Shown here in pieces: positions 1-64,000 of a stretch of DNA of 64,000 bases (positions are counted from its first letter, which is position 1; each line of letters opens with the position of its first letter). This DNA is from Gandjariella thermophila (GTDB lineage Bacteria; Actinomycetota; Actinomycetes; Mycobacteriales; Pseudonocardiaceae). Under the pieces are notes generated by a model. It was given only the letters and a program-made list of their open reading frames with translations, was not told the origin of the DNA and did no database searches. The translations under genes and the position numbers were made by a program. Location: assembly GCF_005405885.1 (NCBI RefSeq), contig NZ_BJFL01000017.1, positions 49,298 to 113,297 of the forward strand. The letters are read 5' to 3'.

Positions 1-512
1 GTGTCACCCACCCACAGCGCGCCCGGCCCGGTGCAGGCCAGTTCCAGGGTGCGCCACTCGGCCTGGTCCACCTCCAGCACCGTGCCGGCCACCGCGTGCC
101 GGTACTCCGGCGTGTAGCAGAACCGGCTCCAGTCCACCAGCCCGTCCGCGCCGGTGTGCACCCTGCCCCACCGGCCGGTGTCCACCCGCCCGCCGCCGGG
201 CGCCACCCAGCGCAGTTCGCCACCCTCCACCGGATCGGGCAGAGGCTGATCGGTGACCAGCGGTCGCCGCGCGTACAGCCGCCGCTTCAGCGGCGCCACG
301 TCCGGTCCGTTGGTCAGCGTCCACCGGCCGCCCGGCCCCCACGGGCTGCCCCCGGCGCCCAGCACCTGGTCCAGGTCGGTGCACGGCGCGGACCACGCCG
401 GGCCGGCCAGCCAGTCCCGGACGAACCCGCGCTCGTCCAGCCCGTGCGTGGTGCGGCCGGTGACCGCGGCAGGAAGGCCGTCCGATGTGGACGGAGCATG
501 GTCGTTCGGCAT
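1..512 (-). CDS. Partial unrecognised protein encoded after the sugar ABC permeases
   Basis: The frame opens at an ATG at 512 and stays open for 170 codons to the window edge, so only the N-terminal part is visible. It starts 6 bases after the stop of the upstream permease gene, so it is very likely the last visible gene of the sugar-transport operon. The protein has no signal peptide or membrane segment. It is rich in Trp, Gly and Pro, with stretches such as DERGFVRDWL and LYARRPLVTDQP, and looks like a beta-rich N-terminal domain. By position it could be a cytoplasmic enzyme acting on the imported saccharide, but I do not recognise the family. Confidence in coding is high and in function low. 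Confidence 0.7.
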   Translation of the reverse strand, partial: MPNDHAPSTSDGLPAAVTGRTTHGLDERGFVRDWLAGPAWSAPCTDLDQVLGAGGSPWGPGGRWTLTNGPDVAPLKRRLYARRPLVTDQPLPDPVEGGELRWVAPGGGRVDTGRWGRVHTGADGLVDWSRFCYTPEYRHAVAGTVLEVDQAEWRTLELACTGPGALWVGD

Positions 513-518
513 GAACCC

Positions 519-1448
519 TCACTTCAGCCCGGTCTGCGCGATACCGCTGACGATCTGGCGCTGCAACGCCAGGAAGATCAACACGACCGGGGCGATCGAC
601 AGCACGGACATCGCCAGCACCAGGTTGAACGGGATGACGAGCTGGCTGGAGAAGCGCGCCAGGGCCACCGGCAGGGTGTACACCGACTCGTCCTGAGCGA
701 CGATCAGCGGCCACAGGAAGTCATTCCACCGCCAGATCACCGAGAAGATGGCCACCACCGCGAGCGCCGGTCGGCACAGCGGCAGCACGATCCGCCAGAA
801 GATGGCGAACTCGCCGGCGCCGTCGATGCGGGCCGCCTCGATGGTCTCGTCCGGCAGCGTCAGCATGTACTGGCGCAGCAGGAACACCCCGGTGGGGGTG
901 GCGGCCGGCGGGATGATCATGCCCCACAGGCTGTTCACCAGGCCCAGCGAGGACACCATCTGGTACACCGGCAGGAAGATCACCTGCAGCGGGATCATGA
1001 TGGTGGCCAGGGTGACCACGAACAGCGCGTCCCGGCCGCGGAAGTTGTACTTGGCCAGGGCGTAGGCCGCCATCGCGTTGATGGCCAGGGTCAGCGCGGT
1101 CGCGCCGGCGGTGACCAGCACGCTGTTCAGGAAGTAGCGGCCGAAGTCGAACGAGGTCAGCGCCTGCGCGTAGTTGCCGAACGAGGGGTGCGCCGGGAAC
1201 GGGGTCGGTGGCCGGCGGGCCAACTCGTCCGGGGACTTGAAGCTGCTCAGCAGCGCCCACACCACCGGAGCGAGCACGGCCAGCGCACCGGCGGTCAGCA
1301 CGGTGGTGCGCACCACGATGCCGGTGGACGGCGGCCGGCCGCCGATCGAGGTCCACCGCCCCGGTCGCCGCGCGGGACGCCCCACCCGCGCGCTGGTCGG
1401 GCGCGCTCCCGCGGCGTCGGCCGGCACGTCGTTGGCCAGAGTGCTCAC
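519..1448 (-). CDS. Carbohydrate ABC transporter permease, MalG type
   Basis: This 309-residue inner-membrane subunit of a binding-protein-dependent sugar importer is of the MalG/CUT1 class. The N-terminal 50 residues are polar and Arg-rich and are followed by six hydrophobic segments. The EAA loop that contacts the ATPase is visible as ETIEAARIDGAGEFAIFWRI. I chose the GTG at 1448 because GAAGGGA lies just upstream. An alternative in-frame ATG at 1517 would add a 23-residue extension that belongs to a repeated leader element (see 1446-1535). It follows the partner permease by 112 bases. No ATPase gene is seen, so the importer probably uses a shared MsiK-like ATPase encoded elsewhere, as is common in actinomycetes. 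Confidence 0.9.
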   Translation of the reverse strand: MSTLANDVPADAAGARPTSARVGRPARRPGRWTSIGGRPPSTGIVVRTTVLTAGALAVLAPVVWALLSSFKSPDELARRPPTPFPAHPSFGNYAQALTSFDFGRYFLNSVLVTAGATALTLAINAMAAYALAKYNFRGRDALFVVTLATIMIPLQVIFLPVYQMVSSLGLVNSLWGMIIPPAATPTGVFLLRQYMLTLPDETIEAARIDGAGEFAIFWRIVLPLCRPALAVVAIFSVIWRWNDFLWPLIVAQDESVYTLPVALARFSSQLVIPFNLVLAMSVLSIAPVVLIFLALQRQIVSGIAQTGLK

Positions 1449-1535
1449 CGTGCATCCCTTCTCGCGAGTTCGCGCGCGACCGTGGTCACGTTGGCTGACG
1501 CGGCTTGACGCACGCATCAGGGAGCCGCCTCTCGC
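1446..1535 (-). promoter_or_regulatory. Conserved leader-peptide element, copy A
   Basis: This segment separates the two sugar permease genes. Read on the minus strand it contains GGCTCCCTG, then an ATG at 1517, then codons for MRASSRVSQRDH, and ends at the GAAGGGA ribosome site and GTG start of the next gene. A second copy lies at 36012-36324 in front of an unrelated gene. Most differences between the copies inside the peptide are synonymous (GTC/GTG, CGT/CGC, CAC/CAT), which suggests it is translated. In copy A the leader is in frame with the permease and no stop intervenes. Confidence 0.55.
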
Positions 1536-1560
1536 CGGGTGCCGTGGGCGGGTGGTCGCA

Positions 1561-2499
1561 TCAGATCGCCTCCCGCCGGCGGCCGATCGCGTAGTTCAGC
1601 AGGGTCACGCCGAACACGGTCAGGAACAGGATCACGCCGGCCGCGCTGGCCAAGCCGTACCGGATCGGCGACTCGAAGGCCTTCAGGTAGATGTACTGCA
1701 CGATCAGCGTGGTGGCGCCGACCGGGCCGCCGCCGGTCAGGGTGTAGATGAAGTCGAACGCCTGGAAGCCGGCGATGGTCGCCAGCACCACCACGACCAG
1801 CGTGGTGGGTCGGAGCAGCGGCAGGGTGATCGTGCGCACCCGCTGCCACGCGCCGGCGCCGTCGATCCGGGCCGCGTCGTACAGGCTGGGGTCGATGCCC
1901 TGCAGGCCGGCGAGCAGGATCATCGCGTAGAAGCCCAGGTGGGTCCACAGGCCGACGAAGATCGTCACTCCCATGGCCAGGTTGGGGTTGAGCAGCCAGC
2001 CCGGCGCGCCCAGGCCCATCGCGCCGAGCACCGTGTTGACCAGCCCGTTCTGCCGTTCCAGCGCCCAGTTCCAGATCAGGCCGACCACCACCGGTGAGAT
2101 CAGCACCGGCAGGAAGTACGCCGCACGGAACAGCCCTCGCCCGCGAACCTGGGCGTTCAGCAGCAGCGCCAGCGCGGTGGCGGCGACGGTCACCAGGACG
2201 ACGAACCCGACGACGAACACCGCGGTGTGCCTGGCGACCCCCCAGAACTCGGGATCGCTGAGGATCTCCCGGTAGTTGTCGGTGCCCACCCAGTTGAACC
2301 GCCGGCCGTTGCCGCTGTCGTACAGGCTGATGTTGAAGCTGTTGAGCGCCGGCCAGATGGTGAACAGGCCGAAGACCACCATGTTCGGCAGGATGAACAG
2401 GTACGGCGCGACGGCGCGCGAGGTCAGCCGGCGCCGCCGTCGCCGGGTGGTCGGCGCCAGCTCACCATGGCCGGTCCGCCCACCGGACCCGGCCGTCAT
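1561..2499 (-). CDS. Carbohydrate ABC transporter permease, MalF type
   Basis: This 312-residue CUT1-family permease has six predicted membrane segments starting with a long hydrophobic stretch at about residues 27-50 (APYLFILPNMVVFGLF). The EAA loop appears near residue 210 as LYDAARIDGAGAWQRV. The ATG at 2499 overlaps the TGA of the solute-binding-protein gene by 4 bases (ATGA), so the two are translationally coupled, and this decides the start over longer upstream frames. It pairs with the MalG-type permease downstream to form the transmembrane channel. Confidence 0.92.
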   Translation of the reverse strand: MTAGSGGRTGHGELAPTTRRRRRRLTSRAVAPYLFILPNMVVFGLFTIWPALNSFNISLYDSGNGRRFNWVGTDNYREILSDPEFWGVARHTAVFVVGFVVLVTVAATALALLLNAQVRGRGLFRAAYFLPVLISPVVVGLIWNWALERQNGLVNTVLGAMGLGAPGWLLNPNLAMGVTIFVGLWTHLGFYAMILLAGLQGIDPSLYDAARIDGAGAWQRVRTITLPLLRPTTLVVVVLATIAGFQAFDFIYTLTGGGPVGATTLIVQYIYLKAFESPIRYGLASAAGVILFLTVFGVTLLNYAIGRRREAI

Positions 2500-3809
2500 C
2501 TGGTCGTCTCCCGGACCAGCTTCGCCACCTGCTGCTTGACGTTGGACACCGCGGTGTTCACGTCCTCCTGGCCGGCGGTGACCTTGGCGATCTCGGCCAC
2601 CAGGAAGCTGGCCGACCCGGTGAACGCGGGGCTGGCCTCGGCGGCGTAGGTGTCCTCCGGTGTCTTGGCGACGTCGTCGAGGAAGACCTTCATGTCCGCC
2701 GCGCGCTGCGGGTAGTCGATCCCGGTTGCCGTGAGGTCCTTGCGGGTGGGCATCCAGCCGGACTGCCGGTCCAGCGCGCGCTGGTTCTCCGTGCGGTTCA
2801 TCCACTGCACGAACGCGGCGGCGAGATCCGGGTTGGCGCTGTTCTTGAACGCCACCATGTACTTGCCGCCGGGGAATCCACCGCAGCGCTCCTGGCAGGG
2901 GTTGGGCACCGCCGCCCAGGTGAACCTGGCGTTCTTCGCGAACTGCGCCACCTGCCAGTTACCGGAGATGTACACCGGCACCGCCTGGGCGAGGAACATG
3001 TCGTTGGCGCCCTTGTACCTGGTGCCCGACTCCAGCCAGAAGTCCTTCGACATCACGCCGGACTTCATCAGGTCGGTCAGCGCGCCGAGCGCCCTGGCCG
3101 CCTTGCCGGAATCCAACGCCTCCTGGCCGTTCTGGCCGATCATGGTGGTGCCGAACTGGCTCAGCACGGTGCTGACCCGGTGCCCGGACTTGTCGATCGC
3201 CAGCGCGGATTCCATGTGGTTGGCCTCGGCCACCTTCCTCGCGTCGGCGACCATCTGGTCCCAGGTCCACGTCGATCCCGCGGCCGGCACGGGCACTCCG
3301 GCGCGGTTGAACGCGTCCACGTTGATCAACGGGCCGTTCATGGTCAGGTCGCTCGGCACCGCGTACATGTGCCCCTGGCCGTCGTCGGACGCCTTCGCCT
3401 CGCCGGGGATGAACTCGTTCGGATAGTCCTTGCCGAAGTAACGGGTGAAGTCGACCAGCGCGTCGGCGTACGGGTGCCAGTCCTGCACCCGGGCCACCTC
3501 GGGCACGCTGCTGCCGGACACCCGAGCCTGCAGCGTCTTCTCCAGGTCGGAGAACGGCACCAGTTGCAGGTTGACCTTCGCGCCGGTCTCCTGTTCGAAG
3601 GCGGCGATCCGCTCCCGCGTCGCCTGCTCGTCCGGGCCGTCGGTGAAGTACACGTAGGTCAGCGTCTTGCCCCGGAAACCGGACCAGTTGACCGTGGTCG
3701 GGGCCGCCGCCTTGTCCTCGCCACCGGAACCCGGCGCGCAGGCGCCGAGCGCGACGGCGAGGCTGCCGGCGAGCACCGCACCCAGCAGGCGCGCAGGTGG
3801 TCGCACCAT
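2496..3809 (-). CDS. Extracellular sugar-binding lipoprotein of the ABC importer
   Basis: This 437-residue protein starts with a lipoprotein signal: MVRPP, a hydrophobic stretch, then the lipobox LGAC with Cys at residue 23. The mature part has the solute-binding-protein family 1 layout, with TLTYVYFTDGPDEQ near the N-terminus and a Trp-rich ligand region (GSTWTWDQM). It captures an oligosaccharide or monosaccharide outside the membrane and delivers it to the two permeases downstream. It is the first gene of the operon and lies directly behind a LacI-type operator. The actual sugar cannot be read from the sequence. Confidence 0.93.
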   Translation of the reverse strand: MVRPPARLLGAVLAGSLAVALGACAPGSGGEDKAAAPTTVNWSGFRGKTLTYVYFTDGPDEQATRERIAAFEQETGAKVNLQLVPFSDLEKTLQARVSGSSVPEVARVQDWHPYADALVDFTRYFGKDYPNEFIPGEAKASDDGQGHMYAVPSDLTMNGPLINVDAFNRAGVPVPAAGSTWTWDQMVADARKVAEANHMESALAIDKSGHRVSTVLSQFGTTMIGQNGQEALDSGKAARALGALTDLMKSGVMSKDFWLESGTRYKGANDMFLAQAVPVYISGNWQVAQFAKNARFTWAAVPNPCQERCGGFPGGKYMVAFKNSANPDLAAAFVQWMNRTENQRALDRQSGWMPTRKDLTATGIDYPQRAADMKVFLDDVAKTPEDTYAAEASPAFTGSASFLVAEIAKVTAGQEDVNTAVSNVKQQVAKLVRETTR

Positions 3810-3870
3810 CGGTCCACCCTCCTGGTGCCGCGGTTCGGCTTGCCCGCACCGGGTATCGGCACCGTCTCGT

Positions 3871-3888
3871 CTGGAAAGCGCTTTCCAG
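3871..3888. promoter_or_regulatory. LacI-family operator upstream of the sugar importer
   Basis: CTGGAAAGCGCTTTCCAG is a perfect 18-base palindrome with a central CG, the classical layout of LacI/GalR-family operators (compare AAGCGCTT half sites). It lies about 60 bases upstream of the binding-protein start codon at 3809, so it is probably the operator that represses this importer in the absence of its sugar. No LacI-type regulator gene is in the window. Confidence 0.85.
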
Positions 3889-3976
3889 GCAGGATGGTAG
3901 ACCGTCCTGCCGATGTCAAGGACGCGGACCAGGCCCGCGGTGACCCCGGCCCACGCCGCCGCGCGGCCGGCGCCGG

Positions 3977-4234
3977 GTGACCGTGCTCCCGGCGCGCGCC
4001 AACACCCAGCCCGCGTTCGGCGCCTGTCTCGGCGACCCGACCCGGCCCGTGGCCATGCCCGCCGGGCTGATCGTGCTCGCCATCGCCCGTGACCGGATTC
4101 ACGCGATCACCCGGTTCCACACCGACGCCCTCTACCCCCGGTCCGGGCTGCCCGAGTCGCTGCCCGAACCGGCGGCCCCACCCCGACCGGACACCCGGCG
4201 ACGACCAGGGGCGCTGGGATACGATCGGCGGTGA
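3977..4234 (+). pseudogene. C-terminal remnant of an ECF sigma factor with SnoaL-like tail
   Basis: The frame encodes about 85 residues, of which the first 65 resemble the extreme C-terminus of ECF sigma factors carrying a SnoaL-like domain (SigG/SigJ/ECF41-type). The signature is a conserved ending of the form GLIVLAIARDRIHAITRF followed by PRSGLPESLP. The sigma2 and sigma4 regions are absent upstream, where the DNA is non-coding or belongs to the ABC promoter. It therefore looks like a 5'-truncated relic. The assignment rests on remembered family patterns. Confidence 0.5.
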
Positions 4235-4250
4235 GATCGGGGAGGGCGAG

Positions 4251-5114
4251 ATGGCGCAGGAGCCCGAGCAGGAGGCCGCCCCGCCGGGAGTGGACCTCGA
4301 ACGTCCCAGCGTGGCGAGGGTCTACGACTGGTATCTCGGCGGCACCGCCAACTGGGCCATCGATCGGGAGTTCGGCAAGAAGGTCCTTTCCGTGTTTCCG
4401 GCCGGGCTGTACTGCGCCCGAGCCAATCGCGCCTTCCTGCACCGTGCGGTGCGGCATCTCGTGCGGCGGGGTGTCCGGCAGTTCGTCGACATCGGTTCCG
4501 GTGTGCCCACGATGGGCAACGTGCATCAGGTGGCCGACGAGGTCGCGCCCGATTCCCGGGTCGTCTACGCCGACTACGAACCCGTCGCCGTGGCCCACTC
4601 GCAGGTTCTGCTGGAGCAGCACGGCGACCCCAGCCGGCACGCGGTCATCAACGCCGACCTGCGCGATCCCGACCGGCTGTGGGAACTGGCCGCCGACACC
4701 GGCGTGGTCGACCTCGACGAACCGCTGGCCCTGCTGGTGACGGCGGTGTTGCACATCCAGCAGCCCGGCCCGGACGGCGAGGACATCGGTCCCCGGGCCA
4801 TCGCGCGGTACCGGGACCTGCTGCCCTCCGGCTCCTACCTGGTGCTCTCGCAGATCACCGACGAGGGACTGCCGGAGAGCATCGCGAAGCAGCTGGGCGA
4901 AATCATCCGGCTGTACGACAGCAACGTCACCAAGCACGTGCTGCGATCGCACGCCGAGTTCCGCGCGCTGTTCGGCGACTTCGAACTCCTGGACCCGGGC
5001 GTCACCTGGACGGCCTCCTGGCATCCGGAGGAGACCGGCCCGAACACCCCGATCGTCGACTTCGCCAGCCCCAACGAGTCCGCGATGCTGGCCGGGGTCG
5101 CACGCAAACCCTGA
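4251..5114 (+). CDS. SAM-dependent methyltransferase, DUF574 (Methyltransf_19) family
   Basis: The 287-residue protein matches the actinobacterial DUF574 family. It has an N-terminal PSVARVYDWYLGG motif, a SAM-binding segment QFVDIGSGVPTMGNVHQ near residue 85, and an acidic VVYADYEPVAVAHS strand that would hold the ribose. The ATG at 4251 follows GGGGAGGG closely, so I prefer it over the longer upstream frame. Members are abundant in actinomycetes and their substrates are generally unknown. It stands alone between the sigma relic and the helicase pair. Confidence 0.9.
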   Translation: MAQEPEQEAAPPGVDLERPSVARVYDWYLGGTANWAIDREFGKKVLSVFPAGLYCARANRAFLHRAVRHLVRRGVRQFVDIGSGVPTMGNVHQVADEVAPDSRVVYADYEPVAVAHSQVLLEQHGDPSRHAVINADLRDPDRLWELAADTGVVDLDEPLALLVTAVLHIQQPGPDGEDIGPRAIARYRDLLPSGSYLVLSQITDEGLPESIAKQLGEIIRLYDSNVTKHVLRSHAEFRALFGDFELLDPGVTWTASWHPEETGPNTPIVDFASPNESAMLAGVARKP

Positions 5115-5186
5115 CGTTGCGGCTGCCCGGCCACCGCCGCCTGCGCGCACATATTTCGATCGCGTATCGATCCGAGGCGACGTCGG

Positions 5187-7556
5187 GTGACCGCGGTCAC
5201 GGATGTCCGCCACGTGGCGATGAGTGCGGTTGTGACGATCTCAGCGCTTTCGTTCCCGCTGGTCGAGCGCGCCGACAGGCTAGGGGTACTGGACGGCCGC
5301 AGCGCCTTCGTGGTGGCGCCGACCGCGACAGGCAAGTCCCACATCGGCCACGAGGCCATCCGCCGGGCGCTGCGCGGTGGTGGCGGGGACGAGCTGCATG
5401 CCTACCTGGTGCCGTACCGGGCGCTCGCGAGGGAGATCTACGACGGCTTCCTGCGCATGCTCGACGGCAGCCACGTCCGGGCGCGGCTGCTCACCGGCGA
5501 CCACCGCGATCCGCTGCGACCCGACCAGGCCGACCTGGTGGTGGCGACCTACGAGAGCTTCGCGGCGCTGGTCCGCAGCCAGCCCGTGCGGCCGGGAATC
5601 GTCGTCGCCGACGAGGTGCACCTGCTCGCCGACGAGCAACGCGGGCCGCTGGTGGAGGGCCTGCTCGCCCAGTTGCTGACCGACCACGGGGCGCGCGGCC
5701 TGCTCGCGCTGTCCGCGGTGGTGGACAACGCCGACGAGCTCGCCGAATGGCTCGGGGTGCCGGTGGTGCGGGGCACGGTGGCGGACCGGCCGGTCGGGCT
5801 GCAACTGGGCGACCGCGTGGTCGACGATCTCGACGACGCCGTGCTGAACCTGCTGCGGGACTGCCCGGATCAGGCGCTGGTGTTCTGCAGTTCGCGACCG
5901 GGTGCGGAACGCACCGCCGCGCTGCTCGCCGACCGGCTCGGGTTGCCGGCGCGCACGATGCCGGCGCTCGAGGAGGAGTCCGATCCCGTGCTGGACCTGC
6001 TGCCACGCGGCGTCGCCTACCACCACGCGGGCCTGCCCGGGCCGGTGCGCCAGCATGTCGAGCGGTTATACCGCGACGGGACGATCCGGGTGATCGCCTG
6101 CACGCCCACGCTGGCGGCCGGAGTGAACCTGCCGTCCGGGGCCGTGGTGGTGCGCGACGTGTTCCGGCGGGAGGCCGTACGTGGCCGGTACCGGCCGGTG
6201 CTGCTGCCCACCGGCGAGGTGCTGAACATGCTGGGCCGGGCGGGCCGGCCAGGGCAGGTCACGGGCGGGCGCGCCACCGTGCTCGTGGAGCGGGCGCACG
6301 TCGCGGAGGTCGGGAACCTGCTCACCGCCATCCGGGCCGGCCGGGGCGGCCGCGTGGACAGCCGGCTGACCGCCAGGTTCGAGAGTCTGATGCGGTTCGT
6401 CCTGGCGGTGGTCGTCGCCCGCGGGGAGACCACGCGCGACGACATCGTCGGCACGTTCCGGCGCACGCTGGCGCACCACAGCGACCCGGCCGAGGTGTCG
6501 TTCGACCGCACCCTGCGCGACGACCTGATGGAGGACCTGCGGGCCTACGAGCGCGCCCGCCGGGACGGTGTGCACATGGTCGACCACCAGCTCACCGCCG
6601 AGGGCGTCGATGCCGTGGTGGACTCGAAGGGCCGCCAGTACGACGTGCGACTCCGCATCACCGGGTGCCGCTGCGACTGCCCCGCCGGCAGCCGGTACTA
6701 CCGGGAACAGGTCTGCAAGCACCAGGCCCTGGTGGTGCACGAGTTGCTGTTCGGCGAGCACGTGGACGCCGAGTCCCGGGCACGGGCGCTGTACCTGTGC
6801 GGCCACGTGTTCGGCGGGGTGCTCGACATTGGCACGCGGCTGGCCGAGGCGCTCCACCTGCTGGTGCGGTGGGAACTGGTGGAGCAGATCCCCGGAGGGT
6901 GGCGGGCCACCGGGCTCGGCGAGGTCGCCTCGGCCTCCGGTTTCGACCTGTTGCTGGTGCACCAGGTGGCCGAGCGGCTGCGTCACACCGGCAGCGCTGA
7001 TCACCGCGAGATCGCGCGATGGGCGGTGGCGGATCTGTACGCCGATGCGAAGCAGCGCGACCGCTGGACCACCGCGATCGAGCGCTGGCTCGCCGAGGAG
7101 AACCTGCGCGAGGGCGGCCTGCCGACGAGGTATCGCGGTGACTTCGAGCAGGGCGTGGACCGGCTGGCCCAGGTGTGCCGGCTGTACGAGCAGGCCGCCC
7201 GGCGGCTGGGACGCGAGCAACTTGCCGCGGCCGCCCGGGACGCGGCGGGCGCGGTGTGCTACGGCGTGGCCCCCGAACTCGTGCCGCTGATGGCGCTGAA
7301 CTTCCCGCAACTGCGCCGGGCCCGCGCCCGCTACCTCCATGACCGGGGCGTGCGCGACCTCACCGGCCTGGCGAATGCCGATCCGGCCGCGCTCGCCGAC
7401 CCGCGGCGGGTCCCGCTGGCCTACCTCACCGACTGGGTGGACCGCGCGCGACAACTGCACGCCGCCCGGGCGGTGGCCGTCGCGGACCGGGACGAGCACC
7501 CCGCCGAGTTCGACGAGCTGGTCGCCCGATTCCGGGTCGACCCCGCGGCGCTGTGA
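5187..7556 (+). CDS. DEAD/DEAH-box superfamily II helicase with SWIM zinc finger
   Basis: This is a 789-residue protein. Motif I reads APTATGKSH (about residue 42), motif II is DEVH (about 141), and motif VI is GRAGRPG (about 350), the pattern of Ski2/Hel308-like helicases. Near residues 494-514 a CxCxC...CKH cluster forms a SWIM zinc finger, a nucleic-acid or protein binding module. The GTG at 5187 is used here, but the ATG at 5220 is also possible. It overlaps the next gene by 4 bases (GTGA), so helicase and helicase-nuclease are made together. The role is probably DNA repair or defence, but the pairing itself is all the sequence shows. Confidence 0.88.
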   Translation: MTAVTDVRHVAMSAVVTISALSFPLVERADRLGVLDGRSAFVVAPTATGKSHIGHEAIRRALRGGGGDELHAYLVPYRALAREIYDGFLRMLDGSHVRARLLTGDHRDPLRPDQADLVVATYESFAALVRSQPVRPGIVVADEVHLLADEQRGPLVEGLLAQLLTDHGARGLLALSAVVDNADELAEWLGVPVVRGTVADRPVGLQLGDRVVDDLDDAVLNLLRDCPDQALVFCSSRPGAERTAALLADRLGLPARTMPALEEESDPVLDLLPRGVAYHHAGLPGPVRQHVERLYRDGTIRVIACTPTLAAGVNLPSGAVVVRDVFRREAVRGRYRPVLLPTGEVLNMLGRAGRPGQVTGGRATVLVERAHVAEVGNLLTAIRAGRGGRVDSRLTARFESLMRFVLAVVVARGETTRDDIVGTFRRTLAHHSDPAEVSFDRTLRDDLMEDLRAYERARRDGVHMVDHQLTAEGVDAVVDSKGRQYDVRLRITGCRCDCPAGSRYYREQVCKHQALVVHELLFGEHVDAESRARALYLCGHVFGGVLDIGTRLAEALHLLVRWELVEQIPGGWRATGLGEVASASGFDLLLVHQVAERLRHTGSADHREIARWAVADLYADAKQRDRWTTAIERWLAEENLREGGLPTRYRGDFEQGVDRLAQVCRLYEQAARRLGREQLAAAARDAAGAVCYGVAPELVPLMALNFPQLRRARARYLHDRGVRDLTGLANADPAALADPRRVPLAYLTDWVDRARQLHAARAVAVADRDEHPAEFDELVARFRVDPAAL

Positions 7557-10342
7557 TCACCCTCGACCCGGATCAGCGGCGTGCGGTCGATAACCCTGCC
7601 GCGCGGTTGAAGATCCTCGCCTGCGCCGGTTCCGGGAAGACCGAGGTGCTGGCGCGGCGCGCGGTGCGGCTGCTGCACGCGGGCGCCGAGCCGGAGCGGA
7701 TGGTGGCGTTCACCTTCACCGAGAAGGCGGCCGGCGAGCTGCGGGACCGCATCGAGAGGCGCGCCGCCGAGGACGACCCAACGCGGTTCGGTGAGCTGCC
7801 GCCCACCAGCCGGGGCATGTTCGTCGGCACCATGCACGGGTGGGCGTTGCAGGAACTGCAGTCGCTCGGCGGCCGGTACGAGCAGGTCGAGGCGCTGACC
7901 GAGGCCCGGGAGTGGGCGCTGCTGTACCGGATGGCTCGCCGGCTGGGCATCGTCGAGCTGCAGGCGCGCACCGCCAAGGTGGCCACCGCGCCCGCGGTGA
8001 CCGCGTTCCTGCGCGGCGCGGAGGTGGTACACAACGAGCGCATCGACCCGGAGCGGCTGCGTGCCGAGGCGCCGGATTTCGCCGCCGCGCTGGACCGCTA
8101 CGAGTGGCTGCTCAACGAGATGCGGCTGCTGCCCTTCCGGCTGATGATCGCCCGCGCGGTGGACGAGCTTGCCGAGGGTGGGCGGCTGGCCGAGCGGTTG
8201 CGGATCGACCACGTGCTGGTGGACGAGTACCAGGACCTGAACCCGGCCCAGGACGCCGTGGTGCGGCGGCTGGCCGCGCTCGGCGCGACCGTCACCGTGG
8301 TCGGCGACGACGACCAGGCGATCTACCAGTGGCGCGGCGGGCACGTCGAGCTGTTGACCGGGATGGCCGAGCGGCATCCGGAGACCGCGGAGGTCACGCT
8401 GGGCAACAACCGCCGGTGCCGCCCGGAGATCGTCGCACTGGCCGCGCGCGTCGTCGACCGACTCGGCGACCGGCAGGCCAAGGTACTGGCCGCCACACGT
8501 GGGCCCGCCCGGCCGGGCGCGGTCGAGGTGATGTTCGCCCGTGACCCGGAGCAGGAGGCGGCGGCGATCGCGGACCGCATCGAGGGGCTGCGGGCGGCCG
8601 GGCACCGGCTGGGCGACATCGCGGTGCTCTACCGCTCGGTGCGCACGTCGGCCCGGCCGCTGGTCGACGAGCTGCGGCGGCGTGGTGTCGACATCACCGT
8701 GGCGGGCCGGACGTCGCTGCTGGCGCACCCGGAGATGGCGCTACTCGCCCGGATCCTCGTGTACTGGGCCGGCGGGACCTGGTACCCCCAGCCGGAACCC
8801 ACCGCGGAGATCGTCACCCGGGACGGTCTCGCGGCAGAGATCGCCGCGGTGAGCCGGGTCGACCCGGGCGGCGCGCTGGACGCGATCGACCGGCTCGGCG
8901 CGCGGGTGCGACGGGACGGGGTGCCGGACAGTGTGCCGGTGCTCCACGAGTTGCTGGCCGTGCTCGGCCTCCCCCACGACGAGCGGCAGGAGCCCGGGCT
9001 CGGCCGGATGTCGGAGTTGCTCACCGACTTCGACCACGCGGTGCGGCGGGCCGCGCCGGCCGCGCTGTATGTGGCGGGGCCGGCGGCCGACGAGGCGGCC
9101 GAGGACGAGGCACTGTCCCAACCGAACAGCGCAACCCGCCGGGTGGTCGGCCGCACCCACGGCGAGGTCTACCTGACCCGGCTGCGTGCGTATCTGGAGC
9201 ATGTCGCCGGCAGCGCCGCCGAGGAGACACCGGCGACCGACGCGACGGGTGACCGGGCGGTGCAGATCATGACCGTGCACCAGGCGAAGGGCCTGGAGTT
9301 CCCGGTGGTGTTCGTGCCCGGCCTGGTGGAGGGACGCTTTCCCTCGGCGCTGCTGGGCAGGCCGCAGCCCTGGCTGATCCCGGAAACGCTGTTCGACCGG
9401 GACAGGTACGAGGGGCGCGAGGCCGACGAGGCGCGGCTGCTCTACGTCGCCCTCACCCGCGCACGTGAGCTGGTCGTGCTCAGCTCGTTCACGCACCACC
9501 GGACCCGGCCCGCGCGACCGTCCCGGTTCCTCGCCCGCGACCTCGCCCCGGCGCTGGCCGGCGCCCTGCCCTACGGCACCGCCCGACCGCCGTGCGGCGA
9601 CTCCGCCGCCGCGCCCCCGCCGCTGGCTGTCGCATTCTCCGACCTGATGACCTACCGGGCCTGCGGCCACCGGTACTGGCTGCGGCGCGGGTGCGGGTTT
9701 CAGCCGCCGATCGCGCCCGAACTCGGCTTCGGCCGGGTGCTTCACCACGTGATCGCCGAGCTGGCGCGTGCCGCGCCCGAGACAGGTGTGCCGGACGAGC
9801 GGGCGCTCGCGGCGACACTGGAGAGCGCCTGGTACCTGCCGTTCGCCGGGCCGGTGCCGGCCGCCCGCCTGCACGCCGCCGCATGGCGCCGGCTGCGCGG
9901 CTACCTTGCCGCGCACGGCGCCGAACTTGTCGGCACGGTGGAACCGGAGGCCCGGTTCGAGGTTCCCATCGGCTCCGCACGCGTCCGCGGCAGGGTGGAC
10001 CTGGTGCTGCGACACCCGGGCGGCGAACCGGACGAGGTGGACCTCGTCGACTTCAAGACCACCGCGAACCGCCCGCCGGCCGACATCCATCAGGAACAGT
10101 TGCGGCTGTACGCCGCGGCACTGCGCCGGCTCGGCTACCGGCCGGTGCGCCTGGCCATCCACGACCTCGACCGCAACGAACGCGTCGAGGTCGACAACGC
10201 GCCCGCCGCGTCCGCCGCCTTCCGCGACCGCCTCGCGGGCTGGGTCGACGGCATCCGCGACCGCCAGTTCGCGCCGGACACCACGGCGTGCCACGACTGC
10301 GATTTCCGCCGCTTCTGTCGCCACGCCCGCCGCCAGCACTGA
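7553..10342 (+). CDS. UvrD/Rep-type helicase fused to a RecB-like nuclease with Fe-S cysteines
   Basis: This is a 929-residue superfamily I protein. Walker A is CAGSGKTE (residues 24-30 region), Walker B is VDEYQDLNP (about 224), followed by GDDDQAIYQWRG. The C-terminus carries a PD-(D/E)XK nuclease with GRVDLVLR and the catalytic DFKTT (about 833). A Cys near 703 plus the triplet CHDCDFRRFC at the end form the AddB/AdnB-type 4Fe-4S staple. These features indicate ATP-driven unwinding and cutting of DNA ends. The start codon GTG overlaps the stop of the upstream SWIM helicase. It is close in layout to AdnB, but no AdnA partner is present; the partner here is the SF2 helicase. Confidence 0.9.
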   Translation: MITLDPDQRRAVDNPAARLKILACAGSGKTEVLARRAVRLLHAGAEPERMVAFTFTEKAAGELRDRIERRAAEDDPTRFGELPPTSRGMFVGTMHGWALQELQSLGGRYEQVEALTEAREWALLYRMARRLGIVELQARTAKVATAPAVTAFLRGAEVVHNERIDPERLRAEAPDFAAALDRYEWLLNEMRLLPFRLMIARAVDELAEGGRLAERLRIDHVLVDEYQDLNPAQDAVVRRLAALGATVTVVGDDDQAIYQWRGGHVELLTGMAERHPETAEVTLGNNRRCRPEIVALAARVVDRLGDRQAKVLAATRGPARPGAVEVMFARDPEQEAAAIADRIEGLRAAGHRLGDIAVLYRSVRTSARPLVDELRRRGVDITVAGRTSLLAHPEMALLARILVYWAGGTWYPQPEPTAEIVTRDGLAAEIAAVSRVDPGGALDAIDRLGARVRRDGVPDSVPVLHELLAVLGLPHDERQEPGLGRMSELLTDFDHAVRRAAPAALYVAGPAADEAAEDEALSQPNSATRRVVGRTHGEVYLTRLRAYLEHVAGSAAEETPATDATGDRAVQIMTVHQAKGLEFPVVFVPGLVEGRFPSALLGRPQPWLIPETLFDRDRYEGREADEARLLYVALTRARELVVLSSFTHHRTRPARPSRFLARDLAPALAGALPYGTARPPCGDSAAAPPPLAVAFSDLMTYRACGHRYWLRRGCGFQPPIAPELGFGRVLHHVIAELARAAPETGVPDERALAATLESAWYLPFAGPVPAARLHAAAWRRLRGYLAAHGAELVGTVEPEARFEVPIGSARVRGRVDLVLRHPGGEPDEVDLVDFKTTANRPPADIHQEQLRLYAAALRRLGYRPVRLAIHDLDRNERVEVDNAPAASAAFRDRLAGWVDGIRDRQFAPDTTACHDCDFRRFCRHARRQH

Positions 10343-10423
10343 TCGGACGGCACAACCGCGCGCTGTCGTGCCGCTGCCGGCGCGGGACTGAACCGGCCGC
10401 GGCACGCTGAGCCGAGAGGCGGC

Positions 10424-10455
10424 GGTGGGCCCCGGCGTGCTCGCCGGGGCCCACC
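10424..10455. terminator. Hairpin terminator between convergent genes
   Basis: A perfect 14-bp GC-rich stem (GGTGGGCCCCGGCG and its complement) with a 4-base loop lies between the helicase-nuclease stop and the stop of the convergent phosphoesterase gene. There is no U tract, as is usual in actinomycetes. It can serve both directions. Confidence 0.8.
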
Positions 10456-10466
10456 GTCATGCCGGT

Positions 10467-13010
10467 TCAGTGACCGTCGTCGTCCGGGTCGCCGGCCGGC
10501 GGGTTGGGCGGGGCGCCGGCCGCGTGCACGGGTGCCGGCATCGGGCTGCCGGCGCCCCTGACGCTCTGCCAGATCGCCTGGTTCGACACCTGCTCGTCGA
10601 TCTGGTCCTCCCGCGTGTAGTCCTGCGCCGCGGACTGCGCGGCCATCGGAGCGTTGGCGCCGTTGACGCTGGTCAGGATGTCCTGCGCCGGCTTCACCGC
10701 GGTGTAGGGCGTGAGGTTGGGCTTGCCGGTGAAGGAGTTGAACATCGGGGTGGCGGTCGCGTCGAACTGGGTCATCGGGCCGATGCCGGCGATCAGTTCG
10801 ATGGTGCGCAGCATCGACGCGGTGGAGTACTGCGTGGAGTCCACCTTGCCGGTCTGCGTGTACGGGCTGATCACCTGGGCGATGGTGCGGTGGGCGTCCA
10901 CGTGGTCGGGCCCGGCCTGGGCGTCGTCCTCCACGACGAAGATCGCCGTGGACGCCCAGTCCCTGGAGTGGGACACGCTGTCCACCAGCCGGCCGAGGGC
11001 GTAGTCGTTGTCGGCGACGTAGGCCTTCGGCGTGGGGTAGCCGGGCGTGGTGTTCTGCGTGTGGTCGTTGCCCAGCCGCAGGAACTCCACCGCGGGCAGG
11101 TTGCCCTTGGCCTCGTACTGCTGGAACTCACGCTGCCACTCGTCGATGCGGGTGTTGCAGGCGGTCCTCGGGGTGAAGGTGCCCGAGGAGTCGGGACACT
11201 TCAGGTCCCACCCGTAGAAGTTCGGGTCGGTGTTGGCCACCAGGCGCGGGTCCGGCCCCGACGGGCCCGGGTTGAACACGTTGTCGCTCTCGTAGAAGCC
11301 GTAGTTGCGGAAGGCGATGTTCTTGTCCGCCAACCGGTCCCAGATGTAGGAGTCCTTCGGGTCGCGGTTCATCGCCGTGGTGAAGTTGCCGCCCTCGTAG
11401 TCGTACGGGTGATTGCGGCCGGAGTAGTTGCCCACCCAGGTCTGCTCGACGTACGGGTTGGAGTTCGCGCCCACGGACCAGTTCCAGCCCTGCGCGCTCA
11501 CCTCGGCATTGGCGTAGAAGTTGTCCAGCGTGACGAACTTCCGTTGCAGCGCACGGGAGTTGGGCGCGGAGTCGTCGCCGAAGAGGTTCAGCGACGGGTC
11601 GCCGTTGCCCTTGCCCAGGCTGCCGAACTCCTGGTCGAAGGTCCGGTTCTCCTTGACCACGTAGATCACGTGCTTGATCGGCGACGGCTCGCCGACGCGC
11701 GCCGGTACCGGGTTGTTCGGCGCGGCGCTGCGCACCTTGTCCCGCTCGTCGAAGCCGTCGTTGGCCACCACCTGCTGGGAGTACTTCGCGAGTTGCGCCG
11801 CGTCCGGTGTCGGAATCGACGACAGGCTGCCGGCGATCATCGTGCCGACGTACTGCGCCTCGAACCCGGGCGTGCCACTGCGCTGGTTGTCCGTGTAGGG
11901 GTTGGGGCCGTTCGGGTTGGGGCCGGCGCCCAGTCCCTTGGCGTTGACCACGAACAGCGTCCGGCCGTCGGCGGAGGGGGTGACCGCGGTCGGGTACCAC
12001 GCGGTGGGGATCATGCCGCGGATGTGCCCGGTGTGCGCGTCCACCACGTCCACGTCGTTGTTGCCGGAGTTGGCCACGTACAACGTGCCGGCGTCGGCGG
12101 ACAGCGCCAGGCCGTCGGGGTTGGAGCCGACCGGTGCGCCCTGGTACGGGGACAGGTCGATGGTGGACCGGGGTGCGGCCGCACCGGCGGGCACGACGCT
12201 GACCGAGTCGCTCTCGCTGTTGGCCACGTACACCGTGCCGGCGTGCGGATCGACCGCCATCCGGTTGGGGTGCGTGCCCACGGTGACCGTGCGCGCCACG
12301 GTCGGCAGCGGCCCGGAGATGTCCAGCACGCTGACCGTGTTCGCGCCCTGGTTGCTCACGTAGGCGGTGCGCCCGTCGGGGGAAAGGGCGACGCCGTACG
12401 GGTTGTGGCCCACGCCGACGGTGTCGACGCGCCGGGTGGCCAGGTCCACGACCGAGGCGGAGTCGCTCATCTGGTCGGCGACCACGAGCCGCTTGCCGTC
12501 CGGCGTCACGGCCAGCCCCGCCGGGTAGAGGTTGACCACCTGGCCGGCGGGGTTCTTCGTGGGCAGCGCGATCGGCGGGTCCTCGGTGAGGTGGTGCTGC
12601 CCGTCGACGCTGTAGGCGTGGATGGTGTTGGCGCCGCCGGAACTGGCGTAGGCGTGCCGGCCGTCGGGGCTGAACGCGACGCCCGCGTACAGGCCGTCCG
12701 GCTTCTTGTACGGGATGGTCTGCACCACCGCGTGGCTGGCCGGGTCGATGGCCTGCACCGACTCGTGCGTCGCATCGCCGGCGTTGAGCACCAGCAGGAG
12801 CTTGCCGTCCGGGCTCAACGCCGACGCCGTCGGCAGCGACCCCAGTGCGGTCTGCGCTCCGGCCGGCGTCACCCGCCAGCCCGCCGGCGTGACGCCGGTT
12901 CCGTCGCCCTGCGGTCCGGCGTGCAGGGCGGTGTTCACCGCGTACGCGGTGCCCGCGCCCACCACCAGCACCGCCGCGGCGGTGACCCCGACGCGTACGA
13001 GCCTTCTCAT
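10467..13010 (-). CDS. Secreted YncE-like beta-propeller / phosphoesterase-family protein
   Basis: The 847-residue protein begins MRRLVRVG followed by a hydrophobic signal segment ending near TAYA. Residues about 50-400 form a YVTN/YncE-type beta-propeller with repeated units such as ALSPDGRTAYVSNQGANTVS. The rest is an alkaline-phosphatase-superfamily phosphoesterase (PF04185 type) beginning IKHVIYVVKENRTFDQEFG, where the Asn/Thr region normally binds metal. ATG 13010 is preferred because GGAG lies 6-10 bases upstream; a longer frame to 13079 lacks a signal. It probably acts outside the membrane on a phosphodiester or phosphomonoester, with the propeller as a binding or scaffold domain. It is monocistronic. 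Confidence 0.88.
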   Translation of the reverse strand: MRRLVRVGVTAAAVLVVGAGTAYAVNTALHAGPQGDGTGVTPAGWRVTPAGAQTALGSLPTASALSPDGKLLLVLNAGDATHESVQAIDPASHAVVQTIPYKKPDGLYAGVAFSPDGRHAYASSGGANTIHAYSVDGQHHLTEDPPIALPTKNPAGQVVNLYPAGLAVTPDGKRLVVADQMSDSASVVDLATRRVDTVGVGHNPYGVALSPDGRTAYVSNQGANTVSVLDISGPLPTVARTVTVGTHPNRMAVDPHAGTVYVANSESDSVSVVPAGAAAPRSTIDLSPYQGAPVGSNPDGLALSADAGTLYVANSGNNDVDVVDAHTGHIRGMIPTAWYPTAVTPSADGRTLFVVNAKGLGAGPNPNGPNPYTDNQRSGTPGFEAQYVGTMIAGSLSSIPTPDAAQLAKYSQQVVANDGFDERDKVRSAAPNNPVPARVGEPSPIKHVIYVVKENRTFDQEFGSLGKGNGDPSLNLFGDDSAPNSRALQRKFVTLDNFYANAEVSAQGWNWSVGANSNPYVEQTWVGNYSGRNHPYDYEGGNFTTAMNRDPKDSYIWDRLADKNIAFRNYGFYESDNVFNPGPSGPDPRLVANTDPNFYGWDLKCPDSSGTFTPRTACNTRIDEWQREFQQYEAKGNLPAVEFLRLGNDHTQNTTPGYPTPKAYVADNDYALGRLVDSVSHSRDWASTAIFVVEDDAQAGPDHVDAHRTIAQVISPYTQTGKVDSTQYSTASMLRTIELIAGIGPMTQFDATATPMFNSFTGKPNLTPYTAVKPAQDILTSVNGANAPMAAQSAAQDYTREDQIDEQVSNQAIWQSVRGAGSPMPAPVHAAGAPPNPPAGDPDDDGH

Positions 13011-13414
13011 CCTCGCCACTCCAGTCTTCCGTCGGTGCCTGTCCGCGAGCCCGCCCGGGCGCGTTCCCATGCTCGTCATCGCAGGCCGGTCGAGTTGCCG
13101 GACAGGCTGTCAGTACCAGCCGCGCACCGAGATTCCCGCGGTTGGACTTCGGTACGGACGAGCACACAATCATCGCGAATCAACCTGGGGTCGACAATCA
13201 TCCGAACGGCGAGTGACAGCACCGTGCGGAATCATCTGCTTACTGCCCCGGTAATGAACCGTCATACCCTCGGTAAAGAATGGCGGCGCGACGCCCGGAA
13301 CACACCCCGAACCGACCAGGACAGGGAGTATTCACCCGCCACCACGCGCTACCGCGGGTAGATTTCCGCGGCAACCCGGGCGAACAGGTCCTCGTCGGTC
13401 AAATCGCCCATCGC
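13011..13414. other. Intergenic region upstream of the phosphoesterase gene
   Basis: About 400 bases separate the phosphoesterase start from the stop of the pucR-like gene; both genes lie on the minus strand. It must hold the phosphoesterase promoter. A short minus-strand frame encoding MGDLTDEDLFARVAAEIYPR starts just after the pucR-like stop but has no recognisable function. Nothing else is seen. Confidence 0.5.
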
Positions 13415-14692
13415 TCAGGCATCGGTCGTGCCGCGCCTGGTCCGGCCCGGGCGCAGTGCCATCAGCCCGAGGGTGAGCAGCAGCCGATCGCGGGGCTCAC
13501 CGAGCCTGCGGCAGGTGAGTTCCTCGATGCGCTGCAGGCGGTAGAGCACGGTGTTGCGGTGGCAGTGCAGGATTCTGGCCGCCTGGGTGGCCGACCCGTT
13601 GCAGCCCAGCAACGCGCGCAGCGTGCGGATCAGGGTCTTCCGGTGCGGTTGCGGCACGGCGAGCAGGTCGCCGAAAGCGACGGAAAGCAGGCGGTCCAGC
13701 AGTTGCGGGCTGTTGACCAGCAGCGCCTCCGGCAGCCGGTCGTCCACCGTGGCCAGGCCGGGTTCGCTGAGGGTACATGCGGCTGTGTGGGCCATCTCGT
13801 AGGCACGGCGAAGCTGACCGAGTTCGTGGATCACCGGCGAGGCGCCCACGGGCCCCGCCACCGCCGGGCCGAGCGTGTCGAGAACCGTGCGCGGTCTTCG
13901 GGTGCCGAGCACCACCAGCCCGACCACGTCGGCCGACCGCGGATGCCACGACGAGACGATGCCGTGCGCGGCCAGAACGTCCTGGGGCGCGCGCAACGGC
14001 TCGTCCCTCGCCGAGTCGATCAGGCCCACCACGCACAGCAGGGCCCCTCGCAGCGGCACGCCGAGCGCCGCTGCGGCCTGGCCGAGCAGGGCGGGATCGT
14101 CGCCGCCGTTTTCGAGGATCGCGTTGAGAAAGGCCTGCCCGTGGCCGGACGCGCGGCCGCACCGCCGCGCCTCCTCCTGGTAGGCCTCGGCCAGCACGGT
14201 GGAACTCGCGTCGATCAGCCGCCAGATCTCGCTGCCGAGCCCCAGCAGTGCGTGGTCGTATTCGCCCGCGAAGTGGCGCCGCGACGCGGCCAGCAGTTCG
14301 TCCCAGATGATCCGCCCACCGACCCGGTACGCCCGCAACACCGCCTCCAGCGGCACGCCCTGCAGGGCCCGCAGCCGGCCGGTGAGCCGGCACCGCTCCC
14401 GGGGGTCGACGGAATCCGGGATGTCGCCGGCCAGCGACCGGATGCACAGTTCGATGTTCTCCCGGACTGCCCGGCGCAGCTCGTCGCCGCCGGTCCGGCT
14501 GAGTTCCGCGTAGGACGGTTCGCGCCTGATGACGACCCGCAGCAGCCGGTCGGCCAGGGCGTCGACGTCGTCGAGCAGGACGTCACCGAGCACCCTGGCC
14601 GCGGCGGAGGCACCACCGTCCACGGGCCGCGGCGCCGGAGAGATCGAAGGGGACACCTCGGTCACAACACACCGTCCGGTCGGTATGGCCAT
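13415..14692 (-). CDS. PucR/CdaR-family transcriptional regulator
   Basis: This is a 425-residue protein. The N-terminal half contains an RsbRD-like sensor region (RVLGDVLLDDVDALADRLL ... EYDHALLGLGSEIWRLID), the middle resembles the GGDEF-like domain of PucR proteins, and the C-terminus is the PucR helix-turn-helix (TLRALLGCNGSATQAARIL and then HRNTVLYRLQRIEELT). It lies divergent from the mce operon with about 305 bases between starts, so it is the likely regulator of lipid import. The ATG at 14692 overlaps a 16-base palindrome and lacks a good ribosome site; a GTG about ten codons downstream is an alternative start. Confidence 0.87.
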   Translation of the reverse strand: MAIPTGRCVVTEVSPSISPAPRPVDGGASAAARVLGDVLLDDVDALADRLLRVVIRREPSYAELSRTGGDELRRAVRENIELCIRSLAGDIPDSVDPRERCRLTGRLRALQGVPLEAVLRAYRVGGRIIWDELLAASRRHFAGEYDHALLGLGSEIWRLIDASSTVLAEAYQEEARRCGRASGHGQAFLNAILENGGDDPALLGQAAAALGVPLRGALLCVVGLIDSARDEPLRAPQDVLAAHGIVSSWHPRSADVVGLVVLGTRRPRTVLDTLGPAVAGPVGASPVIHELGQLRRAYEMAHTAACTLSEPGLATVDDRLPEALLVNSPQLLDRLLSVAFGDLLAVPQPHRKTLIRTLRALLGCNGSATQAARILHCHRNTVLYRLQRIEELTCRRLGEPRDRLLLTLGLMALRPGRTRRGTTDA

Positions 14693-14696
14693 ACCG
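14681..14696. promoter_or_regulatory. 16-base palindrome between the pucR-like gene and the mce operon
   Basis: CGGTATGGCCATACCG is a perfect palindrome that covers the start codon of the regulator. A related imperfect copy, GGTAGTCCATACC, follows at about 14722. Both lie in the divergent promoter region. They are candidate binding sites for autoregulation by the adjacent PucR-type protein and for control of the mce operon. This is inferred from symmetry and position only. Confidence 0.55.
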
Positions 14697-14997
14697 CACC
14701 ATGACACGGCTTGACGCAGGTAGTCCATACCTTCTCGGGCACAACGCCCAAAAGGCGAGACGCATGTTTGGGCAGCGGGTCCATGGATTTCGCCGGCAGC
14801 CGCGTCCAGCCTGGGAGCCCAGCTCAGTTGACCTGTCACGGCATCGGGGAATCGGCGCGGGAGGCGAGCTTGGCTCGGTCCAACCAGATCTGTCGGCCAC
14901 CTTTCGAAGTCGGAAAGTTTCCTTCGGTCGTCGGCGTTTCACAACACCGGCCCGTGCTCGGTGGCCGTGGCCGGCCACGGCCGTGGGAGCCGGTGCG

Positions 14998-15786
14998 ATG
15001 ACCGCGCGGACGGGAGCGCTCCCCGGTACCGGGGCGCTGCGACAGACCGGCAACCTGTTCGTGCTCGCGGTCGACGTGGTGCGCGGCACCTTTGTCCGGC
15101 CTTTCCAGTGGCGGGAGTTCGTCCAGCAGGCCTGGTTCGTGGCCAGCGTGACAATCGTCCCCACGGCGATGGTGTCGGTGCCCTTCGGCGCGGTGATCGC
15201 GTTGCAGCTGGGGTCGCTGACCAAGCAGATCGGCGCGCAGTCGTTCACCGGGGCGTCCAGCGTGCTGGCGATCATCCAGCAGGCCAGCCCGCTGATCACC
15301 GCGCTGCTGATCGCGGGCGCGGGCGGCTCGGCGATCTGCGCCGACCTCGGCGCCCGCACCATCCGCGAGGAGATCGCGGCGATGGAGACCCTCGGCATCT
15401 CACCGGTCTACCGGCTGGTGGTGCCCAGGGTGCTGGCCGCGATGCTGGTCGCGACCCTGCTCAACGGGGTGGTCAGCGTGGTCGGCGTGCTGGGCGGCTA
15501 CTTCTTCAACGTGATCATGCAGGGTGGCACGCCGGGCGCCTACATGGCCAGCTTCAACGGCCTGGCGCAGTTGCCGGACCTGTGGATCGGTGAGATCAAG
15601 GCGGTGATCTTCGGGTTCCTCGCCGCGGTCGTCGCCGCCGACCGCGGGCTGAACCCCGGCGGCGGGCCCAAGGGGGTCGGGGACGCGGTCAACCAGTCCG
15701 TGGTGATCTCGTTCATGCTGCTGTTCTTCGTCAACGTCGCGCTCACCGCGATCTACCTGCAACTGGTCCCGCCGAAGGGAATGTGA
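14998..15786 (+). CDS. yrbEA: MlaE/YrbE-family permease, YrbEA of the mce operon
   Basis: This 262-residue integral membrane protein is the MlaE-type permease subunit of a Mce lipid importer. It has the family core ASPLITALLIAGAGGSAICADLGARTIREEIAAMETLGI split over two helices, and ends with hydrophobic segments. ATG 14998 has GGGAG upstream and begins MTARTGAL. It is the first gene of an eight-gene operon, followed by yrbEB after 3 bases. With YrbEB it forms the membrane channel powered by an MlaF-like ATPase (Mkl) that is normally encoded elsewhere. Confidence 0.92.
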   Translation: MTARTGALPGTGALRQTGNLFVLAVDVVRGTFVRPFQWREFVQQAWFVASVTIVPTAMVSVPFGAVIALQLGSLTKQIGAQSFTGASSVLAIIQQASPLITALLIAGAGGSAICADLGARTIREEIAAMETLGISPVYRLVVPRVLAAMLVATLLNGVVSVVGVLGGYFFNVIMQGGTPGAYMASFNGLAQLPDLWIGEIKAVIFGFLAAVVAADRGLNPGGGPKGVGDAVNQSVVISFMLLFFVNVALTAIYLQLVPPKGM

Positions 15787-15789
15787 GCG

Positions 15790-16629
15790 ATGGCGAGTTC
15801 GCTCCCCGGCATGCGGCGGATGCTCGGCCGGCCGCTGCAGTTCCTCGACACGGCCGGCGACCAGGCCACGTTCTACGTGCAGGCGATTGCGTGGACCCCG
15901 CGGACGGTCCGGCGCTACACCAAGGAGACGGCGCGGCTGCTCGCCGAGGTGAGTTTCGGCACCGGCGCGCTGGCGGTGCTGGGCGGCACCATCGGCGTGA
16001 TGGTGGGCATGACCCTGTTCACCGGGGTCGTCGTGGGCATGCAGAGCTACACCGCGCTGAACCAACTCGGCACGTCCGCGTTCACCGCGTTCATCACCGC
16101 GTACTTCAACACCCGCGAGGTGGCACCGCTGGTCGCGGGCCTGGCGCTGTCGGCCACGGTGGGCTGCGGGTTCACCGCCCAACTCGGTGCCATGCGGATC
16201 TCCGAGGAGGTGGACGCGCTCGAGGTGATGGCCGTGCGCAGCGTGCCGTACCTGGTCACCACGCGGATGATCGCGGCGTTCCTGGCGGTGATCCCGCTGT
16301 ACGTCATCGGGCTGCTGTCGTCCTACCTCGCCTCCCGGGTGATCACGGTGGTGTTCTACGGCCAGTCCGCCGGCACGTACGACCACTACTTCAGCCTGTT
16401 CCTGCCGCCGGAGGACGTGCTGTACTCCTTCGCCAAGGTGCTGCTGTTCAGCGTCGTCATCGTCCTGCTGCACTGCTACTTCGGCTTCCGCGCCCGCGGC
16501 GGGCCGGCCGGCGTGGGCACCGCGGTGGGCCGCGCGGTGCGCGCCGCGATCACCTCGATCAACGTGCTGGACTTCTTCCTGACGCTGGCGATCTGGGGCG
16601 CGACCACGACGGTGAGGGTCGCCGGATGA
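15790..16629 (+). CDS. yrbEB: MlaE/YrbE-family permease, YrbEB of the mce operon
   Basis: The 279-residue second permease of the Mce system has an N-terminal amphipathic region, then several membrane helices and the family motif GCGFTAQLGAMRISEEVDAL (EEVDALE loop). It starts 3 bases after the yrbEA stop with GAAGGGA upstream, and its TGA overlaps the ATG of mceA (ATGA). Translational coupling suggests fixed stoichiometry. It is clearly a paralogue of YrbEA. Confidence 0.93.
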   Translation: MASSLPGMRRMLGRPLQFLDTAGDQATFYVQAIAWTPRTVRRYTKETARLLAEVSFGTGALAVLGGTIGVMVGMTLFTGVVVGMQSYTALNQLGTSAFTAFITAYFNTREVAPLVAGLALSATVGCGFTAQLGAMRISEEVDALEVMAVRSVPYLVTTRMIAAFLAVIPLYVIGLLSSYLASRVITVVFYGQSAGTYDHYFSLFLPPEDVLYSFAKVLLFSVVIVLLHCYFGFRARGGPAGVGTAVGRAVRAAITSINVLDFFLTLAIWGATTTVRVAG

Positions 16630-17954
16630 GCCAGGACAGCCTTGCCTGGCGAATCCGGCGACGCCTCATCGGCATCGCCTACATCAGCGTGCTCATCGCG
16701 TTTCTCCTCTCCACCGTCGCCGTGTACAAGAAGGTGTTCGAGCCGGTGGTGCACGTGACGCTGCGCACCGACCACGTCGGCAACCAGCTCCAGCCACCGT
16801 CGGACGTGAAGGTGCGCGGACTGATCGTCGGCGAGGTCCGCAGCGTGCGCGCCACCGGCAGCGGCGCCGAACTGGACCTGGCGCTGCGACCCGACGAGGC
16901 GCATCTCATCCCGCGCAACGTCTCCGCCCGGCTGCTGCCGAAGACCGTGTTCGGCGAGCGCTACGTGAGCCTGGTGCTGCCCGACCAGTCCGCACCGGCG
17001 TCGCTGACCAGCGGCGACGTGATCGACCAGGACCACAGCAGCACCTCCATCGAGGTGGAGAAGGTGCTCGGCGACCTGATGCCGCTGCTGCAGGCGGTGC
17101 AGCCGGAGAAGCTGGCCACCACGCTGAACACGATCTCGATGACCCTGGACGGCCGCGGCCAGGAACTCGGGCAGACCATGGTGGACCTCAACCGCCTGCT
17201 GGTCGGGCTCAACCCCGCGCTGCCGGACATGACGGCCGACATCAGCGCCCTCGCGGACGTGTCGCGGACCTACGCCAACGCGGTGCCCGACCTGGCGCAG
17301 GCCCTGCACGACATGTCGATCAACGCGAGAACGGTGGCCGAGCAGCGGGCCGGGCTGGACCGGCTGTACCGGAGCCTGACCACCGCATCCAACGACATGG
17401 ACACCTTCCTGCGCGCCAACAAGGACAACCTGATCGCGCTGAACGTGGCCAGCCGCCCCACCAACGAACTTCTCGCCCGCTACGCACCCGAGTACCCCTG
17501 CCTGCTGCACGACATCGTGGCCTCGATCCCGGAGACGGACCGCATCGCCGGCAAGGGCACCAGTGAGCCCGGCGTGCTGCACCTCACCGTCAAGATCGCG
17601 CAGAGCCGCGGCAAGTACCTGCCCGGGCAGGACACCCCGCGCTACGACGACCGGCGCGGGCCGCGCTGCTGGGGAACGCCCGTCCCGGCGCCCCAGTACC
17701 CGCCGGACGGGCCGGTGCGGGACGGCTCGTCGCACCCGGCGCCGGCGCCGAACCCACGCCCGAGCCAGCCGGGCCTTACCGCACCCTCGTCCACGGCGCC
17801 GGCCGCGGCCCCGCTGGCGAACTCGCCGGCCGAGCAGCGGCTGGTGGCCGTGCTCGTGGCGCCCGCGCTGGACGTGTCGCCGGATGACGTGCCGTCCTGG
17901 GGGTGCCTGCTACTCGGGCCGCTGTACCGGGGAGCGGAGGTGACCGTGCAGTGA
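16626..17954 (+). CDS. mceA: MCE-family protein MceA
   Basis: A 442-residue lipid-transfer subunit. One N-terminal membrane anchor (about residues 14-32) is followed by the MCE domain (VHVTLRTDHVGNQLQPPSDV, VRGLIVGEV) and a long helical region with periodic Leu that would form part of the periplasmic tunnel. The C-terminal 120 residues are Pro/Ala-rich and probably disordered. Its stop overlaps the GTG of mceB. The first Mce gene in such operons is called mceA. The transported lipid cannot be deduced, as sterol and fatty-acid Mce systems look alike. Confidence 0.92.
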   Translation: MSQDSLAWRIRRRLIGIAYISVLIAFLLSTVAVYKKVFEPVVHVTLRTDHVGNQLQPPSDVKVRGLIVGEVRSVRATGSGAELDLALRPDEAHLIPRNVSARLLPKTVFGERYVSLVLPDQSAPASLTSGDVIDQDHSSTSIEVEKVLGDLMPLLQAVQPEKLATTLNTISMTLDGRGQELGQTMVDLNRLLVGLNPALPDMTADISALADVSRTYANAVPDLAQALHDMSINARTVAEQRAGLDRLYRSLTTASNDMDTFLRANKDNLIALNVASRPTNELLARYAPEYPCLLHDIVASIPETDRIAGKGTSEPGVLHLTVKIAQSRGKYLPGQDTPRYDDRRGPRCWGTPVPAPQYPPDGPVRDGSSHPAPAPNPRPSQPGLTAPSSTAPAAAPLANSPAEQRLVAVLVAPALDVSPDDVPSWGCLLLGPLYRGAEVTVQ

Positions 17955-18979
17955 GGTCGATCCGCCCTTCGCTGACGAAGCTGATCGTGTTCATCGTGGT
18001 CACCCTGGCGGCCACCGGGCTGCTCGCCGTCACGATCGCGAACACGGCCTTCACCCCCGCCACCCACTACGCGGCCCGGTTCACCGACGTCACCGGCCTG
18101 AACGAGGGCGACGACGTGCGCATCGCCGGGGTGAAGGTCGGGCAGGTGGACTCCATCCGCATCGCCGACCGGAGCCAGGCCGAGGTCCGGTTCAGCCTGT
18201 TCGACAAGCGGAAACTGCCCGCGACGGCCACCGCCGCCGTCCGGTACCGCAACCTGATCGGCCAGCGCTACATCGCGCTCGGCCAGGGGCCGGGACCGGT
18301 GAACGCGACGCTGCCCGAGGGCGGCACCATCCCGCTGCGGCAGACCCGGCCGGCGCTCAACCTGACGGTGCTGTTCAACGGGTTCAAGCCGCTGCTGCGT
18401 GCGCTGTCCCCGCAGGACGTCAACAAGCTGTCCCAGTCGATCATCGAGGTGCTGCAGGGCGAGGGCGGCACGGTGAAGAGCCTGCTGGCCCACATCGCCT
18501 CGCTGACGTCCACCATCGCCGGCCGCGACGAGGTGATCGGCCAGGTGATCAACAATCTGAACAGCGCGCTGGACACCATCAACGCACGCGGCGACGAGAT
18601 GTCCACCGTGCTCACCCAGACCCAGGAACTGGTGTCCGGCCTGGCCGCCGACCGCAGGACGATCGGCGACGCCATCGACGGCATCGGCCAGCTCAACCAG
18701 GTCACCGGCGGAATGCTCGCCGAAAGCCGCCCCGCGCTCCGGGAGGACATCGCCAACCTGGGCGCGCTGTCGAAGAACCTCGACGACAGCAAGGCGGTGG
18801 TACAGCACTTCGTGCAGTTCCTGCCGGACAAGCTGAACACGATCAACCGGACGGCCAGCTACGGCGGCTGGTTCAACTACTTCCTCTGCCGCACCACCGG
18901 CGAGGTCGGGATATCCAGCCTCGGCATGCGCCTCCCCCTGGACAACAGCCAACCGATGCCCGCGAGGTGCCAGCCATGA
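17951..18979 (+). CDS. mceB: MCE-family protein MceB
   Basis: The 342-residue protein has an N-terminal membrane segment (LIVFIVVTLAATGLLAV), an MCE domain with FTDVTGLNEGDDVRIAGVKV, and a helical tail with heptad-like Leu spacing. GTG 17951 overlaps the mceA stop (GTGA), which sets the start. The end of the protein carries two Cys-containing conserved patches (FNYFLCR and PARCQP) typical of MceB proteins. It forms a ring subunit of the hexameric or heteromeric Mce assembly with the five other Mce proteins. Confidence 0.92.
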   Translation: MRSIRPSLTKLIVFIVVTLAATGLLAVTIANTAFTPATHYAARFTDVTGLNEGDDVRIAGVKVGQVDSIRIADRSQAEVRFSLFDKRKLPATATAAVRYRNLIGQRYIALGQGPGPVNATLPEGGTIPLRQTRPALNLTVLFNGFKPLLRALSPQDVNKLSQSIIEVLQGEGGTVKSLLAHIASLTSTIAGRDEVIGQVINNLNSALDTINARGDEMSTVLTQTQELVSGLAADRRTIGDAIDGIGQLNQVTGGMLAESRPALREDIANLGALSKNLDDSKAVVQHFVQFLPDKLNTINRTASYGGWFNYFLCRTTGEVGISSLGMRLPLDNSQPMPARCQP

Positions 18980-19992
18980 AGCGGTTGCGGGAAGCGAACC
19001 GGGTCACGGTCGGCGCGATCTGCCTGCTGCTGTGTACCGCGGTGATGCTGGGTGCGTTCTACTTCCAGGACCTGCCGCTGATCGGCGGGCGGACCTACAG
19101 CGCCGAGTTCAGCGAGGCCGCGGGCCTGAAGAGCGGTGCCGAGGTGCGCATCGCCGGGGTGAAGGCCGGTCAGGTCACCGGAATGGCGCTGGAAGGCAGG
19201 CACATCCGGGTCGACTTCCGGGTCGACGGCGCGTGGCTGGGTGACCGCACCAGGGCGTCCATCGAGATCAAGACCCTGCTCGGGCAGAAATACCTCGCCC
19301 TCGACCCGAAGGGTGACCGCCCGCTGGACCCGGACACTCCCATCCCGCTGGACCGCACCGAGGCGCCCTACGACGTCATGGCGGCGTTCAACGACGTGGG
19401 CCGCGCCGAAGGCGAGATCAACACCCAGGAACTCGCGCAGAGCTTCCAGGTCATGGCGGACACCTTCCGGGACAGCCCGCAGGAGGTCGGCGACGCGCTG
19501 CGCGGGCTGTCCGCCATGTCGGCGACGATCGCCTCCCGCGACGACGAGATCCGCCACCTGCTGCAGGACACCGACCAGGTCAGCCAGATTCTCGCCGACC
19601 ACAGCGAGCGGTTCCAGAAGCTGCTCGCCGACGGAAACCAGTTGCTGGAGGAGATCCGCTTCCGGGAGGACGCCATCACCAGGCTGCTGCAGGGCACCGA
19701 GCAACTCGCCACGCAACTGCGCGGCCTGGTGGCCGACAACGGCGGCCAGCTCCAGCCCGCGCTGGCCAAGCTGGACCAGATCACCGCGATGCTGCACGCG
19801 AACCAGGACAGCCTGTCCCGCGGGCTGGCCGGCCTCGCCCCGTTTACCCGGCTGTTCACCAACACGGTCGGCAACGGCCGCTGGTTCGACAGCTACATCT
19901 GCGGGCAGTTCCCGCCCATGGCGCAGGCCGGGCCGGTCGGGGTCAACCAGCAGGGCTGCCAGCCGCCGATCGCGGGAGGAGGCCAGCGGTGA
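18976..19992 (+). CDS. mceC: MCE-family protein MceC
   Basis: The 338-residue protein starts at ATG 18976, inside the TGA of mceB. A hydrophobic anchor (VGAICLLLCTAVMLGAF) precedes the MCE domain (FSEAAGLKSGAEVRIAGVKAGQV) and a long alpha-helical region. The C-terminus has WFDSYICGQFPP, similar to other MceC tails. It is part of the same lipid transfer complex. It overlaps mceD by 4 bases. Confidence 0.92.
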   Translation: MKRLREANRVTVGAICLLLCTAVMLGAFYFQDLPLIGGRTYSAEFSEAAGLKSGAEVRIAGVKAGQVTGMALEGRHIRVDFRVDGAWLGDRTRASIEIKTLLGQKYLALDPKGDRPLDPDTPIPLDRTEAPYDVMAAFNDVGRAEGEINTQELAQSFQVMADTFRDSPQEVGDALRGLSAMSATIASRDDEIRHLLQDTDQVSQILADHSERFQKLLADGNQLLEEIRFREDAITRLLQGTEQLATQLRGLVADNGGQLQPALAKLDQITAMLHANQDSLSRGLAGLAPFTRLFTNTVGNGRWFDSYICGQFPPMAQAGPVGVNQQGCQPPIAGGGQR

Positions 19993-21203
19993 GCAGGCCG
20001 GTCATCTCCTTCCACGGCGCGTTCGCGCGGTCCGTGGCGTTCGCCGCGGTCGTCGTCCTGCTGCTGGCCGCCGGAGTGTGGTGGGTGCTGTCCCGCCCGT
20101 CGGGTACCCGGGTCACCGCCTACTTCCCCGAGTCGATCGGCCTCTACGCGGGTTCCGACGTGCGGGTGCTGGGCATGCCGATCGGCACGGTCACCGGGGT
20201 CACCCCGCAGGGCCCGCAGGTCCGGGTGGACATGACGCTGGACCCGAAGGTCCCGGTGCCGGCCACCGCGAAGGCCGTCGCGGTGGCGCCCAGCCTGGTC
20301 AGCGACCGGTACGTGCAGTTCACCCCGCCCTACGACGGCGGCCCGCGGATGACCGACGGAACGGTGCTTCCGCTGGACCGCACGGCCGCGCCGCTGGAAC
20401 TCGACGACATCAACAAGAACCTCGACCGGATGATGACCGCGCTGGGCCCGAACGGTGCCAACAGCAAGGGAGCGCTGTCCGACGCGCTCACCGTCGAGGC
20501 AGCGAACCTGCGCGGCAACGGCGAGGCGATCCACCAGATGATCATCCAGCTCGGCCAGGCGGAGAGCACCCTGTCGGGTTCCAAAGAGGACTGGTTCGGC
20601 ACCATCGACCATCTGCAGAAGTTCAACAAGGCACTCGCCGACAGCGACGGGCAGGTGCGGCAGTTCAACCAGCAGTTCGCCGACGCGATGCGCTTTCTCG
20701 CCGGCGAGCGCGGCGACCTCGGCAGGGCGCTGCACGACCTGGGGCCGGCGCTGGAGGACGTCCAGGCGTTCATCCGGAACAACCGCGACCAGATCAAGTC
20801 CAACGTGGACAACCTGGCCGGAGTGACGAAGGTGCTGGTCGACCAGCGGGCCGCGCTGGCCGAGGTGCTGGACGACGCTCCGCTGGGCCTGTCCAACCTG
20901 GCCAACACCTACGACGCGGCGTCGCAGACCCTGCAGACCCGCAGCAACATCAACGAGCTGACCAACCCGCCGATCGTGCTGGTCTGCAAGCTGCTGCAGG
21001 CGGCGCCCCCGACCAAACCGGTTCCGCCGGTGCTCACCGACGCGTGCCGGCGACTCGCGCCGGTCATCAACGGGGCCGCGCCGCTGCCCTCCCCCGCGGA
21101 CGTGGTCGGCGCGATGCAGCAGGGCAAGCCGCCACCCCTGCCCCTGCCACTGGTGAACGTGCTGAACATGGGCGGCCAGACCGCTGGGCGGGGTGGTCGC
21201 TGA
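19989..21203 (+). CDS. mceD: MCE-family protein MceD
   Basis: This 404-residue subunit has an N-terminal membrane helix (SVAFAAVVVLLLAAGVWWVL), an MCE domain (FPESIGLYAGSDVRVLGMPI), and a helical barrel region. The C-terminus is Pro-rich (PPPLPLPLVNVLN), as often seen in MceD. The GTG start overlaps the mceC stop. Its stop overlaps the ATG of mceE as TGATG. Confidence 0.92.
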   Translation: MSRPVISFHGAFARSVAFAAVVVLLLAAGVWWVLSRPSGTRVTAYFPESIGLYAGSDVRVLGMPIGTVTGVTPQGPQVRVDMTLDPKVPVPATAKAVAVAPSLVSDRYVQFTPPYDGGPRMTDGTVLPLDRTAAPLELDDINKNLDRMMTALGPNGANSKGALSDALTVEAANLRGNGEAIHQMIIQLGQAESTLSGSKEDWFGTIDHLQKFNKALADSDGQVRQFNQQFADAMRFLAGERGDLGRALHDLGPALEDVQAFIRNNRDQIKSNVDNLAGVTKVLVDQRAALAEVLDDAPLGLSNLANTYDAASQTLQTRSNINELTNPPIVLVCKLLQAAPPTKPVPPVLTDACRRLAPVINGAAPLPSPADVVGAMQQGKPPPLPLPLVNVLNMGGQTAGRGGR

Positions 21204-22372
21204 TGGGGCGCGGGCGCACGCTGGCCACCCTTCTGCCCGTGCTGGTGCTCGCGCTCACCGCGTGCGGGCAGGGCGGGTTCGCCGGCATCTACGACATGCC
21301 GCTGCCCGGCGGCGCCGACCTCGGGCCGCACCCGTACCGGGTTACCGCCGAGTTCCACGACGTGCTGGATCTGGTGCCGCAGGCCAGTGTCAGGGTCAAC
21401 GACGTGGCCGTGGGCAAGGTGGCCACCGTCCGAACCGGACCGGACGGCTGGACCGCCGACGTCGTCATGGAGGTCAACGAGGGCGTGGCCCTGGCTCCCA
21501 ACGCCACCGCGGAACTGCGGCAGTCCAGCCTGCTGGGCGAGAAGTACGTCGAACTCGCCAACCCGGCCAAGCCGGCGCCCGGCCGGCTTTCCGACGGCGC
21601 CCGCATCCCGCTGGACCGCACCAACCGCAACCCCGAGGTCGAGGAGGTCCTCGGCGCGCTGTCCATGCTGATCAACGGCGGCGGCATCGGCCAGATCCAG
21701 AACATCGTCCAGGAACTCAACCGGGCCCTCGGCGGCAACGAGGCGGACCTGCGTGAGCTGAACACCAACCTGGACCGCTTCACCGGCGAACTGGACCGGC
21801 AGAAGGGCGAGATCGTCCGCGCCATCGACGGCCTCAACCGGCTGTCCGCGTCGCTGTCCGGGCAGAACCGCAACATCGCCACCGCGCTGGACAACCTCGG
21901 CCCCGGCCTGAAGGTGCTCAACGAGCAGCGCGGCGAGTTCGTCACCATGCTGCAGTCGATGGACCGGCTGTCGCAGGTCGCGGTGGACACCGTGAACCGG
22001 AGCCGGGACGACACCGTCGCCAACCTCAAGGCGCTCAGCCCGATCCTGGGGAAGCTGGCCGAGGCCGGCGACAACCTGCCCAAGTCGCTGCAGATGCTGG
22101 TGACCTACCCGTTCACCGACTACTCGGTGAACATCATCAAGGGCGACTACGCCAACCTGGCGGTCAAGCTCGACGCGGACTTCGACAGCATCGTCGACTT
22201 CCTGCTCGCCTCGGGCAGCCAGGGGCCCGCCGCGCCGAAGGGCCCGCCACCGGCCGCGGCGCCACCGCCGCTGCCGCTGCCCGGCTCACCGGCACCCGGC
22301 GTCCCACCGCTGCCGGCGCCACCCGGCCAGCCCGGCGACCTGCTCGGCAACCTGCTCGGGGGCACTAGATGA
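21203..22372 (+). CDS. mceE: MCE-family lipoprotein MceE (LprK-like)
   Basis: The 389-residue protein carries a lipoprotein signal with lipobox LTAC (Cys about 19), the hallmark of the MceE subunit. Its MCE domain includes FHDVLDLVPQASVRVNDVAV, followed by a helical region containing QIQNIVQELNRAL, and a Pro-rich tail. It is anchored to the outer face of the membrane by its lipid rather than by a helix. The ATG at 21203 shares a base with the mceD stop. Confidence 0.93.
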   Translation: MGRGRTLATLLPVLVLALTACGQGGFAGIYDMPLPGGADLGPHPYRVTAEFHDVLDLVPQASVRVNDVAVGKVATVRTGPDGWTADVVMEVNEGVALAPNATAELRQSSLLGEKYVELANPAKPAPGRLSDGARIPLDRTNRNPEVEEVLGALSMLINGGGIGQIQNIVQELNRALGGNEADLRELNTNLDRFTGELDRQKGEIVRAIDGLNRLSASLSGQNRNIATALDNLGPGLKVLNEQRGEFVTMLQSMDRLSQVAVDTVNRSRDDTVANLKALSPILGKLAEAGDNLPKSLQMLVTYPFTDYSVNIIKGDYANLAVKLDADFDSIVDFLLASGSQGPAAPKGPPPAAAPPPLPLPGSPAPGVPPLPAPPGQPGDLLGNLLGGTR

Positions 22373-23484
22373 TCGCCAGGAAGGTCCGCGTCCAGATCAT
22401 CGTGTTCGCGCTGATCGCCGTCGTGGGCGTCACCTACGTCGGCGGCAGGTACGCCGGGCTGGACCGCCTGTTCGGGCCCCGCGGCTACGTCGTCACCGCA
22501 CAGTTCACCGACTCCGGCGGCATCTTCACCAACGCCGAGGTCACCTACCGCGGCCTCACCGTCGGCCGGGTCGGGCCGCTGCGGCTGAGCAAGTCCGGAG
22601 TGGACGTCGAACTCGACATCGACAGCACCGGCACCAGGATTCCCGCCGACACGGACGCCGTTGTCGCCAACCGCTCCGGCGTCGGCGAGCAGTACGTGGA
22701 CCTCCGCCCGCGCACGGCGGCCGGCCCGTACCTGCGCAACGGCTCGGTCATCCACAGCGACCGCACCTCGATCCCGCTGCCGCCGGAGGACCTGCTGTCC
22801 CACCTGGACCGCACCGTCACCAGCGTGCCCACCGAGTCGCTGCGCACCGTCGTCGACGAGTTGGGCACCGCCTTCACCAACACCCGCACCCAACTGGCCA
22901 CCCTGCTGGACAGCAGCTCGTCCTACACCGAGGAAGCCGTCGACCAGCTACCGCAGACCAGGGACCTGATCGCCAACAGCAGGACCGTGCTGGACACCCA
23001 GCGGGCCCAGTCCCGTGACATCGAGTCGTTCAGCCACGACATGCGACTGCTCGCGGAGCAACTGAAAACCTCCGACCCGGACTACCGGCGCGTCATCGCC
23101 GCCGCCCCGGGCGCGGCACAGCAGATCAGCGACCTGCTCCGGGAGTCGGGGCCGAACCTGGGCGTGCTGTTCGCGAACCTGCTGACCGTCGCCAACGTCT
23201 ACAAGGTCCGCCTGGCCGGCGTCGAGGAAACCCTGGTCGTCTACCCCGTGGTCACCGCGGGCGCCAAGACGGTGGCGCCGGGCGACGGCACCGCGCACTT
23301 CGGGATGGTCCTCAACTCGTTCGACCCGTACGCCTGCGTCCACGGCTACGAGCAGACCCACCAGCGCACCGGCACCGACACCGCGCCCGCCCCGGCGAAC
23401 AACCTCGCCTACTGCGCCGAACCACCGGGAAGCCCGACGGACGTCCGAGGGGCACAGAACTCGCCCGGTCGACCGCCGCACTAG
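22369..23484 (+). CDS. mceF: MCE-family protein MceF
   Basis: The 371-residue last subunit of the complex has an N-terminal anchor (IIVFALIAVVGVTYVGG), an MCE domain (FTDSGGIFTNAEVTYRGLTV) and an alpha-helical extension. The end (DPYACVHGYE and NLAYCAEPP) resembles MceF proteins. ATG 22369 overlaps the mceE stop. No mam accessory genes follow; a sugar-porter gene starts about 255 bases downstream. Confidence 0.92.
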   Translation: MIARKVRVQIIVFALIAVVGVTYVGGRYAGLDRLFGPRGYVVTAQFTDSGGIFTNAEVTYRGLTVGRVGPLRLSKSGVDVELDIDSTGTRIPADTDAVVANRSGVGEQYVDLRPRTAAGPYLRNGSVIHSDRTSIPLPPEDLLSHLDRTVTSVPTESLRTVVDELGTAFTNTRTQLATLLDSSSSYTEEAVDQLPQTRDLIANSRTVLDTQRAQSRDIESFSHDMRLLAEQLKTSDPDYRRVIAAAPGAAQQISDLLRESGPNLGVLFANLLTVANVYKVRLAGVEETLVVYPVVTAGAKTVAPGDGTAHFGMVLNSFDPYACVHGYEQTHQRTGTDTAPAPANNLAYCAEPPGSPTDVRGAQNSPGRPPH

Positions 23485-23739
23485 CCGGGCCGGACGCGGG
23501 CGCGGCGCTGCCGGACCCGGCCCGTCGCGGCGTGCCCATCCGGGGATACACCAACGGGTGGGCGCCGCGGTGGCCCTTCGGGCAGCGTCCGCCCCCGGAT
23601 CGTGTTGTTCTCGCCGGACCGCCCTGTGCGGCCGGCCGGCGCGCGCGACACTCCGTGGCAGTTCGACTCCACGACGCGACCGCTTTCCGCCGGCACGGCG
23701 GTCGGCGTCGCGGGTCCCGTGCCGAGAGCGGAGGTATGC

Positions 23740-25146
23740 ATGAGCGTCCCGGCGGCCCGGGGCCGGGACAGCACCCGCCGCGCCTACGCGCTGGCTGCGC
23801 TGGCGGCCGTGCTGTTCGGTTACGACAACGGCATCATCTCGGCCGCCATCCTGTTCATTCCGGAGCAGTTGCCGCTGACCCCGTTGCTGAAGGGCACGGT
23901 CGTCAGCGCCACGGTGATCGGCGCCATGGTGGGCGCGCTGGGCAGCGGTCCGGTCGCCGACCACCAGGGACGCCAGCGCACCCTGCTGCTCGCCGGCGTG
24001 GTGTTCACGGTCGGCGCGCTCGGCGCGGGCACCGCGCCGACGGTCCCGGTTCTGGTGCTGTTCCGGTTCATCCTCGGGCTCGGTATCGGGATCGCGTCCG
24101 TGATGGTCCCGGTCTACCTGGCCGAGATGGCCCCCGCGGACGTCCGCGGGGCGATCACCTCCCTCAACCAGTACATGATCATCGTGGGGACGGCGCTGGC
24201 CGCCGGGATCGGCTACCTGCTGGCGTTCACCGGGTCGTGGCGGTGGATGTTCCTCATCGGTGTCTTCCCCGCGGTGGTGCTGGTGGCCGGCATGCTCACC
24301 GTCACGGACACCCCGCGTTCGCTGGTCCGCCGCGGGCAACCCGAGCGCGCCCGCGCCCTGCTCCGCCAGCTTCGCCGTGACCCCGACCGGGCCGAACGCG
24401 AGTTCGCCGAGATCGTGGCGCTGGAACGGCAACGTACCGAGGCCGGCGCCGCGGTCCGGCTGCGCGCCCGCTGGGTGCGCCGCCTGCTCGTCCTCGGCGC
24501 CATGCTGGCCGTCTTCCAGCAGATCACCGGGATCAACACCATCGTCTACTACGCACCGTCGGTGCTGGAGAGCTTCGGCCTGTCCAAGTTGACCGCGCTG
24601 CTGTTCACCTTCCTCAACGGGCTGGTCAACATCGGGACCATCGCGGTCATGGTGCAGGCCAAGGTCGTGGATCGATGGGGCCGCAAACCCGTGCTGCTCG
24701 CCGGGTTGGTGGGCATGTCGGCGAGCCTGTTCGCGGTCGGTGCCGCCGCGCTGGTACTGCCGGCCCACTCCGGTGCGCTGTTCGCTGTCGCGGTCGCCGC
24801 CTTCGTCGTCTTCACCAACACCTTCTCCGCGACGTGGGGCCCGGTGCTGTGGGTGGTGCTCGCGGAGATCTTTCCGCTGGCGCTGCGGGGAACGGCGATG
24901 GCCGTCGCGACCCTGTTCAACTGGTTGACGGACTTCTTCGTGTCGCTCACCTTTCCGACCTTCACCGCGCTCGCCGGCGCCGGGGTGGTGTTCGTCGCCT
25001 ATGCCGCCGCCGGTGTCGCGATCTTCCCGATCGTCTGGTGGGTGGTGCCCGAGACCAAGCAGCGCAGCCTGGAGTCGCTGGAGATCAGCTTCCGGGCCGC
25101 CACCCGGCTGCGCCCGGGAAGGCCGCCACCCCGCGAGGACCGGTGA
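23740..25146 (+). CDS. Sugar porter, major facilitator superfamily
   Basis: This 468-residue, 12-helix transporter has sugar-porter signatures: FGYDNGIISAAILFI in helix 1, DHQGRQR between helices 2 and 3, LFQQITGINTIVYYAP in helix 7, DRWGRKP, and PETKQRSLE at the end. It is a proton-coupled monosaccharide importer (XylE/GLUT-like). GCGGAGG lies upstream of ATG 23740. Two predicted glycosidases follow in the same direction within 90 bases, so it probably takes up the sugar they release, perhaps D-arabinose. Confidence 0.9.
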   Translation: MSVPAARGRDSTRRAYALAALAAVLFGYDNGIISAAILFIPEQLPLTPLLKGTVVSATVIGAMVGALGSGPVADHQGRQRTLLLAGVVFTVGALGAGTAPTVPVLVLFRFILGLGIGIASVMVPVYLAEMAPADVRGAITSLNQYMIIVGTALAAGIGYLLAFTGSWRWMFLIGVFPAVVLVAGMLTVTDTPRSLVRRGQPERARALLRQLRRDPDRAEREFAEIVALERQRTEAGAAVRLRARWVRRLLVLGAMLAVFQQITGINTIVYYAPSVLESFGLSKLTALLFTFLNGLVNIGTIAVMVQAKVVDRWGRKPVLLAGLVGMSASLFAVGAAALVLPAHSGALFAVAVAAFVVFTNTFSATWGPVLWVVLAEIFPLALRGTAMAVATLFNWLTDFFVSLTFPTFTALAGAGVVFVAYAAAGVAIFPIVWWVVPETKQRSLESLEISFRAATRLRPGRPPPREDR

Positions 25147-25233
25147 GCCGGGCAGCCCGGCGCACCGCACCGCAGGCGCGCGAGCGCCCGCGAACACCGA
25201 CAGCACACCGGTTTCGCCGGGAGGTTAGCCACC

Positions 25234-26319
25234 ATGACCGTCAGGTACGGGCCGCACGGATCGAGCCTGCGCGACCTGCCCCGCCTGCGCAGCACCCGGC
25301 GCCGGCGCGCGTCGAGCTGGGACCGCACCGGCGGCAACGACGACCGGGTGACCCTCGAACCCGGCGAGACCGCGACGCTGGCGGCCATCGACGGCGCGGG
25401 CACCGTCACGCACCTGTGGATGACGCTGGCGAACGAGCGGATGACGCGCGACCCGTGGATGCGCGAACCCGACTACCTCCGCCGGCTGGTGCTGCGGGCG
25501 TTCTGGGACGGCGAGCCGCATCCCAGCATCAACGTCCCGCTCGGCGACTTCTTCGGCGTCGGTCACGCCCGGACGACGAACTTCGTGTCGGCGCCGCTGC
25601 AGATGAGCCCGGAGGACGGCAAGGGGTTCAACAGCTTCTTCCACATGCCGTTCGCCACCGGCGCCCGCATCGAGGTCGCCAGCGAGATGACCGAGGAGCG
25701 GGTCTTCCTCTACTACTACGTCGACTACGAGGAACTCGACGAACTCGAGGAGGGCATCGGCCGGTTCCACGCCCAGTGGCGCCGGGCCAACCCGTGTTCC
25801 GGGGCGGAGCAGGGCAGCCAGACGAACGCCGAGTTCCAGCTTTCCGGCACCAACACCGACGGCGCCGGGAACTACACGATCCTCGAGGCGCAGGGCCGGG
25901 GCCACTACGTCGGATGCGTGCTGAACATCCACAACCTGCGGGACACGCAGCAGTGGAACTGGTACGGCGAGGGCGACGACATGATTTTCATCGACGGCGA
26001 CGAGTGGCCACCCACCCTGCACGGAACCGGAACGGAGGACTACTTCAACACCGCCTGGTGCCCCAGCCAGTCCTACCACGCCCCCTACCACGGCATCACC
26101 CTGACCGGCGGCGACAACTGGAGCGGGCAGGTGAGCCTCTACCGGTTCCACATCGAGGATCCCGTCCCGTTCCAGCGGTCCATCCGGGTCACCATCGAGC
26201 ACGGCCACGCGAACAAGCGCGGCGACGACTACTCCTCGACCGCCTACTGGTACCAGTCCGAACCACATCAGCCGTTCGCGCTCGCCCCGGTCGACGAGCG
26301 CATCCCCCGGGGCCGATGA
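25234..26319 (+). CDS. DUF2961 protein, predicted GH172 arabinofuranosidase
   Basis: The 361-residue protein matches DUF2961, the family defined as GH172, which includes exo-D-arabinofuranosidases and difructose-anhydride synthase. It has the N-terminal RRRASSWDRTGGNDD segment, GTVTHLWMT, LGDFFGVGHA and the catalytic-region stretch GEGDDMIFIDGDEWPPTLHGTGTEDYF, split here into parts. There is no signal peptide, so it is likely cytoplasmic. GGGAGG precedes ATG 25234. Its stop overlaps the next gene (ATGA). In the context of an arabinogalactan-walled actinomycete, D-arabinan is a reasonable substrate, but fructans are possible. Confidence 0.82.
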   Translation: MTVRYGPHGSSLRDLPRLRSTRRRRASSWDRTGGNDDRVTLEPGETATLAAIDGAGTVTHLWMTLANERMTRDPWMREPDYLRRLVLRAFWDGEPHPSINVPLGDFFGVGHARTTNFVSAPLQMSPEDGKGFNSFFHMPFATGARIEVASEMTEERVFLYYYVDYEELDELEEGIGRFHAQWRRANPCSGAEQGSQTNAEFQLSGTNTDGAGNYTILEAQGRGHYVGCVLNIHNLRDTQQWNWYGEGDDMIFIDGDEWPPTLHGTGTEDYFNTAWCPSQSYHAPYHGITLTGGDNWSGQVSLYRFHIEDPVPFQRSIRVTIEHGHANKRGDDYSSTAYWYQSEPHQPFALAPVDERIPRGR

Positions 26320-28214
26320 GCACCGGTCAGGAGGAACGCCCGGCCGCCGCCGCGGGCGGAACCTCGGCGGGCGGCGTCACCCGCCGGCATTTCCTGCGTG
26401 CGGCGACGACCGCCGGGGCGGCGGCGGTGTTCCCGCCGTCCGCACCGAGGGCGGCGCCGCCCGCCGGCAACGCCCTCGCGCTCCGCCGGCCCGCCGACCG
26501 GGTCGCCGCGCGGCACCGCGACCCGGACAGCGCCTTCTTCGCCACCGCGTTCACCGAGTACGCGGCGAGCTATGCCACCGAAAGCACCGGCGACCTGTGG
26601 CCGTCGTGCTGGGCCGACGACGACAACGTCTACGCCGCCAACGGCGACGGTCAGGGTTTCGGGACCGGGCCGATGTCCGACATCGTGGTGAACCGCATCA
26701 TGGGCACGCCGGAGGTGGGCATCACCGGTGAACGCCTGGCCGCCGGCGACCAGATCGCGAACGTGTACGCCGACCGCCGCTATTACAACCGGAAGCCCAC
26801 CGGAATGGTGGCCGTGGACGGGAACTGCGACGGCCGCGACGAGCTGTACCTCGCCGTCCAGGACCTTCGCCGCGCCCCGGCGAACGTGGCGTTCGACGAC
26901 GCGCCCAACGCCAGCATCTGCCGGTCCGACGACTACGGGCGGACGTGGCGGAAGACCCGCGAGCCGATGTTCACCGGCCACGTGTTCACCACGATCATGT
27001 TCCTGGACTTCGGCAGGAGCCAGCGGCACGCCAGGGTTCTCGGCGCGGACGGCGCGCGGTACGTCTACGCGTACGGGCTGGACCACAACTGGCGCTGCTC
27101 CTACAGCAACACCGTGCCGTCGCCCACCAGCCTGTACCTGGCCCGGGTGCCCAGGGCGGCCATCCAGTGCCGCCAGGCGTGGGAGTTCTTCGCCGGCACG
27201 GCACCGTCCGGCGAGCCGCGATGGAGCCCGCGCATCGACGACCGCGTCGCCGTTCTGCACGATCCCAGAAGGCTCTACCCGGACGTTTTCTGCCGTGGTG
27301 GGCGCGCCAACTTCACGGTGCTCTCCCAGGGAGGCGTTCTCTACAACGCGCCGCTGCGCCGGTACCTCTACACCTCGTGGACGGAGTACACGTTCGAGTT
27401 CTACGAGGCTCCGGCCCCGTGGGGACCGTGGCGGCTGTTCATGTCCAGGGACGCGGGAGCCTACCCGTGGTACGGCCCGGCCGCGGAGATCCAGGTGATA
27501 CCCAACCCGTTCGGCCACCCGATCCCGCGCCGCACCGGCCCGGCGCCGCAGGCCGCCCCGTGCCCCGGACCCAAGAACGGCGGCTACGCCTGCACCATCC
27601 CGTCCAAGTTCGTCAGCGCCGACGGCCGCGACATGTGGCTACAGTCCAACTGGTTCCTCGGTGTCGGCTGCGGCGCTCCGAACTACACGTTCTCGTTGCG
27701 TCGCCTGCACGTCGCCCCGCGCCAGCCCGGCTGCCCGCCGAACCCGCCCGACCCGGGCTGCAACCTCGCCCGCGGGTGCGGCACGACACCCATCGAGAAG
27801 TGCGCCCACTACGGCCACGGCGGCTACTACAACGACTGCGCCACGAACCTCGGCGAGGACAGCTTCGACTGCTCCCACAAGACCTTCGACTTCTGGGGCT
27901 ACACCTGGCCCCGCGAGTACCGCATGGACCGGGTCGTCTACACCACGGGCCACATGTTCCCGGACGGCGGATGGTTCGCCCACGGACCGATGGTGCAGGT
28001 CAGGCAGGGGACGCGCTGGGTGGACGTCGCCGACCTGACGATCAGCCCCGGCTATCCGCACGACCGGACCGCCGGCAGCTACCGGACCTACACGATGACC
28101 TTCGCCGAGGCCCGCGGCGACGGCATCCGCGTCTGCGGAGTCCCCGGCGGGTCGGCCACCTTCACCTCGATCGCCGAACTCGCCGTCTACTTCGACGGCC
28201 GGCCACCCCGGTAG
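26316..28214 (+). CDS. Tat-exported DUF4185-like (GH183-type) glycosidase with C-terminal discoidin-like domain
   Basis: The 632-residue protein starts with a twin-arginine signal, TRRHFLRAATTAGAAAVF. The central part (WPSCWADDDNVYAANGDGQG, ICRSDDYGRTW) resembles the five-bladed DUF4185 fold, a family reported to contain endo-D-arabinanases (GH183). From about residue 480 a Cys-rich segment leads into a discoidin/CBM-like beta domain ending ELAVYFDGRPPR. ATG 26316 overlaps the stop of the DUF2961 gene. A cytoplasmic exo-enzyme, a secreted endo-enzyme and a sugar porter form a plausible polysaccharide-scavenging set. The DUF4185 call is from pattern and context, not from alignment. Confidence 0.65.
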   Translation: MSTGQEERPAAAAGGTSAGGVTRRHFLRAATTAGAAAVFPPSAPRAAPPAGNALALRRPADRVAARHRDPDSAFFATAFTEYAASYATESTGDLWPSCWADDDNVYAANGDGQGFGTGPMSDIVVNRIMGTPEVGITGERLAAGDQIANVYADRRYYNRKPTGMVAVDGNCDGRDELYLAVQDLRRAPANVAFDDAPNASICRSDDYGRTWRKTREPMFTGHVFTTIMFLDFGRSQRHARVLGADGARYVYAYGLDHNWRCSYSNTVPSPTSLYLARVPRAAIQCRQAWEFFAGTAPSGEPRWSPRIDDRVAVLHDPRRLYPDVFCRGGRANFTVLSQGGVLYNAPLRRYLYTSWTEYTFEFYEAPAPWGPWRLFMSRDAGAYPWYGPAAEIQVIPNPFGHPIPRRTGPAPQAAPCPGPKNGGYACTIPSKFVSADGRDMWLQSNWFLGVGCGAPNYTFSLRRLHVAPRQPGCPPNPPDPGCNLARGCGTTPIEKCAHYGHGGYYNDCATNLGEDSFDCSHKTFDFWGYTWPREYRMDRVVYTTGHMFPDGGWFAHGPMVQVRQGTRWVDVADLTISPGYPHDRTAGSYRTYTMTFAEARGDGIRVCGVPGGSATFTSIAELAVYFDGRPPR

Positions 28215-28446
28215 CGCCACCGGACCCGGATCCGGGTCGAGTTCGCCGTCGCCCCGCCACGCCCGCTCCGGGCCGGGTAACCCGACCCGGACCTGTGGCC
28301 GCGCGGAGGCGACGCCCGCGGTGAACCGTACGGCCGTCCGGTGCGTTGATCTTCGTGCGGCCGTGCGAAGTGCCGCCCGAGTCGACCTGCTGGAGGTGGA
28401 AGCTAACCCGCCCACGAAAGCCCTTCCCGACCGGAGGTACCTCCCC

Positions 28447-29460
28447 GTGACCACCACCACCGACGTGGCCCCGGCCCGGGTGGCCCACCGCGCCCGGAAC
28501 GCTCGGCCGGTCCGCAGGCTCGATTCGGTGTTCGTACTCGCCATGGTCCTGCTCCTGGCGTTCCAGGTGCAGGGCCCGATCCGCCGGGCGCTGTCCGTCC
28601 CGGTGATGCAGAACTGGATGACCGTGTTCGTGGCGGTGGTCGTCCAGGCCCTGCCCTTCCTGGTCCTCGGCGTGCTGCTGTCGGCGCTGCTCGCGGTGTT
28701 CGTTCCCCCGTCGTTCTTCACCCGCGCGCTGCCGAGCAGGCCAGCCATGGCGGTGCCGGTCGCCGGGATGGCCGGGGCGGTGCTACCCGGCTGCGAGTGC
28801 GCCTCCGTGCCGGTGGCCGGTGCGCTGGTGCGCCGGGGCGTCACCCCCGCGGCCGCGCTGGCGTTCCTGCTGTCCGCCCCGGCGATCAACCCGGTCGTGC
28901 TGACCGCCACCGCCGTCGCCTTTCCGGGCAACCCGCGGATGGTGCTGGCACGGTTCGCGGCCAGCCTGCTGGTGGCCTGCACGATGGGCTGGCTGTGGCA
29001 GCGGCTGGGTCGAACCGAATGGCTGCGCCCACCGGCCCACCCGTCCTTCGACGGCCTCAGCAAACCGGCGGCGTTCTGGGGCTCAGTGCGGCACGACGTG
29101 ATGCACGCCGGCGGCTTCCTGGTCGGCGGCGCGATGGCCGCGGCAACCCTCAAGGCCGTGGTCCCGGCAAGCTGGCTGCACGCCGCGGCCGGCAACCCCG
29201 TGGTGTCGATCCTGGCCCTCGGGGTCCTCGCGGTGCTGCTGTCGATCTGTTCCGAAGCGGACGCGTTCGTGGCCGCGTCGCTGTCCCAGTTCTCCCTGAC
29301 CGCCCGGCTGGCCTTCCTCGTCGTCGGACCGATGATCGACCTGAAACTGTTCGGCATGCAGGCCGCCACGTTCGGCCGCGGCTTCGCGTTGCGGTTCGCG
29401 CCCGTCACCTTCGCCCTGGCCGTCGCCGCGTCGGCGCTCGCCGGGGTGGTGCTGCTGTGA
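28447..29460 (+). CDS. YraQ-family (UPF0718) permease
   Basis: This 337-residue membrane protein has about eight hydrophobic segments and the family motif GCECASVPVAGALVRRGV with paired Cys, then FLLSAPAINPVV. The GTG at 28447 follows CCGGAGG; an in-frame upstream extension to 28321 looks non-coding. Members are often encoded next to TIGR03943/YcgQ proteins, as here (next gene overlaps by 4 bases). A metal-related transport role has been suggested for the family but is not established by this sequence. Confidence 0.85.
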   Translation: MTTTTDVAPARVAHRARNARPVRRLDSVFVLAMVLLLAFQVQGPIRRALSVPVMQNWMTVFVAVVVQALPFLVLGVLLSALLAVFVPPSFFTRALPSRPAMAVPVAGMAGAVLPGCECASVPVAGALVRRGVTPAAALAFLLSAPAINPVVLTATAVAFPGNPRMVLARFAASLLVACTMGWLWQRLGRTEWLRPPAHPSFDGLSKPAAFWGSVRHDVMHAGGFLVGGAMAAATLKAVVPASWLHAAAGNPVVSILALGVLAVLLSICSEADAFVAASLSQFSLTARLAFLVVGPMIDLKLFGMQAATFGRGFALRFAPVTFALAVAASALAGVVLL

Positions 29461-30194
29461 GCCGGCAGGCGCAGGCCGTCCTGATGCTCCTCGTCGGCGG
29501 GGCGGTGTTGCGCGCCAGCCTCACCGACCTCTACCTGCGCTACGTCAAGGTGGGGCTGCGCCCGCTGCTGCTCACCGCCGGCATCATCCTGGTCATCGCC
29601 GCCGCCGCCACCGTCTGGTACGACTGGCGCCGGCCGCGCGCCACCCGGGACGGCCAGTCCGGGCGTGGGCAGCACGGCGGCCACGGCCACCGTGAACCAC
29701 GAGTCTCCTGGCTACTCCTGCTGCCGCTGTTCGCGCTCATCCTGGTCGCCCCACCGGCACTGGACTCCTACAGCGCCATGCGCGCCGGCACGGCCCTCCA
29801 GCGACCGTTCGGCTTCCCCACGCTGCCCGCCGGCGATCCGGTCCAGCTCAGCGTGCTCAACTACGCCGGCCGAGCGGTCTACGACCACGGACGCTCCCTG
29901 GGCGACCGTCCGGTCAAGGTCACCGGCTTCGTCGCGTTCGACAGCGGCGGCACGCCCTACCTGGTCCGGATGCTCCTCAACTGCTGCGCCGCCGACGCGC
30001 AACCCGTCAAGATCGGGCTCACCGGGCAGGTGCCTCCCGTACTGCAACCCGACACCTGGCTGGAAGTCGTCGGCACCTACACCACCGAACAGGCCAGGGA
30101 TCCCGTCAACAACGGCGCCATCCCGTTCATCGACGTCCGGCAGGCACGGCCGGTCCCCGCCCCGCCCGACCCGTACGAAACCTGGGGCAGTTGA
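29457..30194 (+). CDS. TIGR03943/YcgQ-type membrane protein
   Basis: The 245-residue partner of the YraQ-like permease has two N-terminal membrane helices, a His/Gly-rich loop (GRGQHGGHGHREPR) that could bind metal, a third helix, and an extracellular beta-rich domain. That domain holds the conserved LLNCCAADAQPVKI segment with a double Cys. GTG 29457 overlaps the preceding stop (GTGA). The two proteins probably form one complex in the cell membrane. Confidence 0.82.
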   Translation: MSRQAQAVLMLLVGGAVLRASLTDLYLRYVKVGLRPLLLTAGIILVIAAAATVWYDWRRPRATRDGQSGRGQHGGHGHREPRVSWLLLLPLFALILVAPPALDSYSAMRAGTALQRPFGFPTLPAGDPVQLSVLNYAGRAVYDHGRSLGDRPVKVTGFVAFDSGGTPYLVRMLLNCCAADAQPVKIGLTGQVPPVLQPDTWLEVVGTYTTEQARDPVNNGAIPFIDVRQARPVPAPPDPYETWGS

Positions 30195-30323
30195 CGCGCT
30201 CGGTTCCCCGCTGATGTCGAGGCAACACCCCATGAGCATTCTTGACCACGTTCCGAGAAACCACCCGGATTCATGGGATCGAGTGCTGCCCGTGCCGCCG
30301 TGGCGCTTGCTCCGGGTGGTTGT

Positions 30324-30671
30324 TCAACGCCGCCGCAGTGCCCGCACGATCAACTGCCCGACGACCGCGTAGATGATGGCGGCCAAGCCGTAGTTCAACA
30401 CCACGCCGATCTTGGCGTCGTCCGGAGTGAACACGTCCCCGAAGCCCAACACCAGCGCCTTGGCCACCTGGTGCACCAGTGAGACAAACCCGTTGTGCTT
30501 GTTGGCCCCGGCGACCACGAACACGACGTGCAGCACGAAAACCGTGGTGACCAGCCCGACCACGACGTTGATGACGCGGGCCAGGGTTTCACCACCCTGC
30601 TCGCGGCGGGATTCGCGGCCATAGCCGGGGTGGAGGCGGGGATCGGTGTCGTTGTAACCGCGGTAACTCAT
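30324..30671 (-). CDS. Small membrane protein of unknown function
   Basis: The 115-residue protein has a polar, Arg- and Tyr-rich N-terminus (MSYRGYNDTDPRLHPGYG), then two hydrophobic segments (VVGLVTTVFVLHVVFVVAG and VVLNYGLAAIIYAVVGQLIV). A short hydrophilic loop contains FGDVFTPDD. It is convergent with the TIGR03943 gene and divergent from MarP. I do not recognise the family. The start ATG 30671 is chosen because the conserved-looking part begins there; a longer frame exists. Confidence 0.65.
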   Translation of the reverse strand: MSYRGYNDTDPRLHPGYGRESRREQGGETLARVINVVVGLVTTVFVLHVVFVVAGANKHNGFVSLVHQVAKALVLGFGDVFTPDDAKIGVVLNYGLAAIIYAVVGQLIVRALRRR

Positions 30672-30958
30672 GCGCGGCATTGTGACAACCACCAGCCGCA
30701 TTGACCAGGACACCTGGTCAATCCATCGATCGCCTCGGCGGCCAGGCGGTGCCGGCGGGGACGATGCGCTCATTTGGCATGGAACGCGGACATCGTGTGG
30801 CTTGTTGACATCGCGCCACCCACCGCGTCCCCACGGGTCGGGCATTGACGTAATGTGACCACCAGTTCGAGACGTTCCCGATTGGCAGGACCTCGAAGAT
30901 CGCGGGAGCGCGCCGCCAGCGCTCCGATAAGAATTGGCAGCGGGTGCGGAGGTGACGG

Positions 30959-32143
30959 GTGAACTGGGTCGACCTGTTGGTGATCGCGCTCGCGCTGGCG
31001 GCGGGGGCCTCGGGCGCCCGGCAGGGCATGGTGACCGCGGTGCCGGCGTTCGCCGGGGTGCTGGGCGGCGCGGTTCTGGGCATCCGGCTCGCCCCGCTGG
31101 TCGTCAACCAGTTCTCCGGGCCGGCGGCCCGGGTGGCTGTCGCGGTGGGCGTGGTGGTCCTGCTGGTGGCGCTGGGCGAGACGCTGGGGATGTCGATCGG
31201 CGCGGCGATCAAGCGCGGCGTCAACCGAACTCCGCTGACCGGCGTGGACAACGCCCTCGGCGCGGTCGTCCACGGCCTCGTCGTGTTCGTGGTGGCCTGG
31301 TTGGTCGCCCTTCCGCTGACGTCGGTGGTGGGGCTGCCCGGTCTCGCCACGTCGATCAACGACTCGCGGGTGCTCGCCACGGTCAACTCGCTGATGCCGC
31401 GGCAGGTTCAGCAACTGCCGGCTGACCTGCGGCGGCTGCTCAACGATTCCGGCTTCCCGGCCGCGGTGGACCCGTTCGCCCGGACCCCGATCACCGACGT
31501 CGGCCCGCCGGACACCGCGTTGCGGAACAGCGCCGTGGTGAACCGGGTGCGGCCCAGCGTGCTCAAGGTGCGTGGCCGCGCGCCGTCCTGCTCGCGGGCC
31601 CTGGAAGGCAGCGGGTTCGTCGTCGCCCCGCAGCGGGTGATGACCAACGCGCACGTGGTCGCCGGCACCGACCGGACCGTGGTCGAAGCCGCCGGGGGCG
31701 AACTGCCGGCGCGGGTGGTGTACGACGACCCGGAGGTCGACGTGGCCGTGCTCGACGTACCGGGTCTGACCGCGCCGGTGCTGCCCTTCGCCGGCCAGCC
31801 GGCGGCCGGTGGGGCGAGCGGCGTGGTGCTGGGCTACCCGCTGGACGGCCCGTACACGGCGTCGCCGGCCAGGGTGCGGCAACGCATCCAGTTGCGCGGA
31901 CCGGACATCTACGACGCCAACACGGTCACCCGCGACGTCTACACCGTCCGTGCCACCGTGCGCAGCGGGAACTCCGGTGGCCCGTTGATCGACCCGCAGG
32001 GCAACGTGCTGGGTGTGGTGTTCGGCGCGGCGGTGGACGACCCGGAAACCGGGTTCGTGCTCACCGAGCAGCAGGTCGCCGCCGCCACGGCCGCCGCGCC
32101 GAACGCCAGCCAGGGCGTGTCCACCGGCGGCTGCGCAGGCTGA
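30959..32143 (+). CDS. marP: MarP-type membrane serine protease
   Basis: The 394-residue protein has four N-terminal helices of the CvpA type (residues 1-130) and a trypsin-like domain outside the membrane. The catalytic residues align with mycobacterial MarP: His232 in TNAHVV, Asp261 in DVAVLDV, and Ser339 in RSGNSGGPL. Cys211 and a C-terminal Cys could form the known activating disulfide. GTG 30959 has GCGGAGG upstream. In mycobacteria MarP maintains cytoplasmic pH in acid by processing a peptidoglycan hydrolase; that role is inferred. The neighbouring gene encodes a cell-wall polymerase fusion. Confidence 0.93.
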   Translation: MNWVDLLVIALALAAGASGARQGMVTAVPAFAGVLGGAVLGIRLAPLVVNQFSGPAARVAVAVGVVVLLVALGETLGMSIGAAIKRGVNRTPLTGVDNALGAVVHGLVVFVVAWLVALPLTSVVGLPGLATSINDSRVLATVNSLMPRQVQQLPADLRRLLNDSGFPAAVDPFARTPITDVGPPDTALRNSAVVNRVRPSVLKVRGRAPSCSRALEGSGFVVAPQRVMTNAHVVAGTDRTVVEAAGGELPARVVYDDPEVDVAVLDVPGLTAPVLPFAGQPAAGGASGVVLGYPLDGPYTASPARVRQRIQLRGPDIYDANTVTRDVYTVRATVRSGNSGGPLIDPQGNVLGVVFGAAVDDPETGFVLTEQQVAAATAAAPNASQGVSTGGCAG

Positions 32144-32184
32144 TCCGCGGCGTCGGGCTCGGGCCAGCCTGCCGCCTCCGCCCG

Positions 32185-35100
32185 CTACCCGCCGCCGTGC
32201 CGGTGCGGCGGCCGCGGTTTCGGTGGTTTGTCCTGCGGCGGCCCGGGCGGCGGCGGTGCCGGCGGTGGTGGCGGAGCGGGCGGGTAGAACTGGCCGATCG
32301 GCTGCGCCGGCGGGAAGGCGAGGACGGGTTGGGCCGCCAGGTAGGCGTCCATGAACCGTTGCCAGATGTGGCCGGGGAGGCTGGCGCCGTAGACCGGGTT
32401 GCCGCCCGCGTCGCGGACCGGCAGCACGGGGTGTTCCGCGTCGCCGGCGCTGATCGAGACGGCGGTGGAGATCTGCGGGGTGTAGCCGACCATCCAGGCC
32501 TTCTCGTTGTCGGGGCTGTCCCCGCGCCCGTACTGGTGGGTTCCGGTCTTCCCGGCGACGGGCCGGCCTCCGCCGAGGGCGATGTGCGAATGGTTCGCGA
32601 CGTCGAGCAGGGAGTCGGTCACGTTGGCGGCCAGGTTCGCGTTGCGGCGCGGGTCGCCCGGGTCGAACGCGGCCTGCGGCTGCGCACCGAAGGCGCGCAC
32701 CGTCCGCCCGTCGTGGTCGACGATCTTGGCGACGAACCGGGCCGGGTTGCGCATCCCGCCCGCGGCGAAGGTGGCGTAGGCGGCGGCCATGTCGATGGTG
32801 CGCACCGGGTACATGCCCAGGGCGATGCCGGCCTCGACGCTGCCGTCGGGGCTCCGCAGGGTGGGTGTGCCGTTGATCTCGCGGGGAATGCCCGCCTGGT
32901 AGGCGGCCTGGGCGACCCTGACCGGTCCGAACTGGACGGCCATGTTGACGAAGACGGTGTTGACCGACTTGGTCATCGCCTCGCGCACGCTGCAGTGTGG
33001 CGGGTCGTCGCACCGCACGCCCGGGTTGTTGGCGAACGTCGCGCCGGCGATCGTCTGCGGCGATGACCCGTCATAGAGTTCGCCGAGGCCGCGGTTCTGC
33101 TCGAGTCCGGCCAGCGCCACGAACGGTTTGAACGCCGAGCCCGGTTGCTGCGGTGCGGCGGCGTAGTCGAACCCGCCCGGACTCCCGCCGCCGCCGTAGT
33201 AGGCGCGGATGGCGCCGGTTCCGGGCTCGACGGCCACCAGGGCGGGGTGGAGGTTGCCGGGCTGGCCCTGCAGGACCTGGTTGACGGCGTCCTCGGCGGC
33301 CCGCTGCGCGCGCGGGTCCAGGGTGGTGACCACGGTGTAGCCATGCTGCTGCAGATCTCGCTCGGTGACGCCGTTCCGGGCGAGTTCGGCCAGGACCTGC
33401 CGGCGGATGTCGTACTGGGTGGCGGTCAGGTTCCCCTCGCGCGCGGCCGGGTCCTGGGTCGGTGGTGGCCGCATCGCGGCGCGTTCCGCCGCGGTGACGA
33501 AGTGGTAGCGCGCCATCTGGTCCGCGACGTAGGTCCAGCGGCGCAGTGCCTGCTCCGGGTTGACGCGCGGGTCGTTGTCGGTGGGTTGCTGCACCATGCC
33601 GGCCAGCACCGCCGCCTCGCTGGGATCGAGCTCGCCGGGCGGCTTGTGGAAGTACGCGTCGGCGGCGGCGACGATGCCGTAGGCGCCGCGCCCGTAGTAG
33701 GCGGTGTTGAGGTAGGCCTTGAGAATGTCGTCCTTGGACTGCTGCCGGTTCATCTTGAACGCCAGCACGATCTCCTTGAACTTGCGGGTGTAGGTGTGCT
33801 GGTCGTTGCCGGTGGACAGCTTGATGTACTGCTGGGTGAGCGTCGAACCTCCGCCGGAGCCGCCGGTGAGCTGGGCCCAGCCGGCACGGAGGATGCCGAC
33901 GATGTCGAATCCCGGGTTCTGGTAGAAGGTCGGGTCCTCGGCGGCGAGGGTGGCGTCCCGCATCGGCTTCGAGACCTCGCGGTCGACGTCGCGGACCATG
34001 GTGCGGTTCCCGGAGGTGGGCACGATGCGGGTAAGTTCCGAGTTGTCCGCGTAGGTGAGCACCACGGTCTGGGCGGTGCCGCGCGCGACACTTTCCGGGC
34101 TGGCCACGTCCCAGGCGACGTAGCCGATGACGAAGGCGATCAGCGGTGCCAGGATCACCGCGGCGGTGACCAGGTAGCACGTGCGGCGCACCCATCGCCA
34201 CACCGCCGCCCGCCGCGAGGCGTCCGCGCCGAGGGAGCGGCCGAGCCGGCGCCGGTCCAGCGGCTGGGTCGCCAGGCTGGACGGGTCCGCGGGCGGAGCG
34301 GAGGCGGAGGAGTCACCGCGCGGTTCCCCCGGCCCGCCGTCGGCGACGGGGTCGCCCTTCCCGACGAGCGCCGCGAAGGCGGTGTAGTTGGCGATGACGT
34401 CGGGGATCGGACCACCCGCGGCGGCGACGGCACGGACGGGGTCGGGTTCGACGTGGTGGGCCACCTCGCCGTAGCGCAGCCGCACGGCCAGGTCCGTGGC
34501 ACGTTCCCCACTGGCCACGACGTGCCGCCCGCGGAGCCGTTCGAACGGGATGTCCCACAGCCAGGAGGTGTCCAGGCCGTCGGCCTCGCGGGCGTTGATG
34601 GCCAGCACCAGCGGCCGTTCGTGACCGGCAACGACGGTGAGCGTCTCCTGCCAGCCGGCGGGGTTCTTCGCCAGCAGCAGCCGCGCGGGCCGGCCGCCGA
34701 ACGCGATCGTACGGTAGCGGCCGCGGATGTCGGCCAGTTCACCCACGGCTGCGGCGGCCGTGGCGGCGGGACAACCCAGGGTGGTGGCCGCGGCGATGGC
34801 CATGGCGGCGTTGCCGCGGTTGGCCGCCCCGGGCAGGCGCAACCGCAGTGGGAGCCGGGTGCCCTCCGGTGTGGTGATGGACGCCGGGTCGCCGTCCGGA
34901 TCGACGACCGTCCAGGTGGGAGTCGGTCGAGCCAGGCCGCACTCGCACCACCAGTGATCTTCCCGGACCGAGAGGGTCCGCGCGCAGCGGGGGCAGACCG
35001 TGGCGTCGGCCCGCCACACCGCTCCGGCGGCCACCCAGACCACCCGCTGCGCCGCGGCGGCGGCGAGCACGATGTTCGGGTCGTCGGCATTGGCCACGAC

Positions 35101-35619
35101 CACCGCCCGCGGATGATCGGCCACGGTGGCGGCGAGCCGGTGGACCACCCGGCGGATCTCCTCCGCGCGGTCGAGTTGGTCGCGGGAGAGGTTGAGCAGC
35201 ACCAGCACCGCGGGGGCGACCTGGTTGGCGACCTGCTGGAGGTGCAACTCGTCGACTTCCAGTACGGCGTGCTCGGCGCCGCGATCAGCGGCCAGCGCGG
35301 CGACGTGCCCGTCCGGCATATTCGCGCCGGTGTGGTTGCTCGCCACGCGGCCGTGGTGGGCGCGCAGCGCCGCGGTGATCATGTGGCTGGTGGTCGTCTT
35401 GCCGTTCGTGCCGGTTACCAGCGCGATCCGGCGGCCGCGGGACAGTTGGCGCAGCACTCCGGAGTCCAGCGCCAGCGCGACACGACCGCCGATCATGGCT
35501 CCGTCGCCCCGGCCGGTCCGGCGGGACAGCCAGGACGCCGCCTGCCCCAGCGCGATCGCCGCCGAAGCACGAACACTCAGGCGCTGATGGAACGACTCTC
35601 TGTCGGCCGCGGTGAGCAA
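32185..35619 (-). CDS. Fusion of MurT-like Mur ligase and bifunctional class A penicillin-binding protein
   Basis: A single 1144-residue frame. Residues 1-420 form a MurT-like Mur ligase: P-loop GTNGKTTT at 70-77, a Cys4 zinc ribbon (Cys209, 212, 225, 227), and a DUF1727 end (ADGLDTSWLWD, NYTAF). Residues 478-502 form one membrane helix. The rest is a class A PBP: glycosyltransferase Glu561 in AAEDPTF and GGSTLTQQ near 590, then transpeptidase SAFK (Ser828), SVN (885-887) and KTG (1024). The tail is Pro-rich. The only in-frame start is TTG 35619, with GAGGG upstream and a stop just before it. The topology is consistent, with the ligase inside and the polymerase outside. MurT normally works with the glutaminase GatD, which is not in this window. 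All motifs are intact, so this looks like a functional fusion. Confidence 0.85.
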   Translation of the reverse strand: MLTAADRESFHQRLSVRASAAIALGQAASWLSRRTGRGDGAMIGGRVALALDSGVLRQLSRGRRIALVTGTNGKTTTSHMITAALRAHHGRVASNHTGANMPDGHVAALAADRGAEHAVLEVDELHLQQVANQVAPAVLVLLNLSRDQLDRAEEIRRVVHRLAATVADHPRAVVVANADDPNIVLAAAAAQRVVWVAAGAVWRADATVCPRCARTLSVREDHWWCECGLARPTPTWTVVDPDGDPASITTPEGTRLPLRLRLPGAANRGNAAMAIAAATTLGCPAATAAAAVGELADIRGRYRTIAFGGRPARLLLAKNPAGWQETLTVVAGHERPLVLAINAREADGLDTSWLWDIPFERLRGRHVVASGERATDLAVRLRYGEVAHHVEPDPVRAVAAAGGPIPDVIANYTAFAALVGKGDPVADGGPGEPRGDSSASAPPADPSSLATQPLDRRRLGRSLGADASRRAAVWRWVRRTCYLVTAAVILAPLIAFVIGYVAWDVASPESVARGTAQTVVLTYADNSELTRIVPTSGNRTMVRDVDREVSKPMRDATLAAEDPTFYQNPGFDIVGILRAGWAQLTGGSGGGSTLTQQYIKLSTGNDQHTYTRKFKEIVLAFKMNRQQSKDDILKAYLNTAYYGRGAYGIVAAADAYFHKPPGELDPSEAAVLAGMVQQPTDNDPRVNPEQALRRWTYVADQMARYHFVTAAERAAMRPPPTQDPAAREGNLTATQYDIRRQVLAELARNGVTERDLQQHGYTVVTTLDPRAQRAAEDAVNQVLQGQPGNLHPALVAVEPGTGAIRAYYGGGGSPGGFDYAAAPQQPGSAFKPFVALAGLEQNRGLGELYDGSSPQTIAGATFANNPGVRCDDPPHCSVREAMTKSVNTVFVNMAVQFGPVRVAQAAYQAGIPREINGTPTLRSPDGSVEAGIALGMYPVRTIDMAAAYATFAAGGMRNPARFVAKIVDHDGRTVRAFGAQPQAAFDPGDPRRNANLAANVTDSLLDVANHSHIALGGGRPVAGKTGTHQYGRGDSPDNEKAWMVGYTPQISTAVSISAGDAEHPVLPVRDAGGNPVYGASLPGHIWQRFMDAYLAAQPVLAFPPAQPIGQFYPPAPPPPPAPPPPGPPQDKPPKPRPPHRHGGG

Positions 35620-36011
35620 TCCAGTCCCTCGTCATCGGCAGCAGGTGGCGGGTGGCCGGTCGGCCCGGCGGGCATTCTCCCCCAACCGGCTGGCCGGGCG
35701 ACCCGGTGATTCCCCACACTGTCGAACGGGTACTCGGCCGGTCGCTCCTGGTAAGGCGCCCGCGGAGCCGGCACCCGTGTGTCGCAACACCGTCCTCATG
35801 AGAAAGACCCTCGGTGTGCGTGCGCATCAGATCCGGGGGCAGAACCGAGAAGGATCCGCGTCACCGGTTTCCACGGCATGGCCGGGCTTTGCACGGCGTC
35901 ACCTGATGCGGCAACATGCCATCGACCAAGCTGACCGAAGCAACGTAGGACGGGCAGTCGGGGGCCCGCCGGTTCCCGCCGCGTACGCGGGCGCTGTTCC
36001 AGCGTACCGGC
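35620..36011. other. Gap upstream of the MurT-PBP fusion
   Basis: About 390 bases with no convincing gene. It must contain the promoter of the fusion gene on the minus strand. Several GC-rich frames run through but have no recognisable protein similarity or ribosome sites. Confidence 0.5.
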
Positions 36012-36324
36012 GCGAGGGAGGCTCCCTCATGCGTGCGCGAAGCCGCGTGAGCCAACGCGACCATGTCACGCGCCGTGTTTCTGCGGGCGTTCGCGTCATG
36101 CGGCCAGCCCGTGCGGTCCGTCCCGTGTGTCGCCGCACCGGCCGCTCGCACGGGCCTGGCGGCCCGTGGTCGCTGGGCCGGTTCCGCATGACGCTCACCG
36201 GCCGCCAGGCCCCGCGATCGTGGTGGCGGGGCGCCGTGCCGCGGGACGTGACCCGGGCGCATCTGGCGCGCCCTGGCCACGCGATCGCGGTCGCGCGAGA
36301 ACCCGCGGGAAGGAACGCACGGTG
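36012..36324 (+). promoter_or_regulatory. Conserved leader-peptide element, copy B, split by about 200 bases
   Basis: The left part (36012-36070) contains GAGGGAGGCTCCCTC, an ATG at 36029 and codons for MRARSRVSQRDH. The right part (36277-36324) matches the end of copy A at 1446-1490, including GGTCGCGCGAGAAC and a GGGAAGGA ribosome site before a GTG start at 36322. In copy A the two parts are contiguous; here about 200 unrelated bases separate them. The element therefore behaves as a portable 5' leader placed in front of different genes. Confidence 0.55.
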
Positions 36325-36477
36325 ACCCTGACCCCGAGGGATGTCCGCGGCATCAGATTCGGCGCGGCCCCACCCGGCACGCGCGGCGACGACGAGCGCC
36401 CGGCGGCCACATCGGGTCGGCGCTCCCGTCACCGCGAGGTCACGCGCCGGAATCGTCCCGGCAGGCACCACCGATGA
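36322..36477 (+). CDS. Short peptide with a truncated DivIVA-type motif
   Basis: This 51-codon frame begins at the GTG that ends the leader element, with GGGAAGGA upstream. The first residues, LTPRDVRGIRFGAAPPGTRG, match the start of the DivIVA/DivI1A motif repeated in the next gene (TPEAIRNVRFHRPPLGQCG), but the YDxxEVDxFLD half is lost. Its stop overlaps the ATG of that gene (ATGA). It is either a coupled leader cistron or the frameshifted 5' end of the array protein. Confidence 0.5.
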   Translation: MTLTPRDVRGIRFGAAPPGTRGDDERPAATSGRRSRHREVTRRNRPGRHHR

Positions 36478-37448
36478 CCCGGCCACGGACGGATCCGCCC
36501 CCGTGGGATGCCGGGGACATGCACAACGTCGCCTTCCTGGGCCCGTCCCAGGGAGAACCGGCCTACGACGCCGACGAGGTCGACCGGTTCCTGGACCGGA
36601 TCCACGCCACCCTGGCCGGCCAGGACACCCTCACCGCCCACGAGGTACTCACCGCCGCCTTCCCACCGCCAGCGCCGGGGAACCGCGGCTACGGCCAGGC
36701 CGGGGTGACGGCGTTCCTCGTCCTGGCCGCGCACAGCCTCAAACGGCTCACCCGGTCCGCGGACAAACCCACCCGACCATCGATGCGGGCGAGTGCGTCC
36801 GCGCCCGGGAACACACCGCGATCGGGCCGCGACGCGTCGAGGGTGTTCCGGCAGGCGTCGCCAACCCCGCAGCCCGGTCGTCGCCCATCGGAACCGGACC
36901 CCCGGGACGTCTATCACGCCGCGGCCATCCGGCGCCGCTCAGCGGCGGCGACCTACGATCGGGACGAGGTCAACGCCCTCCTGGACCGGGTCCGCGCCAC
37001 CCTCGCCGGTGGGGACACGATCACCGCCGAGGATGTCCTCACCGCCACCTTCAACCCTCCGCCACCGGGCCGGCCCGGCTACACCGAAACCGAATTTCTC
37101 GCCCTGGTGGCCGCCGTCCTCGAGCAGCCCGCCCCACCCACGCCACCGGTGGCGCCGCCGGAAGCCACCCCGCCACCGCTGACCCCGGAAGCGATCCGCA
37201 ACGTCCGGTTTCACCGGCCGCCGCTGGGTCAGTGCGGCTACGACGCGGACGAGGTCGACGCGTTCCTCGACCGCGTCGAAGCCACGCTGGCCGGCCAGGA
37301 CACCCTCACCGCCCAGGACGTGCACGACGTCCGGTTCCACGAGGTGCCACCGGAGCAGGGCGGCTACGACCAGAACGAGGTGGAAACACTCCTGGACCTG
37401 GTCCAGGACCACCTCGGCGGCGACGTGGTGCACCGCTGGCACGCCTGA
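36474..37448 (+). CDS. Tandem DivIVA-motif (DivI1A) array protein
   Basis: The 324-residue protein consists of about six copies of the short DivI1A motif, arranged as three pairs. The strong halves are YDADEVDRFLDRI (about residue 35), YDRDEVNALLDRV (about 160) and YDADEVDAFLDRV (about 255). Weaker halves such as FPPPAPGNRGYGQAGVTAFL follow each. Pro- and Ser-rich linkers join the pairs. DivIVA proteins normally have one such motif followed by a coiled coil; here no coiled coil is present. It may bind membranes or Wag31-like partners at the cell pole, which is inference. It is translationally coupled to the 51-residue frame upstream. Confidence 0.75.
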   Translation: MTRPRTDPPPWDAGDMHNVAFLGPSQGEPAYDADEVDRFLDRIHATLAGQDTLTAHEVLTAAFPPPAPGNRGYGQAGVTAFLVLAAHSLKRLTRSADKPTRPSMRASASAPGNTPRSGRDASRVFRQASPTPQPGRRPSEPDPRDVYHAAAIRRRSAAATYDRDEVNALLDRVRATLAGGDTITAEDVLTATFNPPPPGRPGYTETEFLALVAAVLEQPAPPTPPVAPPEATPPPLTPEAIRNVRFHRPPLGQCGYDADEVDAFLDRVEATLAGQDTLTAQDVHDVRFHEVPPEQGGYDQNEVETLLDLVQDHLGGDVVHRWHA

Positions 37449-37558
37449 CCGATCAGCCGGCACGCACCCGGCCGCGGCCGTGGCGCGCCAGGGTGAGGTA
37501 CGCGTCGGTCGGCTCGCGGGGTGTCGGGGTGCGTTTCGATGCTCGACACTCGGGCGCC

Positions 37559-38215
37559 ATGAACCTCTATGCGGAGCGGCCGTTTCGCGTCGCCGGGCAG
37601 GCGGTGGCGGACGCGCTCGTCGTGGCGTGGCTGGCCGTCTCGTGCTGGGCCGCGATTCAGGTGCGGGACTGGGTGTTGGGCCTGCGTGATCCCGGGCTGC
37701 GGTTGACCCAGGCCGGCGCCGATCTGCAACACACCTTCACCAGCACGGCGCAGCACGCCGGCAAGGTACCCCTGGTGGGCGGTCCGCTCTCCGATGCGCT
37801 CGGCCACGGCGCGGACGCCGGGCAGGTCATGATCGACGCCGGACAGCGGCAGATCGCCGTGGTCGACGACAGCGCCGTGGCGCTCGCGGCGGCGGTGGTC
37901 GTGTTCGGGGTGGTCCCGGTGCTGTGGTGGTGGCTCCCCCGGCGGTTGCGCTACGCCCGCGCGGCCGGCGCGGCGAAGCTGATGCGCGAGCGGGATCCGG
38001 AACTGTTGGCCCTGCGCGCATTGACCGCGTTGCCGGCACGCCGGCTGCTGGCGATCAGCGCTGAGCCGGCCGCGGCCTGGCATCGCGGGGAGACCGCCGT
38101 GACCGAAAAGCTCGCCGCCGCCCACCTCGCCGCGCTGGGCCTGCGCCTACCACCGAAGGCGCGGGCGACCGTACCGACCGCCGACGCGCCACGCCAAGCC
38201 AAGGACAGCGTCTAG
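37559..38215 (+). CDS. Two-helix membrane protein of unknown function
   Basis: The 218-residue protein has a first membrane helix around residues 16-36 (ALVVAWLAVSCWAAIQV), an extracellular loop of about 85 residues with no Cys, a second helix (AVALAAAVVVFGVVPVLWWWL), and a cytoplasmic tail ending KDSV. The tail contains LRALTALPARRLLAIS. It overlaps the stop of the convergent gene by 4 bases (CTAG serves both). No ribosome site is clear at ATG 37559. I do not recognise the family. Confidence 0.7.
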   Translation: MNLYAERPFRVAGQAVADALVVAWLAVSCWAAIQVRDWVLGLRDPGLRLTQAGADLQHTFTSTAQHAGKVPLVGGPLSDALGHGADAGQVMIDAGQRQIAVVDDSAVALAAAVVVFGVVPVLWWWLPRRLRYARAAGAAKLMRERDPELLALRALTALPARRLLAISAEPAAAWHRGETAVTEKLAAAHLAALGLRLPPKARATVPTADAPRQAKDSV

Positions 38216-38820
38216 AAGCACTCGTGGCGGCCGATCAGAACCCTGGTCACCATGCCGGGCTGGTGCAACGTCCCGGCGGTGGTCGCCCAGGCGACGTTGC
38301 GCAGATTGCGCACGGTCACCGCGTTGGCCTGCGCGCCTGAGGTTCCGGGTACTCCCCGGACCCCCGGCGGACCCTTGAACACCGTGCTGGCGTCGATGTT
38401 GACGTCGACGTTGTTGTAGGTGACGTCGCCCGCGAGGAACTCCAGGTCGGTCACCAGGTTGACGCCCGTCGAGGACGGCGCGGTGGTGAGCAGCGTGACG
38501 TCACCGATGAACGGCACGTGCGGGGTGACGATGGACTGGCAGAAGCCGTAGAGGGTGACCTGCCGGAACGCGTTGACCTGCACCGGATGCAGCCGGCCCG
38601 TCAGCTCGCGGTCGACCGCGCCGAACGTGACGAACCCGAAGCCCTGCAGGAGGTCCGCGCTGACCTTGAACGGCATGCCGGCGACGGCGAAGGACACCGC
38701 GAGGGCACCCCGGGCCATGCCGAACATCAGCCCGCCCGCGCTGATCACCGCTGCGGCGAATACCGCGAGAAAGCGCCGCCAGCGGATCCGCCCGCCCTGT
38801 GTTCCCGTTGCCTCGACCAC
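38212..38820 (-). CDS. DUF6230-like secreted protein
   Basis: The 202-residue protein has an N-terminal GGRIRWRRFLAVF followed by a hydrophobic segment that ends in ALA, then a beta-rich domain (VSFAVAGMPFKVSADLLQGFGFV) with paired Cys (FCQSIV and GRHECF at the end). This layout fits the actinobacterial DUF6230 family, often mislabelled cholesterol esterase. GTG 38820 has a strong GGGGGGAAG site. DUF6230 genes often have a DUF6114 partner, which is not seen here. Function is unknown. Confidence 0.65.
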   Translation of the reverse strand: MVEATGTQGGRIRWRRFLAVFAAAVISAGGLMFGMARGALAVSFAVAGMPFKVSADLLQGFGFVTFGAVDRELTGRLHPVQVNAFRQVTLYGFCQSIVTPHVPFIGDVTLLTTAPSSTGVNLVTDLEFLAGDVTYNNVDVNIDASTVFKGPPGVRGVPGTSGAQANAVTVRNLRNVAWATTAGTLHQPGMVTRVLIGRHECF

Positions 38821-39067
38821 GATCTTCCCCCCTGAAGTCGTCCCTCGCAGTCTCCGCAGGAAACCGTCGTCGGCGCCTGCGCTCGCCGAAGGAATCACCC
38901 GCCCGGGGCGTCGCCGTCAGCCCACCCATGCGCACGGTTATCGATCTCGCGCGGTCCCGGCCTCGGCGGCGCCACCGACACCGCGCGGCGACAGGGCGCG
39001 CTCAACCCGGTCAACGCCGAACACGGCGCGTACCTCGACGCCGTCCTCGAGCAGCCCGCCCGCCCGC

Positions 39068-39457
39068 TCACCCGTTCCCGGACCCTGGCTTGACGGCCTG
39101 CACCGAGAGCTGCGGACCTCCCGGGATCCTGGTGTTGCCGCATGCGGTGACATCGCCCGAATCGAACCGCACGAACATGGCGGCGGTGTCGTCCGGCGGG
39201 TAGACCCGGAAACCAGCCACCGCGACGGGATTGCAGTCACTGGCCGGATAGTTTTCCGTGCTGGCGACCCGCACAATCGCGGAGGCCATCTGCCCGGGTG
39301 CCAGGGTGACCTGCGGCCCGGTAGGACCATCGTGCCCCGCGGGCGCGCCGACCTGCTCGCCGTTTCCTGGCGCGACGAAGGACACCCCCGGGAAGCCTGA
39401 CAGGACACAGTTCGCCTTGCCAATATTGGCGGACACACTCGTCGAGTTCGTCGCGGG
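39068..39457 (-). pseudogene. DUF4232 protein, N-terminally truncated
   Basis: The frame reads ANCVLSGFPGVSFVAPG ... NYPASDCNPVAVAGFRVYPP, the typical core of secreted DUF4232 proteins, and ends normally at 39068. The expected signal peptide and first beta strands are missing. Upstream the same DNA runs into the 3' end of the broken methyltransferase gene, and a stop lies at 39458-39460. It appears to be the 3' half of a gene left after a deletion. Confidence 0.7.
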
Positions 39458-40153
39458 TCAGCAACCCGTCCCTGACCAGATGTGGTCCGGCCTGCGTGAG
39501 GTTGAGTCGCCACAGATCGTCCGGTAGCCCGCCCACTCCGATCAGCCGTGGCTTCGTTTCCGCCGCGATGTTGACGAAACCGCGCTGTGCCAGGAGAGCG
39601 GGAAGCCGGCTTCCCCACGCCATGTCCGCACCGCGCCGTCGTGCGGCCTGTTCGGCGGCGGCAGCGTAGCGATTCACGCAGGGTAGGGGCTCGAGCCCAC
39701 CGGGAGGGTGTAGACGTCCTCCACGACCAGCCAGCCGCCCGGGGTGAGCCACTCGAAGGCGCGGGCGATGACCTCCTCGCGGGCGGGGACGTGGCAGAGC
39801 ACCGCGCGCGTGTGCACGAGTTCGAAGGATGACGGGGCGAAATGATGGGAGTTGATGTCCACTTCCTGGACGTCCAGATTGGACACCCGCCGCGGATCGA
39901 GGTGGCGCGTATCGATATCGGCCGCGACAACATGACCCTCCAAGCACCTGGTGGCAAGCCAGTAGGCGACCGACCCTGCGCCAGCGCCGATTTCGAGGCA
40001 CCGCCAGGCGTCACGGAGAGGAAGTGATTCGAGAAACGCGATCGTGTCAGGGTCCTTGACCCGCTCGAGCAACCGTAGCCGATCCAGTTCGGTCAGCTCG
40101 TCCATGCTGAAGGGTCCGGTGCTGTACGCGTCGGTCCTCGCTCCTCGAGTCAT
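39410..40153 (-). pseudogene. Frameshifted SAM-dependent methyltransferase
   Basis: ATG 40153 opens MTRGARTDAYSTGPFSMDEL, followed by a class I methyltransferase core: LEIGAGAGSVAYWLA (SAM motif I) and VVAADIDTRHL. After VVEDVYTLPVGSSPYPA a stop occurs at 39674-39676, but the protein continues in another frame as VNRYAAAAEQAARRRGADMAWG and on to LTRDELDECVRQYW. A single missing base in CCTGCGTGAATCGC explains the shift. The 3' end then abuts the truncated DUF4232 gene. A sequencing error at the shift is possible, but the damaged neighbour favours real decay. Confidence 0.75.
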
Positions 40154-40331
40154 CGTCGTGTTCCCACCCCTGCCCAGCACGGCCTGCGTTTTGACATTGT
40201 GGCGCAACTGCTCACCGTCGCTCCCCCACCCGGATCTCCGGCACGGTCGACCACAAGCCGCTGCTCGACAGAGGCGGGCCGCCATCCGGCTCGCCGAGCG
40301 GCCTCCCCGCGCCACCGAACCCGTCGGTGCG

Positions 40332-42224
40332 TCACGGCTGAGCGCCGCGGGCGAGCCGCAGCCGCCGGTGGGCGGCCATCCGGATCGGCGCGTTGACCGC
40401 GCCGTACCCGGCGTAGCCACCGACGCGCTGGACCACCTCGAAGAACACCCGGGAGCCCAGCAACTCGGTGTAGAAGTGCAGGAACTCGCCGTTCTCGTCG
40501 CGGTCGTAAAGCACGCCGCACTCCCGCATCGCGGCGAGCAGGTCCGGGTCGAGGGCCAGCCGGGCGTCCAGGTCGTCGTAGTAGTTGCCGGAGATCTCCA
40601 GCAGCGGCGCGCCCAGCGCCCGCATGGCCCGGGCGGTGGTGATGGCATCGTCCGTGGCGAAGGCGATGTGCTGCGGGTCGCGCACCCCCGGCGCCCACTC
40701 GCCGCGGCGCAGCAGGGCCACGCTGAGCGCGATCCGCACCTGGCGCTTGGTGTCGGTGACCGCGCGGCTGCGGACCAGCCCGAACGGGGCGGCGAACTCG
40801 GTGAGGGTTTCCGGATGCAGGCCGAGCACCGAGCGGTAGAACAGCGCCGCCTCGTCGAAATAGTCGAACGGCTGCGTCAGCGCGACGTGGTCGACCGCCG
40901 TGAGGCCGGTCCCCGCACCGCGCGGCACGCCCATGGCGATGAAGTCGGCCAGCCAGCTGGCCGGATCGTCGGCGCCGGTGCGGCAGAAGAACACCGCGGT
41001 CCCGTCCGGTGCGGCCACGGCGGCGAGGTCCGCCTCGTTCGCGGCGTGCGTCCGGGGCAGCTCGGGCGCGAGCAGCGCCTCCGCGCGGCGGGCGGAGCGG
41101 GCCGGGTCGGCGCTCTCCACGGCGAGCCCGGTCACCTCGGTCACACCCGGGTTGTCCCCGCCGCGTCCGGACGCGTTGACCAGGATGCGCGCGGTGCCCT
41201 GCTGCCAGAGTTGGACGGGCCTGGAGCGGTGCTGGCCGGTGTGCGCGAAACCCATCGCGGCCAGCGCGCGCTCCACCTGAGAGCCGGACGCCTCGTCAAC
41301 GGTCAGTTCGACGAAGGCATGCCCGGCCAGATCCGGCGGGGACGGCAGCTCCGGCTCGCGCACCTGGGCCGGGCCAGCCGGACCGAGGGTTTCCCGCAGG
41401 GCCAGCAGCGACCGCATCGCATCCACCGCCGCACGCCGCGGATCGGCCTGGCGGAAGACGTCGTTGAACACCTCCAGCGACAGCGGGCCGTCATAGCCGG
41501 CGCCCAGCACGTGGTCGAGGAAGGTGGTCAGGTCGAAGGCGCCCTGGCCGGGGAAGAGCCGGTGGTGCCGGCTCCACTGCAGCACGTCCATGTCCATCCG
41601 CGGCGCGTCCGCGAGTTGCAGGAAGAAGAGCTTGGATCCGGGGATGTCCCGAATGCCCGCCGGGTCGCTGCCCCGCGACAGCACGTGGAAGCTGTCCAGG
41701 CACAGGCCCAGCGCGGGGTGGTCGGCGCGGCGGACGATGTCCCAGGAGTGCTGGTAGGTGTTCACGAACCGACCCCACGCCAGCGCCTCATAGGCGATCC
41801 GCATCCCGCGCTCCGCGGCTCGCGACGCCAGCGCGTGCAGCTGCTCGGCGGCAAGGTCGTCGTCGTCCACCGCGTCCGGCGACACCGAGGAGCAGACCAG
41901 CATGGTGGTCACCCCGAGCTGTTCCATCACGTCGAACTTGCGCTCCGCCCGGCGCAGGTTGGCCCGGAGGACGTCGGGCGGGACCGCCTCGAAGTCGCGG
42001 AAGGGCTGGTACAGGTCGATGGTCAGGCCCAGGTCGGCGCACTCCTGCCGGACGCGTGCCGGAGACCACGGGGCGGCGATCAGGTCGGGGTCGAAGATCT
42101 CCACGCCGTCGAAGCCGGCGGCGGCCGCGGCTGCCAGCTTGTCCTCCAGGGTGCCGGACAGGCAGACGGTGGCGATCCCGGTGCGCGGCCGGGCCGGCTT
42201 GGGGGGCTGGTCAGCGACGGGCAT
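40332..42224 (-). CDS. qsuB: 3-dehydroshikimate dehydratase fused to an HPPD-like domain
   Basis: The 630-residue protein has two halves. Residues 1-285 form a sugar-phosphate-isomerase-like TIM barrel (TGIATVCLSGTLEDKLAAAA, IAYEALAWGRFVN, CLDSFHVL) like dehydroshikimate dehydratase, which makes protocatechuate. Residues 300-620 form two VOC repeats like 4-hydroxyphenylpyruvate dioxygenase, with putative metal ligands in DHVAL, QHIAF and FFEVVQ. This QuiC1/QsuB layout is well known. It overlaps the shikimate dehydrogenase gene by 14 bases and is transcribed after it. Protocatechuate would go to the beta-ketoadipate pathway, which is not in the window. Confidence 0.9.
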   Translation of the reverse strand: MPVADQPPKPARPRTGIATVCLSGTLEDKLAAAAAAGFDGVEIFDPDLIAAPWSPARVRQECADLGLTIDLYQPFRDFEAVPPDVLRANLRRAERKFDVMEQLGVTTMLVCSSVSPDAVDDDDLAAEQLHALASRAAERGMRIAYEALAWGRFVNTYQHSWDIVRRADHPALGLCLDSFHVLSRGSDPAGIRDIPGSKLFFLQLADAPRMDMDVLQWSRHHRLFPGQGAFDLTTFLDHVLGAGYDGPLSLEVFNDVFRQADPRRAAVDAMRSLLALRETLGPAGPAQVREPELPSPPDLAGHAFVELTVDEASGSQVERALAAMGFAHTGQHRSRPVQLWQQGTARILVNASGRGGDNPGVTEVTGLAVESADPARSARRAEALLAPELPRTHAANEADLAAVAAPDGTAVFFCRTGADDPASWLADFIAMGVPRGAGTGLTAVDHVALTQPFDYFDEAALFYRSVLGLHPETLTEFAAPFGLVRSRAVTDTKRQVRIALSVALLRRGEWAPGVRDPQHIAFATDDAITTARAMRALGAPLLEISGNYYDDLDARLALDPDLLAAMRECGVLYDRDENGEFLHFYTELLGSRVFFEVVQRVGGYAGYGAVNAPIRMAAHRRLRLARGAQP

Positions 42225-43152
42225 GGGCGTCTCGCTTTCCCGCTCCGGCCGCGCCGACGAGCGCGTCGAAGTGGCGCATCATCGCTTCCTCGTCCGGGTC
42301 GATGCCGGTGAACAGCCGGAACGAGTCGGCGGCCTGGAAGACGGCCATCCGACCGCCGTCGAGGACCCGGCAGCCACGTTCCCGGGCCGCGGTGACGAGT
42401 TCGGTGTCCAGCGGCCGGTACACCACGTCGGCCACCCACAGTCGCGGCCGCAGCAGGTCCACCGGCACCGGGAGCCCCGGGTGCGCGGCCATGCCGGTGG
42501 GCGTGGCGTGGACCAGGCCGTCGGCCGACCGCAACGCCGCGGCCAACTCCGCGCCGCCGTCGGACAGCCGCCCGCCGCTGACGCGGTCGGCGCCGAAGCG
42601 GGCGCGCAGCGCCTCGACCAGCGCGGCGCCGCGGCGTGCGTCGAGGTCGAATATCCGCACGTGCCCGGCGCCCAGGGTGAGCACCGCGTGCGCCACCGCA
42701 CTGCCGGCGCCGCCGGCGCCGAGCAGGACCACGGCGTCCAGCGAGGCGTCGGGCAGTCCCCGACCGACCGCGCGGGCGAAGCCGGACCAGTCGGTGTTGT
42801 GGCCGATCGCCCGGCCGCCGGTGAACACCACGGTGTTGGCCGCACCGAGGTCGGCGGTCTCCGGCGACAACTCGTCCAGGTGGTCGAGCACAAGCTGCTT
42901 GCCGGGATGGGTGACGTTGACCCCGTCGTAGCCGGCGAGCCTGGCGGCGCTGAGAAGGTCGCCGATCGCGGCGGCCGGCAGTGCGAGGTCGTCGATGTCC
43001 AGCAGGCGGTAGAGGTAGCGCACGCCGAGCCGGTCGGCCTCGCGCTCATGCAGGGCGGGGCTGAGCGACGAGCCGATGCCCGACCCGATCAGCCCGATCA
43101 GGTAGCCGCCCCGGCGGCTCCCACCCTCACCGGCGCGCTGCGAAGCGGGCAT
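42211..43152 (-). CDS. qsuD: Quinate/shikimate dehydrogenase
   Basis: This 313-residue AroE-family oxidoreductase has the substrate loop GSSLSPALHE, catalytic Lys in NVTHPGKQ and Asp in HNTDWSGF, and a nucleotide-binding GAGGAGSAVA. GGGAGGA precedes the ATG at 43152. In this operon it oxidises shikimate or quinate to the dehydro-acid that the downstream dehydratase consumes. The context (TetR regulator and MHS transporter) indicates catabolic use rather than aromatic amino acid synthesis. Confidence 0.9.
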   Translation of the reverse strand: MPASQRAGEGGSRRGGYLIGLIGSGIGSSLSPALHEREADRLGVRYLYRLLDIDDLALPAAAIGDLLSAARLAGYDGVNVTHPGKQLVLDHLDELSPETADLGAANTVVFTGGRAIGHNTDWSGFARAVGRGLPDASLDAVVLLGAGGAGSAVAHAVLTLGAGHVRIFDLDARRGAALVEALRARFGADRVSGGRLSDGGAELAAALRSADGLVHATPTGMAAHPGLPVPVDLLRPRLWVADVVYRPLDTELVTAARERGCRVLDGGRMAVFQAADSFRLFTGIDPDEEAMMRHFDALVGAAGAGKRDAHARR

Positions 43153-43180
43153 GCGGTTGTCCTCCCATCCGAGCCTGTGT

Positions 43181-43199
43181 ACGAACTAGCTAGTTAGTT
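43181..43199. promoter_or_regulatory. Operator-like palindrome in the qsuD/tetR intergenic region
   Basis: ACGAACTAGCTAGTTAGTT contains the 12-base perfect palindrome AACTAGCTAGTT. It lies 30 bases upstream of qsuD and about 100 bases upstream of the divergent TetR gene. A near-identical site at 44053-44067 lies in front of the transporter gene, so both are probably bound by the local TetR-type regulator. Confidence 0.72.
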
Positions 43200-43297
43200 T
43201 TAGCCCACCAGGGTCGCCCGGGGAAGGGCGAGCCGAGGGAATCCGGCGCGCGGACCTAAAGTGGGAGATCCGCATATCCGAGCACGAGGGGGCCCCG

Positions 43298-43972
43298 GTG
43301 GCCGCACCACCGTCCGACCCGGCGTCGACCGAACGCGCCCCGAAGGGGGCGGAGCGGCAGCGGGACGCCGACCGGACGCGGGCGGAGATCCTCGACGTCG
43401 CCACCCGGGAGTTCGCCGACCGCGGCTACACCGGCGCCCGAGTAGACGAGATCGCCGCGAAGACCAGAACCACCAAGCGGATGATCTACTACTACTTCGG
43501 AAGCAAGGAGCAGCTCTTCGTGGCCGTGCTGGAGCGGGCCTACCAGGTGATCCGCTCGATCGAGCGGGAGCTGGACGTCGACCACCTGGAACCCGCGGAC
43601 GCGCTGCGGCAGCTCGCCGAGCTGACCTTCGACCACCACGAGTCGCATCCGGACTTCCTGCGCCTGGTCAGCATCGAGAACATCCACCGGGCCGAGCACA
43701 TCGCCAAGTCCTCGGTGCTGTCCGGACTGGCCGATCCGGCACTGGACGTGCTCGCCCGCATCCTGGAGCGGGGCCGGGCGGCCGGAGTCTTCCGCGAGGA
43801 CGTGGACGCCCTGGACGTGCACATGATGATCAGCGCGTTCTGCGTGTTCCGCACGGCCAACCGCCACACGTTCGACGCGATCTTCAAGCGGGACATGCTC
43901 GACCCGCGGCACCGCGAGCACCACCGCCGGATGCTCGGCGACATGCTGATCGCCTACCTCACCGCGCGCTGA
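43298..43972 (+). CDS. TetR-family regulator of the quinate/shikimate cluster
   Basis: The 224-residue protein has an N-terminal tail of 24 residues, then the TetR helix-turn-helix (RAEILDVATREFADRGY ... RVDEIAAKTRTTKRMIYYYF) and a C-terminal ligand-binding domain with HTFDAIFKRDML. It is divergent from qsuD and upstream of the transporter. The matching palindromes on both sides suggest it represses the enzyme operon and the transporter until an aromatic acid intermediate binds. The start is GTG 43298; GAGGGGGC lies upstream. Confidence 0.88.
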   Translation: MAAPPSDPASTERAPKGAERQRDADRTRAEILDVATREFADRGYTGARVDEIAAKTRTTKRMIYYYFGSKEQLFVAVLERAYQVIRSIERELDVDHLEPADALRQLAELTFDHHESHPDFLRLVSIENIHRAEHIAKSSVLSGLADPALDVLARILERGRAAGVFREDVDALDVHMMISAFCVFRTANRHTFDAIFKRDMLDPRHREHHRRMLGDMLIAYLTAR

Positions 43973-44050
43973 CCACCGGTGCCCTGCCGTGGACCCCGGC
44001 GATGACGGCGGGCAGCGGGGCTTGACACGCGACGGCCATGACCCGCAGAT

Positions 44051-44070
44051 TTAACTAACTAGTTCGTAAC
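44051..44070. promoter_or_regulatory. Second operator-like site, upstream of the MHS transporter
   Basis: TTAACTAACTAGTTCGTAAC; its reverse complement includes ACGAACTAGTTAGTT. It is the site at 43181-43199 minus one CTAG unit. It lies about 200 bases upstream of the transporter start. Its AT-rich composition contrasts with the surrounding GC-rich DNA. Confidence 0.72.
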
Positions 44071-44264
44071 GGAAGCCGACCCCAACCCCCCCCGGCCGCA
44101 CAGCCACATCTAGGACGGGCACCGGCACGCCGCCCCTCGGGAGACCCGCGAGCGGCCGGCTACACCGCCACCTCCGCCGGCCACCGCGAGGACCGTGGCG
44201 CGCCGGCACAACGCCGCCGCTGCCCGTGCGACCCGTGCAACGGAGCACCGACCGAGGAGCAGCA

Positions 44265-45608
44265 ATGACGCCCACCCGATCGACCCGGCCTCGGCCCGAG
44301 TTCCTGGCCGAGCTGGGCAAGCCGCGGAAGGCGGCGCTGGCCGGCTGGATCGGCAGCGCGCTGGAGTACTACGACTTCTTCATCTACGGCACAGCCGCCG
44401 CGCTGGTCTTCGGCAAGATCTTCTTCCCGGCCAGCGCCCCGGCCACCGGCACCCTGCTCTCGCTGGCCACCTTCGGCGTCGGCTATCTCGCCCGACCGAT
44501 CGGCGCCGTCCTCCTCGGCCACGTCGGCGACCGGTTCGGCCGGAAGCGCGTCCTGGTCCTCACCGTGCTGCTGATGGGGGCCGCCACCTTCCTGGTCGGC
44601 TGCCTGCCGACCTACCAGCAGGTCGGCGTGCTGGCGCCGGCCGCCCTGGTCGCGTTGCGCCTGCTCCAGGGGTTGTCCGCCGCGGGTGAACAGGCGGGGG
44701 CGAACTCCATGACGTTGGAGCACTCCCCATCCGACCGGCGCGGCTACTACACCAGCTTCACGTTGAGCGGCACCCAGGCCGGCCAGATCCTCGGCACCGC
44801 CGTGTTCCTCCCGGTGGCCGCACTGCCCCAGCACCAGCTGCTCACCTGGGGATGGCGGGTTCCGTTCTGGCTCAGCGCGGTCGTCGTGGTGGTCGCTTTC
44901 GTCATCCGCCGCAGGCTGGAGGAGACACCGGTGTTCCGTCGCGAGGTGCGGGCGGAGCGTGCCGCGCTGCCGCTGGCCGTGCTGTTCCGCGAGCACTGGG
45001 CCGCGGTGCTACGGGTCATCCTGGCCGCCGGGATCGCGTCGGTGAGCACGATTTTCACCGTCTACGCGCTGTCCTACGCGGTGAACACGGTCGGGCTGGC
45101 GCGGACGCCGGTGCTCTGGGTCGGCGTGCTGGCCAACGTGGTCGCGCTCGCCGCCATCCCGCTGTGGGCCCGGCTGTCCGACCGGATCGGACGCAAGCCG
45201 GTGTTCATCGGCGGCGCGCTGGCCAGCGGCGCGCTCACCTTCGCCTACCTGTGGTCGATCTCCTCGGCCGGCTACGGTCTGATCTTCCTGACCGGCATCC
45301 TCATGTTCGGTGTCGCCTACAGCGCGCCCAACGGGGTGTGGCCGTCCTTCTACGGCGAGATGTTCAGCGCCCGCGTCCGGCTCTCCGGCACCGCCATCGG
45401 CACCCAGCTCGGCTTCGCGTTCGCCGGGTTCGTGCCCACGGCGGCGGCCGCGGTCGCCGGCTCCGGACGTGGCAGTTGGCTCGGCGTCGCCGCGCTCACC
45501 GCCGCCGTGTGCGTGGTCAACGCGATCGCCGCGGCCACCGCCCGGGAAACCCACCGAGTCCCCATGGACCGGCTCGGTGCCCGCCCGGCTCCGGCGACCA
45601 CACGGTAG
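44265..45608 (+). CDS. qsuA: MHS-family (ShiA-like) MFS transporter
   Basis: This 447-residue, 12-helix metabolite:H+ symporter has the family motif SALEYYDFFIYGTAAALVF in helix 1, GHVGDRFGRKRVL between helices 2 and 3, and SDRIGRKPVF later. Members import shikimate, alpha-ketoglutarate and related acids. The position beside shikimate dehydrogenase and dehydroshikimate dehydratase makes shikimate or quinate the likely substrate. ATG 44265 has GAGGAGC upstream. It probably forms its own transcript under the TetR regulator. Confidence 0.87.
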   Translation: MTPTRSTRPRPEFLAELGKPRKAALAGWIGSALEYYDFFIYGTAAALVFGKIFFPASAPATGTLLSLATFGVGYLARPIGAVLLGHVGDRFGRKRVLVLTVLLMGAATFLVGCLPTYQQVGVLAPAALVALRLLQGLSAAGEQAGANSMTLEHSPSDRRGYYTSFTLSGTQAGQILGTAVFLPVAALPQHQLLTWGWRVPFWLSAVVVVVAFVIRRRLEETPVFRREVRAERAALPLAVLFREHWAAVLRVILAAGIASVSTIFTVYALSYAVNTVGLARTPVLWVGVLANVVALAAIPLWARLSDRIGRKPVFIGGALASGALTFAYLWSISSAGYGLIFLTGILMFGVAYSAPNGVWPSFYGEMFSARVRLSGTAIGTQLGFAFAGFVPTAAAAVAGSGRGSWLGVAALTAAVCVVNAIAAATARETHRVPMDRLGARPAPATTR

Positions 45609-46285
45609 CCGGCGCCCGACGGCCTGCTCAGCGCTGAACACCGTGCCCGCCAAACCCCGCTGATCGCCGTTAAGACCTCGCCATCATCAGCGTCCGGACG
45701 TCCCGCGCCTGGTTACCTGGAGTGACATATCTCGGGCAAAGAAAGGGTCAATGATTGCCGATCCGGAATTGTCCGGAGGGCGTCGGCGGGCGCACCCGGT
45801 AAAGCCTTGTTGGGCGAAGCTCGGAATACCGACGACCGAGGAGTACGGTGCCCGGAAAATGTCCGGTTCGCCATGGCGCCCGCGATCGCGGGCGGGCATC
45901 GGCGCGCTACCTACCGTGGCGGCGCCGTACCGCGAATACCCACGATATGTGCAGTACCCGGCCGTTTGCTCGGAGCTAACGTCGACGCATGGGAACAGTT
46001 CCGGTGCCCGCGCGGTCGGCACTGACACCCGGCCCGCATTGTTCGAGGGGAGGCGTGGCGGAAACAGCACTCTATCACCGCTGACCACGGTTAGCAGAAT
46101 TCACGCGCCGATTTATTGCCCGATCAACTATCCGATGTGGGCGGACCAGCTACCGGTCACCGCGCGTGATGCGACACCGGGCGGTCGCCGTCGCCCCGGG
46201 TCTGCCCGCCCGACCTGCGCGCCGGGCCCGCCGTCCGGTGGCCGCGATCCCCCCATACCGGTTCACCGACCCGGAGGGAGCCACG
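45609..46285. other. Long intergenic region after the quinate/shikimate cluster
   Basis: About 680 bases with lower GC than the surroundings (45690-46140 is rich in A and T for this genome). Frames on both strands are open for over 130 codons but lack ribosome sites and recognisable similarity. It could contain a small RNA or regulatory DNA. No hairpin strong enough to call a terminator was found in it. Confidence 0.4.
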
Positions 46286-46576
46286 ATGCCTCGTGACATC
46301 TTCGCCGCCATGGCCGCGGTCGTACACGCGGAGGCCATCCGCCGGTACCAGCCCACCCGCGGCGCGGCCGGTGCCGCGCACATCACCCCGCCGCCCCGCG
46401 AGCGGTCCACGCGGCCGCAGCCGGCACTCTTACCCGCGCCGGCGCCGGCGAGCGCACGGTCGCCGTGGCCGGCGCCGGCCGTCGGGCTCGCCCGATTGCT
46501 GGCCATGCCACGGCACTGGTGGAGCGTGGCGCTGGCGGTCGTCGCCCACCGCGGGCACCGGCCGGCGCCGCGGTGA
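46286..46576 (+). CDS. Small hypothetical protein
   Basis: A 96-residue protein with a clear ribosome site (CCGGAGGGAG) before ATG 46286. It starts MPRDIFAAMAAVVHAEAIRR, then becomes Pro-, Ala- and Arg-rich, with a short moderately hydrophobic region (WWSVALAVVA) near the C-terminus. It is basic overall. Nothing in it identifies a family. The next feature downstream is a strong terminator. Confidence 0.5.
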   Translation: MPRDIFAAMAAVVHAEAIRRYQPTRGAAGAAHITPPPRERSTRPQPALLPAPAPASARSPWPAPAVGLARLLAMPRHWWSVALAVVAHRGHRPAPR

Positions 46577-46696
46577 CCGCCGGTGGGCACGGCGCCTGCG
46601 CCGCTCCGGTCGTGGACGCTCTTGCCGTGTCGAGGTGCGGGCGGCCGGCCGGGCTCCCAGGTGGCCCGAGTGATGATTCATCGCCACCCGCGGTGT

Positions 46697-46740
46697 CCGC
46701 GTTTCCCCTCGACCCGACGTGCGGTCGAGGGGAAACGCGG
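46697..46740. terminator. Strong hairpin with a perfect 17-bp stem
   Basis: CCGCGTTTCCCCTCGAC and its exact complement are separated by a 10-base loop. It follows the small gene at 46286-46576 by 120 bases and precedes the 3' ends of minus-strand genes, so it can terminate transcription from either side. No U tract is present. Confidence 0.8.
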
Positions 46741-46874
46741 TAATGCCACGGTTCTGCGGGCCGAACCGGCTTCGCGCCTGGTATCAACCATTCCAGTCCG
46801 GCATCTTCCATGGTTCGACGGCAGGGAACCACGGGATGTTCAGCACGCCGAGAAGAGCCCGGCGGCTGGTGGTT

Positions 46875-47000
46875 TCAGGGACGGCAGTCGGTCCAGTCCT
46901 GCTCTATGCCCTGGGAACGCGGGACGTAGCAGCTGGTCTGGTGGGTCAGGCCGCCGTTCGGGTCATACCAGTTGCGAGCGGCAACACCACGTCTCACCGG
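46875..47000 (-). other. Possible C-terminal remnant of a secreted protein
   Basis: A 40-codon minus-strand frame starting at a GTG reads NWYDPNGGLTHQTSCYVPRS and ends EQDWTDCRP. The composition and paired Cys look like a genuine secreted domain rather than chance, but no start signal is seen and the frame begins near the stop of the PASTA-type lipoprotein gene. It may be a relic. Confidence 0.3.
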
Positions 47001-47014
47001 CGGTGTGGCTGCGT

Positions 47015-47371
47015 TCAGCCGTGTTTGGTGAGGGTGACCACGACCGTGTCGGTGGGCGTGACGACGGTGCCCGGCTGCGGCTCGATCTTCACCGCCGTCC
47101 AGTTCCCCAGCATGATCGGCACCTTGGCGTGCGGGTCCTGGGAGGCGAAGGTGACCCGTTTCAGCCCCAGGGCGCGGAGTTGATCGCGGACGATCTGCCC
47201 GTTGCGGCCCGCCACGGCCGGCACCCTGATCTCGGCCGGCGCGGCAGCGCGGGGCTGGATCACGGTCGATCGTAGGACCGTCGTGGAGTTGATCAGCAGG
47301 TCGCCTTGCCCCTGGCATCCGGCGATCAGCAGGCCGGCGCCGACGATGCCCACGAGCGCCATTCTGGTCAT
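47015..47371 (-). CDS. Lipoprotein with one PASTA-like domain
   Basis: The 118-residue protein has a short signal with lipobox IAGC (Cys about 19). The mature part contains a single PASTA-like unit: VPAVAGRNGQIVRDQLRALG, then KIEPQPGTVVTPTDTVVVTL. PASTA modules bind peptidoglycan fragments or beta-lactams in kinases and PBPs; a lone one on a lipoprotein probably binds the wall. GAGGGGG precedes ATG 47371. Confidence 0.8.
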   Translation of the reverse strand: MTRMALVGIVGAGLLIAGCQGQGDLLINSTTVLRSTVIQPRAAAPAEIRVPAVAGRNGQIVRDQLRALGLKRVTFASQDPHAKVPIMLGNWTAVKIEPQPGTVVTPTDTVVVTLTKHG

Positions 47372-47628
47372 GCGGTAACCCCCTCATGCCTCCCAGCCGT
47401 TCTGCGGTGCCTTCCATCCTTGCGGCGACGCAGGATGTCGGGCGATCCAGACCACTCGGACGGGCCTGGACAATCGCTGGTTCGGCGCAGCACACGCGGT
47501 ACTGACCGTCGGCGATGCCGCCGATGCGGGGATTCCGCTGTCCGCGGTGCCCGAGACGACCACGGGACTCCGAGCCGGGACACGCGCGCCGCGCGGCCCT
47601 GACCGGTCGCGGCACGGTGCCGCCATCC

Positions 47629-48303
47629 TCAGCTGGCCGCCGGTTCCGTGTAGATGACCACGTTGTCGGCGTATCCCCGGTCGGGGTCGAACGAGCCGCC
47701 ACACGTGACGAGAACAAGCCGCGCCTGGCCGCGCTGGCCGAACAGGTCCGGCGGTAGGCGCTGCTTCGGATACTCACGACGGGCCATCACGCGATAGGTG
47801 TAGCGACCGACGGGAGTATCGAGCGCGACCAGGTCGCCCTGCCGCAGCGAGGCCACGTGGAACAGCGCCCCCAGCCCGATGCGGACGTCGTCGACGTGGC
47901 CGGCCACCAGCACCGTCCCCGTCGTCGCGCCGGGATAGGCGCCGCCGACCCACCAGCCGACCTGGCGTGGGTCCGGCGGCACCACCAGCGACCCGTCGCC
48001 GCGGACCGGAACGGGAACCACCGCGGCGGCGATCCCCAGGCTGGGCAACACCAGCCGATCCGGAACGCGCTGCACCAACGCCGCGGCCAGTGGGCTCGAC
48101 GGCGCGCGCCCGTCCTCCGTGCCACCGAAGGACGGGCGCGGCACAGCACTGCCGTCTGCGCCGGCGAACGTCGGCACGGTGCCGAATTCGGCTGGCGGAT
48201 CCGCCAGCGTGAGCGCCATGGCAGCCGTGACCATCGCGACGCCGCTTACCACGGCGGCGGCACACACCATGGTGCGCGCACCGCCGAGCCGGAACAGGCT
48301 CAC
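47629..48303 (-). CDS. Class F sortase
   Basis: The 224-residue membrane-anchored transpeptidase has an N-terminal hydrophobic segment (MVCAAAVVSGVAMVTAAMA) and a sortase barrel with His136 in AGHVD, Cys201 in LVLVTCGG and Arg209 in DPDRGYADN. This is the pattern of actinobacterial class F enzymes. GTG 48303 overlaps the TGA of the DUF4142 gene, so the two are coupled. Sortases cut LPXTG-like signals and attach proteins to the wall; no gene with such a signal is obvious here. Confidence 0.9.
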   Translation of the reverse strand: MSLFRLGGARTMVCAAAVVSGVAMVTAAMALTLADPPAEFGTVPTFAGADGSAVPRPSFGGTEDGRAPSSPLAAALVQRVPDRLVLPSLGIAAAVVPVPVRGDGSLVVPPDPRQVGWWVGGAYPGATTGTVLVAGHVDDVRIGLGALFHVASLRQGDLVALDTPVGRYTYRVMARREYPKQRLPPDLFGQRGQARLVLVTCGGSFDPDRGYADNVVIYTEPAAS

Positions 48304-48980
48304 CTGCCGGCGCGCCGACGCAGTCCCAGACCACCAAGTCCGGCCACCACCAGGCCGGCCACGGCCAGGATGGCGACCTGCCAGCCCCGCGAGGACGCGG
48401 CGGCCAGGCCCGCACTGCCGGTGTTGATCGAAATCGGCACACCAAGCTGTCGGGCCGCTGCGGTCAACCGGTCGATGTGCGCGCGGACCACCGGAGCCGC
48501 ATCAGCGGCCGCCCGCTTCACCTCCGCGGAGCTGCCCGTCTCCTCCTCGGTCATGCCCAGTCGCAGGACCGCGCTGTGCGCCGCCAACTGTCCGGTGATG
48601 AACAGCCGGTCGAACTCGCTGCCCGAGGCATTCTCCAGCCTGGCCTGCATCGCCCGTTGCTCGGCGTCGGGGGCCTCCGGCAACGTCACCCGGTTCATCG
48701 AGGCCAACTGCTGCACCGCGCCGTCCAAGCGGGTGTGGTCGGCGACGAAGAGCGCGCCGATGCTCCTGACCTGCTCGCTGGCGCCCCTGCTCTGCGCGAG
48801 CCGGCCCACCGCGATCTCCGCCAGATTGCCCTGATGCACCGTCCGCAGAAACTGCTGATCCTGACTGGACAGCTGCGACTGGCTCGCGGCCGCGGCACCG
48901 GCGGTGGCCACCGCCAGCAACAGCCCGACGGCAACCGCCCTGCCATGCCCCACTGTCCATCTCAACCAACGGCTCGACAT
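48300..48980 (-). CDS. DUF4142 membrane protein
   Basis: The 226-residue protein has an N-terminal signal (VAVGLLLAVATAGAAAA), a helical DUF4142 domain (SSQDQQFLRTVHQGNLAEIA, then SIGALFVADHTRLDGAVQQLA), and a C-terminal membrane helix with an Arg tail (GLGGLGLRRRAGR). That C-terminal layout resembles a sorting-like signal without a clear LPXTG. It is translated just ahead of sortase F and could be a partner or substrate. ATG 48980 has a GGGGGG site upstream. Confidence 0.82.
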   Translation of the reverse strand: MSSRWLRWTVGHGRAVAVGLLLAVATAGAAAASQSQLSSQDQQFLRTVHQGNLAEIAVGRLAQSRGASEQVRSIGALFVADHTRLDGAVQQLASMNRVTLPEAPDAEQRAMQARLENASGSEFDRLFITGQLAAHSAVLRLGMTEEETGSSAEVKRAAADAAPVVRAHIDRLTAAARQLGVPISINTGSAGLAAASSRGWQVAILAVAGLVVAGLGGLGLRRRAGR

Positions 48981-49372
48981 TCGTTCATCCCCCCCAGCGG
49001 CGTGCCGCGGCACCGCACAGCTGTCAACGAGTTCCGCCCACAGAGGTCCCTGACCCGCTCCGCCAACCACCCCGAGGACGTCGCCAGAGCGTCGATGAAG
49101 CTGCCGCGGTGCGCGGGCTCCACGCGGGCACCAGCCGAGGATGGCACCGTGTCCGACACGGTGCTCGCCGTCGGGGTGTCAGCCACCGATGTGGTGGACC
49201 TGCGCGGGTCACTGTCCGTCACGCTTGTGTCGATCTCGCCCGACCTGACCGCCGGCGGGGACCGTCCGTGTCGCGGGAAGCGTCCGGTGGGTGCCGTGAC
49301 ACACATCGGTTCTTCCTCGCAGCGTCGGTTGCGCGGGTCCGCAAACCCGCCACGAGCGCCGGGGGTGCTCCG
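48981..49372. other. Gap between the DUF4142 gene and the secreted hydrolase
   Basis: About 390 bases without a convincing gene. It should hold the promoter of the DUF4142-sortase operon. A minus-strand frame contains RGSFIDALATSSGWLAERVR, which has protein-like composition but no start signal or recognisable family. Confidence 0.4.
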
Positions 49373-50941
49373 CTACTGGCCGGGCAGGGTGCAGGTGTTG
49401 ACCACGTCGCCACTGCCTGGCTTGGGGACGAAACCGCTCGGTGGCGGCGTCGTGCGGTGTTCGACCCAGCCTTCCAGCGCGGTGAGGGCGTCGCGGTAGC
49501 ACGGCAGGATCGGCCGAAGCCGGTCCGGGTGCGCGTCGTAGCGCCCGTCGACGTGGTTTCCGGCTCCGATCACGTAGTAGCGGTGCAACGGCGCGCTTCC
49601 GGCGTACTCGACCATCTGGTTGTAGACGTCGGAGTCGGTGCGGATCGGCAGCAGGGCGTCCAGATCGCCGTGCAGGGTCAGCATCGGTTTGCCGATCTTG
49701 CCGGTGAGCGAGACCTTGGCGACCGCGTCGGCCACCTCCGGCCGCTGCGTGATCGCGTCGGCGTAGTCGTAGTCGGCGTCGCAGCGGCCCACCGTTGGCG
49801 GAATCGTGCCGGGCTGACAGAACGGGAAGCCGTCCTGCGGTGCCCCGGGCGGCTCGTAACCGGGATCGAACTCGGCTCGATAGGTCCGCTGCGTGAGATC
49901 CCAGTATTCGGCGTAGTGGTCGGCCCAGAGGAACTCCGAGCCTGGCGCGAACCCGGCCGCGATCATCGCGTCGTGCGCCGCCTGCGCGCCGGGACCACCC
50001 GCGGCGTAGGTCGGGTAGTCCTTCAACGCGGTCGGCAGGTAGGTGAACAGGTTGGGTCCCTGGGGGAGGAACAGCGTTCCTTCCCAGTCCACGCCCCCGT
50101 CGTAGAGATCGGGCCGGTTCTCCAACTGCCAGCGGGTCAGATAGCCACCATTGGAGATCCCGGTCATGTACGTGCGCCGCGGCGATCGGCCGTAGACCTG
50201 GCGGACCACGTCCTTCGCCGCGATCGTCACCTGGGTCACCCGCGCGTTCCACTCGGCAACCGCGTCGCCCGGCGACACGCCGTCCTGGAAGAAGTCCGTG
50301 CCGCTGTTGCCCTTGTCGGTCGCCGCGTAGGCGTAGCCGCGGCCGAGCACGTCGTCGGCGATCACCTGGTCGGCGGCGTACTGCTTGCGCACGCCGGGTG
50401 CACCGGTGACCACCAGCTTGCCGTTCCAGTGCTCCGGGAAACGCATGACGAACTGGGCGTCGTGCGACCACCCGTTCTCGGTGTTGTGCTGCACCCGGTC
50501 GCTGTCGGGGAAGTAGCCGTCCACCTGGATACCCGGGACGCCGGTCGGGGACTTCGTGCCGGATGCGGCCAGTCCCGCCCAGTCACTGGGATCGGTGTGG
50601 CCGGTCACCACGGTTCCCTGCGCTCCGCCCGTGGTGAGGCTGGGCAGGCACGCGGCTTTCTGCGTTTCCGCTCCGGCGACGGCGATTCCGGCAGCCGGCG
50701 TGACCAGTGCGCCGGTGAACCCCGGACAGTGCGCCACGACACCGCTGGCGGGTTGCGCGGACGCCGGCACCGCGCCAAGCGTGGCCACCGTGAGCATGGC
50801 GAGGCCGGCGACGGCTGGTCCGGTCCCCACACGCCGTGCCCGACCGCGCCGTCGCTTCGTCCGCGTGCTCGCGGTAGTCGGCCCGGCGTGGTCGGGCATC
50901 AGCGGCTGACCGGCGGCCACCGGTACGGAGCGCGGCACCAT
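49373..50941 (-). CDS. Secreted alpha/beta-hydrolase, tannase/feruloyl-esterase-like
   Basis: The 522-residue protein has an Arg-rich N-terminus followed by a signal segment (VAGLAMLTVATLGAVPASA). The mature enzyme contains GISNGGYLTRW, the nucleophile elbow GxSxGG with its serine, HGDLDALLP with a candidate Asp, and NHVDGR with a candidate His. The overall layout, with several Cys and PHC-like segments (VAHCPGF), fits secreted esterases of the tannase/feruloyl esterase group or a 3-hydroxybutyrate oligomer hydrolase. ATG 50941 was selected because GGAGGG lies 6 bases upstream. Confidence 0.7.
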   Translation of the reverse strand: MVPRSVPVAAGQPLMPDHAGPTTASTRTKRRRGRARRVGTGPAVAGLAMLTVATLGAVPASAQPASGVVAHCPGFTGALVTPAAGIAVAGAETQKAACLPSLTTGGAQGTVVTGHTDPSDWAGLAASGTKSPTGVPGIQVDGYFPDSDRVQHNTENGWSHDAQFVMRFPEHWNGKLVVTGAPGVRKQYAADQVIADDVLGRGYAYAATDKGNSGTDFFQDGVSPGDAVAEWNARVTQVTIAAKDVVRQVYGRSPRRTYMTGISNGGYLTRWQLENRPDLYDGGVDWEGTLFLPQGPNLFTYLPTALKDYPTYAAGGPGAQAAHDAMIAAGFAPGSEFLWADHYAEYWDLTQRTYRAEFDPGYEPPGAPQDGFPFCQPGTIPPTVGRCDADYDYADAITQRPEVADAVAKVSLTGKIGKPMLTLHGDLDALLPIRTDSDVYNQMVEYAGSAPLHRYYVIGAGNHVDGRYDAHPDRLRPILPCYRDALTALEGWVEHRTTPPPSGFVPKPGSGDVVNTCTLPGQ

Positions 50942-51297
50942 CGCATCCCTCCACGGCATCCCCCCGACCGACGGGGTGAGCGTAGAGAGCGCGAGGGGCG
51001 CCAACCATGTACCGGCGGCACAGACGTCACGGGCCTCCTGTGGTGCGTGCGGACATGGACGGCCCGATTGCCGAGTCCGGCACCGCGCTGGCGAGTGGGG
51101 CGGCTACCCGACGACCGTGTGGGTGCCAAGCGCCCGCATGCAGCGCGAGGCTGAGGATGCGTCCGCCTCGTAACCGCGGGTACGAACTCCGGGCGCGGGC
51201 GTTGCGCGTCGACGTGCTGTTGGAAGGTGTCGTCGCCGACCTCTCACCCCGTGGCGATATCGGATGCGCACCGCCACCCGCGCGCCGCCGGTTGTCA
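50942..51297. other. Gap upstream of the secreted hydrolase
   Basis: About 355 bases between the hydrolase start and the Lsr2 stop, both on the minus strand. It holds the hydrolase promoter region. I see no gene, repeat or hairpin that stands out. Confidence 0.4.
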
Positions 51298-51636
51298 CTA
51301 CTTCCGGTGTGCCTGCTCGTATCGGCGCTGCACGTCGGCCGGGATCCGGCCGCGGTCGGAAATCTGGATGCCCTGCCGGCGGGCCCACGCACGGATCGCC
51401 TGGCTCTCCTCCCGACTCGCCGCCGCCCGCCGGCCTGGCCGCCCGACGCGCGTCTTGCGACCCCCGACACGGCGCGCCTTGTCCAGGTAGGGCCGCAGTG
51501 CCTTCGACAGTTTCTCCGCGTTTTTGTCGCTCAGGTCGATCTCGTACTCGCGACCCTCGAACGCGAACTTCACCGTCTGAGTGGCCTCAGAACCGTCGAG
51601 ATCGTCCACGAGAGCGACCTGCACCTTCTGCGCCAC
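51298..51636 (-). CDS. lsr2: Lsr2-family nucleoid-associated protein
   Basis: The 112-residue protein starts AQKVQVALVDDLDGS, the Lsr2 N-terminal dimerisation domain, followed by a basic linker (RVGGRKTRVGRPGRR) and the DNA-binding RAWARRQG motif near residue 85. It coats AT-rich DNA and silences acquired genes. GAAAGGAG lies 6 bases before GTG 51636 but directly abuts the ATG at 51642, so GTG is preferred; this also gives the canonical N-terminus. It sits among atypical and decayed genes, in keeping with such a role. Confidence 0.95.
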   Translation of the reverse strand: MAQKVQVALVDDLDGSEATQTVKFAFEGREYEIDLSDKNAEKLSKALRPYLDKARRVGGRKTRVGRPGRRAAASREESQAIRAWARRQGIQISDRGRIPADVQRRYEQAHRK

Positions 51637-52226
51637 GGCCATCTCCTTTCACCGATAATCGAGTCCTGTCCAAAATCCTGCGACCCCACGCCGTTCCTGT
51701 CAACTGAATGCCACACCAACACAGCGCCGCCCGACCGAGATCGCACGACCTTGGCCGCGATTCCCGCTGCTGCCGATCCCCATGTTCACCACCCCATCGG
51801 CGGGGCCCCGGCGACGGGCGTCCATCGACGCCCGTACAACCGAAACATCCTTCTCTCCACGCCCGCATCGCCATGCCGGAACGCCGCTCAAGATTCCCGC
51901 TTCCGGCGGCAGTACCGCGAGCGTCGAACGCTGCGGCGGAACAGGCCAAGGACCGAGCGCATGTCCAGGGGAAGAACATGGGAAAGTTTCTCATGAACGC
52001 GGCGCCTTCTGCTCGGGCCGGTCCCAGCACGGACTGCCAGGATCGCGTGGCAAGAAAGCGGAAACCGCGGATCTGGCCCCCGGTCGGTCCACGTTCACAC
52101 CACTCGTGTTCGGTACGCCCGTGCTAAGGCTCGCCCGGCGATCAGTAGGCCGGACATGGTCCGCTTTCGGCACAGCGATGCACTCGTGGGCCCCTGACAG
52201 GGCGGCCGGTGCGCAAGGATGACACC
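51637..52226. other. Long intergenic region upstream of lsr2
   Basis: About 590 bases without a convincing gene. The first 60 bases next to lsr2 are relatively AT-rich and probably carry its promoter. Frames on both strands lack start signals or recognisable products. Confidence 0.4.
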
Positions 52227-52766
52227 ATGGCGGATGGCTCCACGACGATCGAACTCAGCCGGTCCGAACTCCGGGAGGTCGCCGGCTACGCGGTGGCGTG
52301 CGCGCGGCCTGCATTGACGATCTTCGAACGGGAACGCCCTGACGATCGGCGCCCACACGCCGCGATCGACGCTGCGTAGGCGTTCGCGGATGGAGGCGAG
52401 CGGACCAAGGCGTTACGTGACAGCGCGTGGGCGGCGCAGCGGGCGGCTCAGGAGGCTCGCGATGCAGGACAGGCCGCGGCGAGCGACGCTGCGCGCGCGG
52501 CCCTCGCCGCGGCCGGTGCGGCGTTCCTCCACCCCCTGGCGAAAGCTACTCAGGTCAAGCACATCCTCGGATCGGCCGCTCATGCCGCACGAGCGTTCGA
52601 ACTCTCCGCCGGAGACGATCCCGCCGTCGGAGCCGACCACATCGCGCAGTCGCGGATCCTTGCGTCTCCCGTCGTGGTGGGCGTCCTGAGGCGCTACCCG
52701 GTCGCCCCGCGTGGCGGTGGGCGGGTCGGAGAACTGATCCGTCAGCTGGACGCGTCGCTGCGGTGA
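52227..52766 (+). pseudogene. Immunity-like protein gene with an in-frame TAG
   Basis: ATG 52227 opens MADGSTTIELSRSELREVAGY. The frame is interrupted once, by TAG at 52377-52379 (in DAA*AFADGGERTK), and then continues for 129 codons to TGA at 52764. The pattern, Ala-rich helices with WAAQRAAQEARDAGQAAAS and HAARAFELSAGDD, resembles putative immunity proteins (Imm-5-like). The family often has a Trp at the interrupted position, so TGG to TAG is a likely mutation. A stop-codon readthrough is less likely. Confidence 0.65.
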
Positions 52767-53284
52767 CCCCCACCTCCCACCACTCACCGGTGCACCGGTA
52801 CCTGCTGTACCAACCCGTCGTCGCCGAGCCCCCGCTCGACAGAGCGATCAACGCCAGCCACCAGCTCGTCAAGCCCAGGCTGGACCGGTTGCCGGCCAAG
52901 GTGCGTCTCGGCGCCTCACCTTCGGCTGCGCTCGGTGACCGCAACGTCCGGCGCACCATCACCAGCGGTACGCGGCCCGATCACGAGCGGTTTTCCGCTC
53001 CTGCGTGCGCGGCGACCGCGCCGTGGCCTTGAGTGGGCGAACGAGTCCGCTGGCTACTCGGCGGGCCGGGATGTTCCGGGAAGTCCGTGGATGTCCAGGC
53101 ACGTTCGCCGTGATTGTCACCTCAGTCAGTCACTCACCGGCTCCGCGCCGCCAGTCCGCTGTGGACGCCTATGCGCCGCTCCCCTCCCTTGCGGTGTGGT
53201 ACCGGGCACCATATGCGGTGGCCGGCACCACACCGTCCAGGGCCAAAGCCAGTTTCTGGTGACGAGAAGACGCCGTGGCTCTTG
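52767..53284. other. Intergenic region between the immunity-like pseudogene and cbtA
   Basis: About 520 bases. A plus-strand frame of about 90 codons starts at a GTG that overlaps the previous stop (VTPTSHHSPVHRYLLYQP...), but it loses protein-like composition after the first 60 residues and has no recognisable family. It could be a degraded gene. Nothing else is seen. Confidence 0.4.
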
Positions 53285-54043
53285 TTAATGGACGGGGGCG
53301 ACCGCGCCAGGCGCGGCCTGCTCGGGTGCGCGTCCGCTGGCCGCCAGGCGGCGGTGCACCAGCGCACCGAACAGCAGGCCCATGGTGGTCCACATGACCA
53401 GCTGGATGCCCAGGGAAGCCACGCGGAAGTTCCACAACACGCCGGCCGGAAAGCCCTCCGGGACCTCGTTGACGGTCGGCAACAGCAACGCACCCAGCGC
53501 TGCGGTGACGATGAACGCCGCGCCCGCGACCAGCGCCGCGTTCCAGGCACCCAGCCGGGAGACGAGCCTCCGGCCGAGATATGTCGCGGCGACCGCCAAG
53601 GCGATCGACAACGCCACCATGCCGAAGTACACGACGGTGCGTTCGTTGATCGTGTCGGGGTTACCGATCGACGGCGGGTTGGCCGGATACTTCAGAAAAG
53701 GCACCACGAACGCCGCGAGGTAGCCGCCCAGGGCCACCAGGAGCGCGGTGGCCCGCGGGCTGAGCCGACCGACGCGGCCGTAGGCCACCGCGAACGCCAG
53801 CGCGAACAGACCACCGAAAGCGACCGCGTATACCAACACGCCAGTGGCCAGGCCCAGCGTGCTCTGCACGCCCCGGCTAACCAACTCGGGATCGGGGGTC
53901 TCGCCCCTGGCGGCCTGCTCCGCCGACTCGAAATCGATCGCGGCACCGACCGAGGGCTCGCCGAAGATCCGGGCGAACACGAGCGCGAGCAGCCCCGCCA
54001 CCAAGCCGGAGAGCATGCCGCGCACCAACAACATCCTCATCAT
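53285..54043 (-). CDS. cbtA: CbtA-type cobalt transporter subunit
   Basis: The 252-residue membrane protein has about six helices and the CbtA layout: MLLVRGMLSGLVAGLLALVF at the N-terminus, GEPSVGAAIDFE, and a late NEVPEGFPAGVLWNFRVAS segment. The CbtAB family is linked to cobalt uptake and is usually B12-regulated. It lies 20 bases downstream of cbtB, and the whole operon follows a cobalamin riboswitch. ATG 54043 has GGGGGA upstream; a second ATG follows at once. Confidence 0.92.
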   Translation of the reverse strand: MMRMLLVRGMLSGLVAGLLALVFARIFGEPSVGAAIDFESAEQAARGETPDPELVSRGVQSTLGLATGVLVYAVAFGGLFALAFAVAYGRVGRLSPRATALLVALGGYLAAFVVPFLKYPANPPSIGNPDTINERTVVYFGMVALSIALAVAATYLGRRLVSRLGAWNAALVAGAAFIVTAALGALLLPTVNEVPEGFPAGVLWNFRVASLGIQLVMWTTMGLLFGALVHRRLAASGRAPEQAAPGAVAPVH

Positions 54044-54063
54044 GGCCGAAGTCCCCCAGCCAC

Positions 54064-54276
54064 TCAGTGGCAGGGGAAGCCGAGCAGGTGCCGGCCGTCA
54101 TGGACGAACTCGTGCACGTAGTGACCAGAGATCAGCGACGTGGCGCCCTGTTCGGCGCCGACGAAGTACAGCAACACCAACGCCAAGACACCGATGAACA
54201 CGGCCCAGGGCAGGATCTCCCGCACCGGGATCTGCACCGGGATCGGGGCGGGCCGGGGGGCGGAGACGACGCTCAC
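54064..54276 (-). CDS. cbtB: CbtB-type cobalt transporter subunit
   Basis: The 70-residue protein has one membrane helix (ILPWAVFIGVLALVLLYFVG) and the typical His-rich metal-binding end HYVHEFVHDGRHLLGFPCH. GTG 54276 has GAGGAGG upstream. CbtB and CbtA form a small cobalt permease. The gene is the first after the riboswitch. Confidence 0.93.
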   Translation of the reverse strand: MSVVSAPRPAPIPVQIPVREILPWAVFIGVLALVLLYFVGAEQGATSLISGHYVHEFVHDGRHLLGFPCH

Positions 54277-54324
54277 GATCGGAACCTCCTCGGGTTGACG
54301 CGACCCACAAACGGACGGTGATCA

Positions 54325-54460
54325 CGACGGCGGAGTGTCTGACTCACGGACCCCGCGCTGGCTGCGCACGGTGCCGTTTACAGTGGCGCGACCGTGCCGG
54401 GCTCCCACCGGCTTACTCCGGTCCGTCGGTCGAGTGACCGTAAGCGCGGTGTGAAGACGA
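54325..54460 (-). promoter_or_regulatory. Cobalamin riboswitch upstream of cbtBA
   Basis: On the minus strand this leader shows the core of the B12 riboswitch: GCCGGTGGGAGCCCGG, the CGCCACTGTAA element, and near the 3' end a GAGTCAGACACTC segment that corresponds to the B12 box. It precedes cbtB by about 50 bases. Binding of coenzyme B12 would reduce expression of the cobalt transporter. The exact 5' limit is uncertain. Confidence 0.8.
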
Positions 54461-54533
54461 TGTCAATCGGCCGAACCGGTTGGGAGACCACGCTCACCGC
54501 TCCACCCCCGGTGACTGGAGGAGCCAACCACCG

Positions 54534-55160
54534 ATGATCACCCGACTGGTCCTGGTCTGCCACGCGTCGACCACCGCCACCCGCGCGGCACGCTTCCCCG
54601 ACGACGAGCCACTCGACACCCGTGGCGCCAGCCAGGCCGCCGCCGCGTCGGGGGCCCTGCGCCGCATCGACCAGGTGCGCTGCGGTCCGGAGCGACGCTG
54701 CCGGGAGACCGCCACCGCGTTGGGACTGCGGGACCTCGCGGTCGACTCGGCGTTGGCCGATCTCGACGTCGGCACTTGGCGTGGAAAGGGTCTGGCGGAA
54801 CTTGAGGGCACCGACCCCACCGCCTTGCATGCCTGGCTGACCGATACCTCGGCTGCGCCGCACGGCGGGGAACCGCTGCTCGACCTGCTCGCGAGAGTGG
54901 CCGGCTGGCTCGATGGTCTGCGCGCAAGCCATGGGCGCATCGTCGCGGTCACCCACGCGTCGGTCATTCGCGCCGCCGTGCTCCACGTGCTTCAGGCGCC
55001 GCCGTCCGGGTTCTGGCGGCTCGATGTGGCGCCGCTGTCCCACACCGTGCTGTCGAGCAACGGCGGCCGATGGACGGTGCGGCAGACAGGGCACCCACTC
55101 CTGACAACACCAGAGCCGCAGCCCACCACCATGGACGCGACCGGTCCTCAAGAACGCTGA
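54534..55160 (+). CDS. Histidine phosphatase family protein with altered RHG motif
   Basis: The 208-residue protein has the phosphoglycerate-mutase-like fold: CHAST near residue 9 where RHGxT is expected, RRCRETA, the second catalytic histidine in VTHASVIRAAV, and a late LSSNGG. The first Arg of the motif is Cys here and the Gly is Ala, so activity may be weak or changed. It is divergent from cbtBA. CobC-type members remove phosphate in B12 synthesis, which would fit the neighbourhood, but the altered motif leaves this open. TGGAGGAG precedes ATG 54534. Confidence 0.82.
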   Translation: MITRLVLVCHASTTATRAARFPDDEPLDTRGASQAAAASGALRRIDQVRCGPERRCRETATALGLRDLAVDSALADLDVGTWRGKGLAELEGTDPTALHAWLTDTSAAPHGGEPLLDLLARVAGWLDGLRASHGRIVAVTHASVIRAAVLHVLQAPPSGFWRLDVAPLSHTVLSSNGGRWTVRQTGHPLLTTPEPQPTTMDATGPQER

Positions 55161-56006
55161 TCTCGGCTGAGCTGAACCGCCCCGGGTTTCGCGGAGTCGG
55201 GTTTCTGGATCTCATGCCACGACGGTCGTGTTCTCGAGCCGCCGAGCGGTCACCAATGCTGGTGCGCTGCTGTCCACGCACCGATCCCGGCATCGTCACC
55301 GTGCCGCAGTGGCGGTCCCGACGTCGATCTGCACGCCCATCCGGACCGCTTCCCCGGCCTCGCCGCGCTGGCCCGCACGCGTGGCCGCGAGAGGCGCCTG
55401 GTGCGCGCACGGCCACGGTCGCGGTACCCCGAAAGGACCCGACCCGAGTCTCTTCCCGGTATATCCGGAGGGAGGAGCCATGGGCGGTGCGTCACACGGA
55501 CGCCGCCGGAATGTCTCCCTTTGCCCGAACCGAGGGCCTGGGCGTCGGCCACGCATGGTAAGACCGGGTGACCGTGGTATGTGACGCGGAACCCGTTCAG
55601 CGAATTGCCGCCCCCTTTCAGCCTACCTATTCTGAACGTGTGGATCAGCGCCGATATTCTCCCGGCGCGACACGGTGGACCCACACTTTCCCCGCGCGGC
55701 CGAAACGGGGGTGATTCGTGACGACCGGAGACGACGACGTAACCTGATCACTCATTTGTGGGCAAAACCCCACTCTCCCGCGGGTTCCGACGAGTCCGCC
55801 GGCACAACGGCAGGACCTGGGCGGTTCCCCTGCGGCGGATCCGGCTCCGAGGAGTGGCGTCGAACCCGGCGGACGTTTGCCTGATCGACTGCATCAGAAA
55901 TTTCCGCCGATCTCTCTGTTGGCTCGGCGACGTCGGGCACCAACTCCGTTCGGCGACGCCAAACCTCGTACGCCTGGCGAACAGGAACAGAATAAGGAGA
56001 ACATCA
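55161..56006. other. Long leader region upstream of the RiPP cluster
   Basis: About 850 bases between the phosphatase gene and the precursor gene. It contains one short frame with a strong ribosome site (see 55480) and probably the RiPP promoter in the AT-richer stretch near 55580-56000. No other gene is supported. Confidence 0.45.
55480..55584 (+). CDS. Possible small basic peptide upstream of the RiPP cluster
   Basis: A 34-codon frame starts at ATG 55480 directly after GGAGGGAGGAG, a near-ideal ribosome site. It encodes an Arg-rich peptide (MGGASHGRRRNVSLCPNRGP ...). Composition gives no family. It might be a leader cistron or spurious. Confidence 0.3.
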   Translation: MGGASHGRRRNVSLCPNRGPGRRPRMVRPGDRGM

Positions 56007-56168
56007 ATGTCGGAGAACCTGATCGAGTCCGTGGCTGCCCAACTGGCCCCGCCGGTGACCCGCAAACCCAGTGGCGCCGCGAGCACCGACGAGAGCGTCG
56101 GCCAGTCCATCCTCGGTATCACACTCCCCATCCTCGGCATCACGTTCGCCGACGAGGGCGACGAGTGA
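56007..56168 (+). CDS. RiPP precursor peptide with duplicated hydrophobic core
   Basis: The 53-residue peptide starts at ATG 56007 with AAGGAGA upstream. The leader, MSENLIESVAAQLAPP and a Ser/Thr-rich linker, precedes two copies of a heptad at residues 35-41 (ILGITLP) and 42-48 (ILGITFA). The acidic tail DEGDE completes it. FADEGDE resembles the FAGDDAE follower used in cyanobactins, and the hydrophobic, Gly-containing core resembles that of borosins such as omphalotin. The core has no Cys. It is followed by two PatA/PatG-type proteases and a borosin-like methyltransferase, so it is very likely the substrate of these enzymes. Confidence 0.85.
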   Translation: MSENLIESVAAQLAPPVTRKPSGAASTDESVGQSILGITLPILGITFADEGDE

Positions 56169-56205
56169 CCACCCACCGCCGGTGACGTGCCGGAAGGGGC
56201 CCGTG

Positions 56206-56250
56206 GAGTGTCGGGTGGCCGGCCGCCGGCGGCGGCCCCGCCCGGCACTC
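56206..56250 (+). terminator. Hairpin between the precursor and protease genes
   Basis: GAGTGTCGGG pairs with CCCGGCACTC (one G-U pair) around a loop that is itself self-complementary (GGCCGCCGGCGGCC). It lies 38 bases after the precursor stop and 41 bases before the first protease start. RiPP operons often have a partial terminator here, which raises precursor over enzyme expression. Confidence 0.5.
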
Positions 56251-56290
56251 CGCCCCGCCGGCCGAGGTACTCGCGAGGAGCGGCTGCGGC

Positions 56291-58195
56291 ATGTGTGAGG
56301 TGTCCCGGATCCCCGGACTGGCCCGGTTGTGGGAACGCACCCGGGGAGTGGACCGGATCGTCGTCGCGGTGGTCGACGGCCCGGTCGACGACGGCCACCC
56401 GGCCTTCCGCGGGGCATCGCTGGGCCGGCTGCCCGGCGTCTGGCCCAAGGACGAGGACCGCACGAGCGCCACGACCGCGCACGGCACGCTGGTGGCCAGC
56501 GTCCTGTTCGGTCAGCATGACGGGCCGGTCCCCGGTGTCGCGCCGCACTGCCGGGGGCTGAGCGTCCCCGTCTTCGGCCGGCGCGCGACGACGTCCCAGC
56601 TGGAGCTTGCGCGGGGCATCGAACTCGCGGTCGAGGCCGGCGCGCACGTGATCAACATCAGCGGCGGGCAGCTCAGCCCGCCGGCGGCGGCCGAGGACGC
56701 CCTGGCCCGGGCGGTCCGTTTCTGCCGGGACCGCAACGTGCTCGTGGTGGCGGCGGCCGGCAACGACGGATGCTTCTGCACGCACGTCCCGGCGGCGCTG
56801 CCCTCGGTCCTCGCGGTCGGCGCCCTCAGCGCCACGGGCCGGCCGATGACCACGAGCAACTGGGGCGCGGCCTACCAGCAACAGGGCATCCTCGCCCCCG
56901 GCGAGAACATCCTGGGAGCTGTCCCCGGCGGCGGGACGACCCGGTGCAGCGGCACCAGCCTCGCCACCCCGATCGTCGCCGGGGTCGCGGCGCTGCTGCT
57001 GAGCCTGCAGGTGCTCGCCGGCAGGGATCCCGATCCGCTCGCGGTGCGGGCGGCCCTGCTGGCCAACGCCGACCCGTGCGAATTCGATCCCGAGGAATGC
57101 GTCCGCTTCCTGTCCGGGACCTTGAACATCGAAAGAACGGTGAACGCTGTGACGACCGAACAGTTCGACGAACTGGCCGAGGCGGTTCGGAAGCAACCCT
57201 GCGGCTGTGGCTGCGACGGTACGGAGCCGGCCGCCGCGAACGTGGTTGGCGGTGACGCGCCCGCGGTGGAGGCTGCCCCCACCACCGCCGCCGACGCCGT
57301 GCCCGCCCAGCGCGGGCCGGGTGTGGTGACCTCGGCCGGTAACGCCACCGCGCAACCATGGACCCCGCTGGTGTACGCCGTCGGCGTGCTGGGCTACGAC
57401 TTCGGCACCGAGGCCCGCCGCGACTCGTTCCAGCAGTTGATGGGTCCCGCCGCGGAGAGCGGCGCCAATCCGTACGACGCGCGTCACATGGTGGAGCATC
57501 TGCGGGCGCACCCCTCCGAGGCCAGGGCGCTGATCTGGACGCTCAACCTGGAGTTGACCCCCATCTACGCGATCGAGCCCGTCGGCGCCTACGCCGCCGA
57601 CGTCTACGAGTTGCTCGTGGGACTGCTGGCCGGCGAGGTCACCGACGAGGACGACGCAGCCTTCGTCGAGCGGATCGCCGTGCCCGGCCGGCTCAGCGGC
57701 CGAACCGTCAGGCTGTTCTCCGGGCAGGTCGTGCCGGTCGTCGAGGTCGAACAGCGCCGCGGCCTGTACGGCTGGGAGGTCAACCGGCTCACCGCCGCGG
57801 CCGTGGCAGCCGTGGAAGCGGCTACCACCCGGCCCGGCGAGGTGGACGGCGCGGCGGTCGGCACGGTGCTGCGCGAGTTCCTCACGCGGGTGTACTACGA
57901 CCTGCGCAACCTCGGCGCCACCTCCCGCGACCGCGCGCTGAACTTCGCCGCCACCAACGCGTTCCAGGCCACCCAAACCCTCGCCGCCGCGCTGGGCGAG
58001 GGCATGGCGCTGGACACCATCGACGTCGAGAAGAGCCCTTTCTGCCGCCCGGACAGCGACTGCTGGGACGTGAAGCTGCGGTTCTTCGACCCGGAGAACA
58101 ACCGCCGCGCTCGGCGGGTCTACCGGTTCACCATCGACGTCAGTGACGTCCTCCCGGTCACCCTGGGCGAGGTGCGCTCGTGGTCGGAGAGCTGA
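56291..58195 (+). CDS. PatA/PatG-type S8 serine protease
   Basis: The 634-residue cytoplasmic protein has a subtilisin-like N-terminal domain with Asp29 (VAVVDGPVDD), His64 (TAHGTLVAS), Asn158 (AAGND) and Ser223 (GTSLATP). This resembles the PatA/PatG proteases that cleave and macrocyclise cyanobactins. A Cys-rich linker (CGCGCDG, residues 304-310) follows, then the PatA/PatG C-terminal domain (GVLGYDFGTEARRDSF, YAIEPVGAYAADVYELL). It starts 122 bases after the precursor stop. All catalytic residues are present, so it is the likely active protease or macrocyclase. Confidence 0.85.
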   Translation: MCEVSRIPGLARLWERTRGVDRIVVAVVDGPVDDGHPAFRGASLGRLPGVWPKDEDRTSATTAHGTLVASVLFGQHDGPVPGVAPHCRGLSVPVFGRRATTSQLELARGIELAVEAGAHVINISGGQLSPPAAAEDALARAVRFCRDRNVLVVAAAGNDGCFCTHVPAALPSVLAVGALSATGRPMTTSNWGAAYQQQGILAPGENILGAVPGGGTTRCSGTSLATPIVAGVAALLLSLQVLAGRDPDPLAVRAALLANADPCEFDPEECVRFLSGTLNIERTVNAVTTEQFDELAEAVRKQPCGCGCDGTEPAAANVVGGDAPAVEAAPTTAADAVPAQRGPGVVTSAGNATAQPWTPLVYAVGVLGYDFGTEARRDSFQQLMGPAAESGANPYDARHMVEHLRAHPSEARALIWTLNLELTPIYAIEPVGAYAADVYELLVGLLAGEVTDEDDAAFVERIAVPGRLSGRTVRLFSGQVVPVVEVEQRRGLYGWEVNRLTAAAVAAVEAATTRPGEVDGAAVGTVLREFLTRVYYDLRNLGATSRDRALNFAATNAFQATQTLAAALGEGMALDTIDVEKSPFCRPDSDCWDVKLRFFDPENNRRARRVYRFTIDVSDVLPVTLGEVRSWSES

Positions 58196-58447
58196 CGGTG
58201 CGCGGGAGCCTGCCGTGACGCCGCCCCCGCAGGCTCGCCCGGTGCGCCGACCGGACCCGATCCAGCCGCGTGGCACTCCGCACCGCGCCGCGCGGACCCG
58301 GGCGGTGTGCGGCGCGAACCCCGGTGACCCGCCGGCGTTCGCCGTTCCGAGCTACCAGCGAATGCGGGTGTCCACCGTAGACGGTGCGGCAGGCCGCCGC
58401 CTGGCCGGACCGGCACCGAGTCCCATGGCCGCCGGGCGGAGCGGACC

Positions 58448-60151
58448 GTGACCGCCATCGAGTCCATTCCCGGCGTCCGCGAGCTGTGGCGGCACACCGT
58501 CGGCGAGCCGGATGTCACGATCGGCGTGGTGGAGGGGCTGCCGGACCTGGCGCACCCGTGCTTCGCCGGGGCCGAGCTGACCGTGCTGGAGCCGTCCTGG
58601 TTACCCGCGTCGCTCACGCACGAGGTGCTCACCGAGCATGGCACGTTCGTCGCCAGCGTCCTCTTCGGACAGCACCACGGTCCGGTGCGGGGGCTGGCAC
58701 CGCGGTGCCGCGGCATCGTCGTGCCCGCCCTGCGGGACCAGGACACCGTGCTGGACCCGCTGAACGCGGCCCGCGCCATCGAGGCGCTCGTCGACGCGGG
58801 CGTCCACGTCATCCACTTCACCGCCGCCCACCCGACCCGCTCGGACGACGCCGACGACCTGCTCAAGCGGGCGGTCCGGCACGCCGAGCGGGCCGGCGTA
58901 CTCATCGTGGCGCCGACCGGAAACGACTACGGCGAGCACCGGGTGATCCCGGGCATCCTGCCCGAGGTGCTGGCGGTGGGCGCGCACCGGGACGACGGCA
59001 CGATGTTCCGGTTCAGCAACTGGGGACCGCGGTTCCGCGATCACGGCATCGTCGCCCCGGGTGACGAGCTGCGCGCGGCCGCGCCCGGTGGCGGGACCAC
59101 GGTGCACAAGGGCACCAGCATCGCCACACCGATCGTCAGCGGCGTGGCGGCCCTGCTGGTGAGCGTGCAACGGCGGCAGGGCAGAAGGCCCGACCCGCTC
59201 GCGGTGCGCGCGGCGTTGCTGGCCAGCGCCCGCCCCTGCACCCCGGCGGAGTCGCACGGCGAGCCGGACCGGTGCCTGGCCGGCCGGCTCGACGTGGCGG
59301 CGGCCACCCGGGCGGTGCTCTCCCCCGGCGTCGTCACCGCCGCGGCCGTGTCCGGTCCCCCGGTCTACGCGCTCGGTTCGCTGGGCTACGACTTCGGCAC
59401 CGAAGCCCGCCGCGACGCTTTCCGGACGCTTTTGGCCGGGCACGGCGATCCGCTCGACCCGCGGGCGGTGGCGAACCAACTCGCGGCTCGGCCCCCCGAC
59501 GCCGCCGCACTGATCTGGACCCTCGAACTCGACGGCTGCCCGGTCTACGCGATCGAACCGGTCGGCGCGTTCGCCGCGGAGGTCCACCGGGTGCTCGCCA
59601 GGCTGTTGGCCGCCCGCGACGAGGTCGACCGCGTCTGCTTGCCGGGCAGGATCAGCGGCCGCACCGCCCGGCTGCTCTCCGGCACGGTCGTGCCCACGGT
59701 GGAGATCGAGCGACCACGCGGACTGTCCAGTTGGGACGCCGGCCGGCTCACCGCCCGCGCAACCGCAGCCCTGCCGGATCCCGACGCGCAGCGGGCCCGG
59801 CAGGCCCTGCGGGAACTCCTCGCCCGGATCGTCCACGACTGCCGCAACCTGGGCACCACCGCGCGTGACCGGGCGCTCAACTTCGCGGCCACCAACGCCG
59901 TCCAGGCCGGGTCCGCACTGGCCGCGGCCGCGGTCGACGGGTACGTGCTGGACGGCATCGCGGTGGCACCCAGCCCGTTCGGTCGCGCCGGCCGCGACTG
60001 CTGGGACGTCCGGTTCCGCCTCGTCGACCCGGACAACAACCAGCGCGCCCGGCGAGTCTGCCGGTTCACCGTCGACGTCAGCGACCCGCTTCCCCTGCCC
60101 GTGGGCGAGGTACGCACCTGGTTGGAAACCCGAGGAAAGGAGTCTCCATGA
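58448..60151 (+). CDS. Second PatA/PatG-type protease with Asp replaced by Glu
   Basis: The 567-residue paralogue of the preceding protease has the same two-domain layout and a similar C-terminal domain (GSLGYDFGTEARRDAF, YAIEPVGAFAAEVHRVL). His64 (EHGTFVAS), Asn159 (PTGND) and Ser224 (GTSIATP) are kept, but the catalytic Asp is Glu29 (GVVEGLPD). It also lacks the Cys-rich linker. Either it is a slow protease or an inactive partner of the first. The GTG at 58448 is preceded by GGCGGAG. Its stop overlaps the methyltransferase ATG. Confidence 0.85.
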   Translation: MTAIESIPGVRELWRHTVGEPDVTIGVVEGLPDLAHPCFAGAELTVLEPSWLPASLTHEVLTEHGTFVASVLFGQHHGPVRGLAPRCRGIVVPALRDQDTVLDPLNAARAIEALVDAGVHVIHFTAAHPTRSDDADDLLKRAVRHAERAGVLIVAPTGNDYGEHRVIPGILPEVLAVGAHRDDGTMFRFSNWGPRFRDHGIVAPGDELRAAAPGGGTTVHKGTSIATPIVSGVAALLVSVQRRQGRRPDPLAVRAALLASARPCTPAESHGEPDRCLAGRLDVAAATRAVLSPGVVTAAAVSGPPVYALGSLGYDFGTEARRDAFRTLLAGHGDPLDPRAVANQLAARPPDAAALIWTLELDGCPVYAIEPVGAFAAEVHRVLARLLAARDEVDRVCLPGRISGRTARLLSGTVVPTVEIERPRGLSSWDAGRLTARATAALPDPDAQRARQALRELLARIVHDCRNLGTTARDRALNFAATNAVQAGSALAAAAVDGYVLDGIAVAPSPFGRAGRDCWDVRFRLVDPDNNQRARRVCRFTVDVSDPLPLPVGEVRTWLETRGKESP

Positions 60152-60972
60152 CCGCAAGCGAGGCGCCGGGCCGGGCCGGTGAGGTGACCGTCCCGTGGAA
60201 CCTGGTCGTCCCCGAGGCCGATGTGTACCTGGTGGGCTACGGGATGCGGCTGCCCAACGACTTCACTCTCGAAGCGCTGGCCGTGCTGAAACGCTGTACG
60301 CGCGTGTTCGGCATCCCGCCCATCCACGCCCCCGACTTCGGGCTGCCCGCCATGGAGAACCTGTTCCTGCGCTACGCGCCGGACAAGGACCGGCAGCGCA
60401 CCTACCAGGAGTGGCTGGACACCGTCCTGGACGCCGCCGCGCAGCAGCCGCCGGTGGCACTGGCCACCTACGGCAGCGCGATGGTCGGCGCCCTGGTCAG
60501 CCACCGCGTCCTCGCCGAGGCCCCGGGGCGCGGCCTCACCGTCCACGTCACCGGAGGAACGTCCTCATTGGACGGGATCTGGGCCGATCTCAACATCGAA
60601 CCCTTCTACGGCCTGGAAATCTGGGAAGCGACCCTCTTCGTGCGGCAGAAGATCGAACCCAACACGCGGGCCAACCTCATGCTGCCTCAAGCCCCACTCT
60701 TCGGCGTACACCACGGCCCCGACCTCACCGCGGGCATCACCATGGAGACCAGTTCGACCATCGCCGCGCTGCGGGACCACCTGCTGCGGTTCTACCCGCC
60801 GAGCCACCCGGTGCGGTATGTGCAGACCACGTCGGGAACCCAGCTCGCCGGGCCCAGCATCGAAACGCTGCCGCTCGCCGAGCTGGACCACCCGGGAAGC
60901 CACACGATGAGCACCCTGTTCGTGCCCCGCCGCACTGTCCACGACGACCTCGACTTCCCGGGCCGTGCCTAG
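60148..60972 (+). CDS. Borosin-like alpha-N-methyltransferase (tetrapyrrole methylase fold)
   Basis: The 274-residue protein starts at ATG 60148 (AAAGGAG upstream), overlapping the protease stop. Its order of segments matches the catalytic domain of the fungal borosin enzyme OphMA: VYLVGYGMRL and LEALAVLK, the RxxTY-type segment DRQRTYQEW with Arg84 and Tyr86, ATYGS with Tyr108, VHVTGGTSSLDGIWADLNI, and TLFVPRR at the end. OphMA methylates peptide backbone nitrogens. Here substrate and enzyme are separate genes, a split borosin layout. The likely substrate is the 53-residue precursor. Other tetrapyrrole methylases are less similar in the central part. Confidence 0.82.
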   Translation: MTASEAPGRAGEVTVPWNLVVPEADVYLVGYGMRLPNDFTLEALAVLKRCTRVFGIPPIHAPDFGLPAMENLFLRYAPDKDRQRTYQEWLDTVLDAAAQQPPVALATYGSAMVGALVSHRVLAEAPGRGLTVHVTGGTSSLDGIWADLNIEPFYGLEIWEATLFVRQKIEPNTRANLMLPQAPLFGVHHGPDLTAGITMETSSTIAALRDHLLRFYPPSHPVRYVQTTSGTQLAGPSIETLPLAELDHPGSHTMSTLFVPRRTVHDDLDFPGRA

Positions 60973-61052
60973 CTGGGTCCACCCCCGGCGTCCTGGGAAC
61001 GCGCCACCTCACGCTAGGGTCAGTGATCGCGGAACCGGGGCGTCGGCACGAT

Positions 61053-61643
61053 CTACCAGGACGCTGCCGCGGACAGCAGACGGGTGCGCACCGCGGCGAT
61101 GTGCGGCAACGTGGTGGTCCCCGCGCGGGCGGCGAGGAACAGCGTGTTGATCGGCGGCACCTCTGGCCGCCGCAGGGCCACCAACGTCCCGGAGTCCAGT
61201 TCGTCGCGGCAGAGGTAGCGGGGCACGAACCGGCGGGCGGCCAGGCCGGCGAGCAGGTCGTCGGCGAGCCCGAGGGTGACCCGGAGCTTCAGCCCGCGGC
61301 CGACCAGTTCGGCCAGCGCCGGCAGCGCGTGGACCGTGGTGAGCTCCGCCGGACCCGCCAGGTGCACGGGTTTGGCCAGCGGATTCGCCGGGGCGACGCC
61401 CCGGTCGGCGACCGCGGCCAGCGCGTCGACGTGCGGCGCGACCTCGCGCGCGAGCTCGTCGGCGACCGAGGTCGGTGCCACGCCCCGGGGCAGCCGCTGG
61501 AACAGTTGCTGGCCCAGCGCCGATTCCAGCGCCCTGATCTGCGCGGTCACCGCCGGCTGGGACAGGCCCAGGTGCGGCGCGGCGCGGGACAGCGAGCCGG
61601 CCCGGTACACCCCGAGGAACGTGCGCAGCAGGGACAGATCCAT
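61053..61643 (-). pseudogene. LysR-family regulator with internal deletion
   Basis: The 196-residue product has an intact LysR helix-turn-helix (LLRTFLGVYRAGSLSRAAPHL, LSQPAVTAQIRALE) starting at ATG 61643. In the ligand-binding domain, GLADDLLAGLAAR jumps directly to RFVPRYLCRDELDSG. About 85-90 residues that normally lie between are missing, yet the frame is kept. LysR proteins are usually about 300 residues. The protein could bind DNA but probably cannot sense a ligand. It is divergent from the dienelactone hydrolase relic, its likely former target. Confidence 0.75.
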
Positions 61644-61754
61644 CAGGCCCGACCATCCATCAGCATGCTGATGGATGATACGAACTTCTGCTATTGGTCG
61701 CTGATACCTCGCCGGATCTAGCGTGGTGCCCACAGCGGCTGACAGGAGACGACG

Positions 61755-62505
61755 TGGACCAGAAGATCGTCACCGCGCGCCTCGACATCCCGGTGCCCGG
61801 CGCGCCCGACTCGCCGATGGGCGCCTACCTCGCCCGTCCGGCCGCATCGGGGCGGCGTCCCGCGGTGCTCGTCGGATTCGGGATGTTCGGGCTGACCGGT
61901 TACGTCCGCAATCTGACCGAGCGGATCGCGCGGCTCGGATACGTCGCGGTCGCGCCGGACTTCTACCACCGTGCCGGACCGGGCATCGAACTCGCCGGCA
62001 CCGACGAGGGCCGGCGCCGGGGACTCGAACTGGGCGGCGCGCTCGGCCGCGCCGACGCCCTGGCGGACGTGCGGGCCACCATCGATCAGCTCCGCGACCG
62101 GGAACCCGTGACGGAGCGCATCGGTATGGTCGGGTGCAGCTTCGGTGGGCACATCGCATACCTCGCCGCCACCCAGCTCGACCTCGCGGGCGACCGCGGT
62201 GTTCTACCCGGGCTGGCTCACCGGTACCGACATCGCGCTCAGCCGGCCGGAACCGACCGTCACGCTGACTGCCGGCATCGCCGGCCGGTTGCTCTTCCTG
62301 ACCGGCGAGGACGACCACCTGGTGACCGCCGATCAGGTCCGGCAGATCATCGGCCACCTCGCCGACGCCGGCGTGCGCCACGAGATGGTCGTCTATCCCG
62401 ACACGCCGTACGGGTTCTTCTGCGAGGAGCGCGACACGTTCCGCCAAGCCCGCCGACGACGCGTGGCGCCACATCCGCGACCTGCTCGCCGCGGAGTTGG
62501 CCTGA
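61755..62505 (+). pseudogene. Dienelactone hydrolase-family gene with two frameshifts
   Basis: GTG 61755 opens a frame (DQKIVTARLDIPVPGAPD) through GMVGCSFGGHIAYLAATQLD, which holds a GxSxGG-type nucleophile elbow with Cys in place of the first Gly-adjacent position. The product continues after a first shift near 62195 (TAVFYPGWLTGTD ... DDHLVTADQVRQIIGHLADA) and a second near 62450 (ADDAWRHIRDLLAAELA) to a stop at 62503. Each shift needs one base. It is a decayed member of a family that opens lactone rings in aromatic degradation. Confidence 0.78.
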
Positions 62506-62518
62506 CCGTCCGGCGACA

Positions 62519-62836
62519 TCACCTCGGCAGTGGGCTGGTCGTCCACTTCGGAGTGTCGTCCGGCGACGTATCCGCCCACTCCGCGCCGGTCAAGCCGGTG
62601 ACCGAGGTGGTCTCGAAGGGATGGCCACCGTCGTCGATGACCTTCGACTTCGTGGTGCCGCCGTCGATCCAGCTCAACGTGGCGTTCCAGGTGCAGTCGC
62701 AGTGCTCCATCTGCACGTCGATCACCAGCGCCTCCGGATCGTTCGCCGTCGCGGTGTACGGGAATTTCAGGGCATCCGCACGGACGTCTTCCGGAAGGGC
62801 CTTCGTGGGCAGCCAGTAGGGCGGCGGGGTGTCCAG
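62519..62836 (-). pseudogene. C-terminal fragment of an unrecognised protein
   Basis: The minus-strand frame reads SPPYWLPTKALPEDVRADAL through HCDCTWNATLSWIDGGTT and ends WTTSPLPR. It is cut at its 5' side where transposase sequence begins. The Cys pair and balanced composition mark a real protein of unknown function. Confidence 0.5.
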
Positions 62837-63180
62837 ATCTGTGGCAGGCGTTCCTGCGCCGCTTCGGGCTGCTGCCGGCCGCCTACACCCAGCTGCGCCT
62901 GGCCCGCGGCCTCGCCGCCGACCTGCGCCGCCCTGGGAGAAACCAGCACCGCCACAACGGCTCACCCCCGCCCGCGTGCGTCGGGGGTTTCGGCACCTGC
63001 GCCCACAGCTGGCCTGTCCAGCTAGGACATCGAACCGTCCCAACCCGGCCCCGGGCGACCCGCAGGACGCAGCAACCACCGCCCAACCCCGCGCTACGAC
63101 GTGCACATCGCCTCACCGACAGGCACGGCAAAAGCGAAAACACCAAAGCCCACCCAGCCACGCCCACGCCGCACACGTTA
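62837..63180 (+). mobile_element. 3' remnant of a transposase gene with frameshifts
   Basis: The plus strand encodes AYTQLRLARGLAADLRRP, then after a shift EKPAPPQRLTPARVRRGFRHLRPQLACPA, then after another shift TAKAKTPKPTQPRPRRT. These are the closing segments of a transposase common in actinomycetes (NF041680-like by memory). The catalytic core is missing. It joins directly to IS3 sequence at about 63180-63190. Confidence 0.6.
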
Positions 63181-63186
63181 CAGTAA

Positions 63187-63439
63187 GGATCTCGTTGGCC
63201 CGCTTGAGTTCTGCGTTCTCCCGCCGCAGCCTGCGCAACTCCTCCGACTCGCTGGTCGTCGGCCGATCGTCCCGCTCGCCGCGGTCGGCCTCGTCCTGGC
63301 GGATCCAGTTCCGCAGCGCCTCGTGGTGCACGCCCAACTGCTCGGCCAGCCGCCGGATCACCGGCTTCGGATCGGACTCCCAATACAGCCGGACCGCCCG
63401 AGCCCTCAGCTCGTCGGGGTACTTCTTCGGTGCTGCCAC
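63187..63439 (-). mobile_element. IS3-family OrfA, 3'-truncated
   Basis: GTG 63439 opens a frame for AAPKKYPDELRARAVRLYWE, a helix-turn-helix, and a leucine-zipper region (SEELRRLRRENAELKRANEIL), the standard IS3 OrfA. After ANEIL the frame runs into unrelated sequence. No OrfB follows, so the element is inactive. Confidence 0.85.
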
Positions 63440-63502
63440 AGATGACTCCCTTTAGGTCCCTATCGGACCATGCTTGAAAGTCTCCGAGCTACCGGGGGAA
63501 CC

Positions 63503-63665
63503 TCAGGTCAGCAACCAGTCCAGACGGCAGGCCGGGTCGCTGGCGGCCATGCGCTGCTGGGCACGTAGGTAGGCGTCCAGGACGACGTCTGGCATACCCA
63601 GCGGCCCATTCGGCAGGTTGGCTAACGGTGGCCCGGCTCGCGCCGCCAGCCGATTCGGGTAGTCA
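63503..63665 (-). pseudogene. Fragment of a lytic-transglycosylase-like protein
   Basis: The minus strand encodes PNGPLGMPDVVLDAYLRAQQ then ASDPACRLDWLLT and a stop. This matches the region just before the catalytic domain of actinobacterial membrane-bound lytic murein transglycosylases, which have a VVLxAY...C.L.W motif. The catalytic Glu region is lost. The break lies about 20 bases beyond the IS3 left side, so the insertion may have caused it. Confidence 0.5.
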
Positions 63666-63919
63666 CCTGCCGGCGCCGAGCAGATCCCAGCCGATCACGT
63701 CTTTCTGCGAAAGCGCTCCGTTCGCCTCGAACTCGCCGCCGCAGCCCCAGCCCTGACTTTTCACGGCGGTCGGTGAGTGGGTGGGGAGGTTGTGTTTTGT
63801 TGTGGTGTGGCTGGTTTTTGTGGCCTGGGCGTGGTGGTTGCCCGGCTGTCGGGCCGGGTAGCCGGGGGTTCCACAGGCCCGGGGTCCTTTCTTTGGTCGC
63901 GGGGACGGGTTCGTGCTGG

Positions 63920-64000
63920 TTAGGGCGCTTGCGGCAGGGAGGTGATGCGCTGCCATGCGTTCACGATCTGGTTGGCCCAGGGCCAGGTGCGGGGAACTTT
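63920..64000 (-). mobile_element. C-terminal end of a transposase, cut by the window edge
   Basis: Reading from the edge, the minus strand encodes KVPRTWPWANQIVNAWQRIT then SLPQAP and a TAA stop at 63920-63922. The composition and the neighbouring insertion-sequence debris suggest the end of an IS transposase. Only 26 residues are visible, so the family is uncertain. 63670-63919 holds GC-rich, T-rich spacer without a gene. Confidence 0.45.

Follow-up and report, generated by a model that had tools for sequence, protein, structure and literature searches.

Gene content of the locus

Within the 64,000-nucleotide stretch of the Gandjariella thermophila genome that we analyzed (the window, to which all coordinates refer), five genes, all on the + strand, form a compact cluster. 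They encode, in order, a 53-residue precursor peptide (56007..56168), a 634-residue PatA-type subtilisin (protease A, 56291..58195), a 78-residue PatB/AcyB/McaB-like small protein (58215..58451), a 567-residue PatA/PatG-family subtilisin (protease B, 58448..60151) and a 274-residue borosin-type alpha-N-methyltransferase (60148..60972). A ribosome-binding-site-like AAGGAG can be read 7 bases 5′ of the precursor's ATG (55994..55999, + strand), the PatB-like ORF overlaps that of protease B by 4 bases, and the start of the methyltransferase overlaps the end of protease B in an ATGA. An earlier note on this DNA had listed four of these genes, with coordinates and strand that the sequence bears out; those genes are real, but the PatB-like one had been overlooked. 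Actinomadura craniellae and Nonomuraea rhizosphaerae (loci L005 and L004) have the same five genes, arranged identically.

A profile of three relatives' proteins found the PatB-like ORF of the window at E 5.7e-9, with the next match at 0.61. This protein scores 19.4 bits against TIGR04220 (cut-off 55), and those at the same place in L005 and L004 score 92.7 and 62.9 bits; in a whole-genome scan with the same model the window protein scored 13.5 bits (E 0.39), and sub-cut-off matches were also seen in 5 of 14 control genomes. In a model scan covering only the operon's proteins, none passed the cut-off of a model for YcaO, LanM or radical SAM enzymes; protease B gave a radical SAM match below it (E 0.074).

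The precursor family

A profile built from 10 other precursors picked out that of the window from 979 stop-to-stop segments (E 6.8e-18, next 0.41), although most of the 10 had been found earlier with a profile that did include the window, which limits the independence of the set. We regard this ORF, from its family resemblance, as a genuine gene rather than a chance reading frame, and relatives do carry a precursor-like peptide at this site, the lack of which the earlier note had named as grounds for doubt.

Across the 11 precursors, a conserved leader is followed by a hypervariable core and a conserved FAxDDxE-like tail, with mean pairwise identities of 68%, 22% and 66%, respectively. In the window, the conserved leader segment is MSENLIESVAAQLAPPVTR (residues 1-19; 56007..56063, + strand). 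Farther along, SVGQS (56094..56108, + strand), whose G32 is invariant in all 11 sequences of the alignment, resembles the RSII element and is the putative N-terminal cleavage signal; the cut would fall after its Ser, by analogy with cyanobactin RSII as reported in PMC10885120. The hypervariable block corresponds to a putative core, ILGITLPILGIT (residues 35-46; 56109..56144, + strand), and is followed by an RSIII-like conserved follower, FADEGDE (56145..56165, + strand), for which relatives have FAGDDDD, FAADDAE and similar sequences. We infer that these flanking sequences serve for recognition. As judged from the alignment, the layout is that of cyanobactin precursors. The anacyclamide/piricyclamide precursor model TIGR04446 matches 4 of the 11 (best E 8.8e-5; best score 22.8 bits, in a relative), each time under its 35-bit cut-off, and the window precursor itself matches no Pfam or NCBIfam model, TIGR04446 included.

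The duplicated heptad that had been pointed out previously (ILGITLP / ILGITFA) is present here but in none of the other precursors, and its second copy runs into the conserved FA tail. The proposed product of 7 or 14 residues does not fit the family alignment, which leaves 12 residues between the recognition-like sequences; a core of about 12 residues, ILGITLPILGIT, appears more likely.

The proteases and the methyltransferase

Both proteases are, as previously suggested, full PatA/PatG-family proteins, with S8, PatG_D and PatG_C domains and TIGR03895 scores of 781.9 bits (A) and 553.4 bits (B) against a cut-off of 421. Protease A has the catalytic residues D29/H64/N158/S223, its best PDB match is the cyanobactin protease 4h6w (PagA; 1.6e-98), and in our tree it groups with cyanobacterial PatA-type proteins in a single clade (support 100/99). 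Protease B retains H64/N159/S224 but has E29 where the catalytic Asp is expected, and given this Glu it might be slow or inactive. With the PatB-like protein also seemingly degenerate (19.4 bits vs. 62.9 and 92.7 in the relatives), one could imagine a decaying or silent cluster that makes no product. We find this very unlikely: the ORFs are intact, and the same Glu, with His, Asn and Ser kept, is found in 24 of the 120 listed relatives (the Asp is retained in 96), 23 of them in one clade (support 98/95), so the Glu looks conserved rather than a sign of decay.

Protease B also lacks a macrocyclization insert. Between its Asp and His blocks (D548 to H618, a spacing of 70; PMC4979651), PatG is longer by about 35 residues, which we take as the two-helix insert reported to screen the acyl-enzyme from water (PMC4663559, PMC10043927), whereas the E29-to-H64 spacing of protease B is 35, the same as in the two cyanobacterial A proteins compared. 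PatG is further reported to require Pro or thiazoline at the end of the core (PMC5708355), but only 1 of the 11 cores here has Pro at the inferred site. Because of the missing insert, the Glu for Asp and the scarcity of C-terminal prolines, the possibly cyclic product proposed earlier is unsupported. A head-to-tail ring, for which protease B would have to act as macrocyclase in the same pathway and link the freshly exposed N-terminus with the C-terminus of the core upon removal of FADEGDE, is rather unlikely.

The methyltransferase contains a PF00590 domain (45.5 bits), and its best PDB matches by both sequence and fold are the borosin alpha-N-methyltransferases SonM and OphMA. All 25 PDB sequences found at E<=1 are borosin enzymes, as are the best 50 of 464 matches in the fold search; among the best 60 of 100 PDB matches to a 25-homolog profile, borosins come first (2.6e-26 to 3.7e-12, with OphMA-type chains at 2e-18 to 2e-14), followed by diphthine synthase at 0.016. 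R82, Y86 and Y108 are the equivalents of SonM R67, Y71 and Y93, whose roles are described in PMC8429565, and all three are kept in 94 of the 120 homologs listed. Counting against our best explanation is F73 at the position of SonM Y58 (L or M in 79 of the 120 homologs listed): Y58 is reported to aid catalysis, and Y58F to cut kcat 15-fold (PMC8429565).

The alternative of an ordinary tetrapyrrole methylase, acting on corrins or otherwise, that is a chance neighbor of a protease-only cyanobactin-like cluster would agree with the PF00590 domain, with the cobalt-transport genes just upstream (CbtA, 53285-54043; CbtB, 54064-54276), with an upstream histidine phosphatase that has a sub-cut-off CobC match, and with the enzyme's best NCBIfam match, which is YabN (40.5 of 525 bits). 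It is nonetheless extremely unlikely, given that borosins rank first by sequence, profile and fold, that the ATGA overlap ties the gene to that of protease B, that the order of precursor, protease and methyltransferase genes is kept in L005 and L004, and that five other PF00590 (TP-methylase) genes of the genome are grouped on a separate contig (C8). The earlier assignment to the borosin family therefore stands, and the clustering with corrin or diphthine methylases that would have spoken against it is not seen.

The association appears to extend to relatives: 16 of the 120 listed proteases lie on contigs sized exactly like the contig of one of the 120 listed methyltransferases, a count that includes the window's own and in which equal size is only a proxy for linkage; a control with jittered contig sizes gave a mean of 0.5 matches and a maximum of 4 in 2000 rounds. 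Similarly, 5 of 10 precursors share a contig size with a methyltransferase, the window's own and those of loci L005 and L004 included.

Proposed pathway and comparison with known systems

The best reading of these sequences is a heterocyclase-free, anacyclamide-like chassis with a split-borosin-type methyltransferase. We assign a probability of roughly 0.68 to a RiPP cluster in which a cyanobactin-type precursor and proteases are combined with a borosin-family methyltransferase that probably N-methylates the core's backbone amides prior to release. What survives of the earlier interpretation is the pairing of a borosin-type methyltransferase with cyanobactin-family proteases in one operon; the residue number and the cyclization do not. 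With 53 residues in total and only 1-34 before the inferred core, the precursor has no room for a SonA-type borosin-binding domain, so the pairing of enzyme and substrate would differ from that of SonM-SonA: binding would be via the cyanobactin-like leader. The methyltransferase would put several N-methyl groups on ILGITLPILGIT ahead of proteolytic release, in which protease A would cleave after SVGQS and protease B before FADEGDE. The predicted product is short and greasy, with backbone methyl groups, and because protease B lacks the macrocyclization insert, it seems somewhat more likely that this N-methylated peptide, of about 12 residues, is linear than that it is a ring. The computed [M+H]+ values are 1223.80 for the unmethylated linear form and 1205.79 for the ring, plus 14.016 per methyl.

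A bolder proposal, which we consider doubtful, is that of "methylated cyanobactins," in which the methyltransferase would supply the core with tertiary amides to replace the C-terminal Pro or azoline that cyanobactin macrocyclases require, and the insert-less Glu-triad protease B is a new transamidase that closes N-methylated rings. If true, this would be a natural hybrid class with backbone N-methylation mechanistically coupled to ring closure.

Backbone N-methylation is reported to confer membrane permeability and stability on peptides (PMC8429565), and few mature borosins are reported to be known, for want of a specific peptidase (PMC11395268). That gap would be filled by a compact operon in which a stand-alone enzyme for backbone N-methylation comes together with dedicated release proteases and with cores that are short and variable. 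Such an operon would also be an instance of natural recombination between two RiPP classes, in which the methyltransferase serves as an exchangeable module and the cyanobactin chassis lies outside cyanobacteria. The earlier statement that no such cluster had been described holds for this gene combination within the literature we searched, a scope outside which the main split-borosin surveys (Imani 2022; Cho 2022) lie.

A Saccharopolyspora cluster (L026), which probably corresponds to the NFXS83 genes in PMC10145562, has a related precursor (FAADDDD tail), an A protease, a PatB-like protein and a Glu-type protease B, but no borosin-type methyltransferase was found in its genome (G1232; best match E 0.595). 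In the fungal omphalotin borosins, the catalytic domain of OphMA is homologous to the methyltransferase here, but the core is reportedly fused at the enzyme's C-terminus (PMC11285071) and the ring closed by the serine peptidase OphP (PMC12235650). The type IV split borosins, as described for SonM-SonA of Shewanella (PMC8429565), share with our cluster a stand-alone alpha-N-methyltransferase of the same fold, the R67, Y71 and Y93 equivalents and a separate precursor. Our cluster differs in its Phe at the Y58 position, in having PatA/PatG-family proteases together with a PatB-like protein, and in a precursor too short to hold the five helices of a borosin-binding domain (SonA 1-53). The anacyclamide, piricyclamide and sphaerocyclamide clusters (acy, sph) likewise have an A protease, a second PatA/PatG-family protease and short precursors with a leader, a variable core and flanking recognition sequences (putative in our case), and their PatB-family protein has a probable counterpart here. 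The anacyclamide and sphaerocyclamide clusters are also reported to be without a heterocyclase (PMC4663559, PMC6162287), so the missing YcaO, previously taken as a difference, does not separate our cluster from cyanobactins. It is set apart instead by a protease B with Glu for Asp and no macrocyclization insert, by cores that seldom end in Pro, by having no prenyltransferase among its five genes, and by a borosin-type methyltransferase in an actinobacterial setting.

Gene layout and identity of the methyltransferase

The four ORFs described in the earlier note, read directly from the sequence, lie at the positions it gave, and its picture of close or overlapping genes running in one direction holds: both proteases and the methyltransferase follow the precursor (MSENLIESVAAQLAPPVTRKPSGAASTDESVGQSILGITLPILGITFADEGDE, with AAGGAG 7 bases upstream) on the same strand. 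Protease A (56291-58195) precedes a PatB-like ORF (58215-58451) that sits between the two proteases and overlaps protease B (58448-60151) by four bases, and the methyltransferase (60148-60972) overlaps the end of protease B through an ATGA.

The methyltransferase (METHYLTRANSFERASE) scores 45.5 bits against PF00590 (cut-off 27.8), the family to which the earlier note had pointed; its top NCBIfam match, YabN, is far below cut-off (40.5 vs 525 bits). The proposal that it is a borosin enzyme rather than a diphthine methylase is borne out by PDB sequence, profile and fold comparisons, all of which put borosin enzymes first. All 25 PDB sequence matches at E<=1 are borosin enzymes, led by SonM (4.1e-17). 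With a profile from 25 homologues, among the matches listed (60 of 100), SonM scored 2.6e-26, OphMA-type chains 2e-18 to 2e-14 and MroMA about 3.6e-12, and the first non-borosin protein was diphthine synthase (E 0.016). The AlphaFold model (pLDDT 82.1) likewise retrieved SonM first (6.1e-19), with borosin enzymes making up all 50 matches listed of 464.

Aligned with SonM, residues R67, Y71, Y58 and Y93 correspond to R82, Y86, F73 and Y108. The R, Y and Y at the SonM R67, Y71 and Y93 positions are all kept in 94 of the 120 homologues listed, and 79 of the 120 carry L or M at position 73. According to an excerpt of PMC8429565, the kcat/KM of SonM falls about 100-fold with R67K or Y71F, about 14-fold with Y58F and 1.6-fold with Y93F. 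Since the G. thermophila genome holds seven further PF00590 matches, with a group of five inside 13 kb of contig C8, the window gene is unnecessary for explaining a tetrapyrrole pathway. Cobalt transporter subunits CbtA and CbtB (53285-54276, - strand) and a histidine phosphatase (54534-55157, + strand) adjoin the cluster, apart from the TP-methylase group on C8. Elsewhere in the window, a dienelactone hydrolase gene (61754-62546, + strand) has its PF01738 match divided over two reading frames, which is a frameshift or sequencing error.

The proteases and the PatB-like protein

Both proteases contain S8, PatG_D and PatG_C domains and exceed the TIGR03895 cut-off, as expected from their earlier description as PatA/PatG-type. 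In the PDB, protease A is nearest to PagA/PatA (1.6e-98; PatG 7.2e-50) and protease B to PagA (5.2e-78), B being more similar to PatG than A is (2.8e-63 vs 7.2e-50). The alignment of PatG with B falls into two stretches (PatG chain 15-62 with B 5-52, and 96-340 with B 51-291), so about 35 PatG residues between the acid and the His are absent from B. We read these as the "macrocyclization insert", two helices according to part of a review (PMC4663559); the AYDG tail is described as binding this motif and shielding the acyl-enzyme from water (PMC10043927, excerpt). The acid-to-His spacing is 35 in both window proteases and the two cyanobacterial A proteins compared, and 34 to 45 in other actinobacterial and Chloroflexota proteins in the same alignment; in PatG it is 70 (D548, H618; PMC4979651). 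Where the Asp is expected, protease B carries Glu. Among the 120 relatives listed (1099 matched of 7996 candidates scored), the acid is Glu in 24 and Asp in 96, and His, Asn and Ser are kept in all 120.

In a tree of 59 rows, the A proteins of the window, of two relatives' loci (L004 and L005), of the Saccharopolyspora locus (L026) and of cyanobacteria form one clade (14 rows, support 100/99), and the B-type proteins another (43 rows, 100/99). A further clade (24 rows, 98/95) unites 23 of the 24 Glu proteins with the L005 B protein; the Glu protein outside it, P0171, has a long branch. PatG is another long-branch sequence; it has P0175 as its partner and is placed between the groups of A-type and B-type proteins, and the tree thus does not make protease B a PatG orthologue. 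The methyltransferase-linked proteases are scattered among others within the B tree, which fits an exchangeable tailoring module, bearing in mind that short contigs can hide a linked methyltransferase.

Against TIGR04220 (cut-off 55), the PatB-like proteins score 92.7 bits in L005, 62.9 in L004 and 19.4 in the window. Whole-genome scans gave 92.1 and 61.8 bits for the L005 and L004 genomes, 30.9 for that of L026 and 13.5 (E 0.39) for the window protein, with sub-cut-off matches in 5 of 14 control genomes. A profile of three relatives' PatB-like proteins picked out the window ORF with E 5.7e-9 (8e-8 for its best domain, with some compositional bias; runner-up 0.61). A short motif is common to this protein and the precursor leader (ARPVRRP in 58215-58451, APPVTR in 56007-56063; APPVRRP in the L004 and L026 proteins) and may be a shared docking signal.

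The Gloeothece protein at L016 14080-16479, annotated as a PatA/PatG protease, has no PDB subtilisin match at E<=1e-20; its matches are instead to a SAM-methyltransferase and to the C-terminal domain of PatG, so the annotation looks misleading.

Precursor family and proposed pathway

A profile from three precursors retrieved 10 proteins including those three; the L026 precursor makes 11. Mean pairwise identity is 68% in leader residues 1-19, 32% in the following 15 columns, 22% in the core and 66% in the tail (FADEGDE, FAGDDDD twice, FAGDDDE, AAGDDDE, FAADDAE, FAADEAE, FADE, FAGDDQE, FAGDEQE and FAADDDD). Core cut points are putative, placed with the help of the alignment and of the practice for cyanobactins (PMC10885120 and PMC4663559, both in part). 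Some candidate cores are hydrophobic (ILGITLPILGIT, MMCVMPMM, IPLAFPLP, LAVAFLAVPPC), others less so (TQGNPGHT). The anacyclamide/piricyclamide precursor model TIGR04446 matches four of the 11, all under its 35-bit cut-off (P0126, E 8.8e-5; P0125, 0.0036; P0124, 0.0084; P0122, 0.088), and gave no match to the other seven, including the window precursor.

Most likely, the pathway has three steps: the methyltransferase would N-methylate the core, guided by the leader, after which protease A would free the core's N-terminus and protease B its C-terminus. Because B lacks the insert and a Pro ends the putative core in only 1 of 11 precursors, we favor hydrolysis over cyclization by B. More speculatively, N-methyl amides could stand in for the Pro or azoline that PatG needs (PMC5708355, excerpt).

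Distribution and relation to known systems

Strong homologues of the methyltransferase are rare. A search of 100 relatives gave three matches, the window's own being the only strong one (others E 5.3e-14 and 3.0e-4). With 6 to 8 candidates per genome scored in the rows shown and strict E limits, the counts are at least 1 of 394 genomes sampled from the class and 1 of 396 sampled from the phylum (its own genome in both), and at least 1 of 297 in the family of the Actinomadura genome (that genome itself). The protein database holds 138 homologues, 120 of them listed; among the sources named are Amycolatopsis, Streptomyces, Nonomuraea, Actinomadura, Spirillospora, Kineosporia, Solirubrobacteraceae, Chloroflexota and Rhodovulum. 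Sixteen of the 120 listed proteases, the window's included, come from contigs of exactly the same size as a listed methyltransferase's (chance level with jittered sizes: mean 0.5, maximum 4); these sixteen include eight of the 24 proteases of the Glu type. Twelve contig sizes each recur for two or three different methyltransferases among the 120 listed (for example P0058/P0067/P0078 and P0060/P0080/P0118), so some clusters probably contain two or three borosin-type enzymes.

Of 249 genomes from the family of its host, four contain a match to protease B at E<=1e-50. One is that of L026, a Glu-type cluster without a methyltransferase, in whose genome the best methyltransferase match reached only E 0.595. 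These genes are probably the cyanobactin-like genes already published for Saccharopolyspora NFXS83 (PMC10145562, excerpt); a third subtilisin-like ORF, seen by eye, follows directly (L026 6091-7641, - strand).

We recognized no description of borosin-type methylation combined with PatA/PatG proteases in the open-access literature searched, outside which lie Imani 2022, Cho 2022 and Crone 2023. SonA carries a 53-residue borosin-binding domain (PMC8429565, excerpt), whereas the window precursor is too short to hold one. Every kind of enzyme in the cluster is already known; as far as we have seen, what is new is their combination, a borosin-type enzyme with a short-leader substrate, and an insert-less Glu-type protease.
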